A DNA stretch of 64,000 nt from Acidobacteriaceae bacterium (GTDB lineage: Bacteria; Acidobacteriota; Terriglobia; Terriglobales; Acidobacteriaceae): contig PLBY01000161.1 in assembly GCA_003134655.1 (NCBI GenBank), positions 124,001-188,000 of the forward strand. Direction: 5' to 3'. The position numbers and the translations under genes were made by a program. The notes beneath the pieces were generated by a model, which worked only from the letters and a program-made list of their open reading frames with translations, was not told the DNA's origin and searched no databases. Every line of letters begins with the position of its first letter. The stretch's first letter is position 1. Shown piece by piece: positions 1 to 64,000 of this stretch.

Positions 1-696
1 GATCACCAGCGCGGCGCGGCGTCCGACTCGCCGCTCGAGCAGGTTTTGCACCCAGGCGCGAAAGAAGAGTTCTTCCAGCACGGCGACGAAAACGAAAATT
101 CCCGCCCACGAGAGAATCGCTTTGCCCCACGGAGGCAGGTTGGCATGGGGATGGAGGAAGCCGAGCGCGAGTCCGAGCACGAGAACTGCAGGTGCGAAGA
201 ACAGGAGTTCGCGCAAGCCGGTCTTCCAGTCGCTCAAGCGAAGGTGAAAATCAAACCCGGTGCCGTCGAGATGGCGGATGGCGAGGAAACCGTAGAGGCC
301 CGCATCCACCAGAAGCAGGTTGTTCAACCCCCGCAAGCCGGCGGGCCAGGCGACGTCGAACCAGCGCAGATCGACGGCCAGGCCCAGCGTGAGAAGAATC
401 AGTGCGTCGCGCCAGTTGCCACGCTGTTCGGGATCGACGACTGCCGCCCGCGCCAGCAGCCAGGCGATCACGACCGGCAGCACGGCGTATAACGCGAACC
501 ACTGCCAGCGAAATATGTGCTGCGTCGCTGCGATGACGACGTAGGGCACAACCAACAGCGCGGGCAATCCTATGCGCCCGGCACCCGGCCAGCGTGCGAC
601 TCCCGCTGCCACGCGCTCGGCCGCAAATCCAAAGGTGGCCGCGGGCACTAACTCGGCGATCAAGACTGCAATTACGACCGGCGTTGCATTCGACAT
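1..696 (-). CDS. CPBP (CAAX protease/Abi) family intramembrane metalloprotease, 3' end cut by window edge
   Basis: My own translation of the minus strand from ATG at 696 gives a multi-TM protein ending ..FVAVLEELFFRAWVQNLLERRVG; the EExxxR motif is typical of CPBP proteases. Not in the ORF track because the frame is open at the edge. Confidence 0.8.
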   Translation of the reverse strand, partial: MSNATPVVIAVLIAELVPAATFGFAAERVAAGVARWPGAGRIGLPALLVVPYVVIAATQHIFRWQWFALYAVLPVVIAWLLARAAVVDPEQRGNWRDALILLTLGLAVDLRWFDVAWPAGLRGLNNLLLVDAGLYGFLAIRHLDGTGFDFHLRLSDWKTGLRELLFFAPAVLVLGLALGFLHPHANLPPWGKAILSWAGIFVFVAVLEELFFRAWVQNLLERRVGRRAALVI

Positions 697-1126
697 TCGC
701 ACTATCTTATCCGGGCTGTGCAACCGCCCGGCAAGTGCGTCGTGCCGAGGCAACGCCGGCGCCCCCTCAAGCCGCGAGTGGCAATCCTATTTCGCCGGGT
801 GCGAAGCGATCCGAAAGAGTTTCATAACTCCTCTCCTTGAAACGGATTGGAACTGAATTGCCCACTTGCCCAGCCTTGGAAGACTTGCCAAATCTGCTGC
901 GGAATGCGCCTGCAGGAGGGAAATCGCTTTAGCGCCGGACCGCACCGGCTTTGCGTCTCTTCCGGCAGCGCCGTGACCCGGCTGCCGGCTTTCTCGCTAA
1001 TCGGATAGTGAGGCGAACGGTATTTTCGTTACATGTTTGGTAAGTTCGCATTCGGTGAGGCCCCGTCGCTTGTGCAAGGGGCCGCCTCGGACTAGAATTC
1101 CGTCGAATCTTTTCAAGGAGGCATTC

Positions 1127-1891
1127 ATGGCCGCTGCTCCGGTCCTGCCCACATCGCCGTCAACCCCCGAACCCGCGCCGCTTTCTGAAGGCGCGCGCAT
1201 CGTTGATACGTTTATCGCACCGTCGAAGACGTTTACCGACCTGCGGCGGAACGCAAACTGGTGGGCGCCATTTCTTCTAATGGTGGTGGTTTCGACGGTG
1301 TTCGTTTACATTGCGGGGCAGAAAATTGGATTCCGCAAAATCATGGAGAACCAGATGCAGGCGCAGCCAAAGGCGCAACAGCGTCTGGAAAACCTCCCCG
1401 CCGATCAGCGCGAGCAACAGATGGAGGGCGGAGCCAAGTTTACGGGAATCATTTCCTACGCCTTTCCGGTGATCACGCTGATCATCTGGCTCATCATCGC
1501 AGGCGCTTTGTTTGGGACCTTCAAGTTCGCTGCCGGGGCAGACATCACGTTCAAGGTTTCGCTCGCGATCGTCATTTACGCAGCCCTGCCGCTGATGGTG
1601 AAGACGCTACTGGCTCTGCTGTCGGTGGTGGCGGGCATGAGTCCGGACTCGTTTTCATTTCAGAACCCGGTCGCCACCAATCCCGGCTATTTCATGAACC
1701 CGTCGGACAACGTATTCCTGTATAGCCTGGCATCGGGGCTGGATATTTTCATGATCTGGACGCTTGCCCTGACGGCGATCGGTTTTACCTGTGTCAGCAA
1801 AGTGAAACGCGGCACGTCGTTCGCCATTGTTTTTGGATGGTGGGCATTTTTCTCGCTGGCCGGTGCCGCACTGGCGGGTGCTTTCTCATAA
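1127..1891 (+). CDS. YIP1-family integral membrane protein
   Basis: ORF frame 1037..1891; start at ATG 1127 preceded by AAGGAG; several TM segments, YIP1-like layout. Confidence 0.65.
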   Translation: MAAAPVLPTSPSTPEPAPLSEGARIVDTFIAPSKTFTDLRRNANWWAPFLLMVVVSTVFVYIAGQKIGFRKIMENQMQAQPKAQQRLENLPADQREQQMEGGAKFTGIISYAFPVITLIIWLIIAGALFGTFKFAAGADITFKVSLAIVIYAALPLMVKTLLALLSVVAGMSPDSFSFQNPVATNPGYFMNPSDNVFLYSLASGLDIFMIWTLALTAIGFTCVSKVKRGTSFAIVFGWWAFFSLAGAALAGAFS

Positions 1892-1900
1892 CTGCCGCGG

Positions 1901-2740
1901 TCAACCTGCAATCGATTCAATCGCCTGCAACGCATCTGGCGGAAGCGTCAGCGCGAAACTATCGAGATCTTCCCTCATGTGATCGGCGCTGGAAGTGCCG
2001 GTTATCGGCGACATATCGATGGTGCGCGCAAAGTTGAATACAATCTGAGCCGGAGTTGCGTTCAGCCTGGCCGCGAGTGCGATCAATTGAGCGTTCTTCA
2101 GCACCTCGCGATTTGCGGTTAACAGCGAGAATCCCTGATAGATGATCTTGCGCTGGTTGCAGAACAATCGCACTTCGCGATCCCAGCCGAGGCGGGCAAA
2201 GCAGCGGTTCTGGACGAAGGCCGGGAGTTCCGAGTGAGCGGCCTCCATTTGCTCCAGGTGCTGCAGTGAGATGTTGCTCACGCCGAGATAGAGTGTGCGG
2301 CCGGCGTCGCGCTCTTTCCGCATCGCCTCCCAGACTTCGGTGTCTGCGTCCGTCCATTCCTCATGGGATGACGGCCCGTGCAAGAGGAAGCTGTCGACGC
2401 GGTCCGTGCCGAGATGTTCGAGCGAACTGGCTAAAGACTGAGCGACCTGAACCGAGAGGCTTGCGTCCGGATCGTAGGGCAGGCGGTGATCCTGACCGCG
2501 CTGGTAGGTGAACTTGGTCTGCAGAAAGAGATCGGCGCGCGTTACGATGCCCGCGCCGTAGGCGGCGGCCAGGCCCTCGCCGACTCCGGATTCGGAGTAG
2601 TGCTTGCGCTGGTTGGCGGTGTCGATGGCTCGAAAGCCCATGCAGAGTGCACGTTCGGTAAGAGCTGCAGTGCGGTCTTCCTTCCAGGCGGTACCGTAGA
2701 GAAAATCGGGAGCGGAACTGGCTGAGGGCATCTGCGTCAT
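1901..2740 (-). CDS. Aldo/keto reductase
   Basis: GFRAIDTANQRKHYSESGVGEGL, DSFLLHGP, LGVSNIS motifs. Confidence 0.85.
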   Translation of the reverse strand: MTQMPSASSAPDFLYGTAWKEDRTAALTERALCMGFRAIDTANQRKHYSESGVGEGLAAAYGAGIVTRADLFLQTKFTYQRGQDHRLPYDPDASLSVQVAQSLASSLEHLGTDRVDSFLLHGPSSHEEWTDADTEVWEAMRKERDAGRTLYLGVSNISLQHLEQMEAAHSELPAFVQNRCFARLGWDREVRLFCNQRKIIYQGFSLLTANREVLKNAQLIALAARLNATPAQIVFNFARTIDMSPITGTSSADHMREDLDSFALTLPPDALQAIESIAG

Positions 2741-2760
2741 TGTGCCATGAAAACCTTTTA

Positions 2761-2829
2761 ACCACGGAGGACACAGAGGACACGGAGGGAATCTGGGATT
2801 CCTCTGCGATCTCTGCGTCCCCTGCGGTG
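2761..2829. repeat. Imperfect inverted repeat built of 9-bp units (ACACRGAGG)
   Basis: accacggagg-acacagagg-acacggagg ... cctctgcgatctctgcgtcccctgcggt. Confidence 0.65.
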
Positions 2830-2897
2830 AAGACTTTCTTGTGGAGATGACCTCGCACGCATTGCCGGTATATGCTGGGAGCCCCAGGAGGCTTTCC

Positions 2898-3476
2898 GTG
2901 AAACGAACTTTTGCCGTTGCTGGTCTTGTCGTCTACGCCGCGCTTGCTTTTGCCCAAACCGCGACTCCGCCCACCAAAGCCCCGGCTGCACCTGTGGCAG
3001 CTCAGGGGCCGACTAAAGATCCGGTGGCATCCTCGCTGCGCTTGCTGCTGCAACGCTCACAAAACAACACAGTGGGGGCCATTGAGGCCATGCCTGCGGA
3101 CAAATTCTCCTACAAGCCCACGCCCGATCAAATGCCATTTGCGCACCTGGCCGTGCACGTCGTCGAGTTCAACAACTCTTTCTGCGCCAAAGCGGCGGAC
3201 GTTGCCGCACCCAAGGTGGATGGACCGAAAGAGAGTGATTCGAAGGACACGCTTGTGGCGGCGGTCAAAGCGTCGTACAGCTTCTGCAGCGACGCTCTGA
3301 GCAAAATGGACGACTCGAAGCTGGGCGACAGCATTGAATTATTCGGTGGCCGGCAGGCTCCGCGAGCCATGGCGGCGCTGATCCTCTCCAGCGGCTGGGC
3401 CGATCACTACAGCACGGCGGCAATGTATTTGCGTCTGAACGGCATTCTTCCGCCATCGGCGCAACCGAAGAAGTAG
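2898..3476 (+). CDS. DinB-family protein with signal peptide
   Basis: GTG 2898 after AGGAG; VKRTFAVAGLVVYAALAFAQ leader; DinB-like helical pattern (H in QMPFAHLAVHVVEFN, GWADHYSTAAMYLRLNGILPP). Confidence 0.65.
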   Translation: MKRTFAVAGLVVYAALAFAQTATPPTKAPAAPVAAQGPTKDPVASSLRLLLQRSQNNTVGAIEAMPADKFSYKPTPDQMPFAHLAVHVVEFNNSFCAKAADVAAPKVDGPKESDSKDTLVAAVKASYSFCSDALSKMDDSKLGDSIELFGGRQAPRAMAALILSSGWADHYSTAAMYLRLNGILPPSAQPKK

Positions 3477-3607
3477 CTTCAAGGCAAATTGCAATTCGTC
3501 ACAGGCTCCGGGACGGCCGGGGGCCGGGTTCGCCGTGTCTCTCCGCGACGAGTAGAATGGGGGTGGAACAAATTCCTCATTTTGCAATACGAATGCGGGA
3601 GGACATC

Positions 3608-4132
3608 ATGCAACGTACGCTCTGCATTCTTCTGCTTCTTTCAGCGACAGCAGTTCTCGCACAAGATAAGAATCCGGTCACGTCGGTGGCGAAGGAAATA
3701 CTGCCGCGCCAGCAGAAGAACCTGGTGGCTGCGGTCGAAGAAATGCCCGCCGGTAAGTTTGGCTACAAACCTACCGAGCAGCAGATGACGTTTGGCCATC
3801 TCGTGCTGCATATCGTCGAGTCGAACAACTATCTCTGTTCGAAAATTGGTGACTTGCCTGAAGTCAAGGCGCCGGTGCCGCTGAAGGAATCCGACGGCAA
3901 AGACAAGCTGGTGACGGCACTGAAGGCGAGCTTCGAATTTTGCAGCACCGCGCTCGGCAAAGTGGATGACTCCAAACTCGGCGATGAAATCGAGCTATTT
4001 GGTGGGCGCAACGGATCGCGAGCGTTTGCCCTGATCGCGCTGACCAATGATTGGGCCGACCACTACAGCTCGGCCGCGATTTATTTGCGCCTGAATGGAT
4101 TGCTGCCGCCGACCGCTCAGCCGAAGAAGTAG
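3608..4132 (+). CDS. DinB-family protein with signal peptide (tandem paralog)
   Basis: Same architecture and C-terminal motif DWADHYSSAAIYLRLNGLLPPTAQPKK as the upstream gene. Confidence 0.65.
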   Translation: MQRTLCILLLLSATAVLAQDKNPVTSVAKEILPRQQKNLVAAVEEMPAGKFGYKPTEQQMTFGHLVLHIVESNNYLCSKIGDLPEVKAPVPLKESDGKDKLVTALKASFEFCSTALGKVDDSKLGDEIELFGGRNGSRAFALIALTNDWADHYSSAAIYLRLNGLLPPTAQPKK

Positions 4133-4139
4133 CTCTCGG

Positions 4140-4167
4140 TACTCAGTACCCAGTACTCAGTACTCAG
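4140..4167. repeat. Heptad array H1 (TACTCAG/TACCCAG x4)
   Basis: TACTCAG TACCCAG TACTCAG TACTCAG read directly. Confidence 0.9.
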
Positions 4168-4203
4168 AATTTCGCTGCGAGCGGAAGTGCTGATACTGGA
4201 GCC

Positions 4204-5232
4204 CTACTTAATCTGCACGAGTTCGTGGGACGCGGACGCTTCGGGCATCGGCGGGGCGGGATGCTGCGGGGCGCGCCAGGAATCGAAAATGGAAACCTGA
4301 TGCACGCACGAGACTGTGCAGTGCGGGGCGCAGGATTTTTCGGTGAGATATTCGCGGCGCAGGTCGTCGCGGGTGTAGGTGGCGAGGGGGACTCCGGGAT
4401 ATCCGCGCTGCTGCGAGCAGTAGTGGACGAGTCCGTCTTCGCAGATGTAGAGATAGCGGCCGCCGGCCCGACAACGCCAGTCGTTGGGCTGGCCTTTCGC
4501 AATGTTGTCCTGAAATGAGTTGATGCGGGTGAAGCTGCTCTTCTCCAGCGCCTGCATTTCGTGGTAGATGCGGCGCTCTTCGTCGCCCAGCGGCTGCACT
4601 TGGCCGCTGCCATCGTGAATGATTCCGATGGTTGAGGTGAAGCCGAGTTCAATCGCGCGCTCGCCGATCACGAGCGCGTCCTGCGGGTGGGTGATACCGC
4701 CGCCGACCACGGAATTGATATTCACGTGAAAGTCGGCGTGCTCGGCGAGCAGCTGCAACTTCTTGTCGAGAACCTTCAGGCTCTTCTTCGAGACTTCGTC
4801 GGGATTCACGTTGTCGATGGAAATCTGTAGCCACTCGAGGCCGGCGCGGTTCAGGCGCTGGATGCGCTCGGCGACGAGCAGATATCCGTTCGTGATGAGT
4901 CCGGCGATCATGCCGTTGGCGCGGATGCGGCGGATGACGTCGTCGAGTTCGGGATGCATGAGCGGTTCGCCGCCCGAGATGGTCACGACAGCGGTGCCGA
5001 GCGAGCCCAGTTTGTCGATGCGGCGGTACATTTCGTCGATCGGCACGGGCTTGGAGAAGTCGTCGTACTCGTTGCAGTAGGTGCAGGCCAGGTTGCAGCG
5101 GCGCATGGGAATGATGTGCGCCAGCAGCGGGTGGTCGGTAGAAGCGAGTGCGCGGACCGCCATGTTGGCCCCACGCAGGTTACGGTGCAGGGCTTTGGCG
5201 CGTCGGCGCAGGGTTGTGAGGACAGATGGCAT
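4204..5232 (-). CDS. Radical SAM protein
   Basis: [13 protein letters not shown] (CxxxCxxC), [13 protein letters not shown], Cys-rich C-terminus. Confidence 0.85.
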
Positions 5233-5346
5233 GAGGGTTAGCTTCTATTACAGCACAGGCAGGGGCTTTGGCGCATGTGGGACGACAGTGGTTGGGGATA
5301 TTTGCGGGGCGAATGGGGAAAGATTTCAGCCGTGCGAGGCGGGAAA

Positions 5347-5775
5347 TCACTTGGGCGGAAGGAACTTGCGCCAGGATTCATCGTCACCGCCCAATAGTTC
5401 ATGGCCAGCTTCGCGCAGGATATCCATGACGTTTCCCATTTGATCCTCCTGGAGCAACACATAGTCCGTGTCGTAGGTCGAGATGGCGAAGATGGGGATG
5501 TCGTTTCTCGACAACGGCTCGATGAAGGAGAGCAGGACTCCGGTTTGCGAGAAGGGGAACGGGCCTTCGAGTTTCAGGCAGATCCAGTGGTGTTTAGAGT
5601 CAACGTCCCGGGGAAGATTGTCTGCTGGGCAAACGATCGAGAGTTCGTCGGGGGTGCGGGTGATTGAGGTGAACTCTCCTCTTGTGGCCCATTCGGGAAT
5701 GGGTGCGTCGGGGGCGAGACGGACGATTGCGTAGGGGCCGGGGAGCCAGCGGAATTTGAGTTGGTGACGCTGCAT
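5347..5775 (-). CDS. ACT domain-containing protein
   Basis: KLEGPFPFSQTGVLLSFIEPLSRNDIPIFAISTYDTDYVLLQE resembles ACT/CASTOR-type domains. Confidence 0.65.
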   Translation of the reverse strand: MQRHQLKFRWLPGPYAIVRLAPDAPIPEWATRGEFTSITRTPDELSIVCPADNLPRDVDSKHHWICLKLEGPFPFSQTGVLLSFIEPLSRNDIPIFAISTYDTDYVLLQEDQMGNVMDILREAGHELLGGDDESWRKFLPPK

Positions 5776-5849
5776 TTTACGGGGCCGTTCGCTTTCCCAG
5801 AAGCCGATATTTTACGTTATGCGAGTTGCGGTGAGTTCGAATCTGCGTC

Positions 5850-5895
5850 GCCGAGCTTCGCTCGGCGGACAGCCGAAGGCGGCTGTCCCCACATA
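5850..5895. repeat. REP-like palindrome (GGACAGCCgaaggCGGCTGTCCCCACAT class)
   Basis: gccgagcttcgctcggc + ggacagccgaaggcggctgtccccacat. Confidence 0.85.
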
Positions 5896-5911
5896 GACAC
5901 ACATAGAACGT

Positions 5912-6601
5912 TCAACCTTCGACGGCTTTGCGTAGGGCAGCTCTCGCCAGGATGCGGGTGGAGTCGAGCATGGGAAGCGGAGAGGACTCCGGCGTCATCA
6001 CTAACGGAATCTCGGTGCAGGCCAGGGCGACGGCGTCGCAGCCTTCGTCTTTCAGGCCGCGGATTACTTCCGTGAGGTAGGCCTGGGTGCGCGGAAGGAA
6101 AGTCCCCAGGACCAGTTCGTCGAAGATGATGTGGTGGATACGCTCGCGCTGGTCCGCGGCGGGGACGCGGAACTCGATACCGGCGGCTTTCAACGTGTTG
6201 CGGTAGACCGGGCCGTCCATCAGAGAGCGGGTGCCCAGGACTCCGAGGCGTTTGTAATTGTGGCGCTTGGCTTCGTTCGCGACCTCGACCGCGATGTGCA
6301 GCCAGGGGCGCGGCGAGCGATGGGCAACCAGATCGAAAGCCTGGTGAACGGTGTTGACGGGAGCAATGAGAAAGTCGGCGCCAGCTTTGGCCAGTTTCTC
6401 CGCGGAGGAGAGCATGAGTTCCGCGACTCCGGCCCAATCGTTGGCGTCGATGCAGTTTTTGTATTGAATAAAGGGATGGCCGTGCATCGACACTTCGGGG
6501 TGGTTGTAGGGGCCGAGCAAGTCCGCGCCCTCAACGCAGATGGTGCGATAGCAGAGCGCGGCGCCTTCCGCGCTGGATGCGACGATGCCGATGTGTAACA
6601 T
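5912..6601 (-). CDS. Aspartate/glutamate racemase family protein
   Basis: HIGIVASSAEGAALCYRTI, FLIAPVNTVHQAFD, ALACTEIPLVM. Confidence 0.8.
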   Translation of the reverse strand: MLHIGIVASSAEGAALCYRTICVEGADLLGPYNHPEVSMHGHPFIQYKNCIDANDWAGVAELMLSSAEKLAKAGADFLIAPVNTVHQAFDLVAHRSPRPWLHIAVEVANEAKRHNYKRLGVLGTRSLMDGPVYRNTLKAAGIEFRVPAADQRERIHHIIFDELVLGTFLPRTQAYLTEVIRGLKDEGCDAVALACTEIPLVMTPESSPLPMLDSTRILARAALRKAVEG

Positions 6602-6625
6602 CAGTACTCAGTACCCAGTACTCAG
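6602..6625. repeat. Heptad array H2 (TACTCAG/TACCCAG x3)
   Basis: TACTCAG TACCCAG TACTCAG; abuts the racemase ATG at 6599-6601. Confidence 0.9.
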
Positions 6626-6653
6626 TTCGAACTTGAGTCTTGGGGCTCACGTC

Positions 6654-6923
6654 TTAACTTACTTCGTGTGTGTTGTGCCTTCCGATCAAATACCGTGCAA
6701 ACGACAAAAGTCCCGTGAAGCGGTAGGTTGGGTCCACATAGTGTTCGATTACGTAGAAAGCGAAATAATAGAAGCGACAAAAGGCCCAGATCGCGATTGC
6801 CAACAGGACACCCACTTGCAGCGAGGGACGCTGGAGGAGTATCAGGGTGCTCGCTAGCAACCCAAGAAGTAGGAAGAGGTCGCCTTTCACTTTGATCCAT
6901 GCCGGGTTGGTTAGGTTCCGCAT
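6654..6923 (-). CDS. Small membrane protein, hypothetical
   Basis: Hydrophobic segments LFLLLGLLASTLILL and VGVLLAIAIWAFCRFYYFAFYVIEHY. Confidence 0.5.
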   Translation of the reverse strand: MRNLTNPAWIKVKGDLFLLLGLLASTLILLQRPSLQVGVLLAIAIWAFCRFYYFAFYVIEHYVDPTYRFTGLLSFARYLIGRHNTHEVS

Positions 6924-6958
6924 GTTGGGGACGCCGTTGGCGGCAGAGCCTGCATGAT

Positions 6959-7516
6959 TCAGGATTTGATTGTAGCTGTAGTGACGGCGTACGGACTGGA
7001 ATCGCGATGGCGCTTTTCGAATTCTTCGCGGGTGCAGATGGTCTTTAGGTCGACGACCCGGTCGATGGCGAGGATGCCGTCGAGGTGATCGATTTCGTGC
7101 TGCAGGAGTTCGGAGAGACTGCGGTCGTCGCCGGCTTCGAACTCGAGGGTTTTGCCGCCGAGATTCTGATACCGGACGGTGATCTGGCGGTGGCGTTCGA
7201 CCTGCATGAAGATCGAGAGGAAGCTGAGGCAGGCGTCCCAGACTGTGACTTTCTCTTTGCTACGTTCGATGATATCTGGATTGATCAGCGGCCACGGATT
7301 GGCATCGGGGAGTTTTAGAAAGATGACGCGCTGTAGGATGCCTAGTTGGGGAGCGGCGATGCCGCGTCCGTAGCCGGTTTGCGACCGCCAGTGGGCGAGG
7401 GTGTCAGAGAGATCCGCGACCAGATCGGAAATTTCCCGCGCTGTGGCCTCTACGACCGGGGCGGCCTTTTGCCGCAAGAGCGGGTCACCGAGTTGGAGGA
7501 TGGGACGGATCGGCAT
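6959..7516 (-). CDS. def: Peptide deformylase
   Basis: Variant motif 1 GRGIAAPQLG, LLQHEIDHLDGIL (HExxH). Confidence 0.85.
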   Translation of the reverse strand: MPIRPILQLGDPLLRQKAAPVVEATAREISDLVADLSDTLAHWRSQTGYGRGIAAPQLGILQRVIFLKLPDANPWPLINPDIIERSKEKVTVWDACLSFLSIFMQVERHRQITVRYQNLGGKTLEFEAGDDRSLSELLQHEIDHLDGILAIDRVVDLKTICTREEFEKRHRDSSPYAVTTATIKS

Positions 7517-7546
7517 GTGCAGTCACCAAGTTGACTCTCAGGAATT

Positions 7547-7726
7547 CTATCGCTTGGGCTTTGACTCGGGATCTGACCATGCGAACTGAAGCACAATACA
7601 CAGGATCAAAGCCAGAAGAAAGTCCGCGAGCATGGGATGGGCGGGCCAGATCTTTTGCGCGAAGCCGAGCCACCATGCCAGCATGGCTGCGATCGTCGCT
7701 ACTGCGGAGATTTTCAGGGTCTTCAT
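7547..7726 (-). CDS. Small two-TM membrane protein, hypothetical
   Basis: Sub-frame MKTLKISAVATIAAMLAWWLGF..PMLADFLLALILCIVLQFAW of ORF 7547..7834. Confidence 0.4.
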   Translation of the reverse strand: MKTLKISAVATIAAMLAWWLGFAQKIWPAHPMLADFLLALILCIVLQFAWSDPESKPKR

Positions 7727-7795
7727 GGCCGGACGAAAGTTCAGCCGCAGAGCATGCGGTAATTCTACAACTTCCTTGGATTGGAGCGGCCGGGC

Positions 7796-7834
7796 TTCGC
7801 CCAAACCAGACAGCCGAGGCGGCTGTCTCCACAT
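7796..7834. repeat. REP-like palindrome (GACAGCCGAGGCGGCTGTCTCCACATG)
   Basis: Same class as 5850-5895; ends just short of the add stop codon. Confidence 0.85.
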
Positions 7835-7837
7835 GTT

Positions 7838-8854
7838 TCACCTGGCTGCGGCCGCGTCGAACAGGCTTAGGAGTTCTAGCTTCTTTTCTGCGGGTAGGAA
7901 CGAGGCTTCGAAGGAGTTGCGGGCCAGTTCTCTCAGGTGCTCGTCGGTGAATCCGAAAGTTTCCTGGGCGAGCTGGTATTCGCGCGAGAGCGTGGTGCCG
8001 AACAGGGCCGGGTCGTCGGTGTTGAGCGTGATCATGACGCCGTGGTCGAAATAGTTCTTCGTGGGATGGTCCGCGATTGCCTTGCATACTCCCGTGCGGA
8101 GGTTGCTGGTGATGCAGAGTTCGACGGGAATCTGGCGCTGCGCGAGTTCTTCGATCAGGTCTGCGTCCTGGGCGGCGGTGAAGGCATGGCCTATGCGCTC
8201 GGCGCGCAGGTTGAGCGCTCCCCAGATGGATTCTGGAGGGCCGGTCTCGCCGGCGTGCGCGGTCAGGCGCAAGCCTTGGTCAGCGGCGTAGCTATAGACG
8301 CCGCGGAAGAGTTCCGGCGGCGCCTTCACTTCATCCCCACCAATGCCCACGCCAACGACGTGGCGGTCGCGGGAGCGCGCGGCCAGTTCGAACACTTTTT
8401 GCGCTTCTTCTACTCCGAAGTGACGGGTGGCGTCGAAAATCCAGAGCAACGACACGCCGAAATCGCGGGCGCCGCGGGCGCGTCCACGTTCCAGACCTTC
8501 GAAGATGGCGGGGAAATCCTGCTTGCGGAAGAGGCAAACGCCGACCGCAACATAGACCTCGGCGTGCAGCACGTTCTCTTCTTTCAGGCGCTGCATGAGG
8601 CGGTAAGTGATGAGTTCGTAATCTTCGGGGCCGCGCAGATGCGCGCTCACGGCCTTGAAGGCCATCAGGAAGCTCTGGAAATCGGTGTAGCCGTAAAGGC
8701 TCTGGACCTCGGCGAGGGTGGAATGATCGCCGTGGAGTTTGCGGAGTTCGAGCAGAGTCGCGGGCTCGACCGCGCCCTCGAGGTGGAGATGCAATTCTGC
8801 TTTAGGAAGCTGGCGGATGAAAGCGTTCGGGGGACGATCTACTGCTGCGGTCAT
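7838..8854 (-). CDS. add: Adenosine deaminase
   Basis: PKAELHLHLEGAVEP, LTAHAGETGPPESIWGAL, ERIGHAF, ELCITSNLRTG, LNTDDPALFGT. Confidence 0.9.
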   Translation of the reverse strand: MTAAVDRPPNAFIRQLPKAELHLHLEGAVEPATLLELRKLHGDHSTLAEVQSLYGYTDFQSFLMAFKAVSAHLRGPEDYELITYRLMQRLKEENVLHAEVYVAVGVCLFRKQDFPAIFEGLERGRARGARDFGVSLLWIFDATRHFGVEEAQKVFELAARSRDRHVVGVGIGGDEVKAPPELFRGVYSYAADQGLRLTAHAGETGPPESIWGALNLRAERIGHAFTAAQDADLIEELAQRQIPVELCITSNLRTGVCKAIADHPTKNYFDHGVMITLNTDDPALFGTTLSREYQLAQETFGFTDEHLRELARNSFEASFLPAEKKLELLSLFDAAAAR

Positions 8855-8965
8855 GCCTCTGATTGTAGATTCTTGAGGGGAGATTTGCGAGGGAGCGGCC
8901 AGCCCACTCCCTGTGATTTTTTCCGATACAATTCGCTGTTCTCATTCCAAGTTGAGGGAGAGCGC

Positions 8966-10540
8966 ATGAACTCGAAGATCGTCCGCGGGACGTTGGTTGT
9001 ATGGGGATTGTTGGCCTTGCCGCTGGCCCTGTTTGGGGCGGCGGAAGGGCCGCAGGTGAAAACCGCTTCCGGTATGGCCGAAGGCAAGGTTGACGGGGCG
9101 GTGCGCGTGTTTCTTGGAATCCCGTACGCTGCGCCGCCGGTGGGAGATCTGCGCTGGAAGCCGCCGGTGGCACCGGCGAAGTGGGACGGCGGGCGCAAGG
9201 CCACGGAGTTTGGCTCGCATTGCATGCAAGGAAAAGTTTTCGGCGACATGAACTTCCGCGACTCCGGCGGCAGCGAGGACTGCTTGACGCTGAACGTGTG
9301 GGTTCCGGCGAAGGCTCCTGCGGCGAAGCTGCCAGTCATGGTTTGGATTTATGGCGGAGGATTCGTTGCGGGGACCACTTCCGAAGCGCGGCAGGATGGA
9401 ACGCATCTGGCGCAGCAGGGCGTGATCGTGGTTTCGATGAACTACCGGTTGGGTATCTTCGGATTTTTCGTGCATCCGGAACTGGCGAAAGAGTCCGGCC
9501 GGAATGCGGCGGGGAATTATGGATTGCTCGACCAGGTCGCCGCGCTGCACTGGGTGCATGAAAATATTGCGGCGTTTGGGGGAGATCCGGGCAATGTGAC
9601 GATCTTCGGCGAAAGTGCAGGCTCGTTTTCGGTGAGCGCGCAGATGGCATCGCCCCTGGCCAAGGGGCTGTTTCAGAAGGCGATCGGAGAAAGCGGCGGC
9701 GCGTTCCACAGCGGTGGACTGTCGTTTGAGCCGCGGTCTGCGCGGGAAGAGAAGGATGTGAAGGCTGTGAGCGCGAAACTGGGAGTGAGCACGCTGGCCG
9801 AGTTGCGAGCGGTGCCGGCGCAGAAAATGCTCGATGCTTTCGCGCCGCCACAGTCGCAGGGATTTGATTTCGGTCCGGATGTGGACGGATATTTTCTGCC
9901 GGAACCGGTGCCGGTCATTTTTGCGGCGGGAAAGCAGAATGACGTGCCGCTGCTGGCGGGATGGAATCACGATGAAGGCAGCTTCGAGATCGCGTTCTCT
10001 CCGCAGAAACCGACGGCGGAGAGTTTGAAAGCCACAGCACAGAAGGAGTTCGGCGACAAGGCGGTGGAGTTTTTGAAGCTCTATCCCTCCGGCACTCCCG
10101 AACCGACGTTGCGTTCCGCGCAGGATTTTGCGGGAGACCGGTTCATCGCGTTCTCTACGTGGGATTGGATGGAGTCGGAGGGCAAGACGGGCAAACAGCC
10201 GATCTATCGTTATCGCTTTGATCTGGGGCCGCCGTCGGATCCGAAGGCGCCGCAGTTGGGCGCGTATCATTCGGCGGAGATTGAGTATGTGTTTGGGCAG
10301 CTTGATTCCAAGGCTGGAGTCGCGTGGCGGGCGGAGGACCGGCAGCTCAGTGAGGAGATGCAGAAGTACTGGGCGAACTTTGCGAAGAGCGGCGATCCGA
10401 ATGGAGCGGGACTGCCGGAGTGGCCAGTGTATTCGGCGGGTGACGGATGGTCGGTGATGTTTCTGGATGCGAAGGCTGGCGCGCATAAGGATGATTTGCG
10501 GGAGCGATATTTGTTTCTGGCGGGGGTCTGGGCGAAGTAA
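8966..10540 (+). CDS. Carboxylesterase type B, secreted
   Basis: ATG 8966 with signal peptide; GESAGSFS nucleophile, GNAAGNYGLLDQVAALHWVHENIAAFGGDP. Confidence 0.9.
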   Translation: MNSKIVRGTLVVWGLLALPLALFGAAEGPQVKTASGMAEGKVDGAVRVFLGIPYAAPPVGDLRWKPPVAPAKWDGGRKATEFGSHCMQGKVFGDMNFRDSGGSEDCLTLNVWVPAKAPAAKLPVMVWIYGGGFVAGTTSEARQDGTHLAQQGVIVVSMNYRLGIFGFFVHPELAKESGRNAAGNYGLLDQVAALHWVHENIAAFGGDPGNVTIFGESAGSFSVSAQMASPLAKGLFQKAIGESGGAFHSGGLSFEPRSAREEKDVKAVSAKLGVSTLAELRAVPAQKMLDAFAPPQSQGFDFGPDVDGYFLPEPVPVIFAAGKQNDVPLLAGWNHDEGSFEIAFSPQKPTAESLKATAQKEFGDKAVEFLKLYPSGTPEPTLRSAQDFAGDRFIAFSTWDWMESEGKTGKQPIYRYRFDLGPPSDPKAPQLGAYHSAEIEYVFGQLDSKAGVAWRAEDRQLSEEMQKYWANFAKSGDPNGAGLPEWPVYSAGDGWSVMFLDAKAGAHKDDLRERYLFLAGVWAK

Positions 10541-10605
10541 CACACGGACGGCTGATCGGTGAGAACTCCCTTTGAGGTACTCGGTGGCGATCGGGAGTAC
10601 AGAGA

Positions 10606-10668
10606 TCCTTCACTACGCAGGCCGATTCGCTTAGGCGAATCGGCCTGCTTCGTTCAGGATGACAGGGC
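10606..10668. repeat. 14-bp perfect stem-loop in a repeat of the cctTCacTAcG..ttCgTtcaggATGACa type; possible bidirectional terminator
   Basis: GCAGGCCGATTCGC-ttag-GCGAATCGGCCTGC (10617-10648) between convergent genes. Confidence 0.65.
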
Positions 10669-10669
10669 G

Positions 10670-12235
10670 CTATTTCTTGGCGAACTCGCTGCGATGCCGG
10701 CTGTAGAAGACATAGATGAGCAGGCCGAGGGCCAGCCAGATGACGAAGCGCAGCCATGTGATCAGGGTGAGCCCGAACATCAGGCCACCGCACAGCAGAA
10801 CTGAAATCAGCGGGAACCACGGCACAAACGGGACTCGGAACGCGCGCTTGCGATCGGGCTGCTTGCGGCGGAGGATGATCACTCCCAGCGAGACCAGAAC
10901 GAAGGCAAACAACGTTCCGATGTTGGCGAGGTCGGCGGCACTCCCGATATCCACGAACCCGGCGGGAATTCCTACGGCGAAACAGGCGATCCACGTGGAC
11001 CAGTGCGGCGTCTTAAATTTCGGGTGCACCGCGGAGAACAACTTCGGCAGCAAGCCGTCGCGGGACATGGCGTACCAGATGCGAGCCTGCCCGTACTGAA
11101 AGACGAGCAGGGACGAGATCATGCCGGTCAACGCACCGATGACGATGACCGAGCGGAAGAATGGGTGCACGCCCAGATACTTCATCGCGTACGCAACCGG
11201 CGCTTCGGCTGCTTCCCCGGATACGAAGGTCGTGTACTTCATCATGCCGAGCAGTACCACGGCCACGCCGACATAGAGCAGGGTGCAGACCACCAACGAC
11301 ATGATGATGCCGAAAGGCAAATCTTTTTGCGGATTGCGCGATTCCTCGGCGGCCGTGGAAACGGAATCGAATCCGATGTAGGTAAAGAAAACGATGGCCC
11401 CTCCGGTGACGATTCCGGAAAAGCCAGAGGGGGCGAAGGGAGACCAATTCGCAGGCTTCACCAGCATTCCCCCAACGACCAGGAAGGTGAGGATGGCACC
11501 GATCTTGACCATCACCATGATGTTGTTCGTCTCGGCCGATTCCTTCACGCCGCGCACCAGCACCAGCGTGAGAATAAAAACGATGAGGAAGCCGGGCAGA
11601 TTGAAATAGGAACCGGTCCACTCCCCTCCGGCCCAGACTGGACTCGCCCATTTGTCTGGCAAGTTGAGGCCGAAGACCGCGAGTTGCGCTTTGGTATAAC
11701 CGGCAAAGCTAACCGCGACCGCAACGTTCGAGACTACGTATTCGAGGATCAGGTCCCAGCCGATGATCCAGGCGAAAATTTCGCCGAGTGTTGCGTACGA
11801 GTAGGTGTAGGCGCTGCCGGCGATGGGGATCATCGAGGCCAGCTCGGCATAGCACAGACCGGCAAAACTGCAGGCGATCGCTACGAGGAAGAATGAAATC
11901 GCAATCGATGGTCCGGCCGGCGGGCGTCCGTGCATGAGCGCTCCCGCCGTGCTGCCGGTACGGAGAAAGTTGACGATTACGTCGAGTGCCTGGGCATGCA
12001 GGAGGGAAGGCGCCTGAAAATACTCTCCGGCGGCCGCCGTTCCGGTGAGCACAAAAATGCCGGAGCCGATGATCGCGCCGATCCCTAAAGCCGTCAGCGA
12101 CCAGGGCCCGAGCGTCTTCTGCAGGCGCTGGCCCGGTGCCTCCGATTCGGAGATCAGCTTGTCGATGGACTTGCAGCAGAAAATCTGTTTGTCGGAAGTA
12201 CGGATGACTTCGGCGGGTTCCGTGGCTTGTGACAA
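10670..12235 (-). CDS. APC-family amino acid permease
   Basis: LGIGAIIGSGIFVLTGTAA, multi-TM, FTYIGFDSVSTAAEESRNPQKDLP. Confidence 0.85.
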   Translation of the reverse strand: MSQATEPAEVIRTSDKQIFCCKSIDKLISESEAPGQRLQKTLGPWSLTALGIGAIIGSGIFVLTGTAAAGEYFQAPSLLHAQALDVIVNFLRTGSTAGALMHGRPPAGPSIAISFFLVAIACSFAGLCYAELASMIPIAGSAYTYSYATLGEIFAWIIGWDLILEYVVSNVAVAVSFAGYTKAQLAVFGLNLPDKWASPVWAGGEWTGSYFNLPGFLIVFILTLVLVRGVKESAETNNIMVMVKIGAILTFLVVGGMLVKPANWSPFAPSGFSGIVTGGAIVFFTYIGFDSVSTAAEESRNPQKDLPFGIIMSLVVCTLLYVGVAVVLLGMMKYTTFVSGEAAEAPVAYAMKYLGVHPFFRSVIVIGALTGMISSLLVFQYGQARIWYAMSRDGLLPKLFSAVHPKFKTPHWSTWIACFAVGIPAGFVDIGSAADLANIGTLFAFVLVSLGVIILRRKQPDRKRAFRVPFVPWFPLISVLLCGGLMFGLTLITWLRFVIWLALGLLIYVFYSRHRSEFAKK

Positions 12236-12358
12236 GCGGTTGTGGTCTCCTGGAGAACGGGCTCTCAGCCAATATCACTTAGCAGCCAGCGAACAACTCC
12301 ACGTCGCGTCGTGACGGAGCGGGCGAGTCGCCCGCTCCCACACGAGTTCTGAACTGCC

Positions 12359-12520
12359 TTACCGCTTTGCCTGACCGCGGGCCAGTTTCTTGACCTTGGG
12401 CTTTTTCGATCCGCGGGGATAATCGCGGGGCTTGAGCGGCTTTTCCGCCTTACGTTTCTTGCGGGCGGTGCGTTTGGCTTTCTTGCGTTCTTCCTTGGTT
12501 AACTTCGATGTGTTTGCCAT
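12359..12520 (-). CDS. Very basic 53-aa protein, hypothetical
   Basis: MANTSKLTKEERKKAKRTARKKRKAEKPLKPRDYPRGSKKPKVKKLARGQAKR; start 12520. Confidence 0.4.
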   Translation of the reverse strand: MANTSKLTKEERKKAKRTARKKRKAEKPLKPRDYPRGSKKPKVKKLARGQAKR

Positions 12521-12579
12521 GAATGCTGTGAACGTCCTCTTCTGTCGTGCGAATGTCCGGGCGTTTGCGCCTCGGGTTC

Positions 12580-12727
12580 TTCCGCCCCTTCGGGGCTGAA
12601 ATCTCGTGTGGCTTGCTCCCACGGCTTACGCCGTGGGCTGAACTCTTGCGCCGCTTCGCGGCTGGTTCCGTGCCTGATTCGCCTCGCTTTGCTCGGCTGG
12701 ACAGCCGAGGCGGCTGTCCCCACATGG
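12580..12727. repeat. Cluster of consecutive hairpins ending in a REP-like palindrome
   Basis: GCCCCttCGGGGC; CCCACGGCttacGCCGTGGG; GCCGCttcGCGGC; GGACAGCCgaGGCGGCTGTCCCCACATG. Confidence 0.75.
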
Positions 12728-12745
12728 GTCGTGCCTGAGGCGTGG

Positions 12746-15448
12746 TTATGCGCTTTCCAGTTGGGCGTACTTCTCTACCAGTTTCTTTAAGCCGAAGCGA
12801 GGAAATTGTACCGTAATCTTGGCTTCTTCGCCTTCTCCTTCGCGCTGGTAGACCGTTCCTTCCCCATATTTAGGGTGTCGGACCTTCTGGCCGGGGCGAA
12901 ATCCGCGCTTGCCGGTGGGTTCTGCGACCGGCGTTTTGGGGACGGTGAACTTCTTGCCGCGGCTGGCGAAGAACTCGGCGATGTTCTCGATGGAGTTGTA
13001 GGGGCGAGCCGGGGCCGTCGGCTTCGGAGCGCGCGGCTGGCTGCGGGTGGCGTCCCCGGCGTGCCAGGAAGTGCTCTGGTCTTCGTCTTCGTAGGAGTAG
13101 TGGGGGCTTTCGGATTCGTAGGCGCCGGGGCTCCGCACACCTGGACGGGCGAAGGCGCCCGTCCCCACACGAGTCGTTGTCCCCACATGAGCTCTTCTGG
13201 TTCCTAATTCTTCTAGCAGGGGGGCGGGGACTTCTTCCAGAAATCTTGAGGGGACGCTGGCTTCTGGCAGGTCGGTGCCGTAGCGGCGGCGGTAGACGGC
13301 GCGGGTCAGGATGAGTTGGTCCATGGCGCGGGTCATGCCGACGTAGCAGAGGCGGCGCTCTTCTTCGATGTCTTCGGGGACGAGCATGGTGCGGGAGTGC
13401 GGGAAGAGTCCCTCTTCCAGGCCGCTTAGGAAAATCAAGGGGAACTCGAGGCCCTTGGCGGCGTGCAGGCTCATGAGCGTGATCTGGGCGCGGGCGTCGT
13501 AGTCGTCGGCATCGGCGACCAGGGCGGCGTGGTCGAGGAATTGGTCGAGGGTTTCGGCGCGGTCGCGGGAGTCCATGGCGGCGTTGACCAGTTCGCGCAG
13601 GTTCTCGATGCGGGAGAAGGCTTCGGGCGTGTCTTCTTCTTCGAGGAGTTTGATGTAGTTGGTGCGGTCGATCAGGAATTTCAGGAGGTCGGCGGTGTTG
13701 ACCGCTGGAGTGGGGAAGGAATCCGGCACCGAGCCGATCTGGGGATCTGGTGGCCTATTTGTTTCATCTTCCTCCGTCGCCGGCGGGACGCCAGCGCTAC
13801 TGTCGGAGGCACCGAAATCGAAGGAGAAGTTGCCGAATTCGTTCGGGTCGAAGGCCGTAGCGTCTTCGGGTTGTCCGTTACTGGAGCTCTCGGCTTCGAT
13901 GTGATCGATTGCCTCTGCAACGCTGCCGGCGTTCGCGGGCGAGGGCGCCCGCGCCACATTTTCTTCGAGTTGCTTCGCGAAGCTTCCCGCCAGCATCGCT
14001 CTTGCGTCTTCGATTAGCTGCTGGAAGTTCTTGAGCGACAACAGGGCTCGCTGGGGGAGGAGTTGGCGGCGGATGGCTTCGCCGATCGCGCCCCAGAGCG
14101 ACAGGCCGGTTTCGAGGGCGAGGCCCTCCAGCGTGTCGATGGTGCCTTTGCCGATGCCGCGTGTGGGGGTGTTGATGACGCGCAGCAGGGAAATCGTGTC
14201 ATCGGGATTTTGGATGACTTTGAGGTAGGAGATCAGATCTTTGATTTCGGAACGCTCGTAGAAGGAGAATCCGCCGACCACGTGATACTTCAGGCCGTAG
14301 CGGCGCATCGCCTCTTCAAACAGACGCGACTGCGAGTTGGTGCGGTAGAGCACAGCGGCGCGCGGGGTCTCGCCTCTCTCCGTCGCTTCGCGCAGGTATT
14401 TGGCGATGTGGTCGGCGGCGAAGAGGGCTTCGTTTTCGCCGTCGGGGGCTTCGTAGTATCCAATCTTGGTGCCGCCCTGGCGAGCGGTCCAGAGGTTCTT
14501 GCCTTTGCGGCGGATGTTGTTTGCGACCACGGCTGACGCGGCCTGCAGAATGTTTTGTGTGGAGCGGTAGTTCTGTTCGAGGCGGATGATCTTGGCTTCC
14601 GGAAAATCTTGTTCGAATTCAAGAATGTTGCGGATGTCGGCGCCGCGCCAGGAATAAATCGATTGGTCCTCGTCGCCGACCGCGCAGACGTTGTGGCGAT
14701 CTCCAGCGAGCATGCGCATGAGTTCGTACTGGGGACGGTTCGTGTCTTGATACTCGTCGATCAGCAAGTACTGGAAGCGGCGGTTGTAGTAGTCACGCAC
14801 TTGCGCCGCGGACTTCAGGAGGCGGACGGCTTCGAGCAGGAGGTCGTCGAAGTCGAGGGCATTGGCCTTGCGCAGTTCCTTGCGGTACTCCTCGTAGAGA
14901 TGTGCAATCTTTTCGGTCTTGGGATCGGCGGATTGCAGGTAGAGTTCCTGCGGATCGAGCATGTGGTTCTTCGCCCAGGAGATGCGGCCGAGGACGGTGC
15001 GCGGTGTGAGTTGCTTGTCGTCGAGGCCGAGGCGCTTCATTACGCTTTTGACGACGGCTTGCTGATCGCTTTCGTCGTAGATAACGAAATTCTTGGTGTG
15101 ACCGATCGGCGGCTTCCCAGGTGTGGCCGACGGGATGCGCATGGCTTCGATGTCGCGCCGGAGCACGCGCACGCAGAACGAATGGAAGGTTGAGATGATG
15201 GGCTTGGCGATGCTCAGGCCGCCCACGAGCTTTTCGACGCGCTCGCCCATTTCTGCGGCGGCTTTGTTGGTGAAGGTCATTGCCAGGATGGATTCCGGCA
15301 TGATGCCTTTGTGTTCAATCAGGTAGGCGATGCGGTAGGTGATGACGCGCGTTTTGCCGCTGCCGGCGCCGGCCAGGATCAGCACGGGGCCTTCGGTGGT
15401 TTCGACGGCTTCGCGTTGCTGCGGGTTCAGTTGGTCGAGAAAAGACAA
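12746..15448 (-). CDS. pcrA: UvrD/PcrA-type ATP-dependent DNA helicase
   Basis: LNPQQREAVETTEGPVLILAGAGSGKT, LIDEYQDTN, VGDEDQSIYSWRGA, SLHAAKGLEFPLIFL, C-terminal VRHPKYGEGTV. Confidence 0.93.
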   Translation of the reverse strand: MSFLDQLNPQQREAVETTEGPVLILAGAGSGKTRVITYRIAYLIEHKGIMPESILAMTFTNKAAAEMGERVEKLVGGLSIAKPIISTFHSFCVRVLRRDIEAMRIPSATPGKPPIGHTKNFVIYDESDQQAVVKSVMKRLGLDDKQLTPRTVLGRISWAKNHMLDPQELYLQSADPKTEKIAHLYEEYRKELRKANALDFDDLLLEAVRLLKSAAQVRDYYNRRFQYLLIDEYQDTNRPQYELMRMLAGDRHNVCAVGDEDQSIYSWRGADIRNILEFEQDFPEAKIIRLEQNYRSTQNILQAASAVVANNIRRKGKNLWTARQGGTKIGYYEAPDGENEALFAADHIAKYLREATERGETPRAAVLYRTNSQSRLFEEAMRRYGLKYHVVGGFSFYERSEIKDLISYLKVIQNPDDTISLLRVINTPTRGIGKGTIDTLEGLALETGLSLWGAIGEAIRRQLLPQRALLSLKNFQQLIEDARAMLAGSFAKQLEENVARAPSPANAGSVAEAIDHIEAESSSNGQPEDATAFDPNEFGNFSFDFGASDSSAGVPPATEEDETNRPPDPQIGSVPDSFPTPAVNTADLLKFLIDRTNYIKLLEEEDTPEAFSRIENLRELVNAAMDSRDRAETLDQFLDHAALVADADDYDARAQITLMSLHAAKGLEFPLIFLSGLEEGLFPHSRTMLVPEDIEEERRLCYVGMTRAMDQLILTRAVYRRRYGTDLPEASVPSRFLEEVPAPLLEELGTRRAHVGTTTRVGTGAFARPGVRSPGAYESESPHYSYEDEDQSTSWHAGDATRSQPRAPKPTAPARPYNSIENIAEFFASRGKKFTVPKTPVAEPTGKRGFRPGQKVRHPKYGEGTVYQREGEGEEAKITVQFPRFGLKKLVEKYAQLESA

Positions 15449-15498
15449 TGCGGAAGTGGCTCCAGGGTCGCTCTTTCAATTTTACAGGGGATCGAGAG

Positions 15499-16479
15499 TC
15501 ACTGCGGGGCAGACTGGCTTTGTTCGAGGCCCAGATCGTCGCGGGTGATTCCGACTTCTTTCATCCCCGCGTCCTGCAGTTGCCTCAGTTGGGAGTTGAG
15601 AGATCGCATGTTGCTACGCAGATCCTTGCAATACTTCAGTTGACGATTGACATCAGACCGTACTTTCTCGTCATCGATCAGTAGCTCCGAACCCTTGACC
15701 TTGATCTTCTGATCGTTCGCCATGGCATACGTGTACAGGTCCTTCGTGGCTGCGGCCCACTTCTCTTCAGCCTGCACGATGCGATCGCGAACTTTCAAAA
15801 TGTCGGAGCCCCCGATTGTTTTTTCTACTCCTTGGATAAATCCTTCTTTGTCGGCCTCCGACAACGACGAATGATCCACTTTCTCCTTGATGTCGTCGCG
15901 CCAGGCTTGAAACTGATGCGAAAAATCCTCGTCGGCCGCCAGGGTCCCTTGAACAGCATCGATAGACCGCTGCATGGATACTCGATTGGAGAATGATTCG
16001 GCTGCGTAGATCTGACTGAGATCGCTGCTGAACTTCGCGACTTGCGCATCGTGAGACTTCCGTATGGCCAAAACATCGCCCAGCACAGTGCGCCATAAGC
16101 GATCCGTCTCGCTGGAGTTCGCTGGATCAACGGCCTTCTTGCCGGTTACCTCTTTGACCAAGTCAGAAGGAGACTCGCTTTGCTTCGGATGCCCCTGTGA
16201 CACTTCTAGACCGAATACAAAGGCACTCACTAAGAAGAAAGCAAGACCGAATCGCTTCAGGTCTCGCACTATTTTCCTTCCTGCAATTGCATAAGAGACG
16301 AGCCCAGGAATCAGCACACCCGACAGGGCGTATCCGAACGCTTCTCCGCCAAACTCCCCCGACGACCAAATCCACGCTCTGAAAAATGCGAGAAGAATAC
16401 CGGCAACGATCCCCAAGATCGCAAAGATCCTTAAGAAATCGAACGCGGGCCCGTTGGGAGAACTGGTTGTGTCGTTCAT
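15499..16479 (-). CDS. Hypothetical membrane-anchored protein
   Basis: Hydrophobic N-terminal segments followed by a helical, charged domain. Confidence 0.5.
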   Translation of the reverse strand: MNDTTSSPNGPAFDFLRIFAILGIVAGILLAFFRAWIWSSGEFGGEAFGYALSGVLIPGLVSYAIAGRKIVRDLKRFGLAFFLVSAFVFGLEVSQGHPKQSESPSDLVKEVTGKKAVDPANSSETDRLWRTVLGDVLAIRKSHDAQVAKFSSDLSQIYAAESFSNRVSMQRSIDAVQGTLAADEDFSHQFQAWRDDIKEKVDHSSLSEADKEGFIQGVEKTIGGSDILKVRDRIVQAEEKWAAATKDLYTYAMANDQKIKVKGSELLIDDEKVRSDVNRQLKYCKDLRSNMRSLNSQLRQLQDAGMKEVGITRDDLGLEQSQSAPQ

Positions 16480-16707
16480 AAGCTACAGTCACTCTTCATT
16501 TAGCTACCGAGGGAATGTATGAGCCGGCTAGCCAGCCGTCAAGAGCAACTTCTAGTGCTTCCTGCTGCTATGAGGGGGTAGATTTCTCCGCAGGCAAGGT
16601 GCGAATTTTGGCCGCAAGGCAGGCGGGCACTGTCGTTCTTTCGACAGAGTCGAGATGGGCCGTCCTTTTCCGATGCGATTTCGCCCGTCCGGCTGGGAGG
16701 GGCGACT

Positions 16708-17862
16708 ATGAAAACGAAGAGTTTCCTGGCATTGGCGTTACTGGTGACAGTAGCTGGCGTGTGTATCGTGGGCCCACGCGACCTACGTGCGGGTGAGGTG
16801 ACTCCGCCGCCGGGCTACAAGGTGCTGGAGCCGATCCGGCACGGCAATCTGACGGTGTTTCCCGTGGTCGCTGCGAAGAGCTATCCGACCGGAGAGTTCT
16901 TGACTCTGGATGAAGGGCTGCGGTCGGGGGAAGTGATTGTGACCGAGGCTGGCAATGTGCAGGGGCTGATTCGGCGGCATCCCACGCCGGCGATTCGGAG
17001 CGAGGGCGCGCAGGTGAATCGGCTGGTGCTGGTGAACAATTCCAAACGGCCGTTGTTATTGTTGGCCGGGGAGATCGTTACTGGTGGCAAGCAGGATCGT
17101 GTGATCGGCAAGGATCGCATTGTTCCGGCGGAGAGCGATCCGGTGGATTTGAGCGTGTTCTGCGTGGAGCCGGGGCGGTGGGTTGCCACGAGCAGCAATT
17201 TCGGGGCTTCGGAGGCGATGTATGGCGGGGCTGCCGGCGGACCCATAAAGCGTGGGCAGCCTCCCATGGCGATGATGGCGCAGCCGTCGGTGCGCGCCAA
17301 GGCCATGGCCGACAAGGATCAGAATCAGGTGTGGGCGGAAGTACGCAAGCAGCAGGCGGCGATGGCGACGGTCGAGGTCGCGGCGGCGGCTCCTGGGGTG
17401 GCAACGGAGATTTCGAATACATCTTCGTACGCTAAGGTGAATGAAAATGAGGCAGTCAAGAAACAGGTGGACTCGGTCGCGAAGCCGATCGAGCAGAACT
17501 ATCAGAGCCTGATCCGGCAGCTGCGCGATCGCAATGCCGTGGGAGTTGTGGTGGCGGTGAACGGGCGCATCATCTGGGCTGATATGTTTGCCAGCACGGA
17601 TCTGCTGGAAAAATATTGGCCCAAACTGGTGCGCTCGTATGCTTCGGAGGCGGTGGTCACGCGTGCGAAAGAAGTTGAGGTCGGCGTGAGCCAGGCGCAG
17701 GCCTTCTTAGGAGACATGGAAGGGCGCCGGGAGATGATCGAAAGCGAGCCGGGAATCTACCGTCACACGGAGATCACTGGCGACGGATTTAAGGCGTTCT
17801 CGCTGACGTCGTTGCTGCCCAAGACGGGCTTCGAAGTACACGTGGCGAAGATGGCCGATTGA
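16708..17862 (+). CDS. Secreted protein resembling the ARPP-1/DUF6569 family
   Basis: Signal peptide; LVLVNNSKRPLLLLAGEIVTGGKQDRVIGKDRIVPAES; family by recall, not searched. Confidence 0.5.
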   Translation: MKTKSFLALALLVTVAGVCIVGPRDLRAGEVTPPPGYKVLEPIRHGNLTVFPVVAAKSYPTGEFLTLDEGLRSGEVIVTEAGNVQGLIRRHPTPAIRSEGAQVNRLVLVNNSKRPLLLLAGEIVTGGKQDRVIGKDRIVPAESDPVDLSVFCVEPGRWVATSSNFGASEAMYGGAAGGPIKRGQPPMAMMAQPSVRAKAMADKDQNQVWAEVRKQQAAMATVEVAAAAPGVATEISNTSSYAKVNENEAVKKQVDSVAKPIEQNYQSLIRQLRDRNAVGVVVAVNGRIIWADMFASTDLLEKYWPKLVRSYASEAVVTRAKEVEVGVSQAQAFLGDMEGRREMIESEPGIYRHTEITGDGFKAFSLTSLLPKTGFEVHVAKMAD

Positions 17863-17883
17863 GGTGAAAGTCGTTCATCAGAT

Positions 17884-18831
17884 CTAGCCGCTCGCCTTCT
17901 GACTCTTTGCTAGTTCTGCGATCGCGGGGAACGACTTGGGGGGAATCAAGGTGTGATCTGGAGGCATGGAACCGGCGCTGACAGCTTTCGCCAGGAGTTC
18001 GAGTGCGGTTCCCGCAGCTGGGGCGGTGATGATCGTGGCTTTCAAGAGTCCACGACGGACCCAGTCCTGACCGGTCTTGGTGACGCCGTCGCAGCCCGTG
18101 AAGGGAATGCTCAACCATCGCTCGCGATCCTTTTCCGTGAGGTCGACTACGGCTTTTCGGGCACCCATGGCCATGGCATCGTTCTGGCAGATGACGCCTC
18201 GAATTTGAAGGTCGCGCGAGGACCCGAGGGAGAGCCATGACTTTGCCGCGTTATGAGCGCTGCGCTCGGTCCAGTCACCCTTCAGGGTTTTCAGTACGAC
18301 GGCGGCTGGCTTGGTGGAGTGCATCCCTTTCGTCCGCTGCTGGGTCGCCGTGCTGTTGAAGGGGCCTTCGATGTAAAGAACGTTTCCCTCAGGAACGAGG
18401 ACGCTAAGTTGCTTCCCCTGGATTCGTCCGACTTCGGATTGGTCGGTGCTGACCGAGAAGACCGGGACCTCGCCTCCGCGACGAAGCTCGGCGATGTAGT
18501 CGGGATCGCTGTTAATGATTCCCCACCCGATACCGGCCGCAACCGCCGCTTTCGCGACTTGAGGCATTCCGGTCCCGACGGGTTCGACCAGGATGGCGGT
18601 GGGATGCTGTGCAGGATCCTGAATGATCTTGATGAGCTGCTGAGTCTGGTTTACGGCGTCGTTGTCGGCGTAGATGATTTGAATAGTAGCGCCGAGTCGC
18701 GCGGCCATTTCGGTCACGGCGACCGCTTGTTCTGCCTGGTAATCGTTCTCTCTTGTGGTAAGAGCAACAACTACGTTCAGTTTTTCCATGGGCCTCGTCG
18801 CGGAGTTCCCTTCGGTGCTGGATTGTTTCAC
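17884..18831 (-). CDS. Sugar-binding (Peripla_BP-like) domain protein
   Basis: LNVVVALTTRENDYQAEQA..GVICQNDAMAMGARKAV..GCDGVTKTGQDWV; no signal peptide visible. Confidence 0.65.
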   Translation of the reverse strand: MKQSSTEGNSATRPMEKLNVVVALTTRENDYQAEQAVAVTEMAARLGATIQIIYADNDAVNQTQQLIKIIQDPAQHPTAILVEPVGTGMPQVAKAAVAAGIGWGIINSDPDYIAELRRGGEVPVFSVSTDQSEVGRIQGKQLSVLVPEGNVLYIEGPFNSTATQQRTKGMHSTKPAAVVLKTLKGDWTERSAHNAAKSWLSLGSSRDLQIRGVICQNDAMAMGARKAVVDLTEKDRERWLSIPFTGCDGVTKTGQDWVRRGLLKATIITAPAAGTALELLAKAVSAGSMPPDHTLIPPKSFPAIAELAKSQKASG

Positions 18832-18884
18832 AGACTGTCAGTGCTGACAAAGACTTCTACGGCAGGAACCAAACTGATCGATGT

Positions 18885-19919
18885 TTAGTCGACTCTCGAA
18901 GACTCGTACCAGCTCCGCCAGGCGTTGGAGTCGTTGGGTAAGCGCTGGCCGGTGATGTCGTGCAGCGCCTGGAAGGCCCAGGTGTGCGTCTGGGCATCGA
19001 GCGCCGGATCGTCGGTGTAGTTCAACAGTTGCGGAACTGCGGACAGGCGCTGCTCGTGGGTGAACATGCCGGACTCCGCCAGACTGCACGCGGCCCTCTC
19101 ACGCACAGTGGCCGAGGGATCGTCGTGCATGGTCTTCAGCAATGGCTCGATGGTTTGAGCCGAGCCCGCAAGCGCCAGACCTTCGACGGCCCAGCGTCGC
19201 GAGTCTTCATCGGAATCTTTGAGATGAGCGGTCAGGACCTGCACTGCGCGGTCGGATTCGACGCCGCGGTTTCCCATCAAGCCGAGCGCCCATAGTCCCC
19301 AAATTTTCTGGGCGTGATTGGGAGACTCGGCGCTCTTCAATACGTAGCCGAGGCTGGCGGAGTTCTTACCCAAACCATAAGCCGCGAGTTCAACTTCGAT
19401 GCCGGACTCGCGCACGCGCATGTCGTTCGAGTTGAGCGCGGCGGTGGTCAGGGTCGCGATCTGCGAACTCCACTTTACTTTTCCCTGCCAGCGATCGACG
19501 CGGGAGGAAATCTGATCGACAGCGCCGTCGCTGCGGCCAACTGCGAGCTCCAGCAGGGCCTCGGCTTGCTTTTGTGGTTTCATGCGATCGAGTTGGCGCG
19601 AATCCTTGGCGGAACCGAGCGGGGCTGCGGGCACGGAAAAAATACTGGTGAAGCGCGACCATGCAGCATGAGCACTGCCAGCGTTTGCAGTCAGAACTGC
19701 GAGGAGCACTCCGAGAGCAACTGCGAAGAGTGGGCCGAATCGTCTCGGGTTCCTCGGCCACCCAGGTGAGCCCGGTCTCGAGATGGGTCCATCGTCATTC
19801 AGATCGGAGCCGGGGCCCAGCGTGCCGAAGTCTGGCGTGGGCTGCAGGCGCGGATCCGCCACGGACGCGGGTTCCGATTGTGGTGCTTGGTTCGAAAACG
19901 GTGGCCGGAACACGTCCAT
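18885..19919 (-). CDS. HEAT-repeat protein with TM segment
   Basis: ALGLMGNRGVESDRAVQVLTAHLKDSDEDSRRWAVEGLALAGSAQTIEPLLKTMHDDPSATVRERAACSLAE. Confidence 0.7.
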   Translation of the reverse strand: MDVFRPPFSNQAPQSEPASVADPRLQPTPDFGTLGPGSDLNDDGPISRPGSPGWPRNPRRFGPLFAVALGVLLAVLTANAGSAHAAWSRFTSIFSVPAAPLGSAKDSRQLDRMKPQKQAEALLELAVGRSDGAVDQISSRVDRWQGKVKWSSQIATLTTAALNSNDMRVRESGIEVELAAYGLGKNSASLGYVLKSAESPNHAQKIWGLWALGLMGNRGVESDRAVQVLTAHLKDSDEDSRRWAVEGLALAGSAQTIEPLLKTMHDDPSATVRERAACSLAESGMFTHEQRLSAVPQLLNYTDDPALDAQTHTWAFQALHDITGQRLPNDSNAWRSWYESSRVD

Positions 19920-20067
19920 ATATAGAAGAGTCTAGGATCACCTTCGAAATGAGGTAAAGTTACTTCGGTTCGAATCCTACTGGGTTCGATGCTAAAAACG
20001 CGCTGCACGACTTGGGAAGGGGCCCCGGAAGGGCATCGCGATTCTAAAGAGTTACCAGGAGGAAGTG

Positions 20068-21096
20068 ATGCGAATGAAGTCGAAGTGGTTGGTGTCCATT
20101 ATCAGTGTGTCCCTGGCGGCAGTGGCTTTGGCCGCGGCTGGTTCGGGATACCACGTAGTCACAACATACAAAGTTGGCGGTGAAGGAGGGTGGGATTATC
20201 TGACCGTCGACCCCGATGCGCGGCGCGTGTACATTTCCCGCGGCACGCACGTCATGGTGCTCGATGCCGATTCGGGCAAGGTTGCGGGTGACATCGCCGA
20301 TACGCAGGGCGTTCATGGCATCGCACTGGCGCCAGAGTTGGGTAAGGGGTTCACGAGCAACGGCCGCGAAGGCACAGTCAGCATTTTCGACCTCAAGACG
20401 CTGGCGACCAGCAGCAAAGTGAAGGTGGGGGACAATCCTGACGCCATTCTTTACGATCCGGCAACGAAGCGTGTGTTCACCTTTAACGGGCGCAGTCAGG
20501 ATTCAACGGCGATCGATGCCACGAACGGAAAAGTGCTGGGCACGATCAAACTGGACGGCAAGCCGGAGTTCGCGGCCAGCGATGCGAAGGGCGAGATCTT
20601 CGTCAACATCGAAGACAAGAGCGAACTGGTGGCGATCGATCCGAACAAGCTGGAGGTCAAGGCGAAGTGGCCACTGGCGCCTTGCACCGAGCCGAGCGGA
20701 CTTGCGATCGACCGTAAGAACCGCCGTTTGTATGTCGGTTGCGATAACAAAATGATGGCCGTTGTCGATGCGGATAGCGGCAAGGTCTTGGCCACGCCGG
20801 CCATTGGCGATGGCGTGGACGCAACCGCCTTCGATGCAGAAACCGGATTGGCGTTCGCCTCCTGCGGTGGTGACGGCGTGCTCACCGTCGTGAAAGAAGA
20901 ATCGCCGGGCAAGTTCACTCCAGAGAATGTCCCCACACAGAAGCGAGCGCGGACGTTGGCGCTCGATGCCAAGACGCACAACGTATTTGTGGTGACGGCG
21001 CAGTTCGGACCTGCGCCCGCGGCGACTGCGGACAATCCTCATCCGCGGCCTCCGATGCTTCCTGACAGCTTCGTGGTCCTCGTTGTCGGAAAATGA
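20068..21096 (+). CDS. YncE-like beta-propeller protein
   Basis: GGWDYLTVDPDARRVYISRGTHVMVLDADSGKVAGDI repeats; AGGAGG upstream of start. Confidence 0.75.
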   Translation: MRMKSKWLVSIISVSLAAVALAAAGSGYHVVTTYKVGGEGGWDYLTVDPDARRVYISRGTHVMVLDADSGKVAGDIADTQGVHGIALAPELGKGFTSNGREGTVSIFDLKTLATSSKVKVGDNPDAILYDPATKRVFTFNGRSQDSTAIDATNGKVLGTIKLDGKPEFAASDAKGEIFVNIEDKSELVAIDPNKLEVKAKWPLAPCTEPSGLAIDRKNRRLYVGCDNKMMAVVDADSGKVLATPAIGDGVDATAFDAETGLAFASCGGDGVLTVVKEESPGKFTPENVPTQKRARTLALDAKTHNVFVVTAQFGPAPAATADNPHPRPPMLPDSFVVLVVGK

Positions 21097-21236
21097 AATT
21101 GTTTCGTCATTGGGGGAGAGCCCGCTCTGCCTGGCGTCAGTTTTGATGCTGACGCAGGGGAGCGGGGATTACTACGTAGTGCGGGACACGGGCTACTACT
21201 CGGCCCGCAGTCGCTACGTCAGTGAGGGAGTCCGCG

Positions 21237-22952
21237 TCAGAGAGTAGAGACTGGGATTTCACGCACTCGTTCAATCGTATCCGCTTCTTCAGGTGACTTG
21301 TCCGGCCGCAGGCGCACGATTCGCGGAAAACGCAGCGCGTATCCGCTCTCGTGCCGGTCGGATTTCATCAAGTTGTTGAACGCCACTTCGAGCACGATCT
21401 TCGGCTCAACGACCAGGCGGAATCCCTGATCTTCCAGGGTGTGATCGAGGAACCATTGAGTCATCTCAGCGATCTCGGCGTCGGTCAAGCCGGAATAGGC
21501 CTTGCCGATGTTCACTAGCCGGTCTTTACTTGTATCCCAAACGGCGAAGGTGTAATCGCTCAGGACACCCACGCGCTTGCCGTGTCCGTACTCGACCGCA
21601 GTCACGACGACGTCGAGCGTGGCCAGTTCGCGCTTCATCTTGAGCCACGACTTTCCGCGCCTGCCCGGCGTATAGGGGGAGTTGAGATCTTTGATCATCA
21701 GGCCTTCATTGCCGCGGTCCTGAGCTGCAGCAAACAGTTCCTCCAGTTCTGCGGGGGATGACGCGCGAAACACCGGGGCACGAATGATGTGAGCCGTTAC
21801 AGATTTTTCTTCATCTCCGAAAGACAGCTTGCCTTGGGATCCTGGCTTGGCTGATTTCCTGGGTGATGCCTCGTTTCCCTGAGGAGACCGACTATTCTCC
21901 ATCAGCAACTCGTCCAGGATTTTCGCGCGCTCCCGCAGCGGACGGTCCATCACGAGTTCGCCTCCGGCGTACAACACGTCGAAGGCAAGGAACGCGACTG
22001 GAATCTCTCGGAGCATCTTGTCGCTGACTTTTTTTCTACCGAGGCGCTGCTGCAAGACGCTGAAGGGCCGCGCGCGTTTGGCCTGATAGTCCCACGCCAC
22101 GATTTCTCCGTCGAGAATGGCGGACCGTCGCAGCTCAGCAAGAGTATCTGGCAACTCGGGGAACGACTCGGTGATTTCGTCGCGTGTGCGCGAAAAGAAC
22201 TTCACCTCGCCGTTTTCGATATGAGCCTGGGCGCGGATGCCGTCGTATTTGTCTTCGACCGCAGCTTCCGCGAAGTAGCTGAGGCCCTCTTCGGGCGATT
22301 CGATCGGACTCGCCAGCATGAATCCCAACGGATGGAAGAGCCGCATCTCCGCCGCGGCGAGCCTTCCCTCGGAGGCCAGGCGCACGGTTTCGCCAATGTC
22401 TCCCAGCAGCATGTTGGCGCGCTGTGCTTCGATTAGCGTCCCGCCGTAGGCCCGGGCAATCGCTTCCTCGACGAGGCTTTCCTTCAGGCCAATGCGGAGA
22501 TCGCCGGTCATGATCTTGATGATGTACTTGGCTTCGAGCGGTGTGGCGCGCGAAATTAGATCGCGCACAATGGCGGACTTTGGCGCTGGTCCGCGCGTGG
22601 CTGCAATTTGTCGAAATGTCGCCTCGACTTCCAACACGCCTAAACCCTGGCCGGCGCGTTCGGGAAGTACCTCGGCGGCGACCGCTCCCGGGTCGCCATG
22701 GCGGCGGTAGGCGGCGGTGAGTGCGGCTTCATCTTTCCCGGACAGTTCCGCCACAATCTGCCAAAGCGAGCGGCCGCCGACTTGTAGCGTGGTCTCTTCC
22801 CAAGCCGGAAACGCCCGCCCCGAAAGGAAGAGTGCCGACACAGCCGCCTCATTCGTGGTCCGCGATCTCAGATAGTCCGCGACGATCCCCGTTTTGAGCA
22901 GCTTCTTCCTGGTGGCGGCGATGGCTTCGCAAGCTGTTGCCAACTGTTGCAT
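21237..22952 (-). CDS. ATP-dependent DNA ligase
   Basis: AAVEDKYDGIRAQAH (KYDGxR nucleotidyltransferase motif), LDGEIVAW, EGLMIKDLNSPYTPGRRGKSWLKMK. Confidence 0.9.
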   Translation of the reverse strand: MQQLATACEAIAATRKKLLKTGIVADYLRSRTTNEAAVSALFLSGRAFPAWEETTLQVGGRSLWQIVAELSGKDEAALTAAYRRHGDPGAVAAEVLPERAGQGLGVLEVEATFRQIAATRGPAPKSAIVRDLISRATPLEAKYIIKIMTGDLRIGLKESLVEEAIARAYGGTLIEAQRANMLLGDIGETVRLASEGRLAAAEMRLFHPLGFMLASPIESPEEGLSYFAEAAVEDKYDGIRAQAHIENGEVKFFSRTRDEITESFPELPDTLAELRRSAILDGEIVAWDYQAKRARPFSVLQQRLGRKKVSDKMLREIPVAFLAFDVLYAGGELVMDRPLRERAKILDELLMENSRSPQGNEASPRKSAKPGSQGKLSFGDEEKSVTAHIIRAPVFRASSPAELEELFAAAQDRGNEGLMIKDLNSPYTPGRRGKSWLKMKRELATLDVVVTAVEYGHGKRVGVLSDYTFAVWDTSKDRLVNIGKAYSGLTDAEIAEMTQWFLDHTLEDQGFRLVVEPKIVLEVAFNNLMKSDRHESGYALRFPRIVRLRPDKSPEEADTIERVREIPVSTL

Positions 22953-23134
22953 GTAGCTTCGATCCTAACGCAGACGACCTAACTAGCCCTCACAAAGGGC
23001 TTGCTCAGGTCTTTGCTCGTCCTAACCCTCGCAATTAGTTGGACTTAGCATCCGCGTAACCCTGTCCTGCAGGCTCCAAGCCTGTGATAACCTAGAAGGT
23101 GCGTCGTGAGTTGGTTAGGAGCATCTAAATCCTT

Positions 23135-24193
23135 GTGCGCAAACTGATTAATTACCTGCGATTCCTTGCCGCCGTGCAACTGCTTCCCGCCCTTGAAAGT
23201 GGGGAAGAAACGCTGGTCGGCGGACAAGCCGTGCTCGAGGGCGTGATGATGCGCTCCCCGCACGCCTGGGCAATCGCTTGCCGCAAACCATCGGGCGAAG
23301 TCGTGACCATGAGTGAACCGCTCGACCGGCCCTCAGAGAAGCATAAGTGGATGGCTTGGCCCATTGTGCGCGGCGTGATGACGCTGGGCTATGCCATGAA
23401 TCTCGGCTACCGCGCGCTGCGGTTCTCGGCCAACGTCGCCATTGAAGACATGATGCAGGACGGTGAAGGGAAAGGTTCTGTGGAGACAGCCGCGGCTGCC
23501 CCGCCAACGCGGACCGGGGAGGAATCTTCCCAGTCACGCGAGAAGGCTGCCACGGTGAGCAACTGGCTGGCGGCTGGAAATCTTGTGATCTCTTTGGCTT
23601 TCTTCATTTTCATGTACAAGTACGTCCCCCTGCTGGCGGCGACGGAACTCAAGAAGATTGACCCTGCGCTGGGTGGACGAATTGTTTTCAATCTGATCGA
23701 CGGCGGGATCCGCCTGCTGCTGTTCTTGCTGTTCATCTGGGGCGTATCGCTCTGGAAGGATATTCGGCGCGTGTATGAGTATCACGGCGCCGAGCACAAG
23801 ACGGTCTTTGCGTTTGAAAACGGCGACCCGCTCAACACCGCCAGCGTGCAGAAGTACTCGACGTACCATCCGCGTTGCGGCACGAGCTTCCTGATGACAG
23901 TGATGCTGATTTCGATCGGCTTCTACATGCTGATCCCGTATACCACGTTCTGGGCCCGTTTTGCCTCGCGCATCGTTTTGCTGCCGGTCATCGCTGGAGT
24001 TTCCTACGAGATCATTCGCTTCGCGGCCAAGCATCGCGGATCGTTGTTTGCACTGATGACGGCGCCTGGGCTGTGGCTGCAGCGCATCACTACCAAGCCT
24101 CCGTCTGACGAGATGGCGCAATGCGCCATTACCGCCCTGGATCAAGCCATGTCGCTCGAAAAGGAGCGCGGGGGCGAGTTGGTGATTGCCTAG
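23135..24193 (+). CDS. DUF1385 membrane protein
   Basis: GGQAVLEGVMMRSPHAWAIA, YHGAEHKTVFAFE, HPRCGTSFL; GTG start. Confidence 0.85.
   Translation: MRKLINYLRFLAAVQLLPALESGEETLVGGQAVLEGVMMRSPHAWAIACRKPSGEVVTMSEPLDRPSEKHKWMAWPIVRGVMTLGYAMNLGYRALRFSANVAIEDMMQDGEGKGSVETAAAAPPTRTGEESSQSREKAATVSNWLAAGNLVISLAFFIFMYKYVPLLAATELKKIDPALGGRIVFNLIDGGIRLLLFLLFIWGVSLWKDIRRVYEYHGAEHKTVFAFENGDPLNTASVQKYSTYHPRCGTSFLMTVMLISIGFYMLIPYTTFWARFASRIVLLPVIAGVSYEIIRFAAKHRGSLFALMTAPGLWLQRITTKPPSDEMAQCAITALDQAMSLEKERGGELVIA
23479..23502. repeat. REP-like palindrome inside the DUF1385 coding frame
   Basis: TGTGGAGACAGCCGCGGCTGCCCC, encoding SVETAAAAPP. Confidence 0.6.
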
Positions 24194-24211
24194 GGGTTCC
24201 CACCCTGGGAA

Positions 24212-24244
24212 ACCGTCGTTGGTCGCTTGTCGTTAGTCGTTGGC
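24212..24244. repeat. Heptad array H3 (CGTTGGT class)
   Basis: CGTTGGT CGCTTGT CGTTAGT CGTTGGC. Confidence 0.9.
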
Positions 24245-24287
24245 CTCCACTCTCCAACATTCTAAAGTGGCAATTGGAGGCGTCAAC

Positions 24288-24653
24288 ATGTCAGCGTCGT
24301 TCAAGGACTTGCGTGTGTGGCAGGAAGCGATGAGATTCACAGTCGAAATTTACCGCGCGACGGCCCAGTTTCCGAGGCATGAACTGTATGGTTTGACCAA
24401 CCAGTTGCGGAGAGCAGCGGTATCGATCCCGAGCAATATCGCTGAGGGAAAGGGGCATCGTTCCGACCGCGAATTCGGAAATTTTCTCCACCATTCGCGA
24501 GGCTCCCTGTTGGAGGTGCAGACACAACTGATGATCGCGAAGGAATTACAATACATCAGCGGTGAAGAGGCCCAGCGCATCCTGGCGTCGGCAGACGCCA
24601 TAGGTAAGAGTCTCAACAGCCTGATCAACTCGCTGCGTGAGAACGCCGCCTGA
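24288..24653 (+). CDS. Four-helix bundle protein (S23/TIGR02436-like)
   Basis: [53 protein letters not shown]. Confidence 0.9.
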
Positions 24654-24666
24654 GGCAAAGCGCCAG

Positions 24667-24705
24667 CGACTAACGACCAACGACCAACGACCAACGACGG
24701 TTCCC
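24667..24705. repeat. Heptad array H4 (CGACCAA class), inverted relative to H3
   Basis: CGACTAA CGACCAA CGACCAA CGACCAA CGACGGT, then TCCC-ATG of prfA. Confidence 0.9.
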
Positions 24706-25785
24706 ATGTTTGAACGACTGGATCAAATCGAAAGCCGTTACGAAGAGCTGACCAATGCTCTGGCCTCGCCGGATATCGTGAACGATTCGGCGAGATACCA
24801 GAAGACCGCCAAGGCGCATGCCGAAATTGCGCCGACCGTCGAAAAATATCGCGAGTACAAGGATCTGACCAAGGGCATCGCAGAGAGCAAGGCCATGCTG
24901 GCCGACGAAAAAGATCCTGAGATGCGCGCCTATGCTCAGGATGAACTCAACCAGTTGGAAGGCCGAGTGAAGACGGTGGAGGAGGATCTGAAAGTCCTGC
25001 TCCTGCCCAAGGATCCGAACGACGAGAAGAACATCATCCTGGAAATCCGCGCCGGGACTGGCGGAGACGAGGCTACGCTTTTCGCTGCAGAAATTTTCCG
25101 GATGTATACGCGGTACGCCGAGACTCAGCGCTGGAAGGTCGAGGTGCTTTCGTCTTCGGAATCGTCGGCCGGGGGACTCAAGGAAGTTATCGCCATTATC
25201 GAGGGTCACCGCGTCTTCTCGCAATTGAAGTATGAGAGCGGCGTGCACCGCGTGCAGCGTGTGCCTGCCACCGAGCAGCAGGGGCGCGTGCATACATCGG
25301 CCGTTACGGTTGCGGTGCTGCCTGAAGCCGAGGACGTGGACATCAAGATCGAAGCCAAAGATTTGCGCATTGACACGTTCTGCTCGTCCGGACCCGGCGG
25401 GCAATCCGTGAACACGACTTACTCGGCGGTGCGCATTACGCATATTCCGACGAATACGGTCGTGAGTTGCCAGGACGAAAAATCTCAGATCAAGAATCGC
25501 GAGAAAGGGATGCGCGTGCTGCGCTCGCGGCTCTACGAAATCGAAATGGATAAGCAGCAGCAGGCGTTGGCGAAGGAACGGAGAGCCATGGTTGGGTCCG
25601 GCGATCGCAGCGAAAAGATTCGCACCTATAACTTCCCGCAGAACCGGCTTACCGATCACCGCATCGGGTTCACCATCCATCAACTGGAAGCTGTGATGGA
25701 CGGCAAACTGCAGCCGCTGATCGAGGCGCTTACCACGCACTACCAGGCGGAAAAACTGAAGCAGGAAGCGGCCACTGCGGTTTAG
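24706..25785 (+). CDS. prfA: Peptide chain release factor 1
   Basis: [51 protein letters not shown] (GGQ). Confidence 0.96.
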
Positions 25786-26307
25786 ATGAGGAACGTGGGC
25801 TTTCGCGCCCGCGACGTGGGAGCGAATATGCCCAAACTGGATGGGACGCTGGTATTCGTTCTCGCCAGCCGATACGTTGCCAATGCGGCCCGCGTTTGCG
25901 TACTGGCCGAGCCGATTACCGACAGACAGTTCTGGCAGAAGCCATTCCCTTTCGGAAACAGCTTTGGCCATTTGGTCCTTCATCTGACCGGCAACTTGAA
26001 TTACTACATTGGCACGCAGATCGCCGGGACCGGATATGTTCGTGACCGTCCGCGCGAATTCAACGACCCGAATCCGCCTTCGAAGGCAGAGGCGTTGAAA
26101 CGCTTCGATGATGCGGTGGCCATGGTTGTGAAAACCATCGGTGCACAGTCGTCCGAGGATTGGTCAGCGGAATATTCAGGTGCTGGCACGGATGCCAAAA
26201 CGCGGCTCGACATGATCATGCAATGTGCCGCGCACATGCAGCATCATATTGGACAGATGATCTACCTTGGGTATCAGTGGCAGCAGGCTGGGACAGATCC
26301 GAAGTAA
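25786..26307 (+). CDS. DinB-family protein
   Basis: SFGHLVLHLTGNLNYYIGTQIAGTG..MIMQCAAHMQHHIGQMIYLGYQW. Confidence 0.7.
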   Translation: MRNVGFRARDVGANMPKLDGTLVFVLASRYVANAARVCVLAEPITDRQFWQKPFPFGNSFGHLVLHLTGNLNYYIGTQIAGTGYVRDRPREFNDPNPPSKAEALKRFDDAVAMVVKTIGAQSSEDWSAEYSGAGTDAKTRLDMIMQCAAHMQHHIGQMIYLGYQWQQAGTDPK

Positions 26308-26375
26308 GGACTCGCAGGCGGATTTGTTTTCGTCCCAATCGCAATGTCTTAGTGCCTCCGTGGTGAAATAGACCA

Positions 26376-27248
26376 GTGCAGCTTAAGCAAGCGCTTACCT
26401 CCGCGATCACCCGTCTTAGCTCGGATCATGTTCCGTCGCCGCGCCTGAATGCGGAGTTGCTGCTTATGTTTATTCTTGGCGTGGATCGGGCTTACCTCTT
26501 TGCGCATCCCGAACGCGAGTTGAACGCCGAAGAACAGGCGCGCTATGAAGCCGTACTGAACGAACGGGCACGAGGCGTTCCGGCGCAATACATCACTGGG
26601 CATCAGGAATTCTGGGGCATGGATTTGATTGTCACTCCGGCGGTGCTTATTCCGCGCCCCGAGACTGAGCATGTGATCGAAACAGTTTTGGAATTGGCTC
26701 GTGTGGACGGGGTTGGCGGGCAAGAGTGCCCGCCCCATACCGTCCGTTTTCTCGACGTCGGGACCGGTTCGGGGTGCATTGCCCTGGCACTTGCCAAAGA
26801 ATTTCCTCAGGCGGAAATTCATGCCACCGACATATCTGCGGCCGCGCTGGAAATTGCGCGCGCCAACGCGGCCCGGCATCAACTCGATCACCGCATCCAG
26901 TTTCACCAGTCAGACCTGCTGGAAGGTCTCGATCTTGCCGACTTGGACTTCGTCGTTTCCAATCCACCGTACGTAGGAGAGTCCGAAGAGGATCAGGTTC
27001 AATTGGAAGTTCGCAAGTTTGAGCCACGCAACGCTGTGTTTGCCGGACCCACCGGAGTCGAAGTGATCGCGCGGATGATTCCTCAGGCGCACAGCGCCCT
27101 GCGTCCCGGCGGCTGGCTCATCATGGAGACAAGCGGGAGCATGGCGGACGAGACGAAGCATCTGCTCTATGGCTGGGATGACGTGAAAATCCGGCCGGAT
27201 TTGCAGTCTATCCCGCGGGTTGCACAGGCGCGGAAACCGCGGCCGTGA
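26376..27248 (+). CDS. prmC: Release factor glutamine N5-methyltransferase
   Basis: RPETEHVIE, FLDVGTGSGCIALALAKE, DFVVSNPPYVG; GTG start. Confidence 0.93.
   Translation: MQLKQALTSAITRLSSDHVPSPRLNAELLLMFILGVDRAYLFAHPERELNAEEQARYEAVLNERARGVPAQYITGHQEFWGMDLIVTPAVLIPRPETEHVIETVLELARVDGVGGQECPPHTVRFLDVGTGSGCIALALAKEFPQAEIHATDISAAALEIARANAARHQLDHRIQFHQSDLLEGLDLADLDFVVSNPPYVGESEEDQVQLEVRKFEPRNAVFAGPTGVEVIARMIPQAHSALRPGGWLIMETSGSMADETKHLLYGWDDVKIRPDLQSIPRVAQARKPRP
26702..26740. repeat. REP-like palindrome inside prmC coding frame
   Basis: GTGGACGGGGTTGGCGGGC-aagagt-GCCCGCCCCATAC, encoding VDGVGGQECPPHT. Confidence 0.75.
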
Positions 27249-27254
27249 GTTTCG

Positions 27255-28682
27255 TTACCGCCGCACCGCTGCTGGCTGAATCTCCTCGACATCAATGATG
27301 TCGGTTGGATAATTGCCCGTGTAACAAGCCGAGCAATACGAGATCTTCTCACCCTCACCGCAAGCCTTCTTGAGGCCTTCCAGAGAGAGATAAGCCAGGG
27401 AATCCGCGCCAATGTAATCGCGAATCTCGTCGACTGTTTTGTTGGCGGCGATGAGCTGCTTTTTCGAAGGAGTGTCGACGCCGTAATAACAGGGGGAGAT
27501 CGTGGGCGGACAGGAGATGCGCATGTGCACTTCCTTCGCACCTGCGCTGCGAATCATACGCACAATCTTCCGGCTGGTAGTGCCGCGGACGATCGAGTCA
27601 TCGATCAGTACGACGCGCTTACCTTGCAGCAGCGAGCGCACTGGATTCAGCTTCAGCTTGACGCCGAAGTCGCGCACGCTCTGGCTGGGTTCGATGAAGG
27701 TTCGTCCGACATAGTGGTTGCGGATCAAGGCAAAGCGGAAGGGGAGCCCGCTCTCAGCAGCATAGCCGACCGCAGCCGTTACACCTGAGTCCGGGACGGG
27801 GACCACAAGGTCGGCATCGACGCCCGCCTCTCGAGCCAACTGGCGCCCGAGTTCCTCGCGGCTGGTCTGCACCGCGCGGCCGAAGACAAGGCTGTCGGGG
27901 CGCGAGAAGTATACGTGCTCGAAGATGCAACTCGATTGCGGGGCGGCCGTGGAGTAGAAACGCGAATTGATTCCTTCCGGACCGACGACGATGAGTTCGC
28001 CCGGTTTCACATCGCGCACATATTCGGCGCCAATCAGGTCAAACGCACAGGTCTCGGAGGCAAAGACGACGGTGTCCTGCTTCTGCCCCTCCAGCGCGGG
28101 GATGCGGCCCATGGCCAGCGGGCGGAATCCGCGGGGATCACGCACTGCGAAAACGCGGTCGTTACTCATCATCACGAGCGAGAACGCGCCTTCGACCCGC
28201 CTCAGGGCATCGGCCACGGCTTCTGGGAGCGTGTGCTCCTTGGAAAGCGCGATCAGATGAACGATGACTTCGGTGTCGCTGTTGGTTTGAAAAATCGAGC
28301 CCTGACTCTCCAGTCGCGCACGAACGTGCTGTGCGTTGGTGAGATTGCCGTTGTGGGCGACGGCAATCGATCCTTTGTTCGATTGCACGAGGATCGGTTG
28401 CGCATTCAGCAGCGCCGAGTCTCCGGCTGTGGAGTAGCGCGTATGGCCGATGGCCAGAGTGCCGCGCATTTTCGAGAGGACATCTTCTGTGAAGATGTCG
28501 GCGACTGAGCCCATGGCCTTGTGCGCGTGCGACGTCAGACCGTCGGACGTGACGATACCGGCCGATTCCTGGCCGCGATGCTGCAGCGCGTGCAGACCCA
28601 GGTAGGCCAATTTCTCAGCTTCAGGGTGAGCGAAGATCGCCACCACGCCACATTCGTCATGAAATTTGTCGGAAGTCTGCAA
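27255..28682 (-). CDS. purF: Amidophosphoribosyltransferase
   Basis: DECGVVAIFAHPEAEKLAYLGLHALQHRGQESAGI; VLIDDSIVRGTTSRKIV; TTG start at 28682. Confidence 0.95.
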   Translation of the reverse strand: MQTSDKFHDECGVVAIFAHPEAEKLAYLGLHALQHRGQESAGIVTSDGLTSHAHKAMGSVADIFTEDVLSKMRGTLAIGHTRYSTAGDSALLNAQPILVQSNKGSIAVAHNGNLTNAQHVRARLESQGSIFQTNSDTEVIVHLIALSKEHTLPEAVADALRRVEGAFSLVMMSNDRVFAVRDPRGFRPLAMGRIPALEGQKQDTVVFASETCAFDLIGAEYVRDVKPGELIVVGPEGINSRFYSTAAPQSSCIFEHVYFSRPDSLVFGRAVQTSREELGRQLAREAGVDADLVVPVPDSGVTAAVGYAAESGLPFRFALIRNHYVGRTFIEPSQSVRDFGVKLKLNPVRSLLQGKRVVLIDDSIVRGTTSRKIVRMIRSAGAKEVHMRISCPPTISPCYYGVDTPSKKQLIAANKTVDEIRDYIGADSLAYLSLEGLKKACGEGEKISYCSACYTGNYPTDIIDVEEIQPAAVRR

Positions 28683-28699
28683 TTTCGCTCCTGGGTTGT

Positions 28700-28733
28700 A
28701 AGCTCTTAGCTGTTAGCTTTTAGCTCTTAGCTC
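28700..28733. repeat. Heptad array H5 (AGCTCTT class)
   Basis: AGCTCTT AGCTGTT AGCTTTT AGCTCTT AGCTC. Confidence 0.9.
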
Positions 28734-28785
28734 AAAAACGTATTCTGTTTTCGTCACTGCTTCTTGTTCAAGCTTTTGACATGAA

Positions 28786-31095
28786 CTAATCAACCGCTAC
28801 CAGTTCCGGATCCGTTCGCAACGCTAATTCCAGGGCCCCCTCATACGCTGCGCTCAATTCCGAGACCGGGGCGGAAATCACAACTTTGCCGTCTAGCGAT
28901 ATTTCCAACTGTCCGGAAATCGTTTCTCCAATGACCTCTGCAGCCGAGCCGTGTTTCTCCGCTACTTCTTTGATTCCCGCCACGTTCCCCGGGTCGCAAG
29001 AGATCACGATCCGGCTGGCATCTTCCCCAAACAGGGCAAACTCCGCGAACAAGCCTCCAGAGGTCAGATTTACCCGAGCGCCAACACCCTTGGGCAGTGC
29101 TTTCTCCGTGAATGCGACCGCCAGGCCGCCATCGGCGCAGTCATGCACCGAATCCACCAAGCCGTGCTGGATTAATTCGATGACCGCCTTCTGCAGGCCA
29201 GCTTCTTTTTCCAGATCAAGCTCGGGTGGATATCCCCACAACGTGCCCAGAATCTCCTTCGCGTATTCCGAGGACCCAAACTCGCTCTCTGCGTCCGTGA
29301 TATCGCCCGCTTCTCCCGCGCGCAATAGCACGATCGTGCGTCCGGGCGCGGCGAAATGCATTTTCGCGGCTTTGTGAACGTCTTCGAGGATTCCGACAAC
29401 GCCGAGCACGGGCGTGGGATAAATACCTTCGCCGAGCGTCTCGTTGTAAAAGCTGACGTTGCCGCCGGTGATGGGGATTTCTAATTCTTCGCAGGCTTTC
29501 GTGATGCCATCAATCGTTTGCGAGAACTGCCACATGATGTGCGGCTTCTCGGGATTGCCGAAGTTCAGGCAATTCGTCGCGCCCACGGGAGTTGCTCCGG
29601 AGCACGCCACTTTGCGTGCCGCCTCGGAGACCGCGTGCATCGCGCCCAGCCGCGGATCGAGATAGCACCAGCGGCCGTTGCCATCGAGTGCCATGGAGAG
29701 CCCGCGCTGCGAGCCTTTAATGCGGATCACGCCCGCGTCACCGGCTCCCGGCGCGTCGACGGTGTTGGTCTGCACCATGTGGTCGTACTGCTGCCAAACC
29801 CAACGCTTTCCGCAGATATTCGGGCTGGCCAGCAACTGCTTCAGATTCGCCGTGAAGTCTGTCGTTCCGCCGAGTTTGATGTGTTCCGGCATCTCGCGCG
29901 GCACCGGTGGTTCCCATCGCGCTAGCGGGCGCTTGTAGAGCGGAGCTTCGTCCGTCAGCGCGGGATTTGGAATCTCCGCGACGACTTTGCCGTGCTCCAG
30001 GACGCGCAAGGTGTTGCCGGTCGTGACCGTGCCGACCTCGACCGCGTCGAGTCCCCATTTTTCAAAGACGCGGAAAACTTCGTCCTCGCGTCCTTTTTGC
30101 GCCACCAGCAGCATGCGCTCCTGCGATTCGCTGAGCATGATCTCGTAGGGAGTCATGCCGGTTTCGCGCTGCGGCACACGGTCGAGTTCGATCTCGATGC
30201 CCACGCCGCCACGTCCGCCCATTTCGCAGGTCGAACATGTGAGCCCGGCGGCGCCCATATCTTGAATGCCGACGATCGCGCCGGTTTGCATTGCTTCCAG
30301 GCAGGCTTCGAGCAGGAGCTTCTCCAGGAACGGGTCGCCGACTTGCACGTTCGGACGCTTCGCTTCGGAAGCTTCGCTGAATTCCTCGCTGGCCATGGTC
30401 GCGCCGTGAATGCCGTCGCGCCCGGTCTTGGCGCCAACGTAAATCACCGGATTGCCTTCGCCGGCTGCCTTCGCATAGAAGATTTCATTCTTCCGCACCA
30501 GACCCAGCGCAAACGCGTTCACCAGCGGGTTGCCCGAGTAGCAGGGCTCGAACTTCGTTTCGCCGCCCAGGTTGGGGACACCGAAACAGTTTCCGTAAGA
30601 AGCGACCCCGCTGACCACGCCTTCGAAGACGGAATGATTTTTGTGCAGTTCTTTCTGGGATACATCCTTTGATGCCGTGATGGGACCGAAGCGCAGCGAG
30701 TCCATCACCGCGACCGGCCTTGCACCCATAGTGAAAATGTCGCGCAGAATGCCGCCTACGCCCGTGGTTGCGCCCTGAAACGGTTCGATGAACGACGGAT
30801 GATTGTGGGATTCGATCTTGAAGGCACAGGCCCAACCATCGCCAATGTCGATGATGCCGGCATTCTCGCCCGGCCCCTGCAACACGATCTTGCTGCGCGT
30901 GGGCAGGCGCTTGAGATGCACGCGCGACGACTTGTAAGAGCAGTGCTCGCTCCACATCACGCTGAAAATGCCCAGTTCGGTAAGCGTGGGCTCGCGGCCG
31001 CCGAGAAGTTGCTTGATCTTCTCGTATTCATCGGGCGTAAGGCCGTGCTGCCGGAGGATCTCCGGAGAAAAGGCAGAGGTCAAAGAGGTGGCCAT
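28786..31095 (-). CDS. purL: Phosphoribosylformylglycinamidine synthase subunit PurL
   Basis: [57 protein letters not shown]. Confidence 0.96.
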
Positions 31096-31458
31096 GGGAA
31101 GAGCTTCTATTGTCGCATTTGGCGGGGCGGATGGGTAGCACCCGCGCCCTCATTTTGATGAAGCCGAGCAAGAACAGGCGCTCACGTACAGAATCCTTGC
31201 TTTAAGTGAGCTGCTCCAGCCTTTTTCGGTGATAGGCCATCGACAGGAGCCAGAGGAGCAGCCCCTCAATGAGCGCAAACGCCTCCACACTCATCCGACC
31301 AGTCTCGAACGCTCAGATGTGAAGTGAATCGAAAGAAGTCGGAATTTGAGCGCTATGGCCTGGTTACAACAGTTAGCATCAGATAGCCCGCGCGTGAAGT
31401 AATAGCAACCGCCTTTTACTGCCCCGAACTGCACGTGCCGATCCCTGCAAATGTCAAA

Positions 31459-31965
31459 TCAATTGATCTGGAAAACCGTCCCATAGGAGTCTTGGGAGAC
31501 GGTTCCGCCCTCGGTTGTCGTGCTGTAGATCGTCTGGCCGGAGAGGAGCAACGCAGACGATGGAAAGTAGCCATCGGCCGGTGGGGCGTGGAAGCGATGC
31601 AGGATCAGTTTGCTCCAGCCATTCGATGGGTGAGTCAGCTTGAAGACTGTACCGCATCCCTGCCAAGGCGTGCAGTAATCGGAAGTCATGCCGCCTCCGA
31701 CAGTGGTGCCGTAGAGGTTTCCCGACTTGTCCAAAGTCATGCGCCCGAGGGGAGCGTATCCGTCGCTGCCGCCTTGGAATGAGTACAGGATGGTTTCGGT
31801 CCAGGAAGATCCGCTTTGCGGAGGAGACAACTCGAATGCCGAACCCGCACTGGCTGTACCGCCGTTTTGAGTTGTTCCGTAGAGATTTCCCTTGGCGTCA
31901 CGAATCAATCCGCCGGAGGGGGAGCCTTGAGTCTGCGAGATTGTCGGACATGGAACACCTCCCAT
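31459..31965 (-). pseudogene. 5'-truncated fragment of a GloVer-repeat (TIGR03803-like) protein
   Basis: Repeats DAKGNLYGTTQNGGTASAGSAFELSP and DKSGNLYGTTVGGGM..GCGTVFKLT; in-frame TAA immediately upstream of the first ATG. Confidence 0.65.
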
Positions 31966-31971
31966 GCTGGG

Positions 31972-32346
31972 TTAGGCTGCGAGCGACTTCTGAAGTGTGG
32001 CGCCCGACTGAGTGTCATCGCCGAGCGAATCGGGAGGTAACCGAATTGGGTGACTCGCATGTTGTGCTGCTACGGATTGTGTAGCGCTGGTCCTTCCTCG
32101 TTCCTCGAACAAGAGGCGCCGCAGCGTGCGAAGATCGTTAAGAATCCTCCTGCTTCGATTTACGTGAAGATCGAGCTTGTCTAGGCTGTAGAGGGCTATT
32201 CGTAGCGCATCCAGACGGCGCGAAACATTCGAGGCGGATTCTCGCTGCACGTCACTTTCAAGTTCCTGCTTCGCTTCGGCCACAGTCTCGGCCAGTAACG
32301 CCATAAAATCATGAGCGCTCTCTAGGGTTTCGAATTGATCTTCCAT
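31972..32346 (-). CDS. Hypothetical helical protein
   Basis: MEDQFETLESAHDFMALLAETVAEAKQELESDVQ; start choice uncertain. Confidence 0.35.
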   Translation of the reverse strand: MEDQFETLESAHDFMALLAETVAEAKQELESDVQRESASNVSRRLDALRIALYSLDKLDLHVNRSRRILNDLRTLRRLLFEERGRTSATQSVAAQHASHPIRLPPDSLGDDTQSGATLQKSLAA

Positions 32347-32371
32347 TGGCGGCCTCATTTCAAGCCTCGTT

Positions 32372-32593
32372 TCACAAGGCTGGCTGCTTGTCTCGACTAA
32401 GCAACGCTCTCTCCACTTCATGGTTCTCGGCTATTTTCGCTCCCAGAATCGCCTGGCGCCGCAAAATCTCTTCGCGGAGTTGCATGAATCTCTGCACTTC
32501 AGCGTAGCTCAGCACTTCTCCACGAGAATGTGCGAGGATATGAGCCAGCGACTGCTCTAACTCCTCAACTGTGCTAGTGTCTCGGTCTGTCAT
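32372..32593 (-). CDS. Small hypothetical helical protein
   Basis: MTDRDTSTVEELEQSLAHILAHSRGEVLSYAEVQRFMQLREEILRRQ. Confidence 0.35.
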   Translation of the reverse strand: MTDRDTSTVEELEQSLAHILAHSRGEVLSYAEVQRFMQLREEILRRQAILGAKIAENHEVERALLSRDKQPAL

Positions 32594-33240
32594 TTGGATT
32601 TCGCTCCTTATGGTGAACGAGGGGAGAAACTGGTCCACCCTATTTATCCAATGCACGTAGGTGGCCCTCAGCATCAATGCGCAACCTGTTGCGTCGATAG
32701 GTCAGAAAGCAGGTCCGGCAAGGTGCCTCTGGGGTTCCACCCTGTACTTTCAGAGGAAAACAAGCACAAACGGAGCCGTGACAGTGATTTGCTCGGATGG
32801 TTGGCGAAATATCCCCTATTTCGCTCATTAGAACCACCTTTTGCGGCGGTGGGGTCCGCAAAAGAGGAACTTTCGGGGGCTTAACTTGCTGCCGCTCACG
32901 CTGGCTCTCTTCTCCGAAAAAGGAGGAGTGCAGCAGCGCTTTTTTCTTCTCGATTTTCCAGGGGGGAAGCAAGCGAAAGCGAAAAGCTCAAATACTGCGG
33001 ATGAAGTCCGACATCTTTTCTCGCAGATACTCTGACGGGTCCCGATCTTGATTCTTCATCTGCACCATACGGCGAAGATCGTCATCGCAGAGCACCAGCA
33101 CTCCGCGACTCTGATTGAAGTTCCTGAACAGTGTTCGGTTGTACGCATAAACCCATTTTGGCTGTTCAGACCGACAGACGACGAAGCCCCAGAATCCCAG
33201 AGCGGGCTTTAGGTAGCAGTAAAGCTGACGCAAGTCATCG

Positions 33241-33248
33241 CGAGTCAG
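33241..33248. repeat. Left target site duplication CGAGTCAG
   Basis: Identical to 34990-34997. Confidence 0.92.
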
Positions 33249-33311
33249 GGTAGTGTCCTAACAGTGCGTTGATGACTGGTGGCGGCCTCGGGAAGAAGGG
33301 CCGCCAGTTCG

Positions 33312-33736
33312 TCACGGCTGAGATTCCCAAATATCAGTGAAATTCATCTGAATGGCGGTTTTCTTGAAAACACGGTCAAACTTCTGCCGGAAGTCTTTCA
33401 TGTTCTCGCAGAGCTTCATAATCGTTACGACCTTTTGAATTTGATCGTGGACCTGCGCCCGCCCAAAATCAGTAAGAAGCTGATGGTCATTCTTACCCTT
33501 GCTCGGATCGGGGTTAATTGTTCGCATCGCCTTTCCCATGTCCTTGTCGATGCTGTCGTAGACGAACGCCATAACGTACTTGCCCCAGCGCAGCGGACGA
33601 TTCTTGGGCGAATAGTGGACACCTTCTAATCTCGCCAGTTCAAACCAAAACTCCGGCGGGAACATCTGCGCCCAGTCTTGCATTTCCTCTGCGATGAATG
33701 CTTGCAGTTTGATCTGTAGGGCCCGTTTCTTGCGGA
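33312..33736 (-). pseudogene. P63C domain protein, N-terminally truncated
   Basis: KLQAFIAEEMQDWAQMFPPEFWFELARLEG..GKYVMAFVYDSIDKDM..HHQLLT-like KNDHQLLTDFGRAQVHDQIQKVVTIMKLCENMKDFRQKFDRVFKK. Confidence 0.7.
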
Positions 33737-33963
33737 CCGTCGAACGTCAGAACCTCACGATGCGAATGCAGATGAGACGGCTAACGCGGCTCACGAATGC
33801 GTTCTCGAAAAAGGTGGAGAACCTGAAAGCGGCTGTGGCCCTGCATTTCGCGTGGTATAATTTCGTTAGGGTTCATAAGAGCCTTAAAGTGACCCCGGCT
33901 ATGGAGGCTGGTATTACGAGCCATGTTTGGGGGTTGCAGGACTTGATTCTGCCAAATCAGTAG
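33736..33963 (+). pseudogene. IS1-family transposase, C-terminal fragment
   Basis: TVERQNLTMRMQMRRLTRLTNAFSKKVENLKAAVALHFAWYNFVRVHKSLKVTPAMEAGIT. Confidence 0.9.
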
Positions 33964-34089
33964 ACCCCACTAATTTTATAGACTTTGTAAACTGCTGGCA
34001 CTATGGCTGCTTGCTGGCTTTGCGATTTTGGCCGAATCCTTCCGTCACTTATAAACATCTCAGCTTTGTGGTAGCATCCTAATTTCATT

Positions 34090-34308
34090 ATGGTCAACAG
34101 GCTACAATCCGACTTCCTCACCGCCGACCCTTCCTTCGTGTCCGGTGCGGCTCGACTGCTCGATTGGTGGGGTCTGTACGATACATACAATGTAAGCCGC
34201 AACGGTCAGGAAGCCGATGCGAAGGCCATGTTTTCGGACTGGCGCATTGTAGGGCAAGACCTCGCCGATGCGATGGTAGAATTTGAGTCAGCCCAACCTG
34301 TAAAATAA
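34090..34308 (+). CDS. Hypothetical protein, element passenger
   Basis: MVNRLQSDFLTADPSFVSGAARLLDWWGLYDTYNVSRNGQEADAKAMFSDWRIVGQ. Confidence 0.4.
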   Translation: MVNRLQSDFLTADPSFVSGAARLLDWWGLYDTYNVSRNGQEADAKAMFSDWRIVGQDLADAMVEFESAQPVK

Positions 34309-34321
34309 TGGCTCGCCTACC

Positions 34322-34759
34322 GTGAGTAGCAAACACCGCAATCGTGGCATGACACCTCCATCCAGCACCAGCACGGCCATTATCCAAGCCCAAATGCGTC
34401 AGTGGTCAGGTCCGCTGCCTCAACCTGAGGCTCTGGAACGATACAATCAAATTGTTCCCACAGCGGCCGAACGAATAATCAGAATGGCCGAGACTCAGCA
34501 CGACCATCGCCTCGCCATCGAAAAAGAAGTCGTCGATTCTAATGTAAACAGTCAAAAGTTGGGAACTATTTTAGGCTTCATTATCGCCATGACCGCCATT
34601 GTTGGCGGGATTTTTCTTGCATATGTCGGCAGGGAAACGTCTGGCCTAGTTTCAATCATTACCGCCTTGGTTGGGTTGGCGGGGGTGTTTGTGTACGGGA
34701 AAAGTGAACAAAAGAAAGACCTCGCGAAGAAAACTGAAGCTGTAGTGACTACACGCTAG
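34322..34759 (+). CDS. DUF2335 membrane protein, element passenger
   Basis: SGPLPQPEALERYNQIVPTAAERIIRMAETQHDHRLAIE followed by two TM segments. Confidence 0.8.
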   Translation: MSSKHRNRGMTPPSSTSTAIIQAQMRQWSGPLPQPEALERYNQIVPTAAERIIRMAETQHDHRLAIEKEVVDSNVNSQKLGTILGFIIAMTAIVGGIFLAYVGRETSGLVSIITALVGLAGVFVYGKSEQKKDLAKKTEAVVTTR

Positions 34760-34916
34760 CCCCAATTCTTCAACGCACTCTTAGGACCACTGGTCTTAAG
34801 GCCTCTTCCCCGCCTCTCGCCCCTGAGCTAGATTCTAAGAGTCCCTTTACACACCCTTCCGCCGTGCCCAGATCGGGCGTCGGTCCTCTGTGCAAATTGA
34901 TGAAGAGAACGATTGG

Positions 34917-34959
34917 GCCCAGACTCTGTGCTCCGGGGGGGGACGAGTCTGGGCTTTTT
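34917..34959 (+). terminator. Intrinsic terminator inside right end of the mobile element
   Basis: GCCCAGACTC ... GAGTCTGGGC TTTTT. Confidence 0.8.
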
Positions 34960-34989
34960 CTCGCAGCAACGCACTATTAGGACACTACC

Positions 34990-34997
34990 CGAGTCAG
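34990..34997. repeat. Right target site duplication CGAGTCAG
   Basis: Identical to 33241-33248. Confidence 0.92.
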
Positions 34998-35766
34998 CAC
35001 ACTCTTGTTCTTTGCATCAACAACGATCTCAGATGCGAGGTATTTGTCCTTGAGGTCCTTCCAAAACCCGGAATCAGACTTGTTGCCAAAGAGCAAGTCC
35101 CGTATCTCCACTCCCTCATCCTCGGGTTCCGTGCGGCTCTGCCACCGTCCTTCGCCAAGCTTCTCCACAAATAGGAAGTTAAAGATCACACGCACCCTGT
35201 GTTCGTACTCTCGAAAGTGCTCGATTCCCACGGGTACGGTCGTGCTCAGCGCCTCCACCTCTGTCTGAATCATTTTGCCCCACACGCCAAGTGCTGAGCC
35301 GAGCAGACTCTTTACATCGACATCCGCCTTATCTGGAGTCCACTGATCAGCATGCTGCCCGCCCTTTATGAAGTAGATTGTTCGGCCCTCCCAACCGCCC
35401 ATCGTCTTCTGTGGTTGGTCACGAAGCCCCTCCATGTGTCGATGCTCAAAATGTATCCAGTCTCCCTTAACTACAGACATGCGCGTGAGAAACCCTTCCC
35501 ATGACATACTGTCGTGGATCTCGCGCCGATCATCAGGCACGCCGTCGTACGTCACCAGAATTGCTGTGAGCAGGCCGGGGATTTCGATGATCTCTTGTTT
35601 GTAAAAGTAGTGGGCAAATAATCCCGAGTGGAGCAACTCATTGAACCGGTCGGCGTATTGGTCTGCGAAGTGGGCCATTTCGGTCCATGATACTGGACAG
35701 ATGTTGAGAAATCTCTATAACGCTCATTGACAGATCAGCACAACGCTCCTTAATGCCAGCAAGCAG

Positions 35767-36195
35767 TCAACGAGGACCCTTCAGCACCACTTCGGAGCGT
35801 AGAGTGTAGGCACTCGCATCTGACATCTTGAAGTTCTTAGCAAAATCTAGGAAAACTTGGTCGGACTCCTGATCGCTTTCCAGCAACGTAATGACCACGG
35901 TCTTCGGCTTCCGACCGCATCTCTTTGGCAGGTTGCTGAAAACGGAACTCTGCATGGTCACGAATTCGATCGGAATCTGGAAAGCTCCGTCTTCCACGGT
36001 CACCTCGCCCGCTTCACCCGGCTTCTCCTTCGGGTAAACAAGCTGCACCCGAACCTTGGAATGAGCGTTCGCATTCTCGACAACGCGTCCCTTTACCATG
36101 ACGGTGTTGACCGGGCATTGGGCATGGGCAACGGCGCACAGAGCAAGGCTGGCGCTCAGAATCCGAATGAGGGTCTTGGTCACGGCGTATATCAT
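35767..36195 (-). CDS. Secreted hypothetical protein
   Basis: Signal peptide IRILSASLALCAVAHAQ. Confidence 0.5.
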   Translation of the reverse strand: MIYAVTKTLIRILSASLALCAVAHAQCPVNTVMVKGRVVENANAHSKVRVQLVYPKEKPGEAGEVTVEDGAFQIPIEFVTMQSSVFSNLPKRCGRKPKTVVITLLESDQESDQVFLDFAKNFKMSDASAYTLRSEVVLKGPR

Positions 36196-36559
36196 GCGAA
36201 CCTTCGCTTCAATGCGAGAGAATTATCACCCTATCGCTCCTACGGAGGCAAAGCCAAATACGATTGACGAAACATCGCCATAGCACTCAAAGTCCTTTCA
36301 CAACTGCGGGATAAACAGCCGGAGCAACGGTTGTGCCAAAGGCCTGCTTTCGTGACGAGAAAAAGCTAACAGTCTATCGGCTCATGGTGATAGTGACGGT
36401 CCACCCAAAAATAGAGCGCCCAACGCCACTTTTCCACAGCCCACCCAAAAATAATTCCGATTCTTGTGACGAACGACCTTTACCGAAAATGCAGGACAGT
36501 GCAAGCTCGATGTATGCACAACGGCTTCCCCAACGAGTGCCCCACTGTCGGTCTCGTGG

Positions 36560-37020
36560 GCGGCTCAAAACCAGGGCCTAAGTCCTTATTCCGGAAGATT
36601 TTACCTATAAGTCTTTGCGGCTCAATATTTTGGCAGGATCGAGACCCATCCCCATCCCATAAATCCTTCGAAATCAATATTTTAGAAGAATGGGGCGAAA
36701 AAAAAGTGGGAGACCATTTCACTCTACGTCTTCACGCCGGGTCCATCGCACATGCCGGGCATGCTCCATCCTCCGCCCTGGCACTACTCGGCACGCGTGC
36801 CCTTCTTGAGAATCTCCAGGCAGCCCGGCATTCAATTCATGGGCTTTCACACATCGCAGCCGCTACCACCGATCTCCGCGGCGCCTCAAAATCGGAAGCT
36901 AAGTCCTTATTCCAGAATATTTTACCTGTAAGTCCTTGCGGCTCAAGATTTTGGCACGATCAAGCCGGGTCTCCGTCTCCTAAGCCATTAGAAATCAATA
37001 TTTTAGAAAGACACGCGGAA
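36560..37020. repeat. Two direct copies of a ~140-bp sequence offset by ~320 bp
   Basis: taagtccttattcc(g/a)..attttacct(a/g)taagtc(t/c)ttgcggctca(a/a)..attttggca(g/c)gatc..gaaatcaatattttagaa in both. Confidence 0.8.
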
Positions 37021-37064
37021 AAAAGTGAGAGGTCTGTCCACTGCGCGAGAGAGCTAAGCGACAA

Positions 37065-37106
37065 AGCTAAAAGCTAAGAGCTAAGAGCTATGAGCTAAGA
37101 GCTGTT
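37065..37106. repeat. Heptad array H6 (AGCTAAG x6)
   Basis: AGCTAAA AGCTAAG AGCTAAG AGCTATG AGCTAAG AGCTGTT, then CCCAAA-ATG of selB. Confidence 0.9.
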
Positions 37107-37112
37107 CCCAAA

Positions 37113-39011
37113 ATGAAATCGATCATCGTAGGCACTGCAGGACACATCGACCACGGAAAGACGGCGCTGGTGAAGGCGTTGACCGGGATCGACGCCGACC
37201 GGTTGGAGGAAGAGAAGCGCCGCGGCATCACCATCGACCTGGGCTTCGCGCACATGGATCTGGTGAGCGCGAACGGCGACCCGTTGCACTTGGGATTTGT
37301 GGACGTCCCGGGCCACGAGCGTTTTGTGCGCAACATGCTGGCCGGGGTGGGTGGGATCGATCTGGTGCTGCTGGTGATTGCGTCCGACGAGTCGATCAAG
37401 CCGCAGACGCGCGAGCACTTCGACATTCTGCAATTGCTCGGCGTGCAACGCGGCATCACGGTTCTCACCAAGTCAGACGCGGTGGATGCGGAGACGCTCG
37501 ATGTGGTGAGGTTGGAGGTGGAGGAGTTCCTGCGCGGAACATTTTTGGAGGCGCCGCAGTCGCCGATTGTTGCTGTGAGCGCGCTGACCGGCGCCGGGTT
37601 GGAAGATCTGAAGAGCGCGATCGTCAGCGCGGCGGCCGGAGCGCAACCGCGGGATTCCAGCGCTCTGGCCCGGCTGCCCGTCGATCGCGTGTTCACCATG
37701 AAAGGGTTTGGGACAGTCGTGACCGGAACGCTCATTTCTGGGACGATTCGTCGTGACGAGGAGCTGGAAGTATTTCCCTCAGGCCGAAAAGTTCGGGTGC
37801 GTGGAGTACAGGTGCACGGGCAGCCGGCCGACGCGGCGGTGGCTGGGCAACGAACCGCGCTGAACCTTGCCGGGGCAAGCACGGAAGATTTGTCGCGCGG
37901 GATGACGCTGGCGCCGCCGGCCACGTACACCACGACGCGCCGAGTGGATGTGCAGTTGAGCCTGCTTCCAACCGCGCCGCGCCCTTTGAAGTCCCGGACG
38001 CGGGTGCACTTCCATTCAAACACGATGGAGACGGTTGCGGAGATCGCTCTGCATGGGGTGAAGCATCTGGCGCCGGGATCGCAGGCGTTCGCGCGGCTCA
38101 AGCTTCCGGAGGCGGCATTACTGCTTCCCGGAGACCGGTTCATCCTCCGCCAGTTCTCGCCGGTCGTCACGATCGGGGGCGGGGTTGTGCTGGATTCCGC
38201 TCCGATCCCGCGCATGCCGGAACTGGACAAGTTTTTGCAAGTTCTGGTCGCTGGCGTTCCGGAAACCATATTGAAGGCGCGGATCGCTAGACGTGGCCCC
38301 GCCGGAATTGCCACTTCGCGGCTCGTCGCTGAAACCGGGTGGACCAGGAACTTCGTCGAAGCCCGGCTGGCTCAAGCCGTGCAAGGGCGGCGAGTGCTGC
38401 GGATCGGCGATTTGTTCGTGGACGCGCCTGCGATGGCTCAGCTTCAGCAAGCCACTGTGAGTTCAGTGGAGGGGTTTCATCGGAAGAATTCCCTGGTGAA
38501 CGGAATCGCGAGGGAAGCGTTACGCGAGCAGGTTAAAGCACCCTCGGAAGTATTCTCGGCGTCACTTGATCTACTCGTCCGGGAAAGGAAGATCGAGGTC
38601 GTTGGCGATGTAGTGCGCTTACCCGGTCACGGCGTGGTGATGAAGGATGAGGAAGCGGAGTCAAAGAAGAAGATCGAAGAAGCCTTTGCGATGGCGGGAT
38701 TGAAAGTCCCTGCGCTACACGAGGTGATTGCGGGACTAAAAGTCGACAAGATCCGCGCGCAAAAGATTGTCACGCTCTTGTTGCGAGACAAAATGCTGGT
38801 CAAACTTTCTGACGAACTGGTTTTTCACCGGAGCGCGCTCGAAGAGTTACGCCGGCTCGTTGCAGCCCAGAAATTGAAATCTCCGAAGATGGATGTGGCG
38901 AAGTTTAAGGAATTGACGGGCGTAAGCCGGAAGTATGCCATCCCCCTGCTTGAATACTTGGACAGGGAGCGCGTGACCAGGCGCATTGGCGACCTGCGCG
39001 AAATTCTTTAG
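37113..39011 (+). CDS. selB: Selenocysteine-specific elongation factor SelB
   Basis: MKSIIVGTAGHIDHGKTALVKALTGIDADRLEEEKRRGITIDLGFAHMDL; winged-helix-like C-terminus. Confidence 0.93.
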   Translation: MKSIIVGTAGHIDHGKTALVKALTGIDADRLEEEKRRGITIDLGFAHMDLVSANGDPLHLGFVDVPGHERFVRNMLAGVGGIDLVLLVIASDESIKPQTREHFDILQLLGVQRGITVLTKSDAVDAETLDVVRLEVEEFLRGTFLEAPQSPIVAVSALTGAGLEDLKSAIVSAAAGAQPRDSSALARLPVDRVFTMKGFGTVVTGTLISGTIRRDEELEVFPSGRKVRVRGVQVHGQPADAAVAGQRTALNLAGASTEDLSRGMTLAPPATYTTTRRVDVQLSLLPTAPRPLKSRTRVHFHSNTMETVAEIALHGVKHLAPGSQAFARLKLPEAALLLPGDRFILRQFSPVVTIGGGVVLDSAPIPRMPELDKFLQVLVAGVPETILKARIARRGPAGIATSRLVAETGWTRNFVEARLAQAVQGRRVLRIGDLFVDAPAMAQLQQATVSSVEGFHRKNSLVNGIAREALREQVKAPSEVFSASLDLLVRERKIEVVGDVVRLPGHGVVMKDEEAESKKKIEEAFAMAGLKVPALHEVIAGLKVDKIRAQKIVTLLLRDKMLVKLSDELVFHRSALEELRRLVAAQKLKSPKMDVAKFKELTGVSRKYAIPLLEYLDRERVTRRIGDLREIL

Positions 39012-39087
39012 CCACGGATTACACGGACCAACACGGATAAGGCAGAAGTCTTTTGTTGATCCGTGAAAATCGGGGCGAATCCGTGGC
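39011..39087. repeat. Inverted repeat of 9-bp units (CACGGATTA class)
   Basis: GCCACGGATT acacggaccaacacggata ... gatccgtg ... AATCCGTGGC. Confidence 0.75.
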
Positions 39088-39094
39088 GAAGAAG

Positions 39095-39622
39095 TTAGAC
39101 CTTTTCCTCCGGAAACTCAACTTCCAGTCCCAGTGGGTCAGTGAAACGATTGGTGAGGTTCGCGAGGCCCGTCAGCAGGTGGATGTCAACGATTTCAGGT
39201 TCCGAGAAATGCTTGCTCAGCGTGGCAAAATCGGCGTCATCGACGTCGTGGGGCGTGCGCGTCAGTTTTTCGACGTAGGTGAGCGCGGCGCGCTCTTTCT
39301 CGCTGTAGCGCGAATAATCTCCCGCCCTAAGCACTGCCCAATCTTCCGCGATCAGTCCCACCCGTTTGGAGGATGCCACGTGGTGCTGAATGCAGTAGTG
39401 GCAGCCGTTGATGAGCGAGACACGGAGGTAGATGAGTTCATAGAGCTTGCGGTCCAGGGAGCGTCCCACGCTCGCGTAGAAGCTTAGAAAGTTCTTCAGC
39501 ATCTCCGGGCGGTGCGCCAGCGCTTTCTGAGCGTTGCCAGGTTTGCCGCGCAGCGTCTTCTCGTAGATTTCCTGGACTTCGGCGTTGGCCGATTCCGGGC
39601 TGATCAGGGTGATACGCGCCAT
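39095..39622 (-). CDS. Carboxymuconolactone decarboxylase/AhpD-like protein
   Basis: YLRVSLINGCHYCIQHHVASSKRVGL (CxxC..H); start 39622. Confidence 0.85.
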   Translation of the reverse strand: MARITLISPESANAEVQEIYEKTLRGKPGNAQKALAHRPEMLKNFLSFYASVGRSLDRKLYELIYLRVSLINGCHYCIQHHVASSKRVGLIAEDWAVLRAGDYSRYSEKERAALTYVEKLTRTPHDVDDADFATLSKHFSEPEIVDIHLLTGLANLTNRFTDPLGLEVEFPEEKV

Positions 39623-39803
39623 CGAATTCTCCAAGATTGAGAGTGGAACGGATTGGTCTTCATCATCGCAGATCGGGTGATTTTGTGCAGGGGGATGTGC
39701 ATTGAAAGCACCGCATAGGGAGAGATACTTGTCACGCCGCCAGCCGACGCTGATCATGCACTGACAACGGGCGAGCTGCCTCGTCGACATTGGAGGGGAG
39801 TTT

Positions 39804-40253
39804 ATGAAACATACTTGGGTTGTGATGGCGTTGTTCTGTACGACGGCGGCCTGGGCCCAAGATACCGAAGCGGCCACGAAATCGAAAATTGTGGCTCTAG
39901 AGCAATTGTGGAATCAGGCGTATAAATCCGGCGACACCAAAGCGCTGGATTCCATTCTTGATGATGGAATTGTGCTGGTGAATGATGATGGCTCGGTGCA
40001 GACCAAGGCTGAATTTCTGGCCAGCGTGAAATCGTCCGCCCCGGAACCCGGCGCGCAGCAGCAACAGGTCGCGCCGGAGTCGTTCAACGTGCATGTGCAC
40101 GGAAATGTGGCCATCGCCACCGGCGTGATGAAAGTGAAAGGTGTCGAAGGAGGCAAGACGTACACACGGCGCGAACGCTTTGTAGATACCTGGGTGTTCA
40201 AGCACGGGACCTGGGTCTGCATTGGCACGGATGCCACGCCCGTCTTGCACTGA
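39804..40253 (+). CDS. Secreted NTF2-like/DUF4440 protein
   Basis: Signal peptide; LEQLWNQAYKSGDTKALDSILDDGIVLVNDDGS. Confidence 0.75.
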   Translation: MKHTWVVMALFCTTAAWAQDTEAATKSKIVALEQLWNQAYKSGDTKALDSILDDGIVLVNDDGSVQTKAEFLASVKSSAPEPGAQQQQVAPESFNVHVHGNVAIATGVMKVKGVEGGKTYTRRERFVDTWVFKHGTWVCIGTDATPVLH

Positions 40254-40301
40254 TCGAAGTTCGACGATCACTGATCCACGACCGAGGAGTGCTCGCCTGC
40301 C

Positions 40302-40802
40302 ATGCTTCAGATTCGTCCTGCAACCATCCATGATGCAGCTCTGCTGCGGACCATGATTCGCGAGCTCGCGGAGTTTGAGCGTCAACTCGAACTGGTCACC
40401 ATCCGCGAAGAAGACCTGGCGCGGGATGGATTCGGGGAGAACCCGCGTTTCCGTGCGCTCATCGCCGAGTGGGAAGGGCGTCCGGCGGGATATGCCGTCT
40501 TTTTTGGATACTATTCAACGTGGGCGGGCCGCGGATTGTTTCTGGAAGACTTGTTTGTGCGGGAGGCATTCCGTAAGCGCGGCTTCGGAACGGCACTGCT
40601 GGCGGCGGTCGCGCGCATTGCGGTCGACGAGCACTGCTACGGAATACACTGGGAAGTGCTCGACTGGAACGAGAAGGCGATCGAGTTGTACACAAAGATG
40701 GGAGCGACCTTTCGCGATCAGTGGCGACCCGTGCTTTTGATCGATGACGCTCTGCGGCGACTGGCGGAGAAGGCAGGCGATTCAATGAGTCGCGGAAAAT
40801 AG
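40302..40802 (+). CDS. GNAT-family N-acetyltransferase
   Basis: LEDLFVREAFRKRGFGTALLAAVARIA; HWEVLDWNEKAIELYTKMGA. Confidence 0.88.
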   Translation: MLQIRPATIHDAALLRTMIRELAEFERQLELVTIREEDLARDGFGENPRFRALIAEWEGRPAGYAVFFGYYSTWAGRGLFLEDLFVREAFRKRGFGTALLAAVARIAVDEHCYGIHWEVLDWNEKAIELYTKMGATFRDQWRPVLLIDDALRRLAEKAGDSMSRGK

Positions 40803-40809
40803 CGAGAAG

Positions 40810-42186
40810 ATGGCAGTCATCAAAATCATCGGGGCCGGGTTGGCTGGGTCGGAAGCTGCGTGGCAGTGTGCGCAGCGGGGATTCGAAGTAGAACTTTTCG
40901 AAATGCGTCCAGTGCGGTCGACCCCGGCTCACCAGACCGCGGACTTTGCGGAACTGGTGTGCTCGAACTCGCTGAAGTCGGATAGCGAGAACACGGCGCC
41001 ATGGCTGCTGAAGGAAGAGATGCGGCGTTCGGGTTCGCTGCTGCTGCAGATTGCGCGGGAGTGTGCAGTCCCGGCGGGACACGCGCTGGCGGTGGACCGG
41101 GTAACATTCGCGGCGCGCGTGACGGAGGCGATCTCGCGCGAGCCGCGCATTGTGGTGCGGCGGGAAGAAGTGACGGCGGTCGATGAAGCGGATTGCATCA
41201 CGATCATCGCCACTGGACCGCTCACGTCTGAGGCTCTGACTTCTGAGATTGCTCGGCTTAGCGAAACTGTCGACACCTCAAGCAGCGAGCGGGCGGGGGC
41301 GCCCGCTCCACATAGAACCCATCTCTATTTCTACGACTCGATCAGCCCGATCGTGGAGGCTGATTCGATTGACATGGAGCGGGTCTACATGGCGGCGCGA
41401 TATGACAAAGGATCGGCGGATTACATCAATTGTCCGATGACGCCGGTGGAGTATGGTCGCTTTTACGATGAGCTCCTGGCAGCGCAGTCCGTAGAAGAGC
41501 GCGAGTGGGAGAAGCTGAACTATTTCGAAAGTTGCCTGCCGATAGAGGAGATTGCGCGCCGCGGGCGGGACACGCTTCGCTTCGGTCCGATGAAGCCGGT
41601 GGGGCTGATCAATCCGCGCACCGGCAAGATGCCTTATGCGGTGGTGCAGTTGCGGCAGGAGAACTTGCGGGCGGATTCCTACAATCTGGTTGGATTTCAG
41701 AATCATTTGAAGTTCGGTGAGCAGGCGCGGGTGCTGCGGCTGATTCCGGGCCTGGAGAACGCGCGGTTCTTGCGCTATGGGCAGATTCACCGCAACACCT
41801 ACATCAATGCGCCGACCTTGCTGCGTGGGACCTTGCAGATGAAGTTGCATCCACGGGTTTTCTTCGCTGGACAGATCTGCGGTGTGGAAGGCTACGTGGA
41901 GTCGATCGCGACCGGGTTGTTGGCCGGGATGCATGCTGCTGCTCTCGCTTCTGAGGCCGAAATGCCCCCTGCTCCCCGGGCATCCGCTTTCGGATCGCTT
42001 ACGCACTACGTCACGCGCGCGGATGCCAAGAACTTTCAACCCGCCAATATCACGTTTGACCTACTGCCTCCGTTGGAGAGGAAGATCCGCGATCGGAAAG
42101 AACGCCATCGGCTGCAATGTGAGTTGGCGCTCAGAGAGTTTGATCAGTGGATGAATGCGGTCGGCACAACAACCGCGAAGTCCTGA
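40810..42186 (+). CDS. trmFO: Methylenetetrahydrofolate-tRNA-(uracil-5-)-methyltransferase
   Basis: IIGAGLAGSEAAWQ; FEMRPVRSTPAHQTADFAELVCSNSLKSD; YFESCLPIEEIARRG. Confidence 0.95.
   Translation: MAVIKIIGAGLAGSEAAWQCAQRGFEVELFEMRPVRSTPAHQTADFAELVCSNSLKSDSENTAPWLLKEEMRRSGSLLLQIARECAVPAGHALAVDRVTFAARVTEAISREPRIVVRREEVTAVDEADCITIIATGPLTSEALTSEIARLSETVDTSSSERAGAPAPHRTHLYFYDSISPIVEADSIDMERVYMAARYDKGSADYINCPMTPVEYGRFYDELLAAQSVEEREWEKLNYFESCLPIEEIARRGRDTLRFGPMKPVGLINPRTGKMPYAVVQLRQENLRADSYNLVGFQNHLKFGEQARVLRLIPGLENARFLRYGQIHRNTYINAPTLLRGTLQMKLHPRVFFAGQICGVEGYVESIATGLLAGMHAAALASEAEMPPAPRASAFGSLTHYVTRADAKNFQPANITFDLLPPLERKIRDRKERHRLQCELALREFDQWMNAVGTTTAKS
41287..41318. repeat. REP-like palindrome inside trmFO coding frame
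   Basis: GAGCGGGCG-gggg-CGCCCGCTC-CACATAGAAC, encoding ERAGAPAPHRT. Confidence 0.8.
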
Positions 42187-42261
42187 GGCGGGAGAACTCG
42201 GCCGAAGGGGTTGCTCGGCCCGACCGGTCTGAGCCGAGCGCCCAATCCTGAGCATCTTCTC

Positions 42262-42310
42262 AGGCCTCGCTTCGCCTCGGCGGACAGCCGAGGCGGCTGT
42301 CTCCACATAG
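42262..42310. repeat. REP-like palindrome
   Basis: GGACAGCCGAGGCGGCTGTCTCCACATAGG. Confidence 0.85.
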
Positions 42311-42407
42311 GCTTTTTCCTGCAACAAAAGCCCTCCCGTCTGCGTATCTAATGCTAAGCCGGTCCGGGGGATTACCTTCTCTCCTCGGTTTCGTCCAACC
42401 AAGTGAC

Positions 42408-43667
42408 ATGACGGTACGCGATCTCATTTTCGACGTGCTTCGGACTTTGTGGTCGCACAAGCTGCGTGCCTTCCTCACCATGTTCGGCATTGCCTGGGGC
42501 ATTGTGTCGATTGTGCTCATGGTGGCGGCGGGCGAAGGGCTGCGCAAGGGCCAGGCAGAACAGGCGAGGAATCTAGGCAAGGACGTGATGATTGTTTTCC
42601 ACGGCCGGACCAGCTTGCAGGCAGGCGGAACTCATGCCGGGCGAGTCGTGCATTGGGAGGACCAAGATGTTCCGGTGGTGCAGGCGGAGTCGCCGGATTG
42701 TGAGTATGCGATTCCGGAGCTCGAGCAAGATACCGTGCGGGTGCACAGCAACTTCAATAACGCCGCATTCACGGTGACGGGTTCCTATCCGCCGTTCGGC
42801 TATATTCGAAGTCTCGACGTCGGTGCGGGACGTTTCTACGATTGGGACGACATGCGGGAAGCCAGGCGTGTGGCGTTCCTCGGGTCGGACGCGGCGAAGC
42901 AATTATTTCCCGGGCGAAATCCAGTGGGGGACACGGTCTATCTGAACGATTTTCCCTACACCGTGATTGGTGTGATGGCGAAGAAGAAGCAGGATTCCAG
43001 TTATGACGGTTGGGATGTGAACAAAGTGTTCCTGCCTTTTGCCGCGATGCGCCGTGACTTTCCCGACAAGCCTCCAGGAACTGACTCCACCTTCGATCAG
43101 TTATTGGTGACGCCGAAATCGGTCGACCAACACTCGGCATGTAAGCGCGAAGTGCGGGCGACACTGGCACGCATGCACCGCTACGATCCCAACGACAAGG
43201 AAGCGTGTCCGATCTGGGACACGGTGCAGGAAGCGCAGGCCTTCAAGACGATGACCGACGGGATGAAATTCTTTCTGGGAGCGGTTGGGATTGTGACGTT
43301 GCTCCTGGGCGGCATTGGAGTCATGAACGTGATGCTGGTCGCGGTGCGGGAGCGCACGCGGGAGATCGGCGTGCGCAAGGCGATAGGCGCTCCGGCAGGG
43401 ACGATCCTGCGGCAATTCTTTATTGAAGCGCTGATCATCGCGTTGTTGAGTGGAGGTATCGGCCTCGGCATTGCGTTTGGTTTCTGTGCATTGGTGAACA
43501 TGTTGCCGATGCCGGATTTCTTTGCCGGACTAATTCCGAGTTGGAGTTCGGGTTTGATCGCCGCTGGGCTGTTGGGAGCGATCGCTGTCGGCGCAGCTTT
43601 ATACCCCGCGCGAAGAGCAGCGTCGATTGATCCGATCGAAGCGCTGCGATATGAGGCGGGTGGGTAG
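42408..43667 (+). CDS. MacB/FtsX-type ABC transporter permease
   Basis: HKLRAFLTMFGIAWGIVSIVLM; GGIGVMNVMLVAVRERTREIGVRKAIGA; ARRAASIDPIEALRYE. Confidence 0.9.
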   Translation: MTVRDLIFDVLRTLWSHKLRAFLTMFGIAWGIVSIVLMVAAGEGLRKGQAEQARNLGKDVMIVFHGRTSLQAGGTHAGRVVHWEDQDVPVVQAESPDCEYAIPELEQDTVRVHSNFNNAAFTVTGSYPPFGYIRSLDVGAGRFYDWDDMREARRVAFLGSDAAKQLFPGRNPVGDTVYLNDFPYTVIGVMAKKKQDSSYDGWDVNKVFLPFAAMRRDFPDKPPGTDSTFDQLLVTPKSVDQHSACKREVRATLARMHRYDPNDKEACPIWDTVQEAQAFKTMTDGMKFFLGAVGIVTLLLGGIGVMNVMLVAVRERTREIGVRKAIGAPAGTILRQFFIEALIIALLSGGIGLGIAFGFCALVNMLPMPDFFAGLIPSWSSGLIAAGLLGAIAVGAALYPARRAASIDPIEALRYEAGG

Positions 43668-43685
43668 GTCTGGGTAGCGAGTCGA

Positions 43686-44942
43686 ATGCTAATTGAAATC
43701 ATTCTCGAGGCCTGGACCGCCCTGAAGCGCAACGTGACGCGAAGTTTCCTCACGATGCTGGGAATCGTGTGGGGCATCGCGACGGTGACTCTCTTGATCG
43801 CGTACGGAAATAGTTTTCGCAGCGTGCTAGTGCATGGTTTTGACGCGTTCGGCAAGGGCGCAGTCATTTGCTGGCCGCAACAAACCAGCGAACAGCCGGG
43901 TGGGCAACGTGCCGGGAAAAAAGTTGTGCTCGAGCAGGCCGATCTGGACATGGTGAAGCAGACGGCTTCTCTGGTGAAGCATGTCTGCTTGGAAACGGTG
44001 CGGCGTCCTGGAATTGCCTATGGCGACCGAATGGTGGGTACCGCACCGGTGCGCGGTGTGTGTCCGGAATATGGCGAAATGCGGAACGAAGTTCCGTCGG
44101 AAGGCCGCTGGATTAACGCCGAGGATGAAATCGAACGGCGGCGCGTGATCTTTCTGGGGGGACGACTGAAGGAAGAGTTGTTCAGCGGGCGTCCGGCAGT
44201 GGGCGAGACCGTGCAAGTCTCCGGCGTACGCTTCACCGTGGTCGGGGTGATGGCGCGGAAGATTCAGCTCAGCAATTATTTCTCCAGCGACGACGAGTCG
44301 TCGTGGATTCCGTATTCGGCGGCGGGTGATTTGTGGAACACGCGCTATGCCGCGGTGATGGTGTTTGAGCCGATCGCGCCACAATTTGAAAAGAAGGCGA
44401 TGGCACAGGTTTTGGCGGCTGTGGCCACGCGGCAGAACTTCTCGCCCACCGATCCCAAGGCGTTCCAGATGTTCGGGCGCGATGAGTTCCGTCCGGTCAT
44501 CGACGCGCTGACGATTGGATTGCAAGTGCTGCTGACTTTCATCGGCACCTTGACTCTCGGAATCGGCGGCGTGGGCGTGATGAATATCATGCTGGTCTCG
44601 GTCGACGAGCGCATCCGCGAGATCGGCCTGCGGCGCGCGCTGGGAGCGCGCAAGCGCCACATCAAACTGCAATTTCTTGCTGAGACGCTGCTGATCATGC
44701 TGATTGGTGGCGCGATCGGCGTGTTGTTGTCTTATCTGATTGCGTGGTCCGTCGGCACGCTGCCGATGATGGGGCCGCTGTTTGAGGACGATTCCGGGCA
44801 GGGAGACATTCATCTGCAAATTTCAATGATGACCGTAATCCTGTCGACCGCGGTCTTGCTGGTGGTGGGCGTGATCAGCGGTCTTGTTCCGGCGATGCGG
44901 GCATCGAAACTCGATCCAGTCGAGGCCTTGCGCTACGAGTAA
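43686..44942 (+). CDS. MacB/FtsX-type ABC transporter permease (tandem)
   Basis: RSFLTMLGIVWGIATVTLLIAYG; IGGVGVMNIMLVSVDERIREIGLRRALGAR; PVEALRYE. Confidence 0.9.
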   Translation: MLIEIILEAWTALKRNVTRSFLTMLGIVWGIATVTLLIAYGNSFRSVLVHGFDAFGKGAVICWPQQTSEQPGGQRAGKKVVLEQADLDMVKQTASLVKHVCLETVRRPGIAYGDRMVGTAPVRGVCPEYGEMRNEVPSEGRWINAEDEIERRRVIFLGGRLKEELFSGRPAVGETVQVSGVRFTVVGVMARKIQLSNYFSSDDESSWIPYSAAGDLWNTRYAAVMVFEPIAPQFEKKAMAQVLAAVATRQNFSPTDPKAFQMFGRDEFRPVIDALTIGLQVLLTFIGTLTLGIGGVGVMNIMLVSVDERIREIGLRRALGARKRHIKLQFLAETLLIMLIGGAIGVLLSYLIAWSVGTLPMMGPLFEDDSGQGDIHLQISMMTVILSTAVLLVVGVISGLVPAMRASKLDPVEALRYE

Positions 44943-44973
44943 TTCCGGAAGGGGCGCGGCCGAAGATCTGACT

Positions 44974-45798
44974 TTAAGGCTGCGCGAGAGGTTGGAACTT
45001 CGCAGTCTTTGCGTGGGGCCACGAGAATCGCCTGCCTACAATGCATTTCACGATGAGGTGATCGGTAGAACTGGTTGCGCCGATACCCACTCCGAAGTTG
45101 AATTCCCACTGCGGACCGAAGTCCACGTCGATGGTCGGGAAGAACTGCTGTTGCTGATTTCTCAGCGTGTCGAAGTTTCCCAGAGAGCCGTAAGACGCGT
45201 AATACTCCAGACCGCCGGCGATCTTCTTGGTGAAGTTATAACTGAACTTGGCGGCGGGAGAGAAAGTTACGCCCTGGTTCACGCCCGGACCGTGAAACGA
45301 GCGATCGAGCGCAGGGTTGAAAGCAAAATACCAGCGGTCGATTTGTTTGTCGACGATGGGGCGGATCTCCAAAGTCCACGTGTCGGGTGAGTAGGCGGCG
45401 CGCTGGTAGCCGAATTCCAGCGACAAACTCACCCCCACCGGCCAATGCCACTGCTCGGGAGCGCGCACACGCGGGCGGATGTGATCGCCCACCCACTGCC
45501 ATCCCTCGCCGGGCTGAATACTGGAAAAAACGTAGAAGCCAACCTCAGACCAGTCGTTCATTCCCTGCGTGAGTTCCAGCGTTTCGTGCTCGGCGTGATT
45601 GGTGGGAAGCATGCCGTCTTGCACAGTCTTGCTGCCGTCGACGGTGAAATTGGAGTGAATCTCAACCATCGTGGTACGCGGCGCAACGGTCTCGGAGCCG
45701 TAAACCTGAATTTCGTAATTGTCTTGCGAGCGAGCGAACGGGGTTAGCAGGCTGGCGGAGAAGAGAGTCAGGAGTGCGAGTCGCGACGAACGAGTCAT
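44974..45798 (-). CDS. Secreted hypothetical protein, possible outer-membrane beta-barrel
   Basis: Signal peptide; alternating-pattern sequence VGVSLSLEFGYQRAAYSPDTWTLEIRPIVDKQIDRWYFAFNPAL. Confidence 0.5.
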   Translation of the reverse strand: MTRSSRLALLTLFSASLLTPFARSQDNYEIQVYGSETVAPRTTMVEIHSNFTVDGSKTVQDGMLPTNHAEHETLELTQGMNDWSEVGFYVFSSIQPGEGWQWVGDHIRPRVRAPEQWHWPVGVSLSLEFGYQRAAYSPDTWTLEIRPIVDKQIDRWYFAFNPALDRSFHGPGVNQGVTFSPAAKFSYNFTKKIAGGLEYYASYGSLGNFDTLRNQQQQFFPTIDVDFGPQWEFNFGVGIGATSSTDHLIVKCIVGRRFSWPHAKTAKFQPLAQP

Positions 45799-45983
45799 GG
45801 GTCTAACGGGTCATGCCTTGAGATTGCGCAGCAGGCCGCCCGTTCCGCGCGCGACCATCTGCCTCAATGATGCACGGTATCGTCAGGAAGATGCAAGATT
45901 GAGCCGCCCGCACGGGGAACTCCCTGCCAATGAGAGGTGTCTGATGTTGCAGACACGCGCGTGCCCCGAGAGGAGCAACTGGT

Positions 45984-46427
45984 ATGGCTTTCTCAATGGC
46001 AGGCGGAGGTGCGCGCGGTCCGCAGATTAACGTCACGCCACTCATCGATGTGCTGCTGACCCTGATCATTATGTTCATGCTCGTAGTGTCGATGGACAAG
46101 GAATATCAGGAGAAGGTCCAGCTTCCGCAGCCCCCCAAAGATGCGGAGTCTGCACCTCCGCCCGAGCGCACCGTTGTAATCCAGATCGTGTGGACGACGA
46201 AGGATACACCGCCGACGGTGAAGATCAACCAGGACGATGTGCGCTGGGAAGACTTAGAGACGCGGTTGGCGCAGATTTACTTGAAGCGAGCGGAGAAGGT
46301 GGCCTTCGTGCGTGGCGATGCTGACGTGGATTTTCTGTATGTGGCCGACGTGATTGACCGTGCGCACAATGCGGGAGTGCAGCGGGTTGGACTTCTGACG
46401 AAAGGGCAAGAAGTGGTGGGGGAATAG
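45984..46427 (+). CDS. ExbD/TolR biopolymer transport protein
   Basis: PQINVTPLIDVLLTLIIMFMLVV. Confidence 0.88.
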   Translation: MAFSMAGGGARGPQINVTPLIDVLLTLIIMFMLVVSMDKEYQEKVQLPQPPKDAESAPPPERTVVIQIVWTTKDTPPTVKINQDDVRWEDLETRLAQIYLKRAEKVAFVRGDADVDFLYVADVIDRAHNAGVQRVGLLTKGQEVVGE

Positions 46428-46439
46428 GAGTTATCTCAG

Positions 46440-46886
46440 ATGCCGATCAAGTCTCAAAACGCTCCAAAGCTGCTCAGCGGCATCGACACGACGGCATTTG
46501 CCGCCATCATGGCTGTGCTGGTGTTTGTCGAATTGATTGCGGGGACAATGAGCTATAGCCCGCACCATGGGGTCAGCATCGACCTCCCCAGGATTCTGTA
46601 TCCAGTCTCAATGCCGGGCGCGATGAGGGACGATGTGATCCAAGTTTCGATTACTCGCGACGGCAAAGTCTTTCTTGGTAGCGAACAGATTGTTCCTGAT
46701 TTCATGACGGAAAAGATTCAGGTCCGACTGACGGATCTTCAGGTCGAACGGAAGGTCTACATCAGAGCAGATGGGCGTGCAAGGTATGGCACGATCAAGG
46801 CTGTGCTTGATGGAGTTCGCTCCTCCGGGATCATCAGAGTCGCATTTCTTGTCGATCAGCGCCGGGTTCCGATCCTCACACGATAG
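46440..46886 (+). CDS. ExbD/TolR-like protein (divergent second copy)
   Basis: Single N-terminal TM, VQVSITRDGKVFLG..VYIRADGRARYGTIKAVLDGVRSSGIIRVAFLV. Confidence 0.7.
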   Translation: MPIKSQNAPKLLSGIDTTAFAAIMAVLVFVELIAGTMSYSPHHGVSIDLPRILYPVSMPGAMRDDVIQVSITRDGKVFLGSEQIVPDFMTEKIQVRLTDLQVERKVYIRADGRARYGTIKAVLDGVRSSGIIRVAFLVDQRRVPILTR

Positions 46887-46937
46887 CCGGCGAGGGCTTC
46901 GTCCAAATCGGACAGCCGAGGCGACTGTCCCCACAAG
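46886..46937. repeat. REP-like palindrome
   Basis: GGACAGCCGAGGCGACTGTCCCCACAAGAG between convergent exbD-like and der. Confidence 0.8.
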
Positions 46938-46949
46938 AGTGGTTTCGCC

Positions 46950-48479
46950 CTACGAATTCCTGGCCCTGTTCTTGATCCAGATCGGCGTGCCTACGAAGCC
47001 GAAGGCCTCGCGGATCTGATTCTCCAGAAATCGCTGGTAGGAGAAGTGCAGTTTCACGGCGCGGTTGGTGAAGAGCACGAACGTCGGCGGGGCGACCGAG
47101 GCTTGGGTCATGTAGAGAATCTTCACGCGCTGGCGCATTGGGACGGAAGCGCGTTCGAAGTCCACGCGCTCGATGAAGCGGTTCATCTGGGAGGTCGTGA
47201 CGCGCTTGCGCCGTTCGGTGGCAACTTCTTCCAGCAGTGGGAAGATTTTCTCGGTGCCCTTGCCGCTCTGGGCGGAGATGAAGACGATGGGCGCGTAGTT
47301 CAGGAACTTCAATTCATAGCGCAAGCGTTCTTCGTAGGCATCGCGATCGCCGGGGCGCTTGCTCGCGCGCATGCGTTCGGCCTTCGTGGGCCGAGTCTCC
47401 TTCTCTTTGCCGCTGATGACCAGATCCCACTTGTTGACCACGATGATGATGGAGCGGCCGCTTTCGTGCGCATATCCGGCGATGGAGGCGTCGAGCTGGC
47501 TCACGCCTTCGGTGGCGTCGATGACCAGCAGTGCAATGTCGGCGCCTTCCAGATGCTTGCGCGCCATCACGACCGAGAGCTTTTCGGCCATCAGGTGTGT
47601 CTTGCCCTTGCGGCGGATACCAGCGGTATCGATGAAGCGGAAGCGGCGTCCGTTGTGCTCGACGATTTCGTCGACTGCGTCGCGCGTGGTGCCAGGGATC
47701 GGCGAGACGATCGCCCGGTCGGAAGAAGTCAGACAGTTGAGCAACGTTGACTTGCCCACGTTGGGATGGCCGATGATCGCGACTTTTACTTCGTGGGCAT
47801 CTTCGGCCTCGGACGGCGGCTCTGTGCCCGTAGGCTCCGCTGTGTTCTCTGCGGCCTCTGGGGTTGAGGTGTCTGGCGGCAGACTCTCGACAACCGCATC
47901 GAGCAGATCGTCGATGCCACGCCCGTGCTCTGCGGAAATCGGAAACATCTTCGGTACGCCCAGCCGATGGAAATCGTTGATCAGCGACGATTGCTTCTCC
48001 GAGTCGACCTTGTTGACAGCCAAGAACAGAGGCCGGTTCGCCTTACGCAGCAGGCGCACCAGTTCGAGGTCTGGACCAGCGAGCTCGGTGCGCCCGTCGA
48101 TCACCATGACGATGGCCGCAGCTTCGTCGAGCGCCACGCGGGCCTGACGATAGATCTCCGACGGGATCAAGTCTTTTTCTTCCGGCAGAATGCCGCCGGT
48201 ATCGACGATGCGGAGGCGCCGGCCTTCCCATTCGGCATCGCCATAGAGACGGTCGCGCGTGATGCCGGGCTCGTCCCCGACGATGGCGCGGCGCGACCCC
48301 ACAATGCGGTTGAAGAGCGTGGACTTGCCTACGTTGGGGCGTCCCACGATGGCGATTGTGGGGATGCCGGCGGCGGTGGTGGCGACGGTACTGGTCGAGT
48401 TGTAAGTAGGCTGAGTCAAAATGAGTTCGCGTAGCGGCGGATGGCTCGTCCTGTCGGTCGGGCCTAACCCGGACAGCAT
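46950..48479 (-). CDS. der: Ribosome-associated GTPase Der/EngA (start uncertain)
   Basis: Two G domains: IVGRPNVGKSTLFNRI and IIGHPNVGKSTLLNCL; C-terminal KH-like region. Confidence 0.95.
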   Translation of the reverse strand: MLSGLGPTDRTSHPPLRELILTQPTYNSTSTVATTAAGIPTIAIVGRPNVGKSTLFNRIVGSRRAIVGDEPGITRDRLYGDAEWEGRRLRIVDTGGILPEEKDLIPSEIYRQARVALDEAAAIVMVIDGRTELAGPDLELVRLLRKANRPLFLAVNKVDSEKQSSLINDFHRLGVPKMFPISAEHGRGIDDLLDAVVESLPPDTSTPEAAENTAEPTGTEPPSEAEDAHEVKVAIIGHPNVGKSTLLNCLTSSDRAIVSPIPGTTRDAVDEIVEHNGRRFRFIDTAGIRRKGKTHLMAEKLSVVMARKHLEGADIALLVIDATEGVSQLDASIAGYAHESGRSIIIVVNKWDLVISGKEKETRPTKAERMRASKRPGDRDAYEERLRYELKFLNYAPIVFISAQSGKGTEKIFPLLEEVATERRKRVTTSQMNRFIERVDFERASVPMRQRVKILYMTQASVAPPTFVLFTNRAVKLHFSYQRFLENQIREAFGFVGTPIWIKNRARNS

Positions 48480-48521
48480 TGACGATGCGAAAGGGCCGGA
48501 ATCGCTATTATAGAGACTCCC

Positions 48522-50582
48522 GTGACTTTAAGTTCCCAGCCTGAGTCTGCTGCTTCGCCGAACCGCTCCGCGCCCAGCGGCAAGGACGCTTCGCTTTACC
48601 AGTTCTTCGCCCCCGGAGGAGTTCTCTCGCGCAAGCATCCGGCGTATGAATTCCGGCGCGGCCAGCTCCAAATGGCTCAAGCCGTCGAGCAGGCGCTGGA
48701 GGAGAAGCGTCACCTGATCGTGGAAGCGGGCACTGGAACTGGCAAGACGCTGGCGTACCTGATGCCCGTCATCCGGTCGGGGAAGCGAGTCATCATTTCG
48801 ACCGGCACGAAGAATCTGCAGGAGCAATTGTTTTACAAAGACGTCCCTTTTCTGGAGCAGGCGCTGTACGGGGATACGTCCGGCCGCCTCTCGGTTTGTT
48901 ACATGAAGGGGCGCAATAATTATTTGTGCCGCAAGAAACTGTACGACCTGACGGATCAGCCCGTGTTGACCGGCCTTGAAGAGATCGAGCAGTATCGCGC
49001 CATCGCTGCCTGGGAAAAGACAACTGGAACAGGCGACCGCGCCGAACTAGCGGAATTGCCCGAGACCAGCCTGCTCTGGCACAAACTTGACGCCCGTGCC
49101 GACGCCTGCATTGGTCAGAAGTGCAGTGAGTTTGAGCGCTGCTTTATTACCGAGATGCGGCGCAAGGCGATGGAGAGCGACATCATCATCGTCAACCATC
49201 ACCTGTTCTTTGCCGATCTGGCCATCAAGTTACAGGCTGAGGGAGCGCCCGACGCGGGCATCCTTCCTGAGGCTGCCGCCGTGGTTTTCGACGAAGCCCA
49301 CGAATTGGAAGACGTGGCGGGGAACTATTTCGGCATCTCAGTCAGCAATCTTCGGGTGGAAGATCTGGCGCGCGACGTCGAGAACTCGATGCAGCACAAC
49401 CGCATGCTTTCGGCGTCGATATCAGGAGCTCTCGGAAGTCTGCGGGAGAGGTCGCAATTTTTCTTCTCACTGTTGCCGCCGGGAGATGGGCGCTTTGCGT
49501 TTGAGACTCGCCGTGAATTTCTCGAGGAGAATGGGGACGAGTTTGTGGGGCTGAACCAGGCGTTGACCCGGCTGGCTGGCGAACTCGAAGGCTTGGCCCA
49601 AAAGCCGGAAGAAGTATTCACTTTCGTTCGCCGGGCACAGGAGATTCAAGTGCAGCTCGGGTACGCGATGGAGTCCGAAGACCGCAATACAGTCTTCTGG
49701 ATTGAGCGGCGAGGTGGGCGCTGGGGATCGCGGGGCGCGGCTTCGGGCTCTGACGGATCGACTCAAGGGCGACAAAATGTGTTTCTGCAGGCGACGCCGA
49801 TCGACGTCGGCCCTATCCTGCGCGAATGCTTATGGTCGAAGCTGGAGTGCGCCGTGCTGACTTCCGCGACGCTGGCCGTGGGCGGCGGGTTCGAGTACAT
49901 TCGGCAACGGCTTGGCATGGAGCATGCACGCGAGTCGGTGCTGCCTTCGCATTTCGATTATGAAAGCCAGGCGCTGCTGTACGTGCCGCCGGACTTGCCC
50001 GACCCGCGCACGCCGCAATTTACTGCGAAGGCGGCAGAACGCATTCGCCGGCTGCTGGAGATCACTCGCGGGCGGGCCTTCGTTTTGTTCACCAGCTACG
50101 CGCAGATGAATGACATCTACCAACGGCTGTTGGGTGAAGTGGAGTTCCCCATCTTGAAGCAAGGCGACGCGCCGAAAACCGCGCTGCTGGAGGAGTTCCG
50201 CCTGACGCCGAATGCAGTGTTGTTCGCCACGTCGTCATTCTGGCAGGGTGTGGATGTGCAGGGCGAACAGCTCAGTTGCGTGATCATTGATCGCCTGCCG
50301 TTTGCCGTGCCCAGCGACCCGGTTGTAGCCGCGCGAGTGAAGGCGATTGACGCCGACGGTGGAAATGCGTTCTTTCAATATCAAGTTCCGGCCGCGGTGA
50401 TCACACTGAAACAGGGCTTTGGGCGACTGATTCGCTCGCTGCACGACCGTGGACTTCTCGTGCTGCTCGATAACCGTATTCTAAAAAAACAATACGGGCG
50501 CGTCTTCGTGGAAAGTCTCCCAAACTATAAGAAGACGACCGACATGTGTGTGGTGGAGGAATTCTTCGGCGTGGGCGGGTAG
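48522..50582 (+). CDS. DinG-type ATP-dependent helicase
   Basis: VEAGTGTGKTLAYLMPVI; VVFDEAHELEDVA; SFWQGVDVQGEQLSCVIIDRLPFAVP. Confidence 0.9.
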   Translation: MTLSSQPESAASPNRSAPSGKDASLYQFFAPGGVLSRKHPAYEFRRGQLQMAQAVEQALEEKRHLIVEAGTGTGKTLAYLMPVIRSGKRVIISTGTKNLQEQLFYKDVPFLEQALYGDTSGRLSVCYMKGRNNYLCRKKLYDLTDQPVLTGLEEIEQYRAIAAWEKTTGTGDRAELAELPETSLLWHKLDARADACIGQKCSEFERCFITEMRRKAMESDIIIVNHHLFFADLAIKLQAEGAPDAGILPEAAAVVFDEAHELEDVAGNYFGISVSNLRVEDLARDVENSMQHNRMLSASISGALGSLRERSQFFFSLLPPGDGRFAFETRREFLEENGDEFVGLNQALTRLAGELEGLAQKPEEVFTFVRRAQEIQVQLGYAMESEDRNTVFWIERRGGRWGSRGAASGSDGSTQGRQNVFLQATPIDVGPILRECLWSKLECAVLTSATLAVGGGFEYIRQRLGMEHARESVLPSHFDYESQALLYVPPDLPDPRTPQFTAKAAERIRRLLEITRGRAFVLFTSYAQMNDIYQRLLGEVEFPILKQGDAPKTALLEEFRLTPNAVLFATSSFWQGVDVQGEQLSCVIIDRLPFAVPSDPVVAARVKAIDADGGNAFFQYQVPAAVITLKQGFGRLIRSLHDRGLLVLLDNRILKKQYGRVFVESLPNYKKTTDMCVVEEFFGVGG

Positions 50583-50603
50583 TTCCGATTATTATCGAGA
50601 CGA

Positions 50604-50876
50604 TCATCGAGAACGCGACGCGCCTTTCGCGATTGCCTGATCCATCTCTTCAAGCGATACTCGTTTGGTTCTCCTGCCCCGAAACAGTCCCTTCAGCTCA
50701 CGCACCGACCTCGTGGCTGGCACGATCGAGAACTCCCTCTTGCCGGTTTCTACAAACTCGACCCGGTCGCCTGGGGCCAGACCCAGAGCCTCACGAACCT
50801 TTGCAGGGATGGTAATTTGCCCCTTGGATGTAACCGTGGCTGATGCCAATTGGGACTCCTTACTCTTGTTGTACAT
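50604..50876 (-). CDS. AbrB/MazE/SpoVT-type DNA-binding protein
   Basis: ATVTSKGQITIPAKVREALGLAPGDRVEFVETG. Confidence 0.88.
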   Translation of the reverse strand: MYNKSKESQLASATVTSKGQITIPAKVREALGLAPGDRVEFVETGKREFSIVPATRSVRELKGLFRGRRTKRVSLEEMDQAIAKGASRSR

Positions 50877-50914
50877 CCTTACATTGCAGTGAGGAACTTA
50901 AACCATGTTAATCG

Positions 50915-52876
50915 TTATTTTCTTTCCTCCGTCGCTGCAGCCTCTCCTGTCGCAGGCACCACCTGCACCGCAATTCCCGACGGCTCCACTTTCGTGTGAT
51001 ACACGCGTTCCGTGGCTTTTACAAAGTCCGCAGGTTTGGCATCTGGGATGTTGACGAACGTCTGCGGATTACGGTCTGTGAGCGGGAACCATGAGCTTTG
51101 AATCTGGACCATAATTCTGTGTCCACGGCGGAACGTGTGGTTGATGTCCTGCATGGTGAAGTTGATCTGTTCTACTTTTCCGGGCGTGAACGGCTCGGGC
51201 TTTTCAAAGCTGTGACGGAATTTTCCGCGGAAAGGCTCGCCGCGCACTAGTTGCTGATATCCACCCATGGTGAACGAGGGTGCGGGCACGTCCTTTCTGG
51301 GTTTGTCGCGGTCTTCGGGTCTGGGCGCATCCTGCTTGCTGTCGGGATAATCGGGGGGATATACGTCAATCAGCTTCACATCCCAATCGGAATCGGTGCC
51401 GCTCGTCGAGACAAAGAGTCGCGGAGAGATGGGGCCGGCAATCGTTACGTCTTCCTGCAGCACCGGAGTCTGATAGACCATCACATCGGTGCGGTTGTCG
51501 GCGAAGCGCTGGTCCGACAGCATATATTCCTGGGGCACATTCAACGCCGCATAATTCACAAACGGCACGGGCTTGGATGGGTCGCTTACGTATTCATCGA
51601 ACGAGGGATTGTCCGCAGCAGGGGCGTCGAACGAGAGTCCGCCATTGGCGTGAAAGTAGAGCGTCTTGGGTTCGGCATTCTTTGGCGGCCACGCGGAGTA
51701 TTGCCGCCACACGTTCGTGCCCGTCTCAAAAACATAGGCCTTCGGAAGCTTGGCGTCGCCATTGCCCTTGAGATACTGCTCGAAGAACGGGAAGAGAATG
51801 TTCTTGCGGTAATACTCGCCGGTGTTCGAGGCGAAGTCCACACGTCCCAGATGGTTGCCATCGTAGCGAGCCCAACCGCCGTGCACCCAGGGTCCGATGA
51901 CCAGAGCGTTGAATATCCCTGAATTGTTCTTGTCGATCGAATGGAATGTTGAGAACGGGCCCTGCAAGTCTTCCGCATCGAACCATCCACCCACGGTCAG
52001 AACGGCGCAATGAATGTTCTTCATGTGCGGGGCGAGATTGCGCGCCTTCCAGTAAGCGTCGTAGGTATCGTGCCCCACCTGGTCGTTCCACAGCGCGCTC
52101 TTCCCGTCGAGATACTTCCGCAGGCTCGACAAGGGCCCCGCCTGGAGAAAGAACTCGTAGGCGTCTTTGGTTCCCCAATCGAAAGGGACGGATCCCTTCG
52201 GTGGCAGTTGCGGATTCTCCTGCGGCGTGAACTGGCTGTAGAAACCGAAGTTCGCCGCCAGCATAAACGCGCCCCCGTGGTACGCGTCGTCGCCCATGAA
52301 AAGGTCGGTCATTGGCGCCTGCGGCGAGGCGGCCTTCAGCGCGGGATGGGAATCGATGATGCTTGCCGAGGTGAAGAATCCGGGATACGAGATTCCCCAG
52401 ATCCCTGCGTTCCCGTTGTTGTTGGGCACATTCTTGAGCAGCCAGTCGATGGTGTCGTAAAGATCGGTGCTGTCGTCCACGTCCTGGTTCGATTTCTTGT
52501 TATCGAGGTGTGGACGCATCTCAAGGAACTGGCCCTCTGACATGTAGCGGCCGCGAACATCCTGAAAGACGAAGATGTATCCCGCTTTGTCGAAATCGGG
52601 CGAGGGGCCAAGTTGCGTGCGGTACAGGTCGACTCCGTAAGGCCCTACGCTATAGGGCGTGCGATCGATCAGGAACGGGTACGAGTGCGAGCTATCTTTC
52701 GGCACATAGACCGAGGTGAACAGGTGCACGCCGTCGCGCATGGCAATTCGGTACTCGTACTTCGTGTAATGCTCCTTGACGTCGAACGCGGGCGTATCGG
52801 GCTGGTTCTGCGCTGAAAGACCTACGGTTAAGGACAGTATGGAAAGCAAAATAATCGGCAGTTTCCGACGCAGCAT
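50915..52876 (-). CDS. CocE/NonD-family hydrolase, secreted
   Basis: MLRRKLPIILLSILSLTVGLSAQ; RDGVHLFTSVYVPKD; GIWGISYPGFFTSA; start 52876. Confidence 0.88.
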   Translation of the reverse strand: MLRRKLPIILLSILSLTVGLSAQNQPDTPAFDVKEHYTKYEYRIAMRDGVHLFTSVYVPKDSSHSYPFLIDRTPYSVGPYGVDLYRTQLGPSPDFDKAGYIFVFQDVRGRYMSEGQFLEMRPHLDNKKSNQDVDDSTDLYDTIDWLLKNVPNNNGNAGIWGISYPGFFTSASIIDSHPALKAASPQAPMTDLFMGDDAYHGGAFMLAANFGFYSQFTPQENPQLPPKGSVPFDWGTKDAYEFFLQAGPLSSLRKYLDGKSALWNDQVGHDTYDAYWKARNLAPHMKNIHCAVLTVGGWFDAEDLQGPFSTFHSIDKNNSGIFNALVIGPWVHGGWARYDGNHLGRVDFASNTGEYYRKNILFPFFEQYLKGNGDAKLPKAYVFETGTNVWRQYSAWPPKNAEPKTLYFHANGGLSFDAPAADNPSFDEYVSDPSKPVPFVNYAALNVPQEYMLSDQRFADNRTDVMVYQTPVLQEDVTIAGPISPRLFVSTSGTDSDWDVKLIDVYPPDYPDSKQDAPRPEDRDKPRKDVPAPSFTMGGYQQLVRGEPFRGKFRHSFEKPEPFTPGKVEQINFTMQDINHTFRRGHRIMVQIQSSWFPLTDRNPQTFVNIPDAKPADFVKATERVYHTKVEPSGIAVQVVPATGEAAATEERK

Positions 52877-53035
52877 GCGCGCTCCTTGGGACGTAATCAC
52901 GATTAGGCAAGCTACAGTCCTACGGGGAATCGAGTCAAGCGGACTGCCCCGGCACCGCCATTCCAGCGGTACAATAGATGGTTCGCCATCGAGCGTAGCC
53001 GCGCCTGGTATTGAGGCCTGGGCTGCTGGGGGATC

Positions 53036-53413
53036 ATGTTCGAAGTCACTGTCGAAGACACTTTTGCTGCGGGGCATTACCTGCGCAACTACAAGGGTAA
53101 GTGCGAGAATCCGCACGGCCACAACTACAAGATCCGGGTCACTCTGGCTGGCGCGGAATTGGACAAGGCCGGCTTGTTGCTCGACTTCAAAGATCTGCGC
53201 GAAGTCATGAAGCACGTCATTGAGCGCCTGGACCACCAGATGATCAACGAGATCGAGCCGTTCACCGTGATCAATCCGTCGGCAGAGAATCTGGCAAAAT
53301 ATTTTTACGACGAGTCGAACAACAGGCTGCAGGCCGTGACCAGCGGCCGCGTGCGTGTGAAAGACGTAACCGTCTTCGAGACGGACACGACCACTGCGAA
53401 ATACTCCGAGTAG
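53036..53413 (+). CDS. queD: 6-carboxytetrahydropterin synthase
   Basis: FAAGHYLRNYKGKCENPHGHNYKIRVT; LDHQMINE. Confidence 0.9.
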   Translation: MFEVTVEDTFAAGHYLRNYKGKCENPHGHNYKIRVTLAGAELDKAGLLLDFKDLREVMKHVIERLDHQMINEIEPFTVINPSAENLAKYFYDESNNRLQAVTSGRVRVKDVTVFETDTTTAKYSE

Positions 53414-53426
53414 CCATCTTGAGTCC

Positions 53427-53477
53427 GCGAGTGCGGGCGGGACGCTCGCACGACAGCCGCCGAGACGGCGGCGCTAC
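53427..53477. repeat. REP-like palindromes between queD and queE
   Basis: gagtGCGGGCGggacgctcgcac and GCCGCCgagacGGCGGCgctacg. Confidence 0.6.
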
Positions 53478-53478
53478 G

Positions 53479-54162
53479 ATGCAGATCACAGAAATCTACA
53501 AATCGCTGCAAGGGGAGTCGACCTATGCGGGGTTGCCCTGTGTCTTCGTTCGCCTGACGGGATGCAATCTGCGGTGCTCGTGGTGCGACAGCGAATACAC
53601 TTTCCAGGGCGGGCGCAAAATGGACATTGAAGAAGTCCTGGGCGAGGTTTCGGGGCTGAGTCCCGGCGGCGGCTTGGTGGAGATCACTGGCGGTGAGCCG
53701 ATGCTGCAGGAGCGCGAAGTCGTTCCCTTGATGCAGCATCTTCTCGACGAGGGGTACAAGGTTCTACTTGAGACCAGCGGAGAGCGGCCACTGGAGCGGG
53801 TTCCCTCCGCCGTCATTAAGATCGTCGACGTGAAGTGCCCGAATTCCGGCGAGGGCGAGACGTTTCGCATGGAAAACCTTGAGACTCTGTGTCCGCACGA
53901 CGAAGTCAAGTTTGTTCTGAGCAGCCGCGCCGACTACGACTTTGCCAAGGAGTTTACCAACAGACACAATCTGGCCGAGCGGGTGAACGCAGTCCTGTTT
54001 TCCCCAGCGTTCCGCAAAGACGCGACCGGCGCCCGCGACAGCACGCACTGCCTGCTCGATCCTCAAGAACTGGCGGAGTGGTTGCTAGCGGATAACGTCC
54101 CTGCACGGCTGGGACTGCAGTTGCACAAATTTATATGGGACCCGGCGGTGAAGGGAGTCTAG
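53479..54162 (+). CDS. queE: 7-carboxy-7-deazaguanine synthase
   Basis: MQITEIYKSLQGESTYAGLPCVFVRLTGCNLRCSWCDSEYTF. Confidence 0.93.
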   Translation: MQITEIYKSLQGESTYAGLPCVFVRLTGCNLRCSWCDSEYTFQGGRKMDIEEVLGEVSGLSPGGGLVEITGGEPMLQEREVVPLMQHLLDEGYKVLLETSGERPLERVPSAVIKIVDVKCPNSGEGETFRMENLETLCPHDEVKFVLSSRADYDFAKEFTNRHNLAERVNAVLFSPAFRKDATGARDSTHCLLDPQELAEWLLADNVPARLGLQLHKFIWDPAVKGV

Positions 54163-54166
54163 AGAA

Positions 54167-54256
54167 TTGTTGATTGATGATTTTTGATTGTTGATTGAAA
54201 ACCAAGAAACGCTGATTCTGGCCTTGAATCAGCAATCAAGAATCATCAATCAACAA
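54167..54256 (+). repeat. Heptad inverted pair H7: 30-bp stem (two T-G wobbles), 30-nt loop
   Basis: Arm 1 TTGTTGATTGATGATTTTTGATTGTTGATT (54167-54196); arm 2 AATCAGCAATCAAGAATCATCAATCAACAA (54227-54256). Confidence 0.93.
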
Positions 54257-54262
54257 TGTTCC

Positions 54263-54946
54263 ATGATGACGACCTCAAAGCGATCTCGTGCAGTCGTGCT
54301 GTTGAGTGGTGGAATGGATTCCTGCGTTTGCGCCGCCCTGGCGGGACGCGACCACGAGACCGCTGCCGTCCACATCAGCTACGGCCAGCGGACCGAGGAG
54401 CGCGAACGCCAGTCGTTTCTTGCCATCTGCCAGCGCTTGAAAATTCACGACAAGCTCATGGTCAGAAACGAGGCTCTCCGTGCCATTGGCGGATCGGCGC
54501 TCACCGACGATGCCATCGATGTGCCAACCGCCGAAGAGATCGGACAGACGGTTCCCGTCACCTACGTTCCTTTTCGCAATGCTCATTTCCTGGCTGTCGC
54601 AGTGAGTTGGGCTGAGGTGTTGGGCGCGAAAAAGGTGTACATTGGCGCAGTTGAGCCTGACAGTTCGGGATATCCGGATTGCCGACCGGCGTACTACAAG
54701 GCGTTCAATGAAGTAACAAAAGCAGGCACGAAGGAAGGTCTCATTGAAATCGTCACTCCGCTCATCGCCATGCGCAAAACCGATATAGTGCGGCTTGGCC
54801 TTGAACTCGGTGCTCCCTTCGATTTAACTTGGTCATGTTACAGCCGCGAGGATCAGGCTTGTGGGATCTGCGATAGCTGCGTGTTGCGCCTGCGCGCCTT
54901 TAAGGCAGCGGGTATGCAGGATCCAATTTCGTACGCGGCGCGATAG
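54263..54946 (+). CDS. queC: 7-cyano-7-deazaguanine synthase
   Basis: AVVLLSGGMDSCVCAALA; CYSREDQACGICDSCVLRLRAF. Confidence 0.94.
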   Translation: MMTTSKRSRAVVLLSGGMDSCVCAALAGRDHETAAVHISYGQRTEERERQSFLAICQRLKIHDKLMVRNEALRAIGGSALTDDAIDVPTAEEIGQTVPVTYVPFRNAHFLAVAVSWAEVLGAKKVYIGAVEPDSSGYPDCRPAYYKAFNEVTKAGTKEGLIEIVTPLIAMRKTDIVRLGLELGAPFDLTWSCYSREDQACGICDSCVLRLRAFKAAGMQDPISYAAR

Positions 54947-55018
54947 ATATTTGTGGTAACGGATTGCGGTCAGCTTTTGGAGATCGGCGAGCAAAATTTA
55001 ACTTTGCCGGGAGGCAAG

Positions 55019-56173
55019 ATGAAAAAATATTTTGCAATTCTTCTATTCGCTTTACTGGCGCTGGGACTGTGCGTTCCTCCAGTCTTCGCCCAGGCTTCAG
55101 GATCGGTCAAGGGCGTTTGTAAAGATGCCCAGGGCAATGTCGTTGCCGACGGAGTGGTGCTCTGGGCCAATATGGACAACGGCCAGAAATACACGCTGAA
55201 GACCAACAAGAAAGGCGAATATTTTTCGCTCGGACTCTCGCCCGGCAAGTATCTGGTCACTCTTTATAAGAACGCCGACGATATGAAGGCGAACAAGGAG
55301 ATGGACCACGTCAAAGGATTTACAGTCACCCTCGACGAGAACACCCTGGATCTTGACGTGAAAAAGGAAATCGAAAGCAATGCCAAAGGACAGGGTCTCT
55401 CCGCTGAGCAAGTGAAGGCGATGCAGGAGGCGCAGGCCAAGCAGGCGAAGGAAACCAATACCGTCAAGGGTCTGAACGATAAGCTCAACGCGGCCAAGAC
55501 CGCCGCCGATGCTGGCGATTACGACACGGCCATCGCGGCCTTGACCGAGGCCACCCAGATGGACGCGACCCGCGATCTGATCTGGTTCAAACTGGGCGAC
55601 TATTACCGTATGTCGGCGCCCAAGCAGACCGATCCGGCTGAAAAACAGAAACGCCTCGATTCAGCCGTTGAGGCTTATCAGAAGGCGGTGGACCTGAAAA
55701 AGGCCGCCACCAACGATAAGGATCCCAACGCAACCAAGAACCTTGCCGCCTACTACAACAACCTGGCGGATGCTTACTACAAGGCAAAGAAGGTCGACGA
55801 TGCGGTGAAGACGTACGAAATTGCCGCGCAGACGGATCCATCCGCGGTCGCTCAGGCTTACTTCAACATCGGCGCCGTCCTCACCAATTCCGGCAGGCCG
55901 GACGAGGCCAATGCGGCCTTCGACAAGTGTCTTGCCGCCGACCCTACTCGGGCCGAAGCCTACTACCAAAAGGGACTGAACCTGCTGGGCAAGGCCACCC
56001 TTCAGGGGGATAAGACCGTCGCCCCTCCGGGGACTGCCGAGGCCTTCCAGAAGTACTTGGAACTCGCACCCACGGGTCCGAATGCCGACAGCGCTAAAGC
56101 CTTGCTTGCCAGCATCGGTTCCACGGTGGAAACCAGCTACGGCACGAAGAAGAAGACCCCTCCTAAGAAGTAG
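55019..56173 (+). CDS. Secreted TPR-repeat protein with N-terminal carboxypeptidase-regulatory-like domain
   Basis: Signal peptide; GVCKDAQGNVVADGVVLWANMDNG..; TPR units in AYYNNLADAYYKAKKVDDAVKTYEIA. Confidence 0.78.
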   Translation: MKKYFAILLFALLALGLCVPPVFAQASGSVKGVCKDAQGNVVADGVVLWANMDNGQKYTLKTNKKGEYFSLGLSPGKYLVTLYKNADDMKANKEMDHVKGFTVTLDENTLDLDVKKEIESNAKGQGLSAEQVKAMQEAQAKQAKETNTVKGLNDKLNAAKTAADAGDYDTAIAALTEATQMDATRDLIWFKLGDYYRMSAPKQTDPAEKQKRLDSAVEAYQKAVDLKKAATNDKDPNATKNLAAYYNNLADAYYKAKKVDDAVKTYEIAAQTDPSAVAQAYFNIGAVLTNSGRPDEANAAFDKCLAADPTRAEAYYQKGLNLLGKATLQGDKTVAPPGTAEAFQKYLELAPTGPNADSAKALLASIGSTVETSYGTKKKTPPKK

Positions 56174-56194
56174 GGACTACCGATCGAGTCAGGC

Positions 56195-56223
56195 AAAAGG
56201 GCGGCTCAACCGAGCCGCCCTTT
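56195..56223 (+). terminator. Intrinsic terminator
   Basis: GGGCGGCTC-aacc-GAGCCGCCC-TTT just after the TPR gene stop. Confidence 0.8.
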
Positions 56224-56359
56224 GTGCGTCTGGCCCAGGGAGGTTACTTAGGTCTATGGACTAGCTGTTCTTCGCACACGGCCTCTGTCGCGGTACAGTT
56301 AGCTATCTGAGTTTTCTTCCAATTCTGTGGTGCGTGCGATTCCTGAGGTGTGAGGACGA

Positions 56360-57505
56360 ATGGCAGCACCAACAATTGCTCCAATTTCGGTTGCATTAGA
56401 GGGGTTCTCTGGGACTGGCAGAGTCGCGACTCCAGCTCTGCTCGGCGCCATGCTGCATGCCGCGGAGAAGATCAGCGACCTGATTTTTTCGCCCGGCCGT
56501 CCGCCCCAGGTGCAAGTCTACGGCCAGATGATTCCGGTGCAGGTTGCCGGACTTACGGTCCTCAGCGCCGATGACACCCGCCACATCGCTGCCGACTTGA
56601 TCGGCGATAACAAGCAGGCTGTCACTACACTCCGCGAGCATGGAGCGTGCGACATTTCTTTTGGATTGCCCGGCCTGGCCCGCTTCCGGGTCAATATTTT
56701 TATTCAGCGCGGCAGCTGTGCCGTTGTCATGCGCGTGATTCCCACCGTCATCCCAGACTTTGCATCCCTGCGGTTGCCCCAACAATTATCCGAGATCACC
56801 AAACTCAGGGATGGAATTGTTCTCGTGACGGGAGCGGCGGGCTCTGGCAAGTCGTCCACGCTGGCGGTGCTTCTCGACGCCATTAACCGGGAGAAGTACT
56901 ACCACATCATCACCATCGAAGATCCCATCGAGTTCTTGCACAATCACAAATGCTCCACGATTCATCAGAGGGAACTGCACAGCGACACGCCCAGCTTTGC
57001 CCACGCTCTGCGCTCGGCGATGCGCCAGGCGCCGAAGGTCATCCTCGTCGGTGAAATGCGCGATCGGGAAACGATTGAAATTGTTCTGGAAGCTGCGGAG
57101 ACGGGTCACCTAGTGTTTTCGAGCCTTAACACGATGGACGCATCCAAGACTGTGGAGCGGGTCATCAGTTCCTTTGCGCCCTCGGAGCAGCAGTCGGTGC
57201 GCGAGCGTTTCGCCAAGTCGTTCCGCTACATCGTCTGCCAGCGGCTGATGTCGAAGTCCGATCGCAGCGGGCGCGTGGCTGCTTTTGAGATTCTTAAGTC
57301 CAATGCCCGCACTCGCGAGTGCATCGAAAAAGGCGAGCGCGAGAATAAGAATCTTCTGGATGCGATTAAGGCTGGCGCCTCTGACGGGATGCAGCATTTC
57401 GATGGGGAGATTGCGCAACTGGTTCAGGACCGCCTCGTCGACCTCGAAACTGGCCTTTCGTTCGCGAGTAACCCGGCGATGCTCGGCCAGGAATTGGCCC
57501 GGTAA
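56360..57505 (+). CDS. PilT/PilU-like type IV pilus ATPase
   Basis: VTGAAGSGKSSTLAVLLDAIN; HIITIEDPIEFLH; ALRSAMRQAPKVILVGEMRDRETI. Confidence 0.9.
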   Translation: MAAPTIAPISVALEGFSGTGRVATPALLGAMLHAAEKISDLIFSPGRPPQVQVYGQMIPVQVAGLTVLSADDTRHIAADLIGDNKQAVTTLREHGACDISFGLPGLARFRVNIFIQRGSCAVVMRVIPTVIPDFASLRLPQQLSEITKLRDGIVLVTGAAGSGKSSTLAVLLDAINREKYYHIITIEDPIEFLHNHKCSTIHQRELHSDTPSFAHALRSAMRQAPKVILVGEMRDRETIEIVLEAAETGHLVFSSLNTMDASKTVERVISSFAPSEQQSVRERFAKSFRYIVCQRLMSKSDRSGRVAAFEILKSNARTRECIEKGERENKNLLDAIKAGASDGMQHFDGEIAQLVQDRLVDLETGLSFASNPAMLGQELAR

Positions 57506-57563
57506 GAATCTTCCGGACCACGCTTCCGGCGCGGTCCAGCTTGCCCTGTCGTATTATCTCTGC

Positions 57564-58826
57564 ATGTCTGCCCCGCCCTTGAATTCCATTGTCTTGAGCT
57601 TTGAGGACGCCCGCCGCGTGGTGGAGGAACAGGCGGCGCTCGTCTCGGCCGGTGCCGTGGAATCCGTTGATCTGCTCGCCGCCGCGGGTCGCGTGCTGGC
57701 CGAACCGGTGCTGGCGGATCGCGATCTTCCGCCGTTCCCACGATCCACACGAGACGGCTATGCAGTGCGTTCCACTGACTTGTCGCAGCTCCCCACAACG
57801 CTGGATGTGATCGGCGAGATCAAAGCTGGAGCGAACCTCGAACAAATTCCGCCCAACGTCGGTACCGGGCAAACCGTGTCCATTATGACTGGAGCCCCGG
57901 TCCCCGCGGGAGCAGACGCGGTTGTGATGGTCGAGTACACCTCTCTGCGGGGTAAGCAGGTCGAAGTCACCAGGAGTGTTGTTCCCGGAGAAAACATTGT
58001 TCCTCGCGGTGCCGAAGCTCGCGAGGGCGCCCTTCTACTCGACCGCGGTGTTGGTCTGAATGTCGCGGACATCGCTCTCGCCGCATCGGCGGGCAAATCG
58101 CGCTTGCAAGTCTACAAGCGCCCACGAGTCGCTGTGCTGACGACCGGGGACGAGATTGTGGACATCGACGCCAAGCCGGGGCCAACTCAGATTCGCAATT
58201 CGAACAGCTATTCTCTGGCGGCGCAGATTCAGCACGCAGGCGGTGAGCCGGTGCTTTTGCCCGTAGCCCCCGACGAGTTGCAAGGATTGCGCCACCTGAT
58301 CGAAGAGGGCCTGAAGTTCGACCTGCTCCTGATGACCGGTGGCGTCTCCATGGGGCGTTACGATCTGGTCGAGCAGGTGCTCTCGGAAATGGGTGCGAAA
58401 TTTTTCTTCACCGGAGCGAAACTCCAGCCGGGACGCCCGGTTGTGTTCGGGCAGTGTAGCGTGGGCGGCCCCGCCCGCGAAAGGTTAGCCACATATTTCT
58501 TCGGCCTGCCGGGGAATCCGGTTTCGACGATGGTGACTTTCGAGCTTTTCGCGCGTCCCATGCTCGAAGCGTTATCCGGCAAGGTTCCGAGCAAACTAAT
58601 ATTTCTTCATGTGCGTCTCAAGAAAGAGATTCGCATCAAGACCGGCCTCACTCGCTTCCTCCCGGCGGTCCTTTCCGGCGAATTCGAACACTCGGAGGTC
58701 GAACTGGTCACGTGGCAAGGCTCAGGCGACGTTGCTGCCACCGCCCGCGCGAATTGCTACGCTGTCATTCCGCCGAACCGGGAAAACATTCCGGCAGGAG
58801 AATGGATTCCGGTGATGTTGCTGTAG
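57564..58826 (+). CDS. moeA: Molybdopterin molybdenumtransferase
   Basis: LPPFPRSTRDGYAVRS; GAPVPAGADAVVMVE; MTGGVSMGRYDLVEQVL; FGLPGNPVSTMVTF. Confidence 0.93.
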   Translation: MSAPPLNSIVLSFEDARRVVEEQAALVSAGAVESVDLLAAAGRVLAEPVLADRDLPPFPRSTRDGYAVRSTDLSQLPTTLDVIGEIKAGANLEQIPPNVGTGQTVSIMTGAPVPAGADAVVMVEYTSLRGKQVEVTRSVVPGENIVPRGAEAREGALLLDRGVGLNVADIALAASAGKSRLQVYKRPRVAVLTTGDEIVDIDAKPGPTQIRNSNSYSLAAQIQHAGGEPVLLPVAPDELQGLRHLIEEGLKFDLLLMTGGVSMGRYDLVEQVLSEMGAKFFFTGAKLQPGRPVVFGQCSVGGPARERLATYFFGLPGNPVSTMVTFELFARPMLEALSGKVPSKLIFLHVRLKKEIRIKTGLTRFLPAVLSGEFEHSEVELVTWQGSGDVAATARANCYAVIPPNRENIPAGEWIPVMLL

Positions 58827-58894
58827 TTGCGCGGTGGCCCTGTACGCCCGATGACTTCTCCATGTACGCTCTCCATGTAAGATAGGAATGACGC

Positions 58895-59365
58895 ATGCCA
58901 AAGAAACTTTCCCATTACGACCGCGCGGGCCGCGCCCGAATGGTGGATGTTTCTGGCAAGACAGCGGCCAGACGCGAAGCCGAGGCCAGCGCCTTTGTGG
59001 CGATGAGTCCCGCAGTGCTCGCAGCGTTTCCCGAGAATCCTAAAGGCGATCCGTTCGAGGTGGCGCGAATCGCCGGCATCATGGCGGCGAAACGCACGTC
59101 GGAGCTGATTCCCATGTGTCATCCCCTCCCGCTCTCGATCATTGATGTCGATCTACGGCTGTGCGAGAATGGCGTCGCTATCACGTCCAAAGTCGCCACT
59201 ACTGCGGAGACCGGAGTCGAAATGGAGGCTTTGGTGGCCGCCAGCGTATCTGCGCTGACCATCTACGACATGTGCAAGGCCGCCGACAAGGGGATTGAGA
59301 TTCGGCAGGTTGTGCTGGAGCGGAAGAGTGGCGGAAAGAGCGGAGAGTACCGGCGCGCGAAGTAG
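58895..59365 (+). CDS. moaC: Cyclic pyranopterin monophosphate synthase
   Basis: RMVDVSGKTAARREAEASA; IPMCHPLPLSIIDVD; GVEMEALVAASVSALTIYDMCKA. Confidence 0.95.
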   Translation: MPKKLSHYDRAGRARMVDVSGKTAARREAEASAFVAMSPAVLAAFPENPKGDPFEVARIAGIMAAKRTSELIPMCHPLPLSIIDVDLRLCENGVAITSKVATTAETGVEMEALVAASVSALTIYDMCKAADKGIEIRQVVLERKSGGKSGEYRRAK

Positions 59366-59379
59366 CGACATCAAATTTC

Positions 59380-60246
59380 ATGGCGAATAACGTCAAGCTG
59401 CTGGTAGTGGACGACAATCCGATGGTACTGGCGATGCTGCAGCAGGCGTTGACTCCGCTGGCTTTAGTCACGACCGCGACGGATGCTGCGGACGCGCTCT
59501 TGAAAGCCGTCGACGATACGCCCGATTTGCTGGTCTGCGACTACAAAATGCCGGGCATGGATGGAAAGCAGCTAGTTGAAAAACTGAGGAGCCGCCCAGC
59601 CACTGCAAATTTTTCCACCGTGTTGATGGCAAACAAAGTCGACATCGCGGAACGGCTCTCGCCCGCCGACGCAGCCGATGATTATCTGGAGAAACCGTTT
59701 TATCTGAAGGATGCGACGCGCCGCATCAAGCGCACGATTGACCGCATTGCGCTCGAGAAGATGGCCAAGACTGCACCGAAAGATGGCGTGGTGCGGGGCA
59801 GCCTGGCCCAGATGAACGTCATCGACTTGATGCAGTCCCTCGAGATGGGGCGGAAGAGCTGCCAGCTTTCCCTGAGCAACGAAGGCGACCAGTGCGAAGT
59901 GTTTTTTGCCGAGGGGCAGGTGAAGCACGCGACCTATGGAGCGCTGGTGGGCGACGAGGCCGTGTTCAAAGTTCTGCGCTGGACCGGCGGAAATTTTCAG
60001 CTCGACTTCGAGGGCAAGACGGACAAAGAGACGACGCAGCTTAATACCCAGGGACTGTTGATGGAAGGCTTGCGGCTGCTGGACGAATCCTCGCGCGATG
60101 GAGGCGGAGAGCCGGAACCTGAGGCTGCCCCTCTTGCGAGTGCGCCTTCCACTCCTCCCACTACGCCCAGTGCTCCCAGTGCGCCTTCAGCGCCTGCGGG
60201 CAGAGGCCGGAGGGAAGAAGAGGAAGATGTCCTCCTCGATGGCTGA
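59380..60246 (+). CDS. Response regulator with C-terminal DUF4388 (PatA-like) domain
   Basis: KLLVVDDNPMVL..DLLVCDYKMPGMDG; VRGSLAQMNVIDLMQSLEMGRKSCQLSLSNEGDQCEVFFAEGQVKHATYG. Confidence 0.85.
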   Translation: MANNVKLLVVDDNPMVLAMLQQALTPLALVTTATDAADALLKAVDDTPDLLVCDYKMPGMDGKQLVEKLRSRPATANFSTVLMANKVDIAERLSPADAADDYLEKPFYLKDATRRIKRTIDRIALEKMAKTAPKDGVVRGSLAQMNVIDLMQSLEMGRKSCQLSLSNEGDQCEVFFAEGQVKHATYGALVGDEAVFKVLRWTGGNFQLDFEGKTDKETTQLNTQGLLMEGLRLLDESSRDGGGEPEPEAAPLASAPSTPPTTPSAPSAPSAPAGRGRREEEEDVLLDG

Positions 60247-60730
60247 ACCGCGGAACGTCACGGCCGCTGTAGTGACGGTCAGCGATTCGTGCGCTCGCGG
60301 GCAGCGCGAGGATCTCTCGGGTCCGGCAGTGGCGCAGGTTCTGCAGAAGCTTCACTTCTCGGTTGCCGTGCGCAAAGTAGTTCCGGATGACTCCATTCAA
60401 ATTCAGAACGTGCTGATTCGGCTGGCGCGCGAGGTTCACTTCATCGTGACGACCGGTGGCACCGGGATTGCTGCGCGCGACGTTACTCCAGAGGCCACTG
60501 TGGCCGTGTGTGACCGGCTCTTGGACGGCGTGGCGGAGCGCATGCGGAGTGAGGGCAGCAAGAAGACTCCATTTGCCGCGCTGAGCCGGGGAGTGTGCGG
60601 CGTGCGGGACCGGGCCTTGATCCTCAACTTGCCGGGGAGTCCTGCCGGGGCGGTGGAGTCGCTGGAGGCTGTGGCTGCGTTGGTTCCGCATGCGATTGAG
60701 TTATTGAGCGGGAAGACGGAGCATCGGTAG
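60239..60730 (+). CDS. Molybdenum cofactor biosynthesis protein Mog/MoaB
   Basis: AAVVTVSDSCARGQREDLSGPAV; TTGGTGIAARDVTPEAT; NLPGSPAGAVESL; overlaps previous gene by 8 bp. Confidence 0.9.
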   Translation: MAEPRNVTAAVVTVSDSCARGQREDLSGPAVAQVLQKLHFSVAVRKVVPDDSIQIQNVLIRLAREVHFIVTTGGTGIAARDVTPEATVAVCDRLLDGVAERMRSEGSKKTPFAALSRGVCGVRDRALILNLPGSPAGAVESLEAVAALVPHAIELLSGKTEHR

Positions 60731-60770
60731 GGTCGGCCAAATGCGTAGCCGCGACACAAACCGTCGCGGC

Positions 60771-60857
60771 CTGGACGGGCGAAGGCGCCCGTGCCCACAT
60801 GAGCATTCTCGACACGAGCACTTCCTACACGAGCGTTCCCCATACGAGCAATGTTTA
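60771..60857. repeat. REP-like palindrome followed by four 15-bp tandem units
   Basis: CTGGACGGGCGAAGGCGCCCGT then catgagcattctcga/cacgagcacttccta/cacgagcgttcccca/tacgagcaatgttta. Confidence 0.85.
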
Positions 60858-62303
60858 CTTCACGGGCCTTCCTGGGCCTACTAGTGCGCGACCGGGGAAC
60901 ACTTCGGGGACCAGCTTGCCTTCGTCGATCACTGGCGTTCCTCCCACCAGCAGATAGCGCACTCCGACGCTCGGTTCCATTGGTTTATCGAAGGTGGAGC
61001 GGTCGGTGATGGTTTGGGGATCGAAGACGACAATGTCTGCGTCGGCGCTTTCCTGTAGACGTCCTTTCTGGTGGCCGGCGGGAGTCGAGCGCTCCAGCAT
61101 CTGCGCGGGCATCAGCGTCATCTTGCGGAGCGCGTCCATTAAGGTGAGGGTTTTTTTCTCGCGGACATATTGCGCCAGGACGCGCGAGTAAGTGCCGGCG
61201 TTGCGCGGATGCCCTTCGGCTCCGTCGCTGGCAATCATGATCAGCGGATTGGGGATGATCTTGTCGACCGTTTCCTGCCTGTTGGCGAAGATCAAGATCC
61301 ACTGTTCCTTGCTGGAGTTATGGAGTTCCTCGAAGCGCTCTTTGGTGAGGTGTTCGCCGGTGCCGGGCATGACGAGATTCCCGTAGTCGATGCCCAGTTT
61401 TTCGCGCCAGCCGGGATTGAACACCGCGGAATTGATGGCCGTCATGCCGGCAATGTAGGGATAAGCCTCGGTGGTTACGTCGAGTCCGCGGGCGCGGGCT
61501 CCTTCGATCAGTGAGATGCATACCAGCGAGTCGCTCAGGCAAGTGCTGTTGATGTGAACGATGTGGAGAGCGGCCCCTGTGATCGCGGCGGCGCCGATGA
61601 CTTCCTCGGTCGATTGAATTGCCGACCCAGGTTCGATTCGACCTGCGCTACGCATGTGAGTATAGACCGGCACCTTGCGCTCGGCCGCCACTCGGAAGAC
61701 GTCAATGACCTCGAGACGGGTGGCGCCAGGGGTGTACTCAATGCCCATGCCGATGCCGAGGGCGCCCGCATCGAGTTCGTCGCGGAGGCGCTGCTGAATG
61801 CGCTCGATCTGTTCAGGGGTAGCGGGTTGATCGGTGGCGGGTCCGCTCTTCGGCAGAATCGTTCCGTCAGGGAGAGGTGCGCCAAACACCAGCGAGCGCG
61901 CTGCGACATGGCTGGCGGTGGTGCCGTAGTGGATGATGGAGTGTCCCTGCTTGGACTTCAGGAACTGAGTGACGTCGGGCGCGCCGATTTCCATTTCGAG
62001 AGCCGTGGTCACGCCGTCAAAGGCTTTCACGCGCTGGCTGGCAAGTTCCTGGCCGTGCTGGTGCAGATCAATGAAACCGGGGGCAACAACGAGTCCAGCC
62101 GCGCGGATCGTATGCCGCCCACTGAGTGGAGCCACAGAGATACTGGCGATCTTCCCCTCACGGATGCCGACATTGCGTACGCCGTCGAGACCTGACTCAG
62201 GGTCCATGACGCGACCGCCTTCCAGGACGAGGTCATATTGCTGGGCTACGGCGAGCGTGGATGCAATTGTGAGAAGACAGACACTGAGAAACAGCTTGCG
62301 CAT
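60855..62303 (-). CDS. Secreted amidohydrolase (N-acyl-D-amino-acid deacylase-like)
   Basis: Signal peptide; DLVLEGGRVMDPESGLDGVRNVGI; GFIDLHQHGQE; start 62303. Confidence 0.88.
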   Translation of the reverse strand: MRKLFLSVCLLTIASTLAVAQQYDLVLEGGRVMDPESGLDGVRNVGIREGKIASISVAPLSGRHTIRAAGLVVAPGFIDLHQHGQELASQRVKAFDGVTTALEMEIGAPDVTQFLKSKQGHSIIHYGTTASHVAARSLVFGAPLPDGTILPKSGPATDQPATPEQIERIQQRLRDELDAGALGIGMGIEYTPGATRLEVIDVFRVAAERKVPVYTHMRSAGRIEPGSAIQSTEEVIGAAAITGAALHIVHINSTCLSDSLVCISLIEGARARGLDVTTEAYPYIAGMTAINSAVFNPGWREKLGIDYGNLVMPGTGEHLTKERFEELHNSSKEQWILIFANRQETVDKIIPNPLIMIASDGAEGHPRNAGTYSRVLAQYVREKKTLTLMDALRKMTLMPAQMLERSTPAGHQKGRLQESADADIVVFDPQTITDRSTFDKPMEPSVGVRYLLVGGTPVIDEGKLVPEVFPGRALVGPGRPVK

Positions 62304-62388
62304 GGGGGCTCCGAAGCCAGCGATGATAGCAGGCGTCGGCGTGGACTGACACATTCCTTCCTCGATCACGTACACTAGCGGTTTCCTC

Positions 62389-63009
62389 TTGAAGAGCATT
62401 GGACACATTCTGGCGCGCTACACGGCGTGGATTCTGGGACTGATGAAGGTCTTGGGAATCTGGGGTCCGTTTGTGATTGCGTTCGCCGACAGCGCACTGT
62501 TGGGCATGCCGGTGGATTTTGTCGTTGCTACATACGTACATCAGGATCGCGGGCGCTTCTTGCTCTACATCGCGATGGCATCGCTGGGGTCGGCTCTGGG
62601 CAGCATTCCGTTGTACATCATCGGGTATCTTGGCGGGGAGAAAGTGCTCCGGAAGCGGATTTCAGAAGAGCGTTTCTTGAAGATTCATCGTTCGTTTGAA
62701 AAGCACGAATTCTGGGCGCTGATGTTTCCGGGGATGCTGCCGCCACCTATGCCATTCAAGATCTTCGTGTTGGGCGCGGCGGTCTTTGAAATGCGCTTTC
62801 GCGACTTCCTGGTGGCGATCTTCCTCGGAAGATTTGTCCGGTTCCTGGTCCTGTCGGTGCTGGTGCTTTGGTTCGGTCCGCAGATTGTCGGATTGTTCGG
62901 CGGAGCTGTGAAGCGGCATTGGATTTTGATTTTAGTGGCAGCCGTGGCGGGAGTTTGCTTGTGGCTGGTGCTGCGCCGGAGAACCGCGGACGAGGAGTTT
63001 GGAGAGTAG
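62389..63009 (+). CDS. VTT/SNARE-associated (DedA/YqaA-like) membrane protein
   Basis: Multi-TM; ASLGSALGSIPLYIIGYLGGEKVL; MFPGMLPPPMPFKIFVLGAAV. Confidence 0.8.
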   Translation: MKSIGHILARYTAWILGLMKVLGIWGPFVIAFADSALLGMPVDFVVATYVHQDRGRFLLYIAMASLGSALGSIPLYIIGYLGGEKVLRKRISEERFLKIHRSFEKHEFWALMFPGMLPPPMPFKIFVLGAAVFEMRFRDFLVAIFLGRFVRFLVLSVLVLWFGPQIVGLFGGAVKRHWILILVAAVAGVCLWLVLRRRTADEEFGE

Positions 63010-63112
63010 ACAGGTCACGCAGCTGCGAGCGAAGACGCCACGTCCCAGATGGGCCACAGCCCATCCTCACGGAAGCATCTTTTCTACACGAGCCTTAAGG
63101 TGTGCGTGCTGC

Positions 63113-63643
63113 TTATGCGGCAGCCGAGTGGTCGCCAGACTTATCCAGCCATCCAGCAATCGCGTGGAACAACACGGGAGCGCCGAACATTACCGTGGTG
63201 AACAACAGATCTCCCACAACGGCGTGGCGGAAGAAGGGCAGGCCGGCGTCATAGCAAGTCATGAGGCCAGCGGCGGTGCGGGGATACATGTCCCAAGCAG
63301 CCCAGACCGCGAAGTTACTCACCACAAAAAATGTGACCGAGCCGGCCAGGGCGGAGCCAAGAATCCGGAACGCTCCCGCATTCTGCTTGAGGGTGGTGCC
63401 CAGCCACAGCATCGCGGCATACCACGCCCAGGTAACAAAGTGGTCCCAGCTGAACGGGTATTTATAGACCAAGGTCGTGAGCACGACGTCGGATGCGGCG
63501 AGCAGCACCAGTGGGATCCAAAGGTGGCGGCGTGGCGCGCGCGCTCCGAAGAAGAGCAGTGCTGCTCCCACCGGCGTAAAGGCCATCGGATGAGGCATGA
63601 AACGGAGCGCTACGGCGAAGAGGACAAATACGTATGCCAGCAT
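63113..63643 (-). CDS. DUF6580-like integral membrane protein
   Basis: Multi-TM; RFMPHPMAFTPVGAALLFFGA; family by recall. Confidence 0.6.
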   Translation of the reverse strand: MLAYVFVLFAVALRFMPHPMAFTPVGAALLFFGARAPRRHLWIPLVLLAASDVVLTTLVYKYPFSWDHFVTWAWYAAMLWLGTTLKQNAGAFRILGSALAGSVTFFVVSNFAVWAAWDMYPRTAAGLMTCYDAGLPFFRHAVVGDLLFTTVMFGAPVLFHAIAGWLDKSGDHSAAA

Positions 63644-63771
63644 GAATCACCTCGTGACGAATTCTTATTCTGGGCGCTGGAGAGGCTGGCGTCAAGAGAG
63701 GATCGGCGGCAAGCAGATATTTTGACAAGCGGAGATGAGTGTCTTTGTTCCTCAAACGGCTTGCCAGGCTT

Positions 63772-64000
63772 CTAACGCTGACCGGGTTCGGGGACGACAG
63801 TCGGACCTTTGCCCGTATCGTAGACATCGCCGACGACGTGCAGATTCTGGTCGATTTCCACCGCCCTGCTCAGGCCGCCACGACTCCGGCCCTTGAGCGA
63901 GCGCGGTATCCCGGCATAGCGCAGGTCCTGAAAGAGGACAATGAAGCCCTGCTCCGGAGGTTGGAGCTCTTCAGCTTCGGTGATGGGATATTGCGCCCAA
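63772..64000 (-). CDS. C-terminal part of a protein cut by window edge (possible metal-dependent hydrolase)
   Basis: Minus-strand translation ..WAQYPITEAEELQPPEQGFIVLFQDLRYAG..VVGDVYDTGKGPTVVPEPGQR*. Confidence 0.4.
   Translation of the reverse strand, partial: WAQYPITEAEELQPPEQGFIVLFQDLRYAGIPRSLKGRSRGGLSRAVEIDQNLHVVGDVYDTGKGPTVVPEPGQR

Follow-up and report, generated by a model that had tools for sequence, protein, structure and literature searches.

The locus described here raises the question of what an insertion with clean IS1-like borders, enclosing only a fragment of a transposase together with other genes, was before it lost the rest, and how it reached its present site. The element lies at positions 33249-34989 (1,741 bp) of the window, the 64-kb stretch of soil-acidobacterium DNA that was analysed. 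It is very probably a non-autonomous internal-deletion derivative of a passenger-gene transposon with an IS1-family transposase.

Borders of the element and the interrupted gene

From left to right the element comprises the left end, remnants of a P63C gene (minus strand) and of a transposase (plus strand, tail only), the cargo genes for a 72-aa protein and a DUF2335 membrane protein, a decayed end, and a tail, with a probable terminator, that leads up to the right end. These features and the flanking parts of the target gene are as follows, with the basis of each in brackets.

32988-33240, minus strand: target gene, 3' part (homologue comparison)
33241-33248, no strand: target duplication, left copy, CGAGTCAG (sequence)
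33249-33274, plus strand: left terminal inverted repeat, 23-bp core GGTAGTGTCCTAACAGTGCGTTG (sequence, pattern and repeat search)
33312-33731, minus strand: P63C-domain passenger gene, C-terminal remnant (PF10546, 8.9e-13; ORF 33312-33683, homology to 33731)
33732-33737, no strand: deletion junction between the P63C and transposase remnants (limits of the two homologies)
33738-33963, plus strand: single-ORF IS1-type transposase, C-terminal remnant (PF03400; alignment with complete relatives)
34090-34308, plus strand: 72-aa passenger protein, upstream partner of DUF2335 (dN/dS 0.07 versus L171)
34322-34759, plus strand: DUF2335 membrane protein, 145 aa, passenger gene (PF10097, 3.2e-13; dN/dS 0.10 versus L171)
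34771-34793, minus strand: earlier right end, decayed, CAACGCACTCTTAGGACCACTGG (match to the right end in the repeat search; comparison with L171)
34794-34963, no strand: right-hand tail module (sequence; comparison with L067)
34964-34989, minus strand: right terminal inverted repeat (sequence, pattern and repeat search)
34990-34997, no strand: target duplication, right copy, CGAGTCAG (sequence)
34998-35678, minus strand: target gene, 5' part (homologue comparison, PADLOC)

The borders were read directly from the sequence: CGAGTCAG (33241-33248) adjoins GGTAGTGTCCTAACAGTGCGTTG on the left, and CAACGCACTATTAGGACACTACC adjoins CGAGTCAG (34990-34997) on the right. The initial annotation described inverted repeats of about 24 bp with one mismatch, and the ends are indeed complementary at 22 of 23 positions, or at 24 of 26 over 33249-33274 and 34964-34989. 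A repeat search with one flanking base added returned inverted ends of 27 nt at 93%. Within the 64-kb window the end pattern, with up to three mismatches, was found at the two element ends only (0.00 in shuffled sequences). The 8-bp duplication is likewise perfect, as had been claimed, with a chance expectation of zero. Combined with the GG...TG ends and the IS1-family transposase remnant, it bears out the description of a genuine transposition scar that fits this family. The first 60-70 bp of the element share 83-93% identity with the left ends of four other elements (L051, L059, L042 and L055). The borders do not have the structure of a composite transposon, with cargo between two complete IS copies; each border has one single end.

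The element splits one open minus-strand gene, whose first part extends from 35678 to 34998 and whose second part continues to 32988. Its two parts are consecutive and in frame in three uninterrupted homologues (L085, L088 and L089), about 8 residues apart, a spacing that matches the residues across the insertion site once the duplication is counted a single time. The uninterrupted allele against which the initial annotation proposed to check the insertion is therefore seen at the protein level. No empty site was found at the DNA level among 45 genomes of the genus, because the target is a rare accessory gene, with any relative in only 8 of 300 genomes of the family. The last ~70 residues before the insertion weakly match the candidate defence family PDC-M36A in PADLOC (3e-7), and an IVVDAKN motif lies within this part, directly before the insertion.

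Internal structure of the element

The P63C-domain gene has lost its N-terminal ~215 residues. The remnant has 68% DNA identity with the intact P63C gene of L121 over 33330-33731, and the distance from its stop to the left end is 63 bp, the same as in L042 and L055. P63C homology stops at 33731 and transposase homology starts at 33738; therefore, one deletion fused both. Measured against the complete relatives L042 and L051, approximately 1.6 kb would be missing at this junction. An open frame persists in both remnants, suggesting a recent deletion. The transposase remnant matches PF03400 (DDE_Tnp_IS1) at 25.3 bits, against a cut-off of 24.1. Its ~75 C-terminal residues retain the conserved VERxN motif and lack the conserved DE(I/L/M)W and TDG regions. 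The initial annotation was thus correct that only the C-terminal part of an IS1 transposase is left and that the element is without a complete one. Its picture of a truncated IS1 stands for the transposase remnant and not for the element as a whole, which also contains the P63C remnant and a two-gene cargo.

The dN/dS values listed for the two cargo genes come from comparison with an element of another genus (L171), and both genes are intact, functional and under purifying selection. In 11 of the 15 further DUF2335 loci inspected, a homologue of the 72-aa gene adjoins the DUF2335 homologue. The pair also occurs in a 1,073-bp element that has the same ends and its own duplication and no complete transposase (L071). 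An element of ~755 bp from another family of the phylum (L243) holds exactly this pair between its ends and is bordered on both sides by GCAAGGTC, offset by one base. Because of the genes that accompany it, the pair is a putative small conflict or membrane-effector module.

The right side of the element has a history of its own. L171 has a transposase tail, the same cargo and an intact right end at the spot equivalent to 34771-34793, whereas the end in use in the window lies 196 bp outside the decayed inner one. Positions 34771-34989 recur at 98% identity in L067 (G355:C398), where they stand behind different, unrelated cargo. The end position in L171 and the match in L067 indicate that the original right end was lost and that the outer end is used instead; the occurrence behind different genes in L067 indicates that the tail has been joined to different cargoes. 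The tail contains a 10-bp hairpin (GCCCAGACTC/GAGTCTGGGC, 34917-34926/34945-34954) followed by TTTTT, a probable terminator, and gave no Rfam match to an RNA element. A ~75-bp sequence at 34827-34903, also without an Rfam match, recurs widely in genomes of the genus, with several of the copies inside other elements of this family (L054, L055, L056, L070 and L079). Duplicated inner ends were considered as a general route of cargo capture and rejected: among 76 elements scanned, one further internal end-like site passed. Double ends are uncommon, and the double right end of the window is a single case, not a rule.

The architecture of the parent can be proposed from L042, L051 and L055, elements of the same GTDB family with the same ends, exact 8-9 bp duplications and the order P63C-transposase-cargo. 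The parent would have been ~3.3 kb long, with a left end, a P63C gene on the minus strand, a single-ORF IS1-type transposase on the plus strand, the two-gene cargo and a right end. It would have inserted into the coding sequence by a DDE-transposase reaction that duplicated 8 bp, and the internal loss of ~1.6 kb would most likely have followed insertion. A parent with intact P63C and transposase genes and the window's cargo in one piece was not found among the relatives examined.

Related elements and the route of mobilisation

Of 398 genomes from the same GTDB family, 80 contain the end pattern (up to two mismatches), often with two ends that face each other at variable spacing. When the pairs were read out, nearly all had exact 8- or 9-bp duplications, and the lengths ranged from 249 bp to 4.4 kb. 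Many of these elements have a complete single-ORF IS1-type transposase at the centre and genes on both sides. Other copies with the same ends and different duplications, named beforehand as a check on the element, were thus found.

A wider scan for related transposases, with one transposase as query and one genome per species, gave 80 loci. The source records are mostly metagenome bins; named sources include Terracidiphilus gabretensis S55 (L129) and three annotated plasmids of named Alphaproteobacteria (L227-L229). According to the record labels, the group is distributed across Acidobacteriota and at least seven further phyla: Pseudomonadota, Thermodesulfobacteriota, Myxococcota, Chloroflexota, Verrucomicrobiota, Zixibacteria and Omnitrophota. 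An element finder that required inverted ends adjoining an exact duplication, and nothing else, recovered elements in 54 of the 80 loci. At a stricter cut-off it recovered 53, with GGTAGTG-type ends, and both controls gave 0 of 80. In all 54 mapped elements, at least 1.0 kb of DNA (median 2.2 kb) lies beyond the transposase match. A distant relative from Deinococcus (29% identical) is a bare IS of 1,138 bp with its own duplication, which shows that not every IS1-type element carries cargo. Since sampling started from one query, the rule that cargo is always present is limited to the sampled group.

The identifiable cargo appears rich in defence or toxin-antitoxin-like genes. Among 144 cargo ORFs, 31 Pfam families were recognised, including ImmA/IrrE peptidases with helix-turn-helix domains, Panacea antitoxins, P63C, DNA methylases and a Tsp45I-type restriction enzyme; the same number of length-matched flank ORFs gave 113, mainly metabolic among those listed (both figures count families, not distinct proteins). 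RmrA, PD-Lambda-2_B and methyltransferase families lead the PADLOC matches in the cargo, whereas matches in the flanks are scattered. Elements of the GTDB family also carry an AbiD-like protein (L057) and two ImmA/IrrE plus Panacea pairs. A protein of ~95-125 aa with a motif around ESVPVxExFxGxTVW recurs in the cargo of 17 elements from several phyla (L100, L103, L121, L125, L129, L147, L157 and ten others), and it corresponds to none of the Pfam or NCBIfam families tallied. It is conceivable, at somewhat less than even confidence, that this phylum-spanning clade of IS1-type transposases is a systematic vehicle for conflict-type modules (ImmA/IrrE regulators, Panacea antitoxins, AbiD, DNA methylases with a restriction enzyme, P63C and DUF2335 pairs). 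The complete elements would be compact unit transposons, cargo would be swapped between shared ends, and modules would also spread as transposase-free cassettes.

Explanations that deny the window element an origin from a passenger-gene transposon fare poorly. A decayed simple IS1, inserted beside unrelated genes or invaded by them, would account for a transposase of which the tail alone remains. However, P63C genes, cargo and ends recur jointly in other elements with different duplications, and each of the 54 mapped elements with related transposases carries its share of other DNA, which makes such a decayed IS1 very improbable. It is scarcely credible that the inverted repeats and the duplication are products of chance or of misassembly. 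The assembly is a draft of 164 contigs, but chance matches are expected at 0.00, the interrupted gene re-forms in frame, and duplications flank the same ends in many independent assemblies.

It is harder to decide when the transposase was lost. The initial annotation presumed mobilisation in trans, in which case the deleted form would predate the insertion and have been moved, as a two-gene mobile insertion cassette, by a complete relative. Elements that have the same ends and exact duplications and that lack a transposase or retain a remnant of one (L071, 1,073 bp; L041, 673 bp; L048, 392 bp; L039, 249 bp) make such movement plausible for the group, as does L243 with the two-gene module alone between its ends. 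For the window copy the evidence leans the other way. Its P63C/transposase junction has no second copy in 398 genomes of the family or 45 of the genus, and its own assembly (99.5% complete, 164 contigs) yielded no intact transposase flanked by matching ends, although the missing helper may reflect incomplete assembly. The one intact relative in this genome, an autonomous element on contig 108 (L236, 332-3507), has perfect 22-bp ends, GGTAGTGCCTCAGTTTGAAATT, that differ from those of the window element, and an 8-bp duplication, GAGATTTT. It encodes a complete 293-aa transposase and a two-gene cargo (a 409-aa HTH-ImmA/IrrE protein, PD-Lambda-2_B-like, and a 162-aa partner). Repeated short deleted copies were tried as proof of trans movement and failed, as the 521-bp deleted element L047 occupies the same site in a second species and is hence inherited; a second full copy of the 392-bp element was absent from nine genomes. 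Cross-mobilisation by a related transposase could occur because the ends of neighbouring subfamilies vary, and the ends of the window element are potentially mobilisable by a cognate transposase. Movement in trans keeps appreciable weight as the less probable course for this copy. We consider, with modest confidence, that the ~1.6 kb was most likely lost in place, after insertion, which is at least as likely as movement in trans; it explains the same facts in fewer steps, and it is preferred because neither a further copy of the junction nor a matching helper was found. A lone end of the window type, possibly a relic, lies on contig 127 of the same genome (L005, 4062-4084), with no partner in the stretch examined.

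Comparison with known systems

IS1 usually serves as the model minimal insertion sequence; in the group described here, every complete copy examined carries passenger genes. Classical IS1 is ~0.77 kb long, uses an insA/insB frameshift and has no cargo. The end consensus of the family is GGnnnTG, single-ORF members are known, and the members of one subgroup reach lengths of up to 4.6 kb. The window element agrees with the family in its ends, which begin GGTAGTG, and in its 8-bp CGAGTCAG duplication (8-9 bp in relatives). The relatives have the DDE_Tnp_IS1 domain (PF03400 at 36.7 bits in the complete L042) and conserve the DE(I/L/M)W, TDG and VERxN motifs; E. coli IS1 proteins match at 2e-7. Most complete relatives have an N-terminal zinc-finger-like and helix-turn-helix region, and public records call their proteins "IS1 family transposase". 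Unlike IS1, the complete relatives lack the programmed insA/insB frameshift and have one continuous ORF of ~290-345 aa; they measure 2.2-5.2 kb and carry passenger genes beside the transposase, either on one side or on both. The window element differs further in having no complete transposase. GGTAGTG... ends with 8-bp duplications provide a simple signature for finding members of this group, which offers a compact, overlooked route for moving defence or toxin-antitoxin-like genes.

IS1-type transposases, transporter IS and mobile insertion cassettes are established concepts (PMC3129680, PMC7986276, PMC9330008). Among the open-access papers covered, none was found to describe an IS1-type group that bears cargo modules of this sort, a weak indication of novelty. 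Transporter IS (tIS; Siguier et al. 2009), in the passages that cite them in PMC3129680 and PMC7986276, combine IS-type ends and a transposase with genes unrelated to transposition. The window element resembles them in its passenger genes (the 72-aa ORF, DUF2335 and the P63C remnant), but its transposase is IS1-type, not IS1595, and has been lost from this copy. Pfam searches returned PF03400 and no IS1595 model for the window remnant (E<=1) or a complete relative (E<=0.01). Mobile insertion cassettes and MITEs have IS ends, no functional transposase and possible mobilisation in trans (PMC3129680). Like a mobile insertion cassette, the window element has IS ends and carried genes and no functional transposase; unlike cassettes and MITEs, it still contains remnants of the transposase and of P63C, fused by a single deletion. 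It thus records cargo kept after transposase loss, and a decayed end replaced by an outer one.
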